DNA of 34,086 nucleotides, from positions 5,078 through 39,163 of the forward strand of contig NVXP01000041.1 of the NCBI GenBank assembly GCA_002733985.1, in the 5' to 3' direction. The notes under the pieces were generated by a model, which saw nothing but the letters and a program-made list of their open reading frames with translations, ran no database searches and was not told where the DNA came from. This document shows positions 1 to 34,086 of this stretch, one piece after another (the stretch's first letter is position 1; each line of letters starts with the position of its first letter). The stretch is from Fluviicola sp. (GTDB lineage: Bacteria > Bacteroidota > Bacteroidia > Flavobacteriales_D > Crocinitomicaceae). The translations under genes were made by a program, and so were the position numbers.

Positions 1-495
1 TTAGCAGTTGGAAAAGGTCCTATTGATGAAGGCTTAACCGATGATTGGAACAGAATGATCGACACCAACGTCAAGGGTTTACTTTACGTTTCTCGAGCCG
101 TAATTCCATTACTCAAGGAATTTGACGGTCACAGACAGATCATTAACATAGGAAGTATTGCAGGAAAAGAGGTTTATCCTGGAGGAAACGTGTATTGTGC
201 ATCCAAGCATGCTGTTGATGCGCTTTCTAAAGCGATGAGAATCGATCTACTGCCGCATAATATTAAAGTATCCAACATTGCACCAGGTGCAGCAGAAACA
301 GAATTTTCACTGGTTCGATTTAAAGGAAATCAGGAAATTGCAGACTCAACTTACCTAGGATTTAGTCCCTTGGTTGCACAAGACATTGCAGAAACAGCAT
401 TGTTTTTAGCGACACGACCTGCTCATGTAAATATCAATGATATCGTAATTATGCCAACTGCTCAAGCGAGCGCGACAGTTTTGAAAAAGGACTAA
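1..495 (+). CDS. SDR-family oxidoreductase, YdfG-like (5' partial)
   Basis: C-terminal part of a classical short-chain dehydrogenase/reductase; the reading frame is open from base 1, so the N-terminal Rossmann glycine motif lies outside the window. Visible: the NTNVKG-type segment (here DTNVKG), the catalytic Ser strand IINIGSIAG, the catalytic Tyr-Lys pair in YCASK, and a following IAPG segment leading to TEFSLVRFKG. The combination of GGNVYCASK with TEFSLVRFKG is characteristic of the YdfG / NADP-dependent 3-hydroxy acid dehydrogenase branch. It probably catalyses NAD(P)-dependent oxidation or reduction of a small hydroxy acid or sugar acid in the cytoplasm; the substrate cannot be read from the sequence. 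An internal ATG at 55 is not the true start. Confidence 0.9.
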   Translation, partial: LAVGKGPIDEGLTDDWNRMIDTNVKGLLYVSRAVIPLLKEFDGHRQIINIGSIAGKEVYPGGNVYCASKHAVDALSKAMRIDLLPHNIKVSNIAPGAAETEFSLVRFKGNQEIADSTYLGFSPLVAQDIAETALFLATRPAHVNINDIVIMPTAQASATVLKKD

Positions 496-547
496 GAATA
501 AATCAATACTGAAATTCCTGTGATAAGGACTGCGGAAAACACCTACG

Positions 548-594
548 CCAATATCGGAATGTTACACTTTATCTTCAAAAGTGTGACATATTGG
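548..594. repeat. Long imperfect hairpin after the SDR gene
   Basis: Arms CCAATAT...TGTTACACTTT (from 548) and AAAGTGTGACATATTGG (to 594) pair over about 17 bp with one GU and a 5-nt bulge (cggaa region) in the left arm, closed by a short loop. It lies 53 nt after the SDR stop and 43 nt before the next start. There is no clear T-run on either side, so it may be a weak terminator or an mRNA-end structure. Confidence 0.5.
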
Positions 595-636
595 TAGATT
601 TCATTTAGTTTAGGGCATAACCAAAAACCAAATCAC

Positions 637-1401
637 ATGAAAATTTCAAAAAAAAGTGCTTGGACAAATCTGTCCAAGTCTCTAATTAAAAACGCCCGCT
701 TATCCATTTTAACAACAATAACATTGTTGTTTTTAGCGCTTTCTGCTCAAGGTCAAAAGCTAGAAGATTTTAAGAAATGTGCCGATAAACCAGGCATCTC
801 AACCTTACCATATCAAAAAATAAAAAGAGATGCCATTCCATTGGAAAGCGCTAAGAAAAAGGCCTTTGAGGCAACAAAAGGATATGGATACGATAAAATG
901 GAAGATGAGAAAGATGCCATCCTTAGAAAAATAAAAGTAGAAAAAAAGAAAATTGTTGATGCTAAAAAAGAAGTAGTAGAAGACAAAAAAGCAGCACCGA
1001 CATTAGAAAGTCCTGGTGAGAAAAAGATCAAAGCCGCAGATAAAAAAATAAGTGAATTGGACCGCGAGGTTGTAGCGATAAACAGGAAAATAGATGTGGC
1101 AATTGACAAATTTGAAACGCTACAGGAAGCAAGAGGGAAAGTTCGAGAAATTTTTGAAGACGCTGACGGTGAATTGACTAATACGATAAATCGTCCGCAT
1201 GTACACATAGGACCTAAACCTTCGAGTTCAGACAGAGAGGCTTACGATAAATGGAATAAAAAATACAAACAACTGAAGTCATACGTTGATAAGATTGGAG
1301 ACGTATTTGACAAAAAAGCCAGAACTCACAGAGAACAAGAAAATGGTGCAGGAAATGTTGTTACAAAATTAAATACGCTCAAGAGAAAAACTGAGATATA
1401 A
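637..1401 (+). CDS. Secreted Lys/Glu-rich coiled-coil protein of unknown function
   Basis: Family not recognised. The first ~40 residues form a signal peptide with a basic N-region, a hydrophobic core around LSILTTITLLFLALS and a likely cleavage after AQG. The mature part is dominated by Lys, Glu, Asp and Ala in heptad-like patterns (residues ~60-170), predicting long charged coiled coils. It is therefore probably a periplasmic or surface-exposed elongated protein. No enzyme motif or C-terminal sorting domain is visible. The gene stands alone between a hairpin and a strong terminator. The high A content reflects the lysine codons rather than obvious foreign origin. Confidence 0.75.
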   Translation: MKISKKSAWTNLSKSLIKNARLSILTTITLLFLALSAQGQKLEDFKKCADKPGISTLPYQKIKRDAIPLESAKKKAFEATKGYGYDKMEDEKDAILRKIKVEKKKIVDAKKEVVEDKKAAPTLESPGEKKIKAADKKISELDREVVAINRKIDVAIDKFETLQEARGKVREIFEDADGELTNTINRPHVHIGPKPSSSDREAYDKWNKKYKQLKSYVDKIGDVFDKKARTHREQENGAGNVVTKLNTLKRKTEI

Positions 1402-1418
1402 CTAACGACTTACTAATT

Positions 1419-1452
1419 CCCGCTAGCTGTAACAGTTGGCGGGATTTTTTTT
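1419..1452 (+). terminator. Rho-independent terminator of the coiled-coil protein gene
   Basis: 11-bp stem (1419-1429 with 1433-1443, two GU pairs) closed by a TAA triloop, followed by A and eight T. It sits 18 nt after the stop codon at 1401. Confidence 0.92.
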
Positions 1453-1467
1453 CAATTTACCGCACCT

Positions 1468-2082
1468 TTAAGATTTACTACGAACATAAGCATCCAAAAC
1501 CTCATTAATCGAACCATAGGTCCTCCCACGAATCGAAAGCATGTGCTCTTCTGTCATCCATTTCACTTTCGTTATTCCTTCATTTAACTGAGGAGTTAGA
1601 GCTCGAGGACCTTTGTATTTCATCATGAACCAATCAGTGCGTTTGAGCGCCCAACGTCCTTTTAATTTCATCGTATGGTAAGTCACTACTAGAGGATCTT
1701 TAATCTTATGCCCTTCAATTCCACATTCCTCCATCACCTCACGCACCGCTGCATCTTCCCTCGGTTCCTTCTTATTGATCTTTCCTTTCGGGATATCCCA
1801 CAAACCTTTCCGCTTGATCATTAAGAACAATTCTTTCCGTTGAACCAATCCTCCAGCAGCTTTAATTTTTATAAAATCAGAAAAGAATTCCTTAAAGGAT
1901 TCCTTTGGATCGTCGCAAATGATCTGCAAAGGAGAGTCAATTGATGCCTGAGTTCTAAGGAGAAGACGAATCCCTTTTGGAAAAGAAACGATCTCACTCG
2001 CTTTAATCGACGGTTGTTTTTTCACTACATCTTTCGATTCAATGAAAATTACTGGCTTATGATCAACAAATACTTTGTACAT
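1468..2082 (-). CDS. Nudix hydrolase
   Basis: A perfect 23-residue Nudix box lies at residues 100-122: G100, E106, then REVMEECGI matching REUxEExGU. These residues coordinate the divalent cation and hydrolyse a nucleoside diphosphate linked to some moiety X. The ~75 residues before the Nudix domain are an extra N-terminal segment. The substrate cannot be assigned. The gene is divergent from pyrE with only 8 bp between the two start codons, and its ATG lies inside the pyrE promoter box. No separate TAnnTTTG box for this gene was found in the first ~70 bp upstream, which is pyrE coding sequence. Confidence 0.9.
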   Translation of the reverse strand: MYKVFVDHKPVIFIESKDVVKKQPSIKASEIVSFPKGIRLLLRTQASIDSPLQIICDDPKESFKEFFSDFIKIKAAGGLVQRKELFLMIKRKGLWDIPKGKINKKEPREDAAVREVMEECGIEGHKIKDPLVVTYHTMKLKGRWALKRTDWFMMKYKGPRALTPQLNEGITKVKWMTEEHMLSIRGRTYGSINEVLDAYVRSKS

Positions 2083-2085
2083 TTG
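2078..2085 (+). promoter_or_regulatory. TAnnTTTG promoter box of pyrE
   Basis: Exact Bacteroidota -7 element TACATTTG, ending 5 nt before the pyrE ATG. Transcription should start about at the ATG, implying a leaderless or nearly leaderless mRNA. The box overlaps the start codon of the divergent Nudix gene. Confidence 0.65.
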
Positions 2086-2090
2086 CGCCC

Positions 2091-2732
2091 ATGATTTTTA
2101 ATGATGACAAGGCCCTAAAAGTAGCAGAATTTTTGCTTCAAATCAAAGCGGTTAAATTACAACCTAACGATCCCTTCACGTGGGCATCTGGAATTAAGTC
2201 TCCAATCTACTGTGATAATCGCATTACACTCTCTTATCCAAACATTCGTACATTTATTCGTCAAGAATATGCACAAAGTGTTGTCGATTCATTTGGGAAA
2301 CCAGATGTAATTGCTGGAGTAGCTACAGGTGGAATTGCACAAGGAGCACTCGTTGCACAAGAATTAGGATTGCCATTTATCTATATTCGTAGTGAAGCTA
2401 AAAAGCACGGAATGGGTAATCAAATTGAAGGTTACTTTGAAGAAGGACAACGTGTTGTTGTCATTGAAGATTTAATTTCAACTGGTGGAAGCAGTCTAAA
2501 GGCAGTGGAAGCACTTCGTGAAGCGAAACTTGAGGTTAAGGGTTTAATTGCCATATTCACATACGGCTTTAAAGTTGCTGAGGACAATTTCACAAATGCA
2601 CAATGTCCTTACCGCACATTAACGAATTACGATATCTTGTTGGATCACGCGAAAGCGACGAACATGATTTCAGAAGAAGAGGCAAAGTCCTTACTTGAAT
2701 GGAAATCAGATCCGCAATCTTGGAAAAAATAA
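2091..2732 (+). CDS. pyrE: Orotate phosphoribosyltransferase
   Basis: Cytoplasmic enzyme of de novo pyrimidine synthesis: orotate + PRPP gives OMP + PPi. The type I phosphoribosyltransferase PRPP loop is at residues 122-135 (VVVIEDLISTGGSS, with the acidic pair E126-D127 and STGGSS). The mobile catalytic loop follows IRSEAKKHG (100-107). The N-terminal WASGIKSPIYCDNR (31-44) is typical of PyrE. The length of 213 residues is normal. The ATG at 2091 is supported by the promoter box immediately upstream. It is followed after 4 nt by a SRPBCC protein gene, probably co-transcribed. Confidence 0.96.
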   Translation: MIFNDDKALKVAEFLLQIKAVKLQPNDPFTWASGIKSPIYCDNRITLSYPNIRTFIRQEYAQSVVDSFGKPDVIAGVATGGIAQGALVAQELGLPFIYIRSEAKKHGMGNQIEGYFEEGQRVVVIEDLISTGGSSLKAVEALREAKLEVKGLIAIFTYGFKVAEDNFTNAQCPYRTLTNYDILLDHAKATNMISEEEAKSLLEWKSDPQSWKK

Positions 2733-2736
2733 AAAC

Positions 2737-3135
2737 ATGAAGATTAACAGTCACACGGTCACTATATCAGCTCCTCAGCAAGAGGTTTTTGATTTTTTAA
2801 AAGACGCTAACAACCTTATCCACTTATTGCCGCAAGATAATATTTCGGATTTCAAGGCTACAAAAGACGATTGTTCGTTTAAAGTTCAAGGTGGTATCAC
2901 TATCTCTTTGATTCACGATGGTGAAGATGGAATAGATAAATTATTCATGAAATCAGGTGAAAAATCGCCGTTCCCGTTTCGTTTAACAATCCACACAGGA
3001 AATAAATCAGATGAAACCGAAGGAAGAATCGAGTTTGACGGTGAACTGAATATGTTTCTAAAAATGATGGTTGAAAAACCACTAACGAACCTTTTCAATT
3101 ACATGTCGAAAAAGTTGCAAGAACATTTCGCTTAA
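2737..3135 (+). CDS. SRPBCC / START-like domain protein
   Basis: 132-residue protein with the helix-grip pattern of the SRPBCC superfamily: an N-terminal beta strand followed by APQQEVFDFLKDANNL, a central beta sheet and a long C-terminal helix (MVEKPLTNLFNYMSKKLQEHF). Such proteins bind hydrophobic ligands in a deep cavity; the ligand is unknown. The start at 2737 (MKINSH) was chosen because it lies just after the pyrE stop and begins the domain; an upstream ATG at 2695 in the same frame would overlap pyrE. It converges with birA, with a single base between the two stop codons. Confidence 0.8.
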   Translation: MKINSHTVTISAPQQEVFDFLKDANNLIHLLPQDNISDFKATKDDCSFKVQGGITISLIHDGEDGIDKLFMKSGEKSPFPFRLTIHTGNKSDETEGRIEFDGELNMFLKMMVEKPLTNLFNYMSKKLQEHFA

Positions 3136-3136
3136 T

Positions 3137-3862
3137 CTAGAGAAACGTTATTTCTTTTAAATCATAGCTTACTTCCTGCTCATTTTTCAAAACGATCAAT
3201 TTTCCCGATCGTTCCACTCCGCATATTTCACCCTCAAATTCTCCAGTAGCGTCTTTGTATTGGCTTTTTGTCTTGTATTGGTAGAGTTTTTCCAAATATC
3301 GCTCATGGAGCAAAGTTGAATTCTCAAACAATTCTTCGCTCAAAGTATTAAACGACTCGATGAAGGAAAAAAGTGCGTCTTTAACGGGATAAAATTGTCC
3401 GAGCTCCGCTTGAATACTTGTTGCATCGAACTGTATAAACCTTGTTTGATTGACGTTAATTCCAATTCCAACAATCGATCGAATCGGCCCTAAACTGGAA
3501 ATACTATTTTCGATTAAGACCCCAGAAATTTTTTGGCCACCTACCAGGATATCATTTGGCCATTTGACTTTCGATGTAATTTTATTTTTCGCTAAAAAAT
3601 CGCAAATTGAAAGTGCGACGATTTTTGACAAATCGAACTGATTTTCTACTGACAAATTGACTACTTCCAAATAAACGCTAAAAGTGAGGTTCATCCCAGG
3701 CTCTACGACCCATTCAGCACCTCTTTGTCCTCTACCCTCGAATTGTTCATCTGCCATAATTACCGTTCCCGATGACAAACCCTCTGATTTTACTAGATTG
3801 GCAGTATAATTGTTCGTTGAATCTACAGATTCCAGATGAATCAATTTTCGTCCTATTTGCAT
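3137..3862 (-). CDS. birA: Biotin--[acetyl-CoA-carboxylase] ligase
   Basis: Attaches biotin to the carrier lysine of biotin-dependent carboxylases through biotinyl-5'-AMP. GRGQRG at 43-48 is the biotinyl-AMP loop, KWPNDI at 100-105 and KISGVLIE at 111-118 are the biotin/ATP site, and GIGINVNQ at 132-139 follows. The length of 241 residues and the start directly in the catalytic domain show there is no N-terminal winged-helix DNA-binding domain, so it is a monofunctional ligase and not a repressor. Divergent from rsfS across 83 bp. Confidence 0.95.
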   Translation of the reverse strand: MQIGRKLIHLESVDSTNNYTANLVKSEGLSSGTVIMADEQFEGRGQRGAEWVVEPGMNLTFSVYLEVVNLSVENQFDLSKIVALSICDFLAKNKITSKVKWPNDILVGGQKISGVLIENSISSLGPIRSIVGIGINVNQTRFIQFDATSIQAELGQFYPVKDALFSFIESFNTLSEELFENSTLLHERYLEKLYQYKTKSQYKDATGEFEGEICGVERSGKLIVLKNEQEVSYDLKEITFL

Positions 3863-3888
3863 AGTGTATTTTTAACAGTTACAGATGC

Positions 3889-3896
3889 CAAATGTA
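3889..3896 (-). promoter_or_regulatory. TAnnTTTG promoter box of birA
   Basis: Reads TACATTTG on the minus strand, 26 nt upstream of the birA ATG. Faces away from the rsfS box 22 bp further along. Confidence 0.65.
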
Positions 3897-3918
3897 CGAT
3901 TTTATTGATTTTAAAAGT

Positions 3919-3926
3919 TAAATTTG
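3919..3926 (+). promoter_or_regulatory. TAnnTTTG promoter box of the rsfS-ftsH cluster
   Basis: Exact TAAATTTG, 19 nt before the rsfS ATG. With the birA box it forms a compact back-to-back divergent promoter. Confidence 0.65.
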
Positions 3927-3945
3927 TAGGACATAGAACAACTAA

Positions 3946-4323
3946 ATGAACAAAGAAATTCAAGACAACGATTCCCAAATTCTCAGCGATGCAATCGTAG
4001 AAGGAATGCAAGAAAACAAAGCGAAAGATATCGTAGTACTCGATCTAAGAGAAATTGAGAACGCAGTATGTGACTTTTTCGTGATTTGCACAGGGGATTC
4101 GTCCACACAAGTAGACGGAATTAGCAACTCAGTTGCAAGGCATACACGCCAAGTACTATCTGAAAAGCCTTGGACAGTCGAAGGTCAAAAGAATTCAGAG
4201 TGGATCTTGATGGATTATGTGAGCGTTGTTGCACATGTTTTCTACCATGAGACGCGGTCATTTTATGACCTCGAAGACCTTTGGGCGGACGCTAAACGAA
4301 CAGATATTCCAAACTTGAATTAA
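3946..4323 (+). CDS. rsfS: Ribosomal silencing factor RsfS
   Basis: 125-residue RsfS/Iojap protein. It binds ribosomal protein uL14 on the 50S subunit and blocks subunit joining, saving energy in stationary phase or starvation. Recognised from KDIVVLDLREIENAVCDFFVICTGDSSTQV near residues 27-55 and the C-terminal WILMDYVSVVAHVFYHETRSFYDLEDLW segment, both family hallmarks. First gene of a cluster; ftsH begins 7 nt after its stop. Confidence 0.95.
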   Translation: MNKEIQDNDSQILSDAIVEGMQENKAKDIVVLDLREIENAVCDFFVICTGDSSTQVDGISNSVARHTRQVLSEKPWTVEGQKNSEWILMDYVSVVAHVFYHETRSFYDLEDLWADAKRTDIPNLN

Positions 4324-4330
4324 ACACAGA

Positions 4331-6463
4331 ATGACAGATAATAATTCGAATAAAGAGAAAAAGAAAAGCCCATTTTCAGTATACTGGATCTATGCAATCA
4401 TTGGTGTTGCGCTGATCGCTTTTCAATTGTATTCTTCTTCGGGGGGATCTTCAGAAGTGCAACGGAAAGATACTTTCTTCAAGCTTGCTGAAGAGGGTGG
4501 ACTTGAAAACGTGATGATCATTAATCGATCACGCGTTGACTTCCAATTAACCGAAGATGGAGAAAAGGTAGTCGGTCGTGAGAAATCAGAAGATTTCAAC
4601 ACGATGAAAAAAGCCATGAAGAAGGGCAAAAGTATTCGTACTGTGAAACCAACCTTCTCTATGAAAATAGGTGATTTGGGTCACTTTGAAGATGAAATTC
4701 GAACGCACAACCTAAATTTGAAGGAAACTAAATCTGAAGTACCGCCTATTTCTTATGGGTACGACGAGGAAGTAAACTACATGGGTGGAATCTTAAGTTT
4801 CATTCTTCCTATTATTATCATCATTGCCTTGTGGTTATTCGTTATGAGACGTATGTCTGGTGGCGGAGGTGCTGGAGGTGCTGGTCAAATCTTCAATATT
4901 GGGAAATCAAAAGCGAAGATTTACGAAAAAGGGAAAACAACGGATACTACGTTTGATGACGTAGCAGGACTTGAAGGAGCTAAAGAAGAAGTTCAAGAAA
5001 TTGTTGAGTTCTTAAAAAAGCCGAAAAAATACACTGACCTTGGAGCGAAAATTCCGAAAGGAGCCTTATTGGTAGGACCTCCAGGAACAGGGAAAACATT
5101 GTTAGCAAAAGCCGTTGCCGGTGAAGCGCAAGTTCCATTCTTCTCGTTGTCAGGATCTGATTTCGTAGAGATGTTTGTTGGAGTTGGGGCTTCACGTGTT
5201 CGTGACCTCTTCAAGCAAGCAAAGGAAAAAGCTCCATCAATTATTTTTATTGATGAGATTGATGCGATTGGACGTGCTCGTGGAAAAAACAACAGTTTTG
5301 GATCGAATGATGAACGTGAAAACACGCTCAACCAGTTATTGACTGAGATGGATGGTTTCGGAACAAACTCTGGAGTAATCATTCTTGCAGCAACTAACCG
5401 AGCAGATGTATTGGATGATGCTTTGACGCGTGCAGGTAGATTCGACCGTCAGATATATGTTGACATGCCTGATTTGAATGAACGAAGAGAGATTTTCCAA
5501 GTTCACCTCAAGCCGATTAAATTAGTTGAGAACCTCGATGTAGAGTTCTTATCGAGGCAAACACCTGGTTTCTCAGGAGCGGATATCGCCAACCTATGTA
5601 ACGAAGCGGCGTTGATTGCTGCTCGTAAGGAAAAAAAGTTTGTTGAAAAACAAGATTTCTTAGATGCTGTCGATCGAATCATAGGTGGATTAGAGAAAAA
5701 AAACAAGATCATCACTCCAACAGAGAAGAGAGCAATTGCATTTCACGAAGCTGGACATGCAACAATCTCTTGGCTATTGGAACACGCTCACCCACTTGTA
5801 AAAGTAACGATCGTTCCTCGTGGACAATCACTTGGAGCAGCTTGGTATCTACCTGAAGAGCGAAGTATCACAACAACAGAGCAGATTCTAGATGACATGT
5901 GTAGTGCTCTTGGAGGACGTGCAGCGGAAAAATTGATCTTAGGAAAAATTAGTACTGGCGCATTGAGTGATTTGGAAAAGGTAACAAAGCAAGCCTATGC
6001 AATGGTTTCAATTTACGGATTGAACGATAAGATAGGAAACTTGTCTTTCTATGATGCTCACGGAAACAATGGTTTTACAAAGCCATATTCTGATCATACA
6101 GCTCAGGTGATTGATGAAGAAGCTAGTAAGATGATAGAGACTCAATATGCACGAGCTCTTAAAATCTTAGGTGAAAACAAAGAAAATTTGATCTTACTTG
6201 CGGATAAACTATTGGAAAGTGAAGTGATCTTCAAAGAGGATTTAATTGCTATCTTCGGTAAGCGCCCTTGGGATAAAGAAGAAACTGATGAAAAAGCAAC
6301 TGAAGTAAAATCTGATGATACAGATGCTACTCCGGAAGCTGAAGTTCCTTCTTCTGAGTCAGCAGACGAAACAAACAATGAGAAAGCAGATACGGATGGG
6401 ACTGATTCAAAACCTTCAGAGGAAATGGACAACGCTTCGGATGAAACTGGTGAAAGAACCTAA
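4331..6463 (+). CDS. ftsH: ATP-dependent zinc metalloprotease FtsH
   Basis: Membrane-anchored AAA+ protease that degrades misfolded membrane proteins and regulatory substrates. Two membrane segments (about residues 16-32 and 154-174) flank a periplasmic domain. Walker A GPPGTGKT is at 249-256, Walker B is [11 protein letters not shown], the second region of homology is [21 protein letters not shown], and the zinc site HEAGH is at 472-476. The total of 710 residues includes an Asp/Glu/Ser/Thr-rich low-complexity tail of roughly 60 residues after the peptidase domain. The last 23 bases overlap the start of the DUF2007 gene. Confidence 0.97.
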
Positions 6464-6656
6464 ATGGGTTTCAGTTTACGAATCATACGAAGAATACACC
6501 GTACATATTAAAAAATTAACATTGGAAGATGCAGGAATTCCCGTTACGATCTTTGATCAGCGGGATTCTTCCTATAATGCATTTGGCTACGTGTATTTAC
6601 ATGTACCTGTTGAACTAGAGGAAAAGGCACTACAAGTACTAAAGGAACATGCGTAA
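6441..6656 (+). CDS. DUF2007-type putative signal-transducing protein
   Basis: 71-residue protein starting [19 protein letters not shown]. It resembles the DUF2007 family: a small ferredoxin-like fold with a strand 'VYES', a helix 'EEYTVHIKKLTLEDAGIP', a segment with variable residues, then 'YVYLHVPVELEEKALQVLKE'. The molecular role of the family is unknown. The ATG at 6441 was preferred over an in-frame ATG at 6315 because only the part after 6441 matches the family. It overlaps the ftsH end by 23 bp and the cdsA start by 8 bp, which indicates translational coupling. Confidence 0.8.
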   Translation: MKLVKEPKWVSVYESYEEYTVHIKKLTLEDAGIPVTIFDQRDSSYNAFGYVYLHVPVELEEKALQVLKEHA

Positions 6657-7476
6657 TATCATTGTTAGAGGACTTACAGGGATTGTTTTTATCGCTGTAA
6701 TTATCTGCCCATTACTCTGGTCTGTCGATATTACCACGATGGTTTTTACGGCATTTCTATTTCTCGGTGTTTTCGAATTCTACACCTTATTCAAAGGGCA
6801 TTCTAAAATTGACGTTTCCGTAGGAATGGGCGTTGGATTGTCTGTCATAATTACAGGACTTGCCATCGCATCCATTTACAATTGGATTCAATCTGATATC
6901 TTCTTTTTAGCATTCATCCCACTTATTTTTATAGGACTGGTGAGTGAAATTTGGCGGAAGAAAAAAGAACCCATCCTCAACAGTGCCATCTTGGTGTTTG
7001 GTTTGATGTATGTCGTTCTCCCCTTCCTATTACTAATCAGTATGCACAAGCAGCTTGAACTCCACCGAATTGATGGAATTCCTCTCGCACTTGGCATGTT
7101 CTTGTTGATTTGGACGAATGACACCTTCGCTTATCTATCAGGGCGAGCTTTTGGAAAAACGAAACTCATTGAACGCATCTCCCCAAACAAAACATGGGAA
7201 GGAACAATTGGTGGAATCATTATTACATTAATTGTTGGTGCTGTTCTCGGTTATTACAATGACGACTTCGGGTTCTGGATTCCTGCAGCAGCGATCATTG
7301 CTCCTTGCGCAATTATCGGAGATTTATTTGAATCAGTTCTAAAGCGAAACCTTGGAATCAAAGACTCAGGAAACATTCTTCCTGGACATGGAGGAATACT
7401 CGATCGATTTGACGCAACTCTAATGGCAGTTCCATTCTTTTTTCTCTGGAATTCGATTTATATACTCTACTTTTAA
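6649..7476 (+). CDS. cdsA: Phosphatidate cytidylyltransferase
   Basis: Integral membrane enzyme making CDP-diacylglycerol from phosphatidate and CTP, the branch point for bacterial phospholipids. About seven hydrophobic segments are visible. The conserved WTNDTFAY (155-162) and SPNKTWEG (178-185) motifs are present, and the C-terminal family signature (229-256) shows S229, KRNLGIKDSGN and PGHGGILDRFD. The length of 275 residues is normal. Its start overlaps the DUF2007 stop by 8 bp, and psd follows after 15 nt. Confidence 0.96.
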   Translation: MRNIIVRGLTGIVFIAVIICPLLWSVDITTMVFTAFLFLGVFEFYTLFKGHSKIDVSVGMGVGLSVIITGLAIASIYNWIQSDIFFLAFIPLIFIGLVSEIWRKKKEPILNSAILVFGLMYVVLPFLLLISMHKQLELHRIDGIPLALGMFLLIWTNDTFAYLSGRAFGKTKLIERISPNKTWEGTIGGIIITLIVGAVLGYYNDDFGFWIPAAAIIAPCAIIGDLFESVLKRNLGIKDSGNILPGHGGILDRFDATLMAVPFFFLWNSIYILYF

Positions 7477-7491
7477 CCAAAAATTATTGGA

Positions 7492-8157
7492 ATGAAATTA
7501 CACAGAGAAGGATATTTAGTCATGATGATTGGCTTGTTGATTTTAACAGCAATTCAAATTGGTAACTACTTCTTATTTCAAGTGACTGGTTGGCTTTGGC
7601 TTTTCATTCTTTTGACATTAGGAGCATTGGTGATGGCCTACCTTATCATTCAGTTTTTTAGAATTCCTAAGCGCGAGTGTGTGTTTGAACCAAACGATAT
7701 CATGTGTCCAGCAGATGGAAAAGTGGTTGTAATTGAGGAAGTGGAGGAAACTGAATATTTCAAAGACAAGCGCATACAAATTTCGATTTTCATGTCACCG
7801 ATGAATGTTCACGCAAACTACAATCCTATTTCAGGACTTGTGAAATACGTGAAATACCACAAAGGCCTATTCTTGGTTGCTTGGCATCCAAAAAGTAGCA
7901 CAGACAATGAACGTTCCACAGTTGTAATAGAACACGCTTCAGGACAAGAAGTATTGTTCAGACAAGTAGCAGGTGCCGTTGCGCGTAGAATTTGTTATTA
8001 CGTTGAAGAAAATCAAACTGTTGAGACAGGATCTGAATTTGGGTTTATCAAGTTTGGCTCTCGAATTGATGTTTATTTACCTATTGGAACGCCGTTAAAT
8101 GTTAAAATTGGTGATAAAGTCCAAGGTAAGTTGACCAAAATCGGAACCCTCAACTAA
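7492..8157 (+). CDS. psd: Phosphatidylserine decarboxylase proenzyme
   Basis: Short (221-residue) form of the pyruvoyl enzyme that converts phosphatidylserine to phosphatidylethanolamine at the inner membrane. Two hydrophobic N-terminal segments (about 9-28 and 32-55) anchor it. ADGKV at 74-78 and MNVHAN at 104-109 are family motifs. The self-cleavage site is G189-S190 in KFGSRIDV, Ser190 becoming the pyruvoyl group of the alpha chain. With cdsA just upstream, it links CDP-DAG supply to PE synthesis; the intermediate pss gene is not in the window. Confidence 0.94.
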   Translation: MKLHREGYLVMMIGLLILTAIQIGNYFLFQVTGWLWLFILLTLGALVMAYLIIQFFRIPKRECVFEPNDIMCPADGKVVVIEEVEETEYFKDKRIQISIFMSPMNVHANYNPISGLVKYVKYHKGLFLVAWHPKSSTDNERSTVVIEHASGQEVLFRQVAGAVARRICYYVEENQTVETGSEFGFIKFGSRIDVYLPIGTPLNVKIGDKVQGKLTKIGTLN

Positions 8158-8193
8158 TTTTCATTAATTTAATACCTCAAATAAAGATAAGGT

Positions 8194-8418
8194 ATGAAAA
8201 AGATATTATTCGCTGCTTCATTCTTATTGTTCGTAGGAACAATTGGAACTTCAGCATTCGCAGCATCAGATTCTAGTGACACTCAAACAGAAATCACTAA
8301 GAACGACGACGACAAAAAGAAGAAGAAAAAGAAACGTAAAAGCAAAAAAGCAGACGCGAAAAAATCTTGCTCAGGTGAGAAAAAATCATGTTGCTCAGCT
8401 ACTAAGAAAGGATCTTAG
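8194..8418 (+). CDS. Small exported Lys-rich, Cys-containing protein
   Basis: 74 residues: a clear signal peptide (MKKILFAASFLLFVGTIGTS, likely cleavage after AFA), an acidic Asp/Thr/Ser stretch, a DDDKKKKKKKRKSKK run, and a C-terminal segment with three cysteines (KSCSGEKKSCCS). No family recognised. The polycationic tract could bind an anionic surface polymer and the cysteines could bind metal or form a disulfide, but neither is shown. It is followed by its own terminator, which supports it as a real gene. Confidence 0.7.
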   Translation: MKKILFAASFLLFVGTIGTSAFAASDSSDTQTEITKNDDDKKKKKKKRKSKKADAKKSCSGEKKSCCSATKKGS

Positions 8419-8437
8419 ATCTTCAAGCAAAACATTT

Positions 8438-8471
8438 AAACGCTCATCCGAATCTCGGTATGAGCGTTTTT
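8438..8471 (+). terminator. Rho-independent terminator of the small Lys-rich protein gene
   Basis: Stem AAACGCTCAT / ATGAGCGTTT extended by CCG / CGG around a 5-nt loop, ending in five T, 20 nt after the stop codon. Confidence 0.92.
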
Positions 8472-8489
8472 CATTTCTACTAGTACGCC

Positions 8490-9179
8490 ATGCCTCGTAT
8501 CATAATCATTTCCTCGCTTGTTCTTTACATTGTATTACTCAGCTGTGAACTACACATGAGAATGCCCAGCACAGAAGGTGAATACTTCGAAGGTGAAATC
8601 GAATACGAGCTCGTCTACGAATCATTGAATCCAGATGTATCCTCGGAAGAAATCACCAAGAAAAGTACGGATAGGAAGATTCTCTATTTCAAGGGTGGAA
8701 ATTCTATGACGGAAAATTACATCAGAGACACGCTCACTTCCAGAACATGGTATGATAGATTATCGAACACAACTTATATACAGAAACTAGACTCAGACAC
8801 ACTGTACTTTTACAATTCTAGTAATGTCGATTTCATCATGGAACCTCTTCAAGAACAAACAGGAGAAATCATCCTCGGACATGCTACTCGACAAATTACG
8901 ATTGCGCTGAAGGGAAAAGATAATTCCAACTACACAGGAAGTGAAAGCCAGTTCATTTTTCACATTGCTTTAGATTTGCCAATTGACTCCATCTGGTTCA
9001 AGGACTGTCTTGAATTTGACTACAATAAAATAATGAGCCTAGCTCCGGGAATGATCCTGAAAGAAGAAGACAGTATTTATGGTTATCGAAAGCTGATCAA
9101 GAGAGCAACACGAATAGAGCATAAACCAATAGAACTTGATTTATCCATCGATTCTACCAAGGTATTGATTGAAATTTGA
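8490..9179 (+). CDS. Predicted lipoprotein, unknown function
   Basis: 229 residues with a lipoprotein signal peptide (IIIISSLVLYIVLLSC, lipobox LLSC, lipidated Cys19). The mature part is rich in beta strands: GEIEYELVYES, RKILYFKGGNSMTENYIRD, TTYIQKLDSDTLYFYN, and a closing GYRKLIKRATRIEHKPIELD. This recalls the DUF4412 / GLPGLI type of Bacteroidota exported proteins, where a reporter-like strand pattern ends in a positively charged strand, but the similarity is by eye and function is unknown. Its start lies 18 nt after a terminator, so it has its own promoter. Confidence 0.75.
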   Translation: MPRIIIISSLVLYIVLLSCELHMRMPSTEGEYFEGEIEYELVYESLNPDVSSEEITKKSTDRKILYFKGGNSMTENYIRDTLTSRTWYDRLSNTTYIQKLDSDTLYFYNSSNVDFIMEPLQEQTGEIILGHATRQITIALKGKDNSNYTGSESQFIFHIALDLPIDSIWFKDCLEFDYNKIMSLAPGMILKEEDSIYGYRKLIKRATRIEHKPIELDLSIDSTKVLIEI

Positions 9180-9239
9180 GCTGGTCACTGAATTGCCTAT
9201 TCACTTTCATTCTGGTCTGATTTTTGCTCAAAGATCAGC

Positions 9240-9938
9240 ATGAAAAACCTAACTATCCTTAGCACTATATTCCTTATTTCGTCCTGCGCATTTCACAGTG
9301 GAACGCTAACAAGTAACGTCACTGACAAGCCTGTAGTTCATATAGACCTCGCAACTGGAGTCGCTTCAACAAACATTGTCCTGAGTATCGGTGGACTTTC
9401 TAAAGATGCTCTGATCTCTGAGGCGCGAAAAAACATGATTCGTGCTCGTCCACTGGAGGGCGCAGAACAGTATAATAACATTGAAATCAACATCAAGAAC
9501 ACGTATTACATTTTCGGTCGCAAGACGAAAGTCACAATCAACGCAGACGTGATTGAACCAAAAGACAGTCTAGATCAACCGACTTATTCGGATAATTATT
9601 TGAAGAAAATTAAAAATCCCGAACCAAATGGTGGATTATTTTCGATTGGTGATTCTGTCATTATTTACAACTACAATTATCAATCGGGGGAAATTGTTCG
9701 CTTTTTGGGAGGATCCCTTGATAAAGTTGAAATTAGCTACACCGATAGTAACAATGCAACTCGAACAAAAAAAGTTTCAGCAAACCGTGTTTTCATTGCT
9801 AAGAAAAAACACAAAGGGGTGACACTACATAAGCGTACGGAGTATGGAATAATTGTTGGGTTTGGCATTAATCGAATGCTCGTGAAAATGTCAGATGGCT
9901 ACGCAACTGAAAAATACCCTAAGAAAAAGGAAAAATAG
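9240..9938 (+). CDS. DUF6567-like lipoprotein
   Basis: 232 residues. Lipoprotein signal with lipobox ISSC (Cys16), directly followed by AFHSG. The segment through ATGVASTNIVLSIGGLSKDALISEARKNM and the KTKVTINADVIEP strand matches the Bacteroidota lipoprotein family DUF6567. Beyond about residue 110 there is an additional Lys-rich C-terminal part with SIGDSVIIYNYNYQSGEIVR and a repeat-like GIIVGFGINRMLVKMSDG segment, both resembling small SH3-like strands; this extension is not assigned. Probably lipid-anchored in the periplasm or outer membrane. Confidence 0.75.
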   Translation: MKNLTILSTIFLISSCAFHSGTLTSNVTDKPVVHIDLATGVASTNIVLSIGGLSKDALISEARKNMIRARPLEGAEQYNNIEINIKNTYYIFGRKTKVTINADVIEPKDSLDQPTYSDNYLKKIKNPEPNGGLFSIGDSVIIYNYNYQSGEIVRFLGGSLDKVEISYTDSNNATRTKKVSANRVFIAKKKHKGVTLHKRTEYGIIVGFGINRMLVKMSDGYATEKYPKKKEK

Positions 9939-9961
9939 TACCTAGTCCATTGTGCAATTAC

Positions 9962-9981
9962 TATACACATCATTGTGTATA
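9962..9981. repeat. Perfect 8-bp inverted repeat
   Basis: TATACACA, 4-nt loop, TGTGTATA, 23 nt after the stop of the DUF6567 lipoprotein gene. No T-run follows. Confidence 0.5.
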
Positions 9982-10024
9982 CAGCTAAGCATTGAAAAAC
10001 TGTTACTTGGTACAGATATAAAAC

Positions 10025-10062
10025 TTCACGCACGGTCCGTTTTATTACGGTTCGTGCATGAA
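10025..10062. terminator. Hairpin between two convergent genes, possible bidirectional terminator
   Basis: 16-nt arms (10025-10040 and 10047-10062) pair at 13 positions plus one GU around a 6-nt loop. On the minus strand it is followed by a short gtttta run, on the plus strand by an AT-rich stretch. Its place between convergent stop codons at 9938 and 10111 fits termination of one or both. Confidence 0.45.
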
Positions 10063-10110
10063 ATTGTAATTATAGATGTTCAAACCAGACTCCTAGTCAT
10101 TGATTCCTAC

Positions 10111-13100
10111 TTACTTAAATCCGACAAACTCGTCTTTAGCCTCTAGCACTTTATGAATGTACGTCTTGAAATCTTCATAGTTCTCAGGAGCTATATCAGC
10201 TAAATCAGGGATTGCCTCCACGCTTACACGTAAATGAGTTGCACTAATTTTTTCATACGTTCTACTATACGAATGTTTTAAGTAGTTCAGCTTTACGCTC
10301 TCGGGTAATTCAACAAATTCTTCACCCTCTTCCAAATAGATATCGTAAACAATCACGTAATTGTCAATGCTCTCATATCCCTTGTAGTTGATTGCAAATT
10401 TTCGTTCGGAGTCTCTAACGATATTATCCGTATACGCATCCGTGATGGAAGGAATTCTTAGAATTTTAAAGCTTCCGATCTTATTTGTTTTTTCCTTCTG
10501 GGTCATATCACAGATGAAACGCGTGAAGTTTTCGGTTCTATCGTTTTCAATACCATAAACAGAATCAATTTTTAAATCACCATCAATAGAAGAGCTAAAG
10601 CGATCCAACATTTCTTCCTCAATAATTTTCATGTTAGGATTCTCCAAAATCTCACTTTGGTATGACTTAGTTGCTCCATAAACCTTTGTGTCAATCGAGT
10701 AATTTCTTGTACCCCCGTTGATTTTCATTTCAACGTGACTGGAAACTTTATTTACCGAACGGTTTATGTTGCTCAAGGTTTTTAAATCGTACGTCTGTGT
10801 TAGATCTTCATCAGAATATGGAATTTCCAAAGCCATTGCATTCAACAAAGAAGTTGGAAGCGCCTTAAATGGCAGGTGTTTATTCGTTAGTTCCAAGTAT
10901 TGATCTTCTCCGTCCATGTTAACTTTTACGATACAATGATTGAAGTCAGTACTTGGTAAAACGATTTCGTTTGCACCATAATTTGAGGTCAGAACTAATA
11001 CAAGATTGGATTCAAGGTCTGCCATTCTAGAAAACAACACGAACAAGGAAGAAAAATCTTTACAATCCCCGAGGTTAGTTGTTAAGGTTCTCGAAGGCTT
11101 TTGCGGAACAAATCCACTCTGACGGAAAGAAACAAAACTATACGTAAGTCGCGCCATCATAAAATCGTAGATCGTCTTGGCCTTTTCTTCATCCGTCATG
11201 GATTCAATGTTTTTGCCCTCAAAGCAACTATCAAAAGCAGATTGCACCTCAGAATTGATGATTAACTGAGAACGCACTAGGTCAGAATACCATGTTGCAA
11301 TTTCATTCCAGCTATCAATTGTACTAATATGCAGCGTTCTTGCTATATCACATGTTTCTGGCATGTAATACTCCGTTTGAGGTAAAGCTTCAACATTATC
11401 GAGCTCCCAAACGTATTTATCATGTCTCTCCGTGCTCGTCTTTTTCAGTGGCAATTCACCCACCGTAACTTCATAATTGAAATCCATTCCTTTCGGGACG
11501 AGTAACACATATCTAGAGTACATAGCAGGGTGGTAACTATCGAACATGTATGAATCGACATAGTCTTTATAAAACCTTCCACTACCATTAAAGCTTACTT
11601 CGTAATCAATATTGATCACATCGCCTATTTCCAATCCTTCGAAGACCAAACTTGACCCATATCTATCTGCTGGGATTACTGCACCACTTGGTTTCACAAT
11701 CTCAGATTTGATGATATCATAGCTCCCACTCAAATTGAGGTTGTATTCTTTGACACCTTCAACACCTGCTTCTGTTGTAATTTCATAAATCAACGAATAC
11801 CTTCCTCTTCCTCCAGCTTCCGTGTAAAGTTCAATGATCGCTTCATCCATCAAGGTGTTGTATCCGTAGTTGTTCTCTATACCACTACCGCGATTATCCG
11901 AAATGTATGTATAGATGTCCTTATTACGAATAGCTTCAATAGCATCCTTCTCATCAGCAATATCACGAATGATTCTTCTTAAACTACTATTCCCGCTATT
12001 GTGGACAAGTGATTTCTTATAGCTCTCAACAGCTTCATCCACCCGTCCTGTTTGGAGTTTATTGTCTCCATCATATTCCATCAAAACAAATGAGTAAGGG
12101 AACAACTTCAATGCCTTCTCAATATATGGCTCCGCTTCCACATATTTTTTTCTGAAGTGTAAGTAATTAATGAGCTCTTTGTAGATGTCAATGTCATTCT
12201 CCATATTGACAACATTTTTCTTCAACATGGCGATAATTTTGTCATGACGATTCAACGAATTGTAATGGCGCATTAATAATCGCTGAACACCTGTATCAAA
12301 TCTCTTTTTGTTGAGTTTTTCCAAATGCTTCATCGCTCTTTTCTCATCATTCAAGGCACTTTTGTAGAGCCCCGAATAAGTACGGATCAGTCCTGCTTCA
12401 CCATCTTCGATTGCGATGGCCATCAATTCATCAAGCGATCTTCTCATTTGGGCATTATCCTCTACTCTAAACGCCTTTATCATTTCAATACTAGCGCCAA
12501 GAATCGATAAATCCGTTGCTAATGCGTATCTGTCTAAGAACGACGACATATCCTCCATCGACATACGCATGAGACCGCTGATATCCTTGAACTTGTAGGT
12601 CAGTGAGCCAAAATAAAATTCATCATCAAGCTGCATATTTTCTTCCAACTGCTCGATGATTGCATAATCCCCCTCAATTGAATATGCGCGAATGAGCAAG
12701 CTTCTTAACAATGAGCTTTTTGGGTACTTTTCTTCGAGCGGAAGAAGTATTTTCTTTGCCTGTTTGTAGCGCTGATTTCTCAAGTAAGTTTGAACAAGAC
12801 AATACGAATAAAGAAAGTTGTCTGGATCAGCCTTTAATTTCTCGATGAAAAAAGCCTCCATTGGATGTTGCATCAATTTAAGGCTAAGCTGTTCCAATGT
12901 TGGGTGCATGTACTCAGCATATGTTGAGCTAAAGCTTATATCCTTAACTGGCGAACCATCTAATTCCTTCATTCTAACTAAAGAATATCCTCCAGATCCC
13001 GCGTTAGCCAATTTCAACAATAAACGGTGTTTACCTTTTGGAATCGTTATTTCAACACTATACGCGTCCATTTCAGTTCTTGCAGTCTCGTTGTTTTCGT

Positions 13101-13878
13101 ATATCTCTACGTCATCTAACCACAACTTGAACTTACCAGATGCCCCAACATTTATTGTTACGCGTTTCTCTTGCGGAGATTCAAAAAAGGTCTGAGCGTA
13201 GTGAACACCAGTACCGTATTCACCGTGGTTTTCAAAGAATAAATAGACGTGATTACCTGACCATTCTGGTACATACCAATCAACTATTCCATTACTATTT
13301 GCATTAAACCCTCCTGTAGATTGAGGAAATTTTTCAGGTCCATATTCCTTGTTTAAAGCACTGTTATTGAGGTTTTCAAAAACGCCACATACTTGCCATT
13401 CACGAATAGCTGGAATTTTTGAAACCAATGATTTATATGAAAAAAAGTTATAGTGAGCTCTTTCCTTCACCGCTTTCAAGTAATCTAAGCCACCTCGAAG
13501 AGTAGTATTTGTATATTCCTTTGCGAATAGAACGTCAAGGTTAGATGCAGTTCGCCGATTGAAACCACGACTCAAATAGGCATCAAACAAAAAGCGTTCG
13601 TTCCATAGAGCAAATAAATACGGCTCTCTCTCTTCAGCCTTCGCTAATTGCTGGACAAACTCTTCAGATCCAATGAATAAGCCATTTTCACTGCGAACAA
13701 TTTCATTTATTATTACTTGATCAATGTTATTTGTCGGTAATTTTTTAGAAAGTTCGAGTGCTTCTGAACGTTCATTGTTCAGTAATTTTTCCCAAATTTC
13801 ACTTTGACTATTTACGCTGCTTGAAACGCCGATTAAACAAATTAATACGGACAGATAGTTGAGAAAAACAGTTTTCAT
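10111..13878 (-). CDS. DUF3857 / transglutaminase-like TPR protein, exported
   Basis: 1255 residues. Signal peptide at 1-25 (cleavage near VNSQS). Residues ~330-640 carry TPR-like helical repeats, for example RYKQAKKILLPLEEKYPKS and KYVEAEPYIEKALKLFP. Then come a DUF3857 beta domain (~690-850) and a transglutaminase-like cysteine-protease-fold domain (~900-1020). In the latter, Cys939 (GDCKDFS) and His981 (FNHCIV) are present, but the third catalytic position is Glu996 (YLELT) where Asp is usual. A DUF3858-like beta domain closes the protein. Such multi-domain proteins are common in Bacteroidota and act in the periplasm or at the surface; their substrates are unknown. Transcribed alone from a TAnnTTTG box. 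Confidence 0.9.
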   Translation of the reverse strand: MKTVFLNYLSVLICLIGVSSSVNSQSEIWEKLLNNERSEALELSKKLPTNNIDQVIINEIVRSENGLFIGSEEFVQQLAKAEEREPYLFALWNERFLFDAYLSRGFNRRTASNLDVLFAKEYTNTTLRGGLDYLKAVKERAHYNFFSYKSLVSKIPAIREWQVCGVFENLNNSALNKEYGPEKFPQSTGGFNANSNGIVDWYVPEWSGNHVYLFFENHGEYGTGVHYAQTFFESPQEKRVTINVGASGKFKLWLDDVEIYENNETARTEMDAYSVEITIPKGKHRLLLKLANAGSGGYSLVRMKELDGSPVKDISFSSTYAEYMHPTLEQLSLKLMQHPMEAFFIEKLKADPDNFLYSYCLVQTYLRNQRYKQAKKILLPLEEKYPKSSLLRSLLIRAYSIEGDYAIIEQLEENMQLDDEFYFGSLTYKFKDISGLMRMSMEDMSSFLDRYALATDLSILGASIEMIKAFRVEDNAQMRRSLDELMAIAIEDGEAGLIRTYSGLYKSALNDEKRAMKHLEKLNKKRFDTGVQRLLMRHYNSLNRHDKIIAMLKKNVVNMENDIDIYKELINYLHFRKKYVEAEPYIEKALKLFPYSFVLMEYDGDNKLQTGRVDEAVESYKKSLVHNSGNSSLRRIIRDIADEKDAIEAIRNKDIYTYISDNRGSGIENNYGYNTLMDEAIIELYTEAGGRGRYSLIYEITTEAGVEGVKEYNLNLSGSYDIIKSEIVKPSGAVIPADRYGSSLVFEGLEIGDVINIDYEVSFNGSGRFYKDYVDSYMFDSYHPAMYSRYVLLVPKGMDFNYEVTVGELPLKKTSTERHDKYVWELDNVEALPQTEYYMPETCDIARTLHISTIDSWNEIATWYSDLVRSQLIINSEVQSAFDSCFEGKNIESMTDEEKAKTIYDFMMARLTYSFVSFRQSGFVPQKPSRTLTTNLGDCKDFSSLFVLFSRMADLESNLVLVLTSNYGANEIVLPSTDFNHCIVKVNMDGEDQYLELTNKHLPFKALPTSLLNAMALEIPYSDEDLTQTYDLKTLSNINRSVNKVSSHVEMKINGGTRNYSIDTKVYGATKSYQSEILENPNMKIIEEEMLDRFSSSIDGDLKIDSVYGIENDRTENFTRFICDMTQKEKTNKIGSFKILRIPSITDAYTDNIVRDSERKFAINYKGYESIDNYVIVYDIYLEEGEEFVELPESVKLNYLKHSYSRTYEKISATHLRVSVEAIPDLADIAPENYEDFKTYIHKVLEAKDEFVGFK

Positions 13879-13903
13879 GTGGTTGGTTTTGGTTTAAGCT
13901 GTG

Positions 13904-13911
13904 CAAATTTA
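13904..13911 (-). promoter_or_regulatory. TAnnTTTG promoter box of the DUF3857 gene
   Basis: Reads TAAATTTG on the minus strand, 25 nt upstream of the ATG; nearly the same offset as the birA and DUF6265 boxes. Confidence 0.65.
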
Positions 13912-14077
13912 ATGCTTTTGCTTAAAAAAGTACCAAATGATGTGTTTTTCTAACAGTCTAATCTATGAATGCCATTCATCGTTGGATTTCGAATTAGAGA
14001 ATGGGTATTCCTGTTATACGATCAGTAAAAGTAAATGAACCCTTGGGGGAATTCGAAGTTTAATCGCTAAGGATTTA

Positions 14078-14839
14078 TCACTTTAGTGTAACACTAATAG
14101 GACAATGGTCTGATCCAAGGATGTCGTTATGGATTTCTGATTTGCTGATTTTTGAAGTCAATGATTCTGAAGCCAAAAAGTAATCAATCCTCCAGCCTAC
14201 ATTTCGATCTCTTGCTCCACCTCGGTAACTCCACCAAGAATATTTTACCTCATCAGCATTCTTAAGACGGAAAGTATCAACAAATCCGTTAGAAGTATAG
14301 TTGTCTAGACCATCGATTTCTTCTTGCATGAATCCTGCGCTCTTATTGTAATTCGGCTTCGGACGAGCAAGGTCAATTTCTTTGTGCGCTACATTTAAGT
14401 CTCCACAAACAAGTACTGGTTTTTTCGCTTCCAATCCTTTCAAATAATTTAGGAAAGCGGCATCCCATGTTTGACGGTAATCCAAACGCCGAAGATCATT
14501 TCCAGAATTTGGAGTATAAACTGTTACTACATAATAATCCTCGAACTCAGCAGCGATAACACGCCCTTCGGTATCATGCTCTGCAATCCCCATGTCATAA
14601 GAAACAGATATCGGTTCCGATTTCGAGAGTATTGCGGTTCCTGAATAGCCTTTTTTATCTGCCTCATTTGCGTAAACATGGTATGCATTGAGATCATCAA
14701 TGGCAATTTTCACCTGCTCAACAGTTGCTTTGGTTTCCTGTAGACAAAGAATGTCTGGTGAAAGTACTTTCATGTCTTCCAAAAAAGTTTTCCCTGTTAT
14801 TGCTCGAACTCCGTTTACATTAAATGATACTATCTGCAT
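14078..14839 (-). CDS. xth: Exodeoxyribonuclease III
   Basis: 253-residue EEP-superfamily DNA repair nuclease (AP endonuclease, 3'-5' exonuclease, 3'-phosphatase). Metal and catalytic residues are all visible: N7 in SFNVNG, E35 in LQETK, Y108 in VYTPNSG, D147 and N149 in GDLNVAH, and D244-H245 in SDHCPI. The DNA-recognition segment SWWSYRGGARDRNVGWRIDYF is also present. Normal length. It follows the terminator of the upstream protease gene, so it has its own promoter, although no exact TAnnTTTG box is seen in the short upstream gap. The 199 bp upstream of the DUF3857 start, between the two genes, holds no other clear feature. Confidence 0.96.
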   Translation of the reverse strand: MQIVSFNVNGVRAITGKTFLEDMKVLSPDILCLQETKATVEQVKIAIDDLNAYHVYANEADKKGYSGTAILSKSEPISVSYDMGIAEHDTEGRVIAAEFEDYYVVTVYTPNSGNDLRRLDYRQTWDAAFLNYLKGLEAKKPVLVCGDLNVAHKEIDLARPKPNYNKSAGFMQEEIDGLDNYTSNGFVDTFRLKNADEVKYSWWSYRGGARDRNVGWRIDYFLASESLTSKISKSEIHNDILGSDHCPISVTLK

Positions 14840-14872
14840 GCTTCAAAATTTTGTTTTGCCAAGATAAGGAAT

Positions 14873-14925
14873 AAAAAAAATCCCGGCCCCAATCCACGAT
14901 ATTTATCGTGGATTGATGACCGGGA
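14873..14925 (-). terminator. Rho-independent terminator of the T9SS protease gene
   Basis: On the minus strand CCCGG closes an interior loop and an 11-12 bp stem CAATCCACGAT / ATCGTGGATTG, ending in CCGGG and an eight-T run (14873-14880). It starts 20 nt after the protease stop codon. Confidence 0.95.
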
Positions 14926-14944
14926 CTCTTAAACCAATATTGTA

Positions 14945-17374
14945 TTAATTCACTCGAATCAATTTCTCAGTTACCAGTGTCGATCCATTCGCATCGATCA
15001 ATCGGTAGAAATATGTTCCGTTTGAGTAAGCATTCAAATTGAATTGTGTTAATTCAGATTTCACTGATTTCGTTTCAATCACTTTACCTACAAGGTCAAT
15101 GATCGTAATCGACACAACTGAAGGACTTGTGATTACAAAGTTCACTTCTCCGTTTGTTGGGTTTGGATAAACAGATACAGTTCCATCAGTCAATGCATCG
15201 ATTCCAGCTCCTCCGCCACCACCGGTTCCAGTAGTGATATCTAAACAGTAATCTTCAACTTCTCCCCATGTGAAATCTCCACATACTGGAGGAAGCGCCG
15301 TTTGTCCTGCTCCTTGGTACGCCATTTGAACACGCAATCGTGTATTCCCCAATGTTGCACCAGATGGAATTGTTATTGTTCCAGTCGCAGCTGTTTGAGA
15401 CGCAGTTGTCTGATCGAACAACAATTCTTCTGCTTCAAATGTTCCGTTTTGGTTCACATCAACCCAAACTCGAGTATACTCATCGTAATCTGTTCCACCC
15501 CACTCTGGAGTGATTGTTACATTGTACGTAGTATTTGTTTGAACTGGAATTGATCCAGACGTTACATAATTTCCATATCCGCCATCATTTCCAGATGCGT
15601 TTGTGTAGGTCCCAATTTCGAACGTTCCAATCCACTCATCAGCTCCATCAGTTGCTGCTGAAGTACAATAAGGAAGATCAACACATGTTCCACAACCAGT
15701 AGTTCCAAAAGATTGAGTTGAAGTTGGGCTACTCATATCCGCTCCACAAATAGACTGGAAGTAGTATTCGTAATCAGTACAATTCGTCAATGACGTAAGA
15801 CTGATTGGTGAAGTAGCACTGTTAATAGCAATCCATGCTGCAGCACCCACTTCTCTCCAGTAGAAATTAGTTGCAGTTGCAGATCCATTTGGAGTGAATG
15901 CGACACTCGCTGAGTTGTCCGTAATTGAACTAGTAGAAACTCCACTAGGTCCAAGACAGATTGTACCTGAACAAGCAACAGCCATCAGTTCATCCAATGT
16001 ATTTCGTGAGTTTAATCGACCACCCGTTACGAATTTACTCGTCAATTGAGCTTTTGGATCAGTACCATCAAGCATTGCTTGAAGAACCAAATCAGCCGCA
16101 GCTTGAGGATTCGAGGCTACAATAGCCATGAAATCAGCACAAGGAATTGAATAAGCAAGTCCTATCACTCCAGCCGTTAAAGGACAGGAGAAAGAAGTTC
16201 CAGTTGTCGTTGTTGTTCCTGTAGAACCATTTGACGTTCCACTTGTCGTAACAACATCAATTCCAGGTGCACCAAATTCGATCGTTTGATCTCCGTATCC
16301 ACCTGCAGTATTGTCATTGTTATCTGTACGACCAACTCCAATCATGTAATCACTATTACAAGCAGTAGGCATATCTCCTTGAACATCTACATCCAAATTC
16401 TGATTTGTTGTTGCTCCAACATTCAAAATTCCGTAGTACCCTAAAGAATCATAGAACTGACACCACAATGGGTATGAGTTTGGATTCGCTCCATCAATTC
16501 CCCAAGAAGCACTTGTCGCTACAACGAATGCACCTTCAGTTCCTCCAGAGTTGTTCCACATTTGACGCATTACCAAAGGGTATGTATAAGCGGCGATGAC
16601 ATTTGCTTGTGTCAAGTTACCTCCCATGTTCATAACCATCAATTTCACGTCCCAGTTTGCTCCAGCAACAGCGATTCCGTTGTTCCCTTTTGCTCCAATC
16701 ATTCCTAAACAGTTCGTCCCGTGACCACTATTTCCATAATCGTCATTGTTTGATCCTGTGTTCCATCCATTGTAATCATCAGTGTATCCGTTTCCGTCAT
16801 CATCGATTCCGTTACCATCAATCTCTCCAGTATTCACCCAACGGTTTGGGCTCAAATCTGCGTGATCAAGGTTTCCACCTCCACCTTCAATTAAACAGAC
16901 AACGATGTCGTCTCCTGTAGCAGTTGTTCCACCAGTTGTAATGTCCCATGCAAGATCTGAATCGATATCAGCATCTACAGTTCCACCTCCTGCTCCAGTG
17001 TTGTTATGGTGCCATTGTTGTGTGATACTTGGATCACCAGGCAATGTAGAACGCATCTGTACGTAGTAATTGTAATCTACAATTGACACTTCTGGTTGCG
17101 AGTACAACCAAAATTGAATTCCTTCATGTGAAACTGCTGATGTGCTAAATGATAATAAGGAAACGCGCATGATACTTGACAATTCCTCTACGTAATCCAA
17201 CTTATACTCAGCTGGCGCTCGATGAAGAATCGCTTTCAAGCTAGCGTTGTCGATTATTTGAACCAACATTTCGCCTTCCACATAAGGCTTGTTGTCAAAG
17301 TGTGTTTTTTGAGATGCTCCATAGAAGGAAATAGACGCAAAGATTGCGACCAACATCGGTAATAGATGCTTCAT
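14945..17374 (-). CDS. Secreted subtilisin-like (S8) serine protease with T9SS sorting domain
   Basis: 809 residues: signal peptide (1-21), propeptide-like region to ~110, S8 catalytic domain (~140-465), a fibronectin-III-like domain (~475-560), a GEVED-type domain (~570-715, containing WGEVEDYCLDI) and a type A T9SS C-terminal sorting domain (~735-809: VYPNPTNGEVNF, IIDLVGKVIETK, NGTYFYRLID, KLIRVN). His218 (SGHGT), the oxyanion Asn324 candidate and Ser394 (GTSFSCPLTAG) are in place. The expected catalytic Asp is Glu163 in the segment LIEGGGGNLDHADL, so activity is uncertain. It is exported through Sec and T9SS to the cell surface or medium, probably for protein degradation. The 227 bp upstream hold no gene. 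Confidence 0.93.
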   Translation of the reverse strand: MKHLLPMLVAIFASISFYGASQKTHFDNKPYVEGEMLVQIIDNASLKAILHRAPAEYKLDYVEELSSIMRVSLLSFSTSAVSHEGIQFWLYSQPEVSIVDYNYYVQMRSTLPGDPSITQQWHHNNTGAGGGTVDADIDSDLAWDITTGGTTATGDDIVVCLIEGGGGNLDHADLSPNRWVNTGEIDGNGIDDDGNGYTDDYNGWNTGSNNDDYGNSGHGTNCLGMIGAKGNNGIAVAGANWDVKLMVMNMGGNLTQANVIAAYTYPLVMRQMWNNSGGTEGAFVVATSASWGIDGANPNSYPLWCQFYDSLGYYGILNVGATTNQNLDVDVQGDMPTACNSDYMIGVGRTDNNDNTAGGYGDQTIEFGAPGIDVVTTSGTSNGSTGTTTTTGTSFSCPLTAGVIGLAYSIPCADFMAIVASNPQAAADLVLQAMLDGTDPKAQLTSKFVTGGRLNSRNTLDELMAVACSGTICLGPSGVSTSSITDNSASVAFTPNGSATATNFYWREVGAAAWIAINSATSPISLTSLTNCTDYEYYFQSICGADMSSPTSTQSFGTTGCGTCVDLPYCTSAATDGADEWIGTFEIGTYTNASGNDGGYGNYVTSGSIPVQTNTTYNVTITPEWGGTDYDEYTRVWVDVNQNGTFEAEELLFDQTTASQTAATGTITIPSGATLGNTRLRVQMAYQGAGQTALPPVCGDFTWGEVEDYCLDITTGTGGGGGAGIDALTDGTVSVYPNPTNGEVNFVITSPSVVSITIIDLVGKVIETKSVKSELTQFNLNAYSNGTYFYRLIDANGSTLVTEKLIRVN

Positions 17375-17601
17375 AAGTAGTTTTTTTTATAGTTCTAAAA
17401 ATGTTCTAGTTGAGGTAAAGTTAACGAATACCGATGTGGTTCACAAGCGGTAAATTCCAAATGGCGGGTTAAATCACGTTATTATGCCCCATTTGTTAAT
17501 TTTCACAATATGAAATTCTATCAACTATTGAAGTCCTATTTGCAAGCTGATCCCAAAATGTGTATACTTATAAATCGATACTAAAATGAATCAACTACTT
17601 C

Positions 17602-18447
17602 ATGAAACATCTTCTCCTACTAGTAACTCTATTGTTCTCGAGTTCGTTCACCAATGCTCAAGCAACAGATTCTCTAAAAGTTGTTTCATGGAATGTTTTC
17701 CTTCGACCTGGGATACTCAGAGATAAACAAGTCAAGCGTGTGGATAGCATTGCGGCTAGTTTACTACAAATGAATGCTGATGTAATCGTTCTACAAGAAG
17801 TTTTTCACAAAAAATCTCGCAGACGGTTGATTAGCGCTTTATCGAAATCCTACCCGTTTCACTCTAAAATTGGAAAGAAATCAATTTGGGGAGTTCCTTC
17901 TGGGAATTGTATTTTCTCAAAAGATAGTATCCTATCAGAAGAGTTCATTTACTTTAAACGGTCAATGAACGCCGATAAACTGGCAAAAAAAGGGGCTATT
18001 GCAGTTGAAATCAATCACTTGGGGAAATCTTTTAAGATTCACAGTACGCACCTTCAAGCTGGAGGAGGAACCGAAGGTGCTCACATTCGAACAAGTCAAC
18101 TCGATCAACTTGCTGAAATGACACGTTCAATGGGTCGACGCATAACGTCACTCTTTGCTGGGGACTTCAATATTAGACACGACGATTCCTTATTCAAATA
18201 CATTGTAAAGACATTAAACGTCACCAATCTAAACCCGGTGAATCAAAAATTGGGAACCTCAAATTTCGATGACCACACTCTAACAAGCACATCTGGCACA
18301 CCAAAATGGATTGATTTCATCTTTTTGTCTTCATACAATGGTGTTCAATATCATAGTTCACACATCGAAGAACCGCGCTGCTTTTTTAAAAAGAAGCGCG
18401 CTAGAATTTCTGATCACAATCCAATCATTACCATTTTCAGCTGGTAA
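17602..18447 (+). CDS. Secreted EEP-family phosphodiesterase, neutral sphingomyelinase-like
   Basis: 281 residues with a signal peptide (cleavage near TNAQA, residue 21). It has the endonuclease/exonuclease/phosphatase fold: N31 (SWNVFLRP), E66 (LQEVF), H151 (STHLQAGGG), D189 and N191 (GDFNI), a WIDFIFL strand and D271-H272 (SDHNPI). THLQAG and the overall spacing fit bacterial sphingomyelinase / neutral phosphodiesterase relatives better than DNA-repair nucleases, but the substrate could be a phospholipid, a phosphodiester or extracellular DNA. No T9SS sorting domain, so probably periplasmic or released. The mutS2 promoter box lies just after its stop. Confidence 0.85.
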   Translation: MKHLLLLVTLLFSSSFTNAQATDSLKVVSWNVFLRPGILRDKQVKRVDSIAASLLQMNADVIVLQEVFHKKSRRRLISALSKSYPFHSKIGKKSIWGVPSGNCIFSKDSILSEEFIYFKRSMNADKLAKKGAIAVEINHLGKSFKIHSTHLQAGGGTEGAHIRTSQLDQLAEMTRSMGRRITSLFAGDFNIRHDDSLFKYIVKTLNVTNLNPVNQKLGTSNFDDHTLTSTSGTPKWIDFIFLSSYNGVQYHSSHIEEPRCFFKKKRARISDHNPIITIFSW

Positions 18448-18460
18448 CTAACCCTTTTCG

Positions 18461-18468
18461 TACTTTTG
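18461..18468 (+). promoter_or_regulatory. TAnnTTTG promoter box of mutS2
   Basis: Exact TACTTTTG, 22 nt before the mutS2 ATG and 13 nt after the upstream stop codon. Confidence 0.6.
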
Positions 18469-18490
18469 CACTTCTTTTGATAAAGCAGTG

Positions 18491-20620
18491 ATGAACGCAG
18501 CAGATATACAAACTCTTCAGGATTTAGAATTTACAACCCTCCAAGAATGGCTGGTTGGTTATGCCGTTGGAGAAACTTCACGTAAACGTTTAGGGGAATT
18601 ATCACCTTCCTCCGATAGAAGTGCAATGCAAAAAGCACTGAATGAACTTGCTGAGCTCAAAGCGATTCGAGACGAAGGTGAAACCTTTCCTCGATTGGAA
18701 TTTGAGGAATTGCAGGTCGAGTTAAAGATGCTCCCCATAAAAAATGCATCCATCCAACTCGAAGGATTTATGCGAATCCATCTAGCATCGATTTTAGTGA
18801 ATAGTTTGATCTATTTTTTCGACAAGCGAGAAGAAGAATTTCCGTTGCTCCATACATTAATCTCACAATCATACTACACGAAAGAAATCGTTGAAGCCAT
18901 TGAAAAGGTATTCGACAAGAATGGAAACGTGAAAGATGACGCTTCAGAAACCTTGGCTTCGATCCGATCAACTATGCGATCGTTGAAAAAGCAGATCAAT
19001 CGCAACTTCGATAAAGAAGCGCGCAAGTTGATGAAGGAAAACATCCTTGGTGAAACGAAAGAATCGTTCGTCAATGATCGTCGTGTACTCACGATTCTGT
19101 CTCAGCATAAACGAAAAATTCCAGGTTCAGTTGTTGGATCGAGTAAAACAGGAAGTTTGACTTACATCGAACCTCAGGTAAATATTCCATTGAACAATGA
19201 GCTTGAAATGTTGATGGACGATGAGCGCAAAGAAATCTTCCGAATCCTTCAGGAACTCAAGAAAGAAATCCAAGTGCACTTTGAGTTGATCAAATCGTAT
19301 CAATATGTATTGACCGAATTTGACTTCATCAATGCAAAATGCCGCTTGGCAATTGATCTCGATGCGAAACTACCTTCCATTCAAGAAAACCAGGAATTAG
19401 AGCTTATTGCCGCATACCACCCTATTCTTTGGAAAGCAAATCGCGCACAGAAAAAGAAAACGCATCCACAATCAATAAAGATGGATAAGTTTTCGCGCAT
19501 GCTCGTGATTTCAGGTCCGAATGCTGGAGGAAAAAGTATCACTCTAAAGACAGTTGGCTTGTTGCAAATTATGCTGCAATCTGGATTATTAGTCCCTGTC
19601 CAAGAGAATAGCAAGATGTGCTTTTTTAATACGATTCTAAGTGATATTGGAGATAATCAATCGATCGCGAACGAATTGAGCACCTATTCTTACCGCCTCA
19701 AGCGAATGAAAATCTTCCTTGATGCAGCGAATAAAAACACCTTGTTGCTATTGGATGAATTCGGGACAGGATCAGATCCAGATCTCGGTGGAGCCCTTGC
19801 AGAATCAATTTTCGAATCATTCTACAATAGAAAATGCTTTGGAGTGATCACAACGCACTATGCGAACATCAAACTGAAGGCCGATCGACTAAAAAATGCT
19901 GTAAACGGTTGTATGTTGTTCAATTCTGAAACCTTAGAACCTACGTATCGTTTTTCTGTTGGTCAACCCGGTAGTTCATTTACTTTCGAAGTGGCGACAA
20001 TGAATGGAATTCCATTGGAAATCATCGAAGATGCAAAAAGCAAACTCGACGATAAGAAAGTACAGATGGATCGCTTGTTGAATGATCTCCAAAAGGAAAA
20101 AACCTATTTAGAGCGATTGAACAAAGAGCACATTGAAGCACAGCGAACGGCGCAGGACGCGTTGAATGAATACCAAGAGCGGAAATCTGACTACGAAAAC
20201 AAGCTCAAACGAATTCGCGAGCAAGCTGATGTGAACAACAAGCTCGTTGGATTTGGAAAGAAGATGAAAACGTATGTGGATCGTTACAACGTAAAATCTC
20301 GAAAAAAGAGTGTAAACGAGAAGCTGTTAGGTGAAGTTAATAAGTACTTGGCTGTTGAACGTACGAAAATTGACACTGCCATCCTCAGTAAAAAGGAACG
20401 AGAAAAAAAGGAAGCTTCTAAACCTTCGTCGAAGAAAAAAGCAAAACCAGAAATAGATCAATTTAAACGGGAGAAAATCAAGCTAAATTCCCGTGTGAAG
20501 CTCATTTCAACGAAGCAAATTGGCGTTGTTGAGGAAGAGTCTGGCGACAATATCACAGTTACTTTCGGCTTTATGCGAATGAAGGTAGCTCGCGAGAAAT
20601 TGATGTGGGTTGAGGATTGA
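18491..20620 (+). CDS. mutS2: MutS2-family ATPase lacking the Smr domain
   Basis: 709 residues. N-terminal MutS III-like core and clamp helices, then the ABC-type ATPase: Walker A GPNAGGKS at 342-349, signature SDIGDNQSIANELSTYS, Walker B LLLLDEFGTGSDP and the switch ITTHY. A long coiled coil (~515-600) and a KOW-like C-terminal segment (KLISTKQIGVVEEESGDN) follow. Typical MutS2 of ~780 residues continues into an Smr nuclease domain; this protein stops before it. MutS2 suppresses recombination and, in Bacillus, acts on collided ribosomes; without Smr the cleavage function is absent or supplied elsewhere. The start was set at the ATG 18491; the GTG immediately before it (18488) is also in frame. 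Confidence 0.92.
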   Translation: MNAADIQTLQDLEFTTLQEWLVGYAVGETSRKRLGELSPSSDRSAMQKALNELAELKAIRDEGETFPRLEFEELQVELKMLPIKNASIQLEGFMRIHLASILVNSLIYFFDKREEEFPLLHTLISQSYYTKEIVEAIEKVFDKNGNVKDDASETLASIRSTMRSLKKQINRNFDKEARKLMKENILGETKESFVNDRRVLTILSQHKRKIPGSVVGSSKTGSLTYIEPQVNIPLNNELEMLMDDERKEIFRILQELKKEIQVHFELIKSYQYVLTEFDFINAKCRLAIDLDAKLPSIQENQELELIAAYHPILWKANRAQKKKTHPQSIKMDKFSRMLVISGPNAGGKSITLKTVGLLQIMLQSGLLVPVQENSKMCFFNTILSDIGDNQSIANELSTYSYRLKRMKIFLDAANKNTLLLLDEFGTGSDPDLGGALAESIFESFYNRKCFGVITTHYANIKLKADRLKNAVNGCMLFNSETLEPTYRFSVGQPGSSFTFEVATMNGIPLEIIEDAKSKLDDKKVQMDRLLNDLQKEKTYLERLNKEHIEAQRTAQDALNEYQERKSDYENKLKRIREQADVNNKLVGFGKKMKTYVDRYNVKSRKKSVNEKLLGEVNKYLAVERTKIDTAILSKKEREKKEASKPSSKKKAKPEIDQFKREKIKLNSRVKLISTKQIGVVEEESGDNITVTFGFMRMKVAREKLMWVED

Positions 20621-20724
20621 TTTCCCCCTATATTAACAAACATTTACCCTTTTTAACAGAAAATTGACACTTTGACTGTTACTAAATGGGTTACTTTGTG
20701 TTTATAGTCTACCAACAATCCTTT

Positions 20725-21954
20725 ATGAAAACTTCACCCCTCGTTCTTCTATTCTTTCTATTCTCGTTTATTTCCTTCGGACAAAACAATGAGGACCAAT
20801 TAAAAGTCTTTATCGATTGCAGCTCATGTGATCAAAGCTTCATCAAGCAAGAAGTTACCAACTTGAGTTATGTTCGTGATCGCTTGTTAGCTGATGTACA
20901 CATTCAAGTAGTCAGTCAAAATACTGGAAGCGGTGGTGATTTGTTTACTTTCTTCTTTTATGGCCAGAATGATCTAGCAGGAATTGATGACACCTTAACA
21001 ATGTCAACGGACTTGAACAATACCAGAGATGAAGTTCGTAGAAAACAGATTCGCATCATGCAACTTGGACTTGTGAAGTATATGATCAAACGGGGTTACT
21101 ATGATCAAATTTCTCTCAGTTTTATAGGAAATGATTCTGAAACCACAGAGCTGGTTGTTGACAAATGGAAAAACTGGGTATTTCGGATCAATGGAAATGG
21201 CAGGATGAATGGTGAAAAGCAATACAATAGTGTGGGTGTAAGCGGTGGATTTAATATTGATCGAATTACGGATAAATGGAAAATTGAATCTGGTTTGTGG
21301 ACAAACCATAACAAGAGTACCTACTACTTTGAGGAAGATACCATTATCAGTATCCGTAAATCAACTTGGCTTGACTTGAGCGCTGTACGAAGCATTTCTA
21401 ATCACTTCTCAGTAGGACTTTTTACGAGTTCCTTTTCTTCGATTTTTGAAAATTATCAGTTGAACGCTACTGTAACGCCCGCAATTGAATATAACATCTT
21501 CCCGTATTCTGAATCAACGAAACGCCAAGTACGAGTAATATATCGAATTGGAGGAAGGCATAACATCTATCACGAAGAAACGCTTTACAATAAATTCGAA
21601 GAGACCCTCCTTTTTGAAAAGCTGGGTGTTGCAGCGGAATTTCAAGAAAAATGGGGATCGATTTCTGGATCGGTAGAAGGATCGCACTACTTCCACAATG
21701 TCGATATCAACAGGGTGAACTTTAGGCTTGGATTGAACCTGCGACTTTTCAAAGGATTCTCTTGGAGGATTTCAGGGAATTTATCGCTCATTCACGATCA
21801 AATTTCACTCCCAATTGGTGATGCCAGTGAGGAAGATCTTTTGCTCAGTCAACGACAACTTCAGACGGGGTATCGTTTTTGGGCAAATACTGGAGTTAGT
21901 TATACCTTTGGATCGATTTACAATAGTGTCGTGAATCCGAGGTTTGGGGATTAG
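20725..21954 (+). CDS. Predicted outer-membrane beta-barrel protein
   Basis: 409 residues from the ATG at 20725 (MKTSPLVLLFFLFSFISFGQ, a clean signal peptide); an in-frame ATG at 20686 would put 13 residues before it and is unlikely. The N-terminal domain has VFIDCSSCDQSFIKQEV and YVRDRLLADVHIQVV, a pattern recurring in uncharacterised Bacteroidota envelope proteins. The second half (from ~150) is a series of amphipathic strands ending in an aromatic-rich YRFWANTGVSYTFGSIYN, as in beta barrels. Function unknown. Converges with the SpoIIE gene with only 7 bp between stops and no terminator in the gap. Confidence 0.75.
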   Translation: MKTSPLVLLFFLFSFISFGQNNEDQLKVFIDCSSCDQSFIKQEVTNLSYVRDRLLADVHIQVVSQNTGSGGDLFTFFFYGQNDLAGIDDTLTMSTDLNNTRDEVRRKQIRIMQLGLVKYMIKRGYYDQISLSFIGNDSETTELVVDKWKNWVFRINGNGRMNGEKQYNSVGVSGGFNIDRITDKWKIESGLWTNHNKSTYYFEEDTIISIRKSTWLDLSAVRSISNHFSVGLFTSSFSSIFENYQLNATVTPAIEYNIFPYSESTKRQVRVIYRIGGRHNIYHEETLYNKFEETLLFEKLGVAAEFQEKWGSISGSVEGSHYFHNVDINRVNFRLGLNLRLFKGFSWRISGNLSLIHDQISLPIGDASEEDLLLSQRQLQTGYRFWANTGVSYTFGSIYNSVVNPRFGD

Positions 21955-21961
21955 TTAATAA

Positions 21962-24082
21962 TCAAACATCAACAACCATCACACAGATGTCATCGATTTG
22001 CTCCTCTTCTTGACGCCAATTATTGATCGTGTCAACTAAAACGTTCTCGATCTCTTTCGCGCTAAGGTGCATATTTTTGATCAGGATTTTTCTCAGTTGG
22101 CTTTTTCTAAATTTCTTGTTCGCTTCTCCTCCAAACTGATCCACGTAGCCATCTGTGAATAAAACGACACGATCTCCAGCATGAACTGGAATATTCACAT
22201 TATCAAAGGGCTTACTTGTCTGAGATTTCCCAATTCCTTGTCGATTTCCTTTGAGTTCTAGCAGAACCACATTCTGTTCTTCAAAACGTTGATCAAGGTT
22301 CTCTCTGACCTCACGCTCCATCCACTTGTCGCTTGAATTCATCACCCAGCAATTTCGATTCGCTCCGGCAAAACTTAGGTTCTTCTTCTCCGTATCGACA
22401 AAGCACAAGGCAAGGTCCATCCCATCGGTAATTGTAACGTCGTTTGAAGTCAATGCCTTTGGGAATTCCTTGTTGATAAAATCCAAAACGGCCGCTGGAG
22501 ATTTCAGGTTCTTTTCTTTGATCGCTTTGCTGAAATACGACGATCCAACCAAACTCATCATCGCCCCTGGGACACCATGACCTGTACAATCTACAACGCC
22601 AAAATACGCACCATTGCTCACTGGTTCAAAAAGGTAGAAATCACCCGAAACAATGTCCTTGGGCATAAACAAAATGCTGTATTTTGTAAAGTAAGCGTCC
22701 ATTTTCATTTGGGAAGGAAGAATAATGGACTGAATCCGTTTCGCATAGTTGATACTGGACTTTATCTCCCTGTGCTGATAATCTAGCTGTTCGTTCTTGG
22801 AGTGAATCTGAGCATTCTTCTCCTCCAGTTGTTCATTAATTCGCTTACGATTTCTTGCTGAATACCATAAAATGATGGCTACAGTTAAAAACAAAACAGC
22901 CGCAACACCAATCAGCCAACCAAGGCGGTTCTGATAACTGATCCTTTCGCTGCTCGTCTTCAATTTTTGCTGATTCAATTCATCTTGAATATTCAATTGA
23001 GCAATCTTCGCTTCGCGCTTTTCCGATTGAAATTGAGCGGCTAACTTCTGAGTTTCTTCTGCTTGATCAATTTTGTTTAGTGAATCACTGAGGTCGATGT
23101 ATTGTTTTCGATTCTTAAAGGCATTTTTGAAATCTCCAATAAGTTCATAACTGTCTGAAATATTCAATAGCGTTTGGACCTTACCGCGAACATCATTCAT
23201 ACGATCCTTCATCGCCATGCTCTTTTTGAAGTACACGATTGCTTCTTCTACCCTATTTTCATCCTTGAGAATGTTCCCTATATTGTTGTAATTATAGCTT
23301 AACCATTTGTTATTTTTCGCCTCAGTATTAATCACAATCGCCCGTTGATAATACGCCATTGCTTCGTTGAAGCGCCCCCTCATTCGCATGAGGCTTCCCA
23401 TGTTATTGTAATTCCCTGCTAAAGTTCTCTGATAGTTGTGTTTTTTAGCTAGTGCAATGCTAGATAGGTAGCTTTCCTCTGCTTGGTCAAACTCATTTTG
23501 CGCTTTATAGCAATTACCAAGTGTCATAAGTGATGAAGCTTCTTGCGTAGTACTTTTAATTTTACGCGATTGCTGGATCGCCTCCTTGAGATGATAAATT
23601 GCACTTTTTAACTGATTTGTATTCTTGAAAATAACGCCGATTCGTTGGTTCAATTTCGCACTTTCAAGGACATAGCCATTATCTTCAAATTCACCCAGAA
23701 TTCGAAAATATTCAGACATTGCTTTCTCATTGTCTCCCTTGTCCGTGTAAATTCGCGCTCTGTCAATTTGAATGTTTCGCGTTTCAACGAAGTCTAGTTT
23801 TGAAAATTTGTCCAGAAAAGTATCGCAATAGGCTATCCCTGATTCAAATCGTTCATCAGTACGAGCCAAACGAGCTAATTGTCGATACGCATCAGTCAAG
23901 ACACTGTCAGGTTGATTTTTCGCACGATGAATTATGGACAAATACGCAGCCTCTCTCTCCTCCGAAGATAAAGACTTATCTGCTGCATTTTCCTTCCAAG
24001 TAGTAACATTATATGCTTCGGGAGGTGATTGACAGTATGCAGTTAAACTAACTAATGTCCAAATGAATAACAACGTTCGCAT
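21962..24082 (-). CDS. TPR-containing SpoIIE-type protein serine phosphatase, membrane-bound
   Basis: 706 residues. Signal peptide (1-18), tetratricopeptide repeats over ~30-330 (for example NYNNMGSLMRMRGRFNEAMAYYQRAI and the next NYNNIGNILKDENRVEEAIVYFKKS), a transmembrane helix at about 386-405, a cytoplasmic coiled coil, and a PP2C/SpoIIE phosphatase domain from ~460. Metal-binding acidic residues are visible in SGDFY (~476-480), VVDCTGHGVPGA (~495), LFTDGYVDQFGG (~640) and IDDICVMVV near the C-terminus. It probably senses something with its periplasmic TPR part and dephosphorylates a serine/threonine-phosphorylated partner, such as an anti-sigma-factor antagonist; no such partner is adjacent. 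Confidence 0.93.
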   Translation of the reverse strand: MRTLLFIWTLVSLTAYCQSPPEAYNVTTWKENAADKSLSSEEREAAYLSIIHRAKNQPDSVLTDAYRQLARLARTDERFESGIAYCDTFLDKFSKLDFVETRNIQIDRARIYTDKGDNEKAMSEYFRILGEFEDNGYVLESAKLNQRIGVIFKNTNQLKSAIYHLKEAIQQSRKIKSTTQEASSLMTLGNCYKAQNEFDQAEESYLSSIALAKKHNYQRTLAGNYNNMGSLMRMRGRFNEAMAYYQRAIVINTEAKNNKWLSYNYNNIGNILKDENRVEEAIVYFKKSMAMKDRMNDVRGKVQTLLNISDSYELIGDFKNAFKNRKQYIDLSDSLNKIDQAEETQKLAAQFQSEKREAKIAQLNIQDELNQQKLKTSSERISYQNRLGWLIGVAAVLFLTVAIILWYSARNRKRINEQLEEKNAQIHSKNEQLDYQHREIKSSINYAKRIQSIILPSQMKMDAYFTKYSILFMPKDIVSGDFYLFEPVSNGAYFGVVDCTGHGVPGAMMSLVGSSYFSKAIKEKNLKSPAAVLDFINKEFPKALTSNDVTITDGMDLALCFVDTEKKNLSFAGANRNCWVMNSSDKWMEREVRENLDQRFEEQNVVLLELKGNRQGIGKSQTSKPFDNVNIPVHAGDRVVLFTDGYVDQFGGEANKKFRKSQLRKILIKNMHLSAKEIENVLVDTINNWRQEEEQIDDICVMVVDV

Positions 24083-24140
24083 AAGTTAAAATTAGTGAAT
24101 TAATCCTTAGGAAGGATCATTCATATCGATTGTAGATCAA

Positions 24141-24168
24141 GAACGTGATGCAGGTACTATTCACGTTC
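24141..24168. repeat. Perfect 8-bp inverted repeat upstream of the SpoIIE-type gene
   Basis: GAACGTGA, 12-nt spacer, TCACGTTC, beginning 59 nt upstream of the start codon. Could be an operator; no regulator assigned. Confidence 0.4.
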
Positions 24169-24230
24169 CTTTGTCTCTTCAATGTTGGTTGAAAAATGAT
24201 TTTTCACATCGTTAAAGAACGAACACTATC

Positions 24231-24268
24231 AAAAAAAAATGCCAATCTCACGGACTGGCATTTTTTTT
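24231..24268. terminator. Bidirectional terminator after the DoxX-like gene
   Basis: Stem AAAAATGCCA / TGGCATTTTT with an 11-nt loop, flanked by A-run and T-run so it works on both strands. It lies 22 nt after the stop codon of the minus-strand DoxX-like gene. Confidence 0.88.
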
Positions 24269-24290
24269 GTTTATTCAATTCTTACACCGT

Positions 24291-24653
24291 CTACGTTTTA
24301 CTTAGAAACCAATTAGGTTGCTTTAACAGCACAGCAAGTCCTGTTAATAGAACGAAAACTAGTTGAGGTACATAATTATCTCCATGTTGCATGTGCGCTG
24401 AAATTGCTCCTCCCAGAAAGACGAAGCAAGCTATTGCTCCAAGAGCAAATGTTTTGGGCAGAATAAATAATACTCCAGAAGCAATGGCAATCCCCCCAAG
24501 TAAGTATATGTTATTGTAATACTCGGGACTCAAATCTGTGATCATTTTCACATAGGAATCGAGTCCCACAATTTTTAGAGTTCCACTTACAATTAATGAA
24601 ATTGCAATGATGTATTGAAAAATTGTTCCGATCTGTTTTTTAGAAATGTTCAT
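24291..24653 (-). CDS. DoxX-like small membrane protein
   Basis: 120 residues with four hydrophobic helices (QYIIAISLIVSGTLKIVG, IYLLGGIAIASGVLFILPK, LGAIACFVFLGGAISAHM, VPQLVFVLLTGLAVLL), the size and layout of DoxX / MauE-like proteins. The family is often tied to thiol or oxidative stress but the role here is open. Start chosen at 24653 (MNISKK), 13 nt after the preceding stop; an in-frame ATG at 24683 would overlap that gene. Second gene of an Rrf2-controlled operon by position. Confidence 0.75.
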   Translation of the reverse strand: MNISKKQIGTIFQYIIAISLIVSGTLKIVGLDSYVKMITDLSPEYYNNIYLLGGIAIASGVLFILPKTFALGAIACFVFLGGAISAHMQHGDNYVPQLVFVLLTGLAVLLKQPNWFLSKT

Positions 24654-24666
24654 GTTTTTTGATTTT

Positions 24667-25251
24667 TTAAAATGTGTAACCAATATGGAATGTTACGAAA
24701 GGTATAAGAGGAGCGATTTCATAATTTTCAGCGCCCAGTGTATTATTCCCTGCAATTTGTGATGTGTAACCTAGACCTGCCCAGGGTTTGAAGTATAGGT
24801 TATTCTTGAATGGTTTAATTGTATAACCCAAATAGGCCATCGCGATGCAATTGGTGAATTTTGTGCCCCCTTCAAAGTTGTCATTTGAAACTTTATATTC
24901 TTGGACACCTGTTTGCGCCCCAATAAAGAGCTTTCTATTTACCTCGGAAAAATGATATTCGAAGAAGAAACTGTACCCCTGGTTTAATCGAGAGTTCCAA
25001 CCTTCATCTCGGTTAAACTTGTTGGTGTTAACTAGAACATCTGGCATGTCCATAGCGTAAGCCCCTACCCCGAAGAAAAGATGATCTGAGCCCTTTGGCG
25101 TCATTCTAGCATGGATGCTAAATCCATTAAAGGCATAAGTGATTGGATCTATTTCAATGCTAAACTGAGCACGTTCTGTTTGAGCATTTAAAGTTGTTCC
25201 CATTGTTAGGAAGAGAACTGCTGTTACTACATGTGATTTTAAATTGTACAT
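24667..25251 (-). CDS. Predicted outer-membrane beta-barrel protein
   Basis: 194 residues. Signal peptide (1-23, cleavage near LNAQT). The mature part alternates polar and hydrophobic residues in ~8 strands and ends in FVTFHIGYTF, a terminal aromatic Phe as in small outer-membrane barrels. Motifs such as HLFFGVGAYAMDMPD and NLYFKPWAGLGYTSQ are consistent with an eight-stranded porin-like barrel. Substrate unknown. It is preceded by an operator-like repeat shared with the Rrf2 gene and followed after 13 nt by the DoxX-like gene, so both are probably co-expressed and controlled by that regulator. Confidence 0.75.
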   Translation of the reverse strand: MYNLKSHVVTAVLFLTMGTTLNAQTERAQFSIEIDPITYAFNGFSIHARMTPKGSDHLFFGVGAYAMDMPDVLVNTNKFNRDEGWNSRLNQGYSFFFEYHFSEVNRKLFIGAQTGVQEYKVSNDNFEGGTKFTNCIAMAYLGYTIKPFKNNLYFKPWAGLGYTSQIAGNNTLGAENYEIAPLIPFVTFHIGYTF

Positions 25252-25280
25252 CTATTTATTGTTTGTTATTTACTAGTTAA

Positions 25281-25303
25281 ACTATATATAAAGAATATAT
25301 AGT
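25281..25303. promoter_or_regulatory. Operator-like inverted repeat upstream of the OMP-DoxX operon
   Basis: ACTATATAT, 5-nt spacer, ATATATAGT: a perfect 9-bp inverted repeat 29 nt upstream of the start codon. The same 23-bp design occurs next to the rrf2-type start at 25753-25775, so it is probably bound by that repressor. Confidence 0.7.
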
Positions 25304-25310
25304 TATGGTT

Positions 25311-25333
25311 AAAAAAAAGGGAACTACTTCCCC
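25311..25333 (-). terminator. Terminator overlapping the Rrf2 stop codon
   Basis: On the minus strand GGGAA / TTCCC close a 4-nt loop that contains the TAG stop codon, followed by eight T. Short but well placed. Confidence 0.75.
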
Positions 25334-25752
25334 ATTTCAATAAGCACTTCTTCAATTGTTTTATGCGCAAGTACTGATCTCATTGATTTTTCTGAATCAT
25401 TCAATAATTTTGTAATGGTCTTTTGAGCGTTAGACGGACGTTTCCCCTCTGCTAGAATATTGAACGAAGTTTGAAACAAAGGTTTGCCACTTTCAATAGC
25501 GCTTAGAATATCCAAAATAGTAATTTGAGATGGTTTCTTTCGCAAACGAATGCCACCTAGTTTCCCTTCCTTGGTTTCTATTAATCCAGCAGCAGTGAGT
25601 TGTTGTAAGATCTTGACCAACGTTGGTTTTGGGATATTAAGAACCTCGGAAATTGACTTCGTTGATAGGTATTCGTAATGCCCTTGTCGAATTTTGTCTG
25701 AGACAAAAATGACCACCATAACTGCTTTTGAAAAAGACAACGAATAACCCAT
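25324..25752 (-). CDS. Rrf2-family transcriptional regulator without Fe-S cysteines
   Basis: 142 residues. An N-terminal winged helix-turn-helix (~1-65) includes STKSISEVLNIPKPTLVKILQQLTAAGLIETKEGKLGGIRLRK, the Rrf2 recognition helix and wing. A dimerisation helix follows. Iron-sulfur members (IscR, NsrR) have three Cys in the C-terminal loop; this protein has no cysteine at all, so it resembles the cofactor-free YwnA/CymR-like branch. Its start codon abuts one operator-like repeat, suggesting autoregulation, and an identical left arm sits before the neighbouring OMP-DoxX operon. The signal sensed is unknown. Confidence 0.9.
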   Translation of the reverse strand: MGYSLSFSKAVMVVIFVSDKIRQGHYEYLSTKSISEVLNIPKPTLVKILQQLTAAGLIETKEGKLGGIRLRKKPSQITILDILSAIESGKPLFQTSFNILAEGKRPSNAQKTITKLLNDSEKSMRSVLAHKTIEEVLIEMGK

Positions 25753-25775
25753 ACTATATATGTTGTATATTTAGT
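25753..25775. promoter_or_regulatory. Operator-like inverted repeat abutting the Rrf2 start codon
   Basis: ACTATATAT, 5-nt spacer, ATATTTAGT: same left arm and spacing as 25281-25303 with one mismatch in the right arm. It touches the ATG directly, so binding would block transcription start or the 5' end. Confidence 0.7.
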
Positions 25776-26005
25776 TTGCAATACTACTACATTTTTTTGA
25801 ATTGATTATGAAAAACTATTTATTATTCCAATAATAGTGATTCGATACGTGTTGAATAACGCTATAATTAGATTATTTTGGTCTTACCTGATTAGTGCAT
25901 CTCTAAGAGTTTTATGACCGTTTTGCTCGCAGAATTAGGATTCTGTCAGTACCAGGGAAAATTGTGCTATACAATCCTATTTTAGTGATCGTTTGAGCTC
26001 TACGA

Positions 26006-26368
26006 CTATTCTTCTGACAATAAGCTGTTTATATATTTCATTTCAACGACTAAATCAAATGGTTTTCGGATCAGTTTTTCAACTTTGTAATCGACCATTA
26101 AATTTGAATCTTGGATGTGTCCACTTGAAATAATTATTTTTGGTCTCTCTTCTAAGGTAACTAGATATTTAAGTATTGTCATACCATCCGACCCTGGCAT
26201 TTGCATGTCAGTTATTATTAAATCCAAATCAATTTCCTTAATTATATCAACTGCTGCATCACCATTTCTAGCGGTATAAACAGTATGACCTAGGTTCGCG
26301 ATAACTTCCATCCAAATTTCTAGAATTTCTATTTCATCATCCACTACCAATACAGATTTTACTTTCAT
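26006..26368 (-). CDS. Single-domain response regulator (receiver only)
   Basis: 120 residues, a CheY-like receiver with no output domain. Acidic pocket D10-D11 (LVVDDE), phosphoacceptor D54 (IITDMQMPG), switch Ser81/82 (IIISSGH) and K102 (RKPF) are all in place. The start at 26368 (MKVKSV) follows the kinase stop by 4 nt; an in-frame ATG at 26428 lies inside the kinase gene. It probably receives phosphate from the adjacent kinase and acts by protein-protein contact. The 230 bp between this stop and the Rrf2 region hold only a short inverted repeat (CAGAAT / ATTCTG near 25929) and no gene. Confidence 0.93.
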   Translation of the reverse strand: MKVKSVLVVDDEIEILEIWMEVIANLGHTVYTARNGDAAVDIIKEIDLDLIITDMQMPGSDGMTILKYLVTLEERPKIIISSGHIQDSNLMVDYKVEKLIRKPFDLVVEMKYINSLLSEE

Positions 26369-26372
26369 AGTT

Positions 26373-27710
26373 CTAGCTTGAGACGCGATTAACAACAGGG
26401 AACTCCAAAATGAATTGCGTGTATTCAATGTTGTGATTTATTGAGACTGTTCCATTATGGAAGTCCATTGCTTCTTTAACCAATGAGAGGCCAAGACCTG
26501 TACCGTGATCTACATCTTTTGTTGTGAAAAAAGGTTCGAATATTTTACGACTATTTTCTATTGCAATTCCTGCGCCACAATCAGTAAAAATAAGTCTATT
26601 GACGTACCCAGTAGACTCAGATTCAATCTTAATCCACTTATTCTTCATTAATTTAATGGCATCAAAAGAATTGTTTAAAAGGTTTATTAGTACCTGTGAG
26701 ATTAATACGCTTTGACAGTAAATTTTAATATCACAGGCGACGTTAACCTGAATTTCGATGTTGTTTTGTTCGAACTTATCAGAGCAAAAACTTAAGGTAT
26801 CGTTTATTATTTCAATCAATGAATGCCAACATTTTTCATCATTTGTCGAATCTCTTGAAAATGATTTTAGATTTGAAATGATCGTAGAAATCCGAACCGT
26901 TGTTGATTTAATCAAATCAAGACTCGATTTGAAATACTCTGCGTCAATATCTTCTTTTTCGATTTTTAATTGAAGCAGACCAGCTTTTGCTGAAATTATC
27001 GTGAGAGGATTATTTATTTCATGTGCAATACCACTTGCCATTTGTCCTAAGGATGCAAGTTTTGAGGATTGAATTAATTGTTCCTGTTTAAATTGAATCT
27101 CTTTCATCAATCTTGACTCTCTAAGGTCAACAACCTTCAGTACATATCCATGAGTATCCCCAGCATTATCAAGCATACGAACCCCAGACATAAGAACTGG
27201 GATAGGTTCATCGTTGTCATTGAAAACTATTGTTTCATATTCGTTTAAAGACTTCGTATCATCCAAAAACCCACGGAGTTCATCTTCTGAGTGGCCAATG
27301 AATGCCGTGAATTCTTTGTTTAGAATATTTTGCAATTGAATGCACAACGTTTGTGTGACAGCACTGTTCACTTTTGTAATAACCTTGCTATCATCAAGAA
27401 CAAACAGCATGTCAGTTATAGATGAAAAAACATTCTCCAATTCACGATTCGAAGAGTTTAATTCGTCTTTGATAGTTGATAAACTCCCTATAAGATCATT
27501 TATACGATTGACATTGTCTGTAGTAACTTGCTCTGTTATTCTTTTTAAATTATAGAGATCTTCATTTCTATAATTTAGATCAGCTAATGATACGAGAAGT
27601 TCTTGATTTTCCTTTGAGACGTTTGGTACAATATAGTCATCAACCGAAATATGCTCTCCGCTAGAGATTTTACTGATTAGATCAACGATATTTTTTCTGA
27701 TTTCCTCCAC
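26373..27710 (-). CDS. Soluble PAS-domain sensor histidine kinase
   Basis: 445 residues, no membrane segment. N-terminal coiled coil (~40-95), PAS domain (~93-195), HisKA with phospho-His230 (SGIAHEINNP) and HATPase: N box QVLINLLNNSFDAI (339-352), G1 TDCGAGI with Cys at a position often Asn, F box FEPFFTTK and G2 GTGLGLSLV (403-411). It autophosphorylates H230 and presumably phosphorylates the downstream receiver. The start codon is GTG at 27710, one base after the stop of the PAS gene; no in-frame ATG precedes it, so translation is coupled. Confidence 0.93.
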   Translation of the reverse strand: MEEIRKNIVDLISKISSGEHISVDDYIVPNVSKENQELLVSLADLNYRNEDLYNLKRITEQVTTDNVNRINDLIGSLSTIKDELNSSNRELENVFSSITDMLFVLDDSKVITKVNSAVTQTLCIQLQNILNKEFTAFIGHSEDELRGFLDDTKSLNEYETIVFNDNDEPIPVLMSGVRMLDNAGDTHGYVLKVVDLRESRLMKEIQFKQEQLIQSSKLASLGQMASGIAHEINNPLTIISAKAGLLQLKIEKEDIDAEYFKSSLDLIKSTTVRISTIISNLKSFSRDSTNDEKCWHSLIEIINDTLSFCSDKFEQNNIEIQVNVACDIKIYCQSVLISQVLINLLNNSFDAIKLMKNKWIKIESESTGYVNRLIFTDCGAGIAIENSRKIFEPFFTTKDVDHGTGLGLSLVKEAMDFHNGTVSINHNIEYTQFILEFPVVNRVSS

Positions 27711-27711
27711 T

Positions 27712-28098
27712 TTACATTTTACTTCTTAATTCATCATATACGACTTCAGAAATACCAGATGTAAAGCAGCGCGTGTGTATGAATTCACCTTCCTTTTGAT
27801 AAATATTTGAGTTAATGAGTACGTGCTGAATATTCCCATCTTTGGCTACTAGTCTAGCAGGGTAAGCCGTAAGTTCATTCCCGTTAGATAGTAATGTTAG
27901 TATCCTATCAATAACGTCATCGTCTTTGTGGAAATCAGTGATTGATTTTCCAAAATATTCATCTTCACTATATCCCAAAAAATTAAGCTCTGATTTGTTT
28001 GCCCATAAAACGATTCCGTTAGATGAAACCAGATGAACGCCGATGGCGCAATTATTCAAGAAATTATTTAAATCTTCTCTATTAGAAATATCTATCAT
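27712..28098 (-). CDS. Stand-alone PAS domain protein
   Basis: 128 residues that make a single PAS domain: NCAIGVHLVSSNGIVLWANKSELNFLGYSEDEYFGKSITDFH, then the sheet strands around ARLVAKDGNIQHVLINSNIYQ. First gene of a three-gene operon with a soluble PAS kinase and a receiver; spacing between the three is 1 and 4 nt. It may be a separate input module feeding the kinase by heterodimerisation through PAS, or a ligand/redox sensor; the bound cofactor is unknown. Confidence 0.88.
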   Translation of the reverse strand: MIDISNREDLNNFLNNCAIGVHLVSSNGIVLWANKSELNFLGYSEDEYFGKSITDFHKDDDVIDRILTLLSNGNELTAYPARLVAKDGNIQHVLINSNIYQKEGEFIHTRCFTSGISEVVYDELRSKM

Positions 28099-28155
28099 GG
28101 TTAATGGTAGGATTAGTTTAGTGCAATAAGAAAAGCCCTGTAGGAAATGGGAGTA

Positions 28156-28231
28156 GTTGGGTTAAAGCACTGCGTAGTTATTTGCTTTAATCTAACAATA
28201 TGCTATAAGCGTAGTAACTTATAGCAGTATA
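28156..28231. repeat. Two tandem hairpins upstream of the PAS-kinase operon
   Basis: Hairpin 1: 14-nt arms 28156-28169 and 28183-28196 (12 matches plus two GT pairs, 13-nt loop). Hairpin 2: perfect 9-bp arms TGCTATAAG / CTTATAGCA at 28201-28209 and 28218-28226, extended by three further bp beyond a 1-nt bulge. They lie 58-133 nt upstream of the PAS start codon in a gene-free stretch of about 360 bp (28099-28460); the rest of that stretch is AT-rich with nothing recognised. Confidence 0.55.
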
Positions 28232-28460
28232 ATGTATTCAATAAAAGCATCTTATGCAAATATTTACAGGAAGAAATAAAAAATCAACCAGAAAAACAAT
28301 TGAACTCACTTTGTCTTAAAACGGCAAAAAAAGGCGTGCTTTTCTAAGAGATTGAGGTAAATAATACGACAGACTAAACCATTTACCCTAGCAAGATGCA
28401 TTCTAATTATGGATGGCTCATTAATTTTAATATATTTTATCTCATCACATAAGTTAAAAT

Positions 28461-28936
28461 ATGATACGAATACATCTTATCGTATTTTTCTATTTTCTCT
28501 CTTATTTACACTAATTGTAATGCTGGATCTGACGATTCAAGAAAAAATGATTCTGTAAGCGATACGATCTGGGTTTCACAAAATGACACCTCCGTATTTG
28601 AAAGCACCATGTTTCGCTTTCCTTGTAGCAAAGAATGGTTATTTCAATATGACTTAATTAATCCAATAGAAAGTGCTTACTATTTTATATACGACGGCAA
28701 CCAACAGTTGGTTAAGGAAGGAAAGTATAGCTGTATGGACACAATAGCTGCGAATTGTGGTTTTTACTATTCAAAATAGCTATTCTTATCGGAGAAGTGG
28801 AGGTTTAGATAAAGTAAGCTACACGGATGATGGTCGACACCTTAAAACAGCGTTTTTTGATCGAAAAGGACGATTGATCAAGATTCAATATTATGATAAG
28901 AAATCATCGAATGATGATAAGATTGAAATCTACTGA
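28461..28936 (+). pseudogene. Frameshifted small lipoprotein-like gene
   Basis: Three consecutive reading-frame segments read as one protein only if two frameshifts are corrected. Segment 1 from ATG 28461 encodes a hydrophobic signal-like start (MIRIHLIVFFYFLS) and hits a stop at 28512. Segment 2, frame +1, from ~28498 to the stop at 28777, gives LIYTNCNAGSDDSRK and on to CGFYYSK, with a Cys that may be a lipidation site. Segment 3, next frame, from ~28770 to the stop at 28934, gives NSYSYRRSGGLDKV and ends FFDRKGRLIKIQYYDKK...IEIY. The second break falls in an A4 run, where one extra A would restore the frame. Family unknown; the tail resembles toxin/antitoxin-like YDxxG repeats. Confidence 0.55.
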
Positions 28937-29003
28937 AAAGGACAACTAAAAAAAACGCAATACTCTGCTCCGTGGGGACCACATATCTAGTCAACAAAGC
29001 GTT

Positions 29004-29528
29004 TCATTTTATTCTTGACATTGGGAATTTCATTGATTGCAGTTTTCCATCAACCACCCCAGATATTTGCGCTAATAGGGAATCTCCATTTATCTGGGTG
29101 TATGAGATTTGTTGAGGAAAGTCGTGTTTCAAATTTTCAAAAACCAACTGCTTATTCATCATTGATGTAAGATCAAATTTAACTGGCTTATTATTATTTT
29201 GATTCCTTACGGTTGGAGTAAATGAAAGGCGACCGCCAATTTGTGTAAGCGTAAACTCTTCATATGAAACAGTGTCAGATTCAATCACAAAATAACTCTC
29301 TCCAACATAGGTGGAATCATTCTCTTTTCTCCAGATTTCTGTGGACGACCCTTCTGATGAATTATTTTGCCATGTCCCTATTAACCAAGATGCCTTTTCT
29401 AGCTCTACATATGGGTTTGAGCCATTCACATTATCCTTTTCTTTATCTGAACCCGAGCAAGAGGCTATACTAAGAGTTAGAGTAAGCATAATGAATAGTG
29501 TACTGTTTATCTTGAATTTGAAAGTCAT
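29004..29528 (-). CDS. DUF6265-family lipoprotein
   Basis: 174 residues with a lipoprotein signal (ML TLTLSIASC, lipidated Cys24) and a single lipocalin-like domain: WLIGTWQNNSSEGSSTEIWRKENDSTYVGESYF, then QLVFENLKHDFPQQISYTQINGDSLLAQISG. The FEN-x2-HDFPQ-I-Y core is the hallmark of DUF6265. The family's ligand is unknown. Expressed from its own TAnnTTTG box; the 74 bp to the AraC stop contain that box. Confidence 0.85.
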   Translation of the reverse strand: MTFKFKINSTLFIMLTLTLSIASCSGSDKEKDNVNGSNPYVELEKASWLIGTWQNNSSEGSSTEIWRKENDSTYVGESYFVIESDTVSYEEFTLTQIGGRLSFTPTVRNQNNNKPVKFDLTSMMNKQLVFENLKHDFPQQISYTQINGDSLLAQISGVVDGKLQSMKFPMSRIK

Positions 29529-29554
29529 AAGATCCTTAGTATTAAATTACCTCA

Positions 29555-29562
29555 CAAATTTA
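29555..29562 (-). promoter_or_regulatory. TAnnTTTG promoter box of the DUF6265 gene
   Basis: Reads TAAATTTG on the minus strand, 26 nt upstream of the ATG. A TTG 16 nt further upstream (29579-29581) may be the -33 element. Confidence 0.65.
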
Positions 29563-29601
29563 CAGGAAGTCGATCTTTCAAAATTGTAAGAATGCGACAT
29601 T

Positions 29602-30432
29602 CTAATGAGGGTCGATAAAGAGAGCCGATAACCGAAGGTTTTCTGAATAAAAATATTTTGGTGTTACACCGGTAAACTCTTTAAAATCTTTTATGAAATG
29701 AGCTTGATCAAAATAACCTCCTTCATGCGCAACTTCTGTGAGACTCCCAATATTTTTATTGCTGAAAATCTTTAAAGTAGCCTGCAGTCGAATTACTTTA
29801 GAAAGTTGCTTAGGGCTTAAGCCGATTGACTTGGAAAATCGCCTTTCTAATTGCCTGCGATGAATATCACTATTAGCAGATAGGTTTTTGACAGATAGAT
29901 TTCCCTTGGAACTTAGTAGTGTTTTAACACTCAATTGTACAATTCTGTCAATCGATTCACTTTTAGTTATTTGTGCTAACAAGAATGATTCAATAATATT
30001 TATCCTTCTTTCATTGTTCTCGGCATTCAATACTTCTTGTTCAAGCAAGGCTCCATTCTTTTCAAATATTTGATGCAGAGGAATCCCTTTGTTTTCAATT
30101 TCACTTAATGCTAACGTACAAAAGGGAGTGAAACCCTCGGGATGAAACCGCACAGCAATGATCCCTGTGTTCCCCGTGGGTTCAATATCAAGGGCTCTCG
30201 TTACCTGTCCGAAAACAAAACATCGAGGTTGGATGATATAATTTTCGCCTTCCAGGTATTGTTTGTACAAATCACCATAGTGAAAAATCATTTCAACGCA
30301 ACCGTCTGGAATAATTCTTTGTTTCTCAATCAACGAACCATCTAATGTCCAATAACACTTGATGAACGCTTCGAGCTTAGAACTTGGCGAAATTGTCTGG
30401 TACTTCAATTTTATATAAATATTTGACGGCAA
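29602..30432 (-). CDS. AraC-family transcriptional regulator
   Basis: 276 residues. The N-terminal half (IKCYWTLDG, RIIPDGCVEMIFHYGD, FVFGQVTRALDIEPTG, IIAVRFHPEGFTPF) is the DUF6597-type sensing domain common in Bacteroidota AraC proteins. The C-terminal ~100 residues contain two HTH motifs, with SANSDIHRRQLERRFSKSIGLSPKQ and the signature LTEVAHEGGYFDQAHFIKDFKEFTGVTPKYF. There is no ATG before residue 47: the frame opens with TTG at 30430, and a second TTG at 30408 gives MKYQTISPSSKLEAF, closer to family starts. A stop codon sits just upstream, so a TTG start is required. Confidence 0.85.
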   Translation of the reverse strand: MPSNIYIKLKYQTISPSSKLEAFIKCYWTLDGSLIEKQRIIPDGCVEMIFHYGDLYKQYLEGENYIIQPRCFVFGQVTRALDIEPTGNTGIIAVRFHPEGFTPFCTLALSEIENKGIPLHQIFEKNGALLEQEVLNAENNERRINIIESFLLAQITKSESIDRIVQLSVKTLLSSKGNLSVKNLSANSDIHRRQLERRFSKSIGLSPKQLSKVIRLQATLKIFSNKNIGSLTEVAHEGGYFDQAHFIKDFKEFTGVTPKYFYSENLRLSALFIDPH

Positions 30433-30443
30433 TAGTCAGTTAC

Positions 30444-30521
30444 CACTAACGTTTAGCATATACCAAGTAGCTCGGTAGAAATCGATAAATATTCGAGTTT
30501 TCACTGAGCTAAACCGTTGTG
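30444..30521 (-). repeat. attC-like imperfect inverted repeat, site 1
   Basis: Left arm 30444-30457 (CACTAACGTTTAGC) and right arm 30508-30521 (GCTAAACCGTTGTG) pair at 13 positions with one extrahelical T (30447) and one extrahelical C (30514 or 30515). The 50-nt middle folds into a second imperfect hairpin around TCGATAAATATTCGA. On the minus strand it starts 18 nt after the DUF1330 stop and ends just before the AraC frame, with a GTTAG core at its far end. Confidence 0.55.
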
Positions 30522-30539
30522 TTTTTCTTACAAATTTAT

Positions 30540-30827
30540 TTAAATTCCGTCGATAATTATTGCGTTTGTATTCGCTCCTTTATTTCTTAATTCAGTCGCT
30601 TTTCTATAGTCCTCAGAATTCCACCAATCGTTTGCAATTTCATAACTTGGAAACTCAATTATCACAACTCTTTTCGGATTCCAATTCCCTTCAACGATAT
30701 TGGGTTCACCTCCACGAACGATTATTTTCCCTCCAAATTTCTTGATGATTTCTGGAGCTATGTTTTTATATTCTTGTAATTTTTCTACGTCAAATATTTC
30801 TAAATCTAGTATTGCGTATGCAGACAT
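30540..30827 (-). CDS. DUF1330 protein
   Basis: 95 residues covering one complete DUF1330 domain (dimeric alpha/beta barrel related to EthD/NIPSNAP): AYAILDLEIFDVEKLQEYK, then FGGKIIVRGGEPNIVEGNW, PKRVVIIEFPSYEIANDWWNSEDYRKATELR and a closing NAIIIDGI. The fold usually binds small hydrophobic or cyclic compounds; no substrate can be named. It is the only gene between two attC-like repeats in the same orientation, the arrangement of a mobile gene cassette. Confidence 0.9.
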   Translation of the reverse strand: MSAYAILDLEIFDVEKLQEYKNIAPEIIKKFGGKIIVRGGEPNIVEGNWNPKRVVIIEFPSYEIANDWWNSEDYRKATELRNKGANTNAIIIDGI

Positions 30828-30852
30828 TGTTTTTTTGTTTAAGGTGAGAATT

Positions 30853-30952
30853 GCTAACGTGGTTTAGCTATGAATGATTGCCCACGAATAAAGAATTTCT
30901 TATTCGACAATACTTTATATGTATTACACCGCTCAAGGTTAGACCGACGTGC
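30853..30952 (-). repeat. attC-like imperfect inverted repeat, site 2
   Basis: Left arm from 30853 (GCTAACGTGGTTTAGC) pairs with 30937-30952 (GGTTAGACCGACGTGC) with extrahelical bases on both sides (TA at 30855-30856, G at 30946) and three GT pairs. The centre holds an inner hairpin CGAATA / TATTCG (30885-30906). It ends 25 nt before the DUF1330 start, and on the minus strand it ends in the same CGTTAG core as site 1. Confidence 0.5.
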
Positions 30953-31033
30953 GCAGTTTCACCGTGCTTTTGTTTTTTACAACTAACAATAATCATTCTA
31001 GCGAGAATTAATTTTCGAAGTAAAAATGAAGCA

Positions 31034-31070
31034 CTTGTACTGAGCCTGCCGAAGTATGCAGTTTAGGCAG
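31034..31070. repeat. Dispersed-repeat-like segment
   Basis: On the minus strand ATACTTCGGCAGGCTCAGTA resembles the ACTTCGACAGGCTCAGTAC type of short repeat scattered in many Bacteroidota genomes. CTGCC / GGCAG in the same segment can form a small hairpin. Copy number cannot be seen from one window. The remaining sequence from 30953 to 31033 is AT-rich with no gene. Confidence 0.4.
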
Positions 31071-31091
31071 TCTTATAGTATGTTTTTGATG

Positions 31092-31967
31092 TTATTCTGA
31101 TATGAAATTTTCAATCTCTTTAATTGTTTCTTTTGTTTTTTCTTCTTGTATAAAATGGCCACAGTCAAACTCTTTTACTTCTGCATTTGGCAAACGTTCT
31201 TTCCATTTTTTCAAATACTCCGTGGTGATAAATTCATCTTTTGTACCCCATAGAATGAGCCAAGGTTTTTGTGTCAATTTATCCAAATCCTCCCATTGTT
31301 CTTGATACCAATCTGATGAACCAACTAATGATTTTCCAATGTTCAACAGCGCAAACCGAGAAGATTTACTTGGGAATGGATATATGTATTGTTTATGATT
31401 TTTTTTTGATAACTGTTTCTTGTCATAAATTCCTTTCTTCAATAAGAACTTGGGCGAAAAATTCATTCTTAAGTATAGAAATTCACCAATTCTACTATTG
31501 ATTATTTTATCTACTTTTTGTGCTGTTGGATTGCTTTTCGTTTCCCAAAGCCACGTATTAAACATAACTACTTGTTTGATATTATCGTGATTCTGAATCG
31601 CCGAAGAAAGACCTATTGGTCCACCAAAATCATGCACTACAATTGTTATATTTTTAAGCTTAAGTTTTTCTATAAACTCAGTTATATTTTTTGAATGAGA
31701 CTGTGGCTTTCCATCGAAGTTTTCAGGTTTTTCAGATAAACCAAAACCTATATGATCAATTGCTATGCATCGATGTCTTTTTGATAATTCAGCGACATAT
31801 TCTCTATAAAGAAATGACCAAGTGGGCGTACCATGTATGAATAAAATAACATCTCCTTTTCCTTCATCAACATAATGCATTTTCCCTGCATTTAACCGGA
31901 TATATTTATTTTTGAAAGGATATTGGTCGGTATCTAACCATTGTTGTTCTCGTGCAGACAAACTCAT
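31092..31967 (-). CDS. Haloalkane-dehalogenase-like alpha/beta hydrolase
   Basis: 291 residues with the alpha/beta-hydrolase triad: nucleophile D113 (VVHDFGGPIGL), acid in LWGTKDEFI and base His in DCGHFIQEE. The oxyanion segment HGTPTWSFLYR and the lid region are like the haloalkane dehalogenase / epoxide hydrolase branch. In true dehalogenases the residue after HG is Asn and the residue after the nucleophile Asp is Trp, together holding the halide; here they are Thr and Phe. An Asp nucleophile fits dehalogenase or epoxide hydrolase chemistry, but halide removal is doubtful. Cytoplasmic, no signal peptide. Confidence 0.85.
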   Translation of the reverse strand: MSLSAREQQWLDTDQYPFKNKYIRLNAGKMHYVDEGKGDVILFIHGTPTWSFLYREYVAELSKRHRCIAIDHIGFGLSEKPENFDGKPQSHSKNITEFIEKLKLKNITIVVHDFGGPIGLSSAIQNHDNIKQVVMFNTWLWETKSNPTAQKVDKIINSRIGEFLYLRMNFSPKFLLKKGIYDKKQLSKKNHKQYIYPFPSKSSRFALLNIGKSLVGSSDWYQEQWEDLDKLTQKPWLILWGTKDEFITTEYLKKWKERLPNAEVKEFDCGHFIQEEKTKETIKEIENFISE

Positions 31968-32033
31968 AATTGCTCGTATTGAAATTGTTTCTTTCTTGAT
32001 TTAGAAACAAAGGTCATTCAATACAATTAATCT

Positions 32034-32055
32034 AATCTTGGTATATACCAAGATT
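32034..32055. promoter_or_regulatory. Perfect 22-bp palindrome upstream of the hydrolase
   Basis: AATCTTGGTAT directly followed by its reverse complement ATACCAAGATT. It ends at the base before the stop codon of the Crp/Fnr gene and lies 66 nt upstream of the hydrolase start. No T-run follows, so an operator is more likely than a terminator. Confidence 0.55.
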
Positions 32056-32616
32056 TCAAATTCTTACTTTTCCGAGTAGTTTGCTAAAGTTGCTAGGGTC
32101 AATTCTGAGATAAGATGCAATGTCTTTATGTGGTACCATTTGAAGTAAATGAGGACTTCTTGTTGTGAAATTTCTAAACCGAGTTTCTATATCATATGCC
32201 ATCAATTCGAAATAGCGATTCAGCGTATCAATTAGTAAAAATTCAGTCGCTTTTCTAAATAATGTCTCAATCGACCTATGTTTTGACATTAACTCTTGGT
32301 GTTTTTTAAATGATATTCGTATGAATTTACTTTCCGTAATTGTCGCTAAAAAATAGTTGGAAGGAGTCTGATTCAAGAAGGATTCAGGGATTCCAGAAAA
32401 AGAAGGTGAATAAGTAAAGGCTATAATATGTTCCTTGTTATTGTTTGAGTAAAATGATTTTTGAATTCCACTAAGCACGAAATACATGTAGCGTTCTGTA
32501 TCTCCTTTCCAAGTTATTATGGTGTTTTTGGGAACAGAGTATTCTGTCCAATTAGAAATGTATTCTTCCAGTATATCATTTTCTACGGTGTGTATTTTCG
32601 AGAGGAATTCTTTCAT
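32056..32616 (-). CDS. Crp/Fnr-family transcriptional regulator
   Basis: 186 residues. Cyclic-nucleotide-binding-like jelly roll (~1-115: VPKNTIITWKGDTERYMYFVLSGIQKSFY, then IPESFLNQTPSNYFLATITESKFIRIS) and a C-terminal winged helix (SPHLLQMVPHKDIASYLRIDPSNFSKLLGKVR). No Fe-S cysteine cluster. Bacteroidota proteins of this size usually act as single-gene regulators with an unknown ligand. A GTGT-N6-ACAC element lies 33-47 nt upstream of its start and a perfect palindrome lies between it and the hydrolase, so it may control itself and the hydrolase. Confidence 0.88.
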   Translation of the reverse strand: MKEFLSKIHTVENDILEEYISNWTEYSVPKNTIITWKGDTERYMYFVLSGIQKSFYSNNNKEHIIAFTYSPSFSGIPESFLNQTPSNYFLATITESKFIRISFKKHQELMSKHRSIETLFRKATEFLLIDTLNRYFELMAYDIETRFRNFTTRSPHLLQMVPHKDIASYLRIDPSNFSKLLGKVRI

Positions 32617-32649
32617 TTTTGTAATGTGCTACAACCTTTTGTGAAAAAT

Positions 32650-32663
32650 GTGTTTTAATACAC
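32650..32663. promoter_or_regulatory. Crp-like half-site pair upstream of the Crp/Fnr gene
   Basis: GTGT, 6-nt spacer, ACAC, similar in layout to the Crp consensus TGTGA-N6-TCACA. A TACATA / TATGTA inverted repeat follows at 32666-32681. Possible autoregulatory site. Confidence 0.35.
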
Positions 32664-32730
32664 TTTACATAGGGTTATGTACTTTCTATGTTTTCTATTA
32701 ATTCTTCCTGTTTAGGATAAAAAAAACTAC

Positions 32731-33141
32731 TTATCTAAGTTCATTAATAAAAATTTCAATTGATTCTGCCCATTTATCAAGACCTGAGGAATGACTCCAC
32801 ATAAAAACAGGATAGTTTTTCTCATCTTGTTTAATTACAAAAAACTCTTCCGTATCAGAACTAGAAGCTTCCATAAAAATTTCTTCCTGTTCGCTGTTTT
32901 CGGGACTATAAACAGCTATTGGGATATATCCTTCTGGCCAACCTTTTGAACTAATCCAATCAATAAAATGAGGTCCATTCAAAATTTGTGGAGCAATAAC
33001 CTTTACAGGTGAGAAATCTAATCCAACCTGTAAGAAACTATCCTTATGGATTTTTCCTGAATACTGAAGTATATTAAGTCCTGTTAATTTTTTCAAAAGC
33101 TCTTCACTTGCTTTCATATTAATAGTTATTCCCATTTTCAT
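32731..33141 (-). CDS. Small cytoplasmic protein, possibly SUKH-type immunity protein
   Basis: 136 residues, no signal peptide or membrane segment, acidic. Family not recognised with confidence. The pattern GWPEGYIPIAVYSPENSEQEEIFMEA followed by a strand EFFVIKQDEKNYPVFMWSH and a C-terminal KWAESIEIFINEL resembles the second half of SMI1/KNR4 (SUKH) domains, which are common immunity proteins against polymorphic toxins; the N-terminal helix typical of SUKH is weak. Its neighbour upstream is an Imm11-family protein, which supports but does not prove the assignment. A second in-frame ATG lies at residue 9. Confidence 0.6.
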   Translation of the reverse strand: MKMGITINMKASEELLKKLTGLNILQYSGKIHKDSFLQVGLDFSPVKVIAPQILNGPHFIDWISSKGWPEGYIPIAVYSPENSEQEEIFMEASSSDTEEFFVIKQDEKNYPVFMWSHSSGLDKWAESIEIFINELR

Positions 33142-33238
33142 CTATAGTTTATTGTTCCGTTCATTAAATATGATCTAAAACACTATTCAAATACCCTACT
33201 TTTCCAGACCAAACACTTTGCTCTCAATCTCCAACTAA

Positions 33239-33269
33239 TATTGATAATCGTTACTGTATTGATAATCGT
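33239..33269. repeat. 13-bp direct repeat, 18-bp period
   Basis: TATTGATAATCGT occurs at 33239-33251 and 33257-33269, ~100 nt upstream of the possible SUKH gene start. Tandem spacing is suggestive of a regulator-binding pair. Confidence 0.45.
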
Positions 33270-33311
33270 AGTATCAGATAAAAACTGTTCGTCTCACCTT
33301 CACATTTCTAT

Positions 33312-33908
33312 TTAACGCAAATATCCACTGATTTCGCTTACAGGTAAAAATTGGATACCAGTAAAACCTTCACTTAAAATTGCAGTGACAAGTCCTTTTG
33401 CTACAATTGGTCGAGCTATATAGTTTTTAGGGCGAAAAAATTCCTTATTGACTGGCAGTTTAGCCCCATCAATCATTAGTTGTTTTACACTTGCCACCAC
33501 GTTTTCATCAATATCATCCCACTCTGGATCTACATTATCCAAATCTAAGCAATCAACATTATTGATTGGATGAAAAATATAATAATGATCATCCAAATTT
33601 CGGCCTTCATGGTCTATTACAGTAATGGGTAAAAACTCAATATCTATCAACTTTTGCTTCTCTATAAACAATTTCATTTTTTCTGAAATGATGGTGACTC
33701 CTTCTGTATTCTTAACATTATCTACAAGTAGGGTATTCGCAGGATTTCGTGAATCCATGTGAAGTGTCACTCCATTTGGAAAGCTATCCGATTGAGCTAT
33801 GCCCAGATCCAGTTCATAATATTTTTCAAACCCTTTCATTCTCACTAAAACTGCAGCACTGGATTCTGTTTTTGCAGCCCAGATAAAAAACTCATCATTC
33901 ATTATCAT
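33312..33908 (-). CDS. Imm11 (DUF1629) family immunity-like protein
   Basis: 198 residues, cytoplasmic. Matches the Imm11/DUF1629 pattern: VTIISEKMKLFIEKQKLIDIEFLPITVIDHEGRNLDDHYYIFHPINNVDCLDLDN (a Ser-Glu-Lys-Met helix then the conserved YYxxHPxNxVDCLD block) and a C-terminal VNKEFFRPKNYIARPIVAKGLVTAILSEGFTGIQFLPV. In polymorphic toxin systems these proteins neutralise a cognate effector. No toxin gene is in the window; it would have to lie beyond base 34086 (upstream on this strand) or be absent. The 178 bp after the gene to the window end contain no gene. Confidence 0.7.
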   Translation of the reverse strand: MIMNDEFFIWAAKTESSAAVLVRMKGFEKYYELDLGIAQSDSFPNGVTLHMDSRNPANTLLVDNVKNTEGVTIISEKMKLFIEKQKLIDIEFLPITVIDHEGRNLDDHYYIFHPINNVDCLDLDNVDPEWDDIDENVVASVKQLMIDGAKLPVNKEFFRPKNYIARPIVAKGLVTAILSEGFTGIQFLPVSEISGYLR

Positions 33909-34086
33909 TCCTTGTTATTTTATTCCAAAATACATTTCAATTAATAGTAGTTCTCCAAAATAATTAGATTTCACAGACATAATATTAATTCCAGTACACG
34001 CGTATCAAGTGGATTAGTTTTAAAAAAAACTATATTTATGTTACGTACATAATGCTTTCGAGCCGATTCCTTGAATATAAGCTTTT

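Follow-up and report, generated by a model that had tools for sequence, protein, structure and literature searches.

Is the small DUF1330 gene that lies between two attC-like elements in a draft Fluviicola genome an ordinary resident or a gene cassette, and if the latter, what kind of machinery might have placed it there? The question concerns a window of 34,086 nucleotides (G000:C52:5078-39163), the whole stretch of DNA analysed here, whose right end coincides with the end of its contig, in an assembly of 5.09 Mb and 174 contigs with an estimated completeness of 99.99%. A sequence-only reading of the window had proposed that the gene is a cassette flanked by two attC-like sites of the same orientation, possibly of a non-canonical, Bacteroidota-type form.

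The DUF1330 gene and its flanking sites

The gene itself was correctly named: its 95-residue product (30540-30827), the putative cassette cargo, matches Pfam PF07045 at E 2e-31. An AraC-type regulator (DUF6597 + HTH_18; 29602-30432) starts 14 nt past the first site and is followed by a lipoprotein-like gene (DUF6265; 29004-29528), while upstream of the second site lie an alpha/beta hydrolase gene (31092-31967), probably the cargo of the preceding unit, and a Crp-like regulator with a cNMP-binding domain (32056-32616), which probably shares that unit; all five genes are on the minus strand. Their earlier description as unrelated minus-strand units of one gene each is inexact, the AraC and lipoprotein genes forming a recurrent pair. 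Ahead of the Crp-like gene, the minus strand of 32620-32679 carries AACCCTATGTAAAGTG-TATTAAAA-CACATTTTTCAC...GTTG, possibly a third site of degenerate short type (fold z -0.7), suggestive but unproven, which if real would stretch the cassette cluster as far as the hydrolase unit.

Site 1 (30447-30520, minus strand) begins 19 nt after the DUF1330 stop and belongs, in a shortened form, to a family of sites found in Bacteroidota. Its fold beats 199 of 200 shuffles (z -2.98), and its outer arms pair AACG-g-TTTAGC with GCTAAA-CGTT over about 10 positions. The window contains 562 GTTR positions, and at four of them AAC/GTT outer arms pair equally well; the fold alone is therefore weak evidence, and outer-arm pairing was ruled out as the sole identifier of the site. 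Simple motif counts were of little help: AACGTTAG in the window was uninformative on its own (chance 0.9), AACGTTAGYNNNAA matched the genome scarcely more often than its control (17 vs 12), and an Rfam search returned no match.

It is homology that we regard as decisive for the reality of site 1. The family form is AACGnTTTRGCTCAGTG ... CTAAACGTTA; in the 240 family genomes the string AACGNTTTRGCTNAGTG has 21 occurrences, spread over 16 of them, whereas the same pattern reversed, used as a control, has 5. Family copies run on to ...CTACTTGCCATATACTAAACGTTA and then diverge immediately into unlike genes; in site 1 the conserved part likewise stops at CGTTA (30451-30447), where the next unit starts. 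The majority of copies are longer, starting with YAACACNGTATATAGCAAATAGGGC some 190 nt upstream of their end, and this 5' start can base-pair with the opposite end. In site 1 that 5' part is missing, and the short form retains its own pairing. A model built on the family's 3' part finds site 1 in the window at E 3.5e-18 (site 1 being itself a training member) and six more copies in the genome at E < 1e-4 (some of them in the training set), three of them on contig C150 and a single one on each of C148, C37 and C111. Site 1 is thus real, as the sequence-only reading had held, and belongs to a dispersed repeat family whose copies are conserved as far as CGTT(A) and lead into a different gene each time; it has about 10 outer pairs rather than the 13 or so counted in that reading.

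The upstream site fared less well. It had been drawn at 30853-30952, a region whose fold is ordinary (z -1.84) and in which the arms described for it are absent; the recognisable repeat lies instead at 31034-30929 on the minus strand, where a sequence model of a second, long site type matches at E 2.4e-4 for the window and, weakly, at 0.035 genome-wide. We take this as the core of a degenerate attC-like site of the long type, with a possible full extent of 30853-31083. The remainder of the originally drawn site (30853-30928, minus strand) ends in CGTTAGCAATT just ahead of the DUF1330 gene and has no supported fold. Because a CGTTAG at 30859-30854 immediately precedes the gene, the site on this side may have decayed or be a composite. 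The model match in the gap between the hydrolase and DUF1330 genes places the latter between two site-like elements of the same orientation, but the upstream element is degenerate and had been put in the wrong place. The same gap also holds a REP-like motif, CTTCGGCAGGCTCAGTACAAGTGCT, at 31030-31054 on the minus strand.

Site families and arrays beyond the window

About 50 related sites were found in the same genome. On contig C131 (locus L041) a series of plus-strand genes is separated by repeats of about 130-150 nt, unlike site 1 in sequence, with TAAC-like starts and ...AAACGTTA ends; the site-1-type model gives only a weak match on this contig. These are the long sites, for which RNAalifold returned neither a consensus fold nor any pairs, and their model, built from ten copies, was therefore kept sequence-only. 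It yields 59 matches in the genome, 50 of them with E < 1e-3 (ten of these being the training sequences), with the most on any one contig, 12, on C120. Contigs C37 and C111 each carry both site types, and with the two types pooled, a same-strand gene precedes 42 of 50 checkable sites and follows 41 of 49. The overall picture is that expected of cassettes: short, co-oriented genes, each followed at its 3' side by an attC-like site. The sites have the AAC and GTT ends of R'' and R' (AACG/CGTT in site 1). Their GTT-end boxes, GTTAGTG in site 1 and GTTAGCA, GTTATGC and similar elsewhere, do not fit the full 7-mers RYYYAAC / GTTRRRY, a departure from the consensus that had been anticipated.

Hairpins of a shorter attC-like type (about 60 nt), with variable arms, a conserved loop CATTAAAA and AAC and GTTR flanks, are common to distant Bacteroidota; examples lie at L041:10218-10278, L010:818-880, L017:1442-1512 and, in Natronoflexus pectinivorans, near position 12302 of L216. 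Two of these short sites fold at z -3.4 and -5.7.

The clearest array is that of a relative with a complete genome in one contig (G004), where about 30 near-identical sites of some 190 nt occupy the 24 kb directly downstream of a recombinase gene, almost all of them intergenic, between genes mostly of the same strand. The conserved block starts near YTAACA and ends with GTT, and past these limits only short boxes are conserved; the drop in conservation right after GTT and before YAAC implies that each copy joins different genes. At one inner-stem position, 17 of 21 sites are paired, as G-C in 10 and C-G in 7. Outside the block, in the array loci L081 and L082, an A-A-T box is conserved 8-10 nt past GTT, and an invariant box of 5 nt lies 11-7 nt ahead of TAACA; the position of such outer boxes suggests recombinase contacts beyond the AAC/GTT ends. 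A shorter set, with five strong site copies, is present in G567, and in G463 and G535 there are same-strand gene runs in which no repeats were detected at the threshold used.

The cargo, too, is unevenly distributed. The DUF1330 gene is present in four of 240 family genomes, the nearest other copy being 39% identical, and within the same genome the C131 array includes, as a cassette gene, a relative of the AraC regulator with 47% identity. The AraC-lipoprotein pair stands behind three different sites, in the window, on C131 and in G071, where the site has an attC-like end. The recurrent pair and the sporadic DUF1330 gene fit cassette exchange; we found neither an empty DUF1330 site in relatives nor two strains that differ in having the unit.

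The array-linked recombinase and its palindrome

The contig that carries the window has no recombinase. The C131 array has one, a tyrosine recombinase at L041:7547-8692, with relatives of 54-79% identity in many family genomes, in named Flavobacteriales and other Bacteroidota such as Winogradskyella, Arenibacter, Aquimarina, Psychroflexus, Zunongwangia and Aequorivita, and, at E < 1e-90, in 17 of 396 class-level genomes (its own counted). Its catalytic residues are conserved, and we take them to be the R-K-H-R-H-Y set. By NCBIfam profiles it scores slightly above the XerA cut-off and below that for integron integrases (191 bits vs 265). Its alignment with IntI4 (2A3V) falls into two pieces, and a stretch of about 72 residues in IntI4 corresponds to about 29 here; hence the IntI-specific insertion (the I2 / patch III region) is missing. 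The N-terminus bears about 90 additional residues, for which Pfam has no match. In an AlphaFold2 model (mean pLDDT 79, pTM 0.47), compared over the core of residues 104-376, the enzyme matches XerA, IntI4 and XerH, and by profile and structure together this core is nearest to archaeal XerA. The IntI-type recombinase that a canonical integron would call for did not turn up: nothing in the source genome exceeds the TIGR02249 cut-off, and in its place stands this XerA/IntI-like enzyme without the insertion. The other short tyrosine recombinases of the genome are likely its XerC and XerD. On C131 and in G004 the recombinase and its array run in the same direction, rather than in the divergent arrangement usual for integrases.

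A further member of this recombinase family, with 40% identity and a similar N-terminal extension, is encoded at G000:C9:62687-63793 (L042), with a hairpin site GGCTATACTTC...GAAGTATAGCCTTTAACGTTA about 0.6 kb downstream, close to the contig end. In draft genomes the recombinase gene is often no more than a few hundred bases away from the end of its contig (for example L053-L055, L064, L067 and L068), as would be expected if repeated sites break assemblies.

Just past the stop codon of the recombinase gene lies a palindrome followed by GTTR, paired at 7 or more of 12 positions in 46 of the 48 scored loci and at 9 or more in 42, scores that are inflated because centres were chosen for best pairing. 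Shuffles of the same stretch rarely reach the observed score in most loci and commonly do so in a few. The arms covary, with all four base pairs seen at several dyad positions. The palindrome and GTTR are a candidate attI, a site beside the integrase gene, in a form unlike known attI. On C131 the palindrome is present as two identical copies of 39 nt, one behind the recombinase (L041:8698-8736) and one at L041:17836-17874, behind the AraC-lipoprotein pair.

A probable integron-like system and its rivals

Our best reading, to which we give a probability of about 80% with its mechanism included, is that the minus strand of roughly 29.0-32.7 kb is a small, recombinase-less cassette cluster of a non-canonical system of integron type, the analogue of a CALIN. 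The reading is based on the site families, the array layout, the conservation edges, the linkage of recombinase, palindrome and array, and the covariation of the palindrome. The proposal of a cassette with a non-canonical Bacteroidota-type site is supported by further sites, array layout, sharp edges, sporadic genes and a linked recombinase with its attI-like palindrome. A cassette would consist of one or two genes and a 3' site with a (Y)AAC start and a CGTT(A) end that are able to pair. Cassettes would be gathered beside the attI-like palindrome just downstream of the XerA/IntI-like recombinase, encoded on C131. Recombination by this enzyme between the palindrome and cassette sites, at GTT, would place new cassettes after the recombinase gene; clusters away from the recombinase, such as that of the window, may then arise when other sites are occasionally used or through rearrangement. 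We infer the action of the recombinase on the sites, the folded single-strand substrate and the exact cut alike, and the link between site-1-type sites and the recombinase is suggested by their co-presence with the long type in the same genome and on the same contigs (C37, C111).

Three other explanations have to be weighed against this. Were the system a canonical integron, with ordinary attC sites and a true IntI unseen because the genome is a draft, the sites would have the same AAC/GTT ends and the arrays the same layout and logic of cassettes, and true integrons, rare in Bacteroidota, are known there, as in Salinibacter ruber (PMC9024848); however, a genome estimated at 99.99% completeness holds no IntI above the curated cut-off, the array-adjacent enzyme lacks the IntI insertion in a complete genome as well, the sites do not keep to the 7-mer consensus, and recombinase and array point the same way, all of which renders this very unlikely. 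Strict orientation relative to genes, sharp edges joining different genes and a 30-copy array that begins right at the recombinase speak against REP-like or transposon-derived repeats mobilised by a transposase, with an incidental recombinase linkage, an explanation that would account for several site types scattered over many contigs and for the separate REP-like motif within the site-2 region, and that we hold to be very unlikely. It is hardly credible that site 1 terminates transcription or serves as a regulatory hairpin behind an ordinary resident gene: it does form a hairpin close behind a stop codon, yet no T-run follows it, members of its family in different genera share their sequence up to the CGTT end with unrelated genes beyond, and the DUF1330 gene is sporadic.

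The integron-type cassette reading invites comparison with known systems. As in integrons, including sedentary chromosomal ones and CALIN, there are one-orientation arrays of mostly single-gene units with AAC ... GTT site ends, an insertion site next to the gene of a tyrosine recombinase, clusters devoid of an integrase, and sites near-identical within a genome, as in Vibrio. Unlike in integrons, the recombinase has an extra N-terminal domain and no IntI insertion, the attI-like site is palindromic, the recombinase gene shares the direction of the array, and the sites miss the full RYYYAAC/GTTRRRY fit and are often longer (about 190 nt). By its layout the system would work like an integron; it is not an integron proper, since the enzyme lacks the integrase insertion, the attC boxes are not matched in full and the integrase gene does not diverge from the array. 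The recombinase core is close to XerA and XerH, and a palindromic site beside the gene recalls difH of XerH, whereas cassette arrays and attC-like sites belong to the present system and not to Xer/dif. In the pdif modules of Acinetobacter plasmids, genes lie between Xer-type recombination sites, which are short, dif-like and served by the host XerCD. The genes described here are likewise carried between sites of a Xer-type enzyme, but in contrast to 28-bp dif-like sites theirs are 60-190 nt long, share one orientation and have a dedicated, further recombinase adjoining the arrays.

One survey considers the insertion essential for integron function (PMC8138268), and a study of IntI1 traces the ability to recombine folded single strands to the acquisition of the I2 insertion, intermediates being lacking (PMC7790495). 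The present enzymes could be insertion-less members of the 'Integron-like' subgroup of simple tyrosine recombinases in that survey, the accessible text of which describes no cassette arrays for such members, unlike those found here. IntegronFinder 2 names one complete integron in Bacteroidetes proper (PMC9024848), and a literature search that left most subscription journals and preprints outside its scope found no integron-like system with a non-IntI recombinase in Bacteroidota or Flavobacteria, so a prior description may exist.

Somewhat more tentatively than the reading of the window itself, we favour the view that Bacteroidota possess a cassette-collecting class of their own, an integron in function, with a recombinase that never acquired or has lost the insertion, a palindromic attI-like site and some other means of attC-like recognition, perhaps the unnamed N-terminal domain of the recombinase, the DUF1330 unit being one of its cassettes. 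If this is true, a dedicated recombinase without the insertion would represent either an evolutionary intermediate or an independent solution for folded-site recombination, and a large mobile gene pool of the Bacteroidota would be missed by tools that require IntI.
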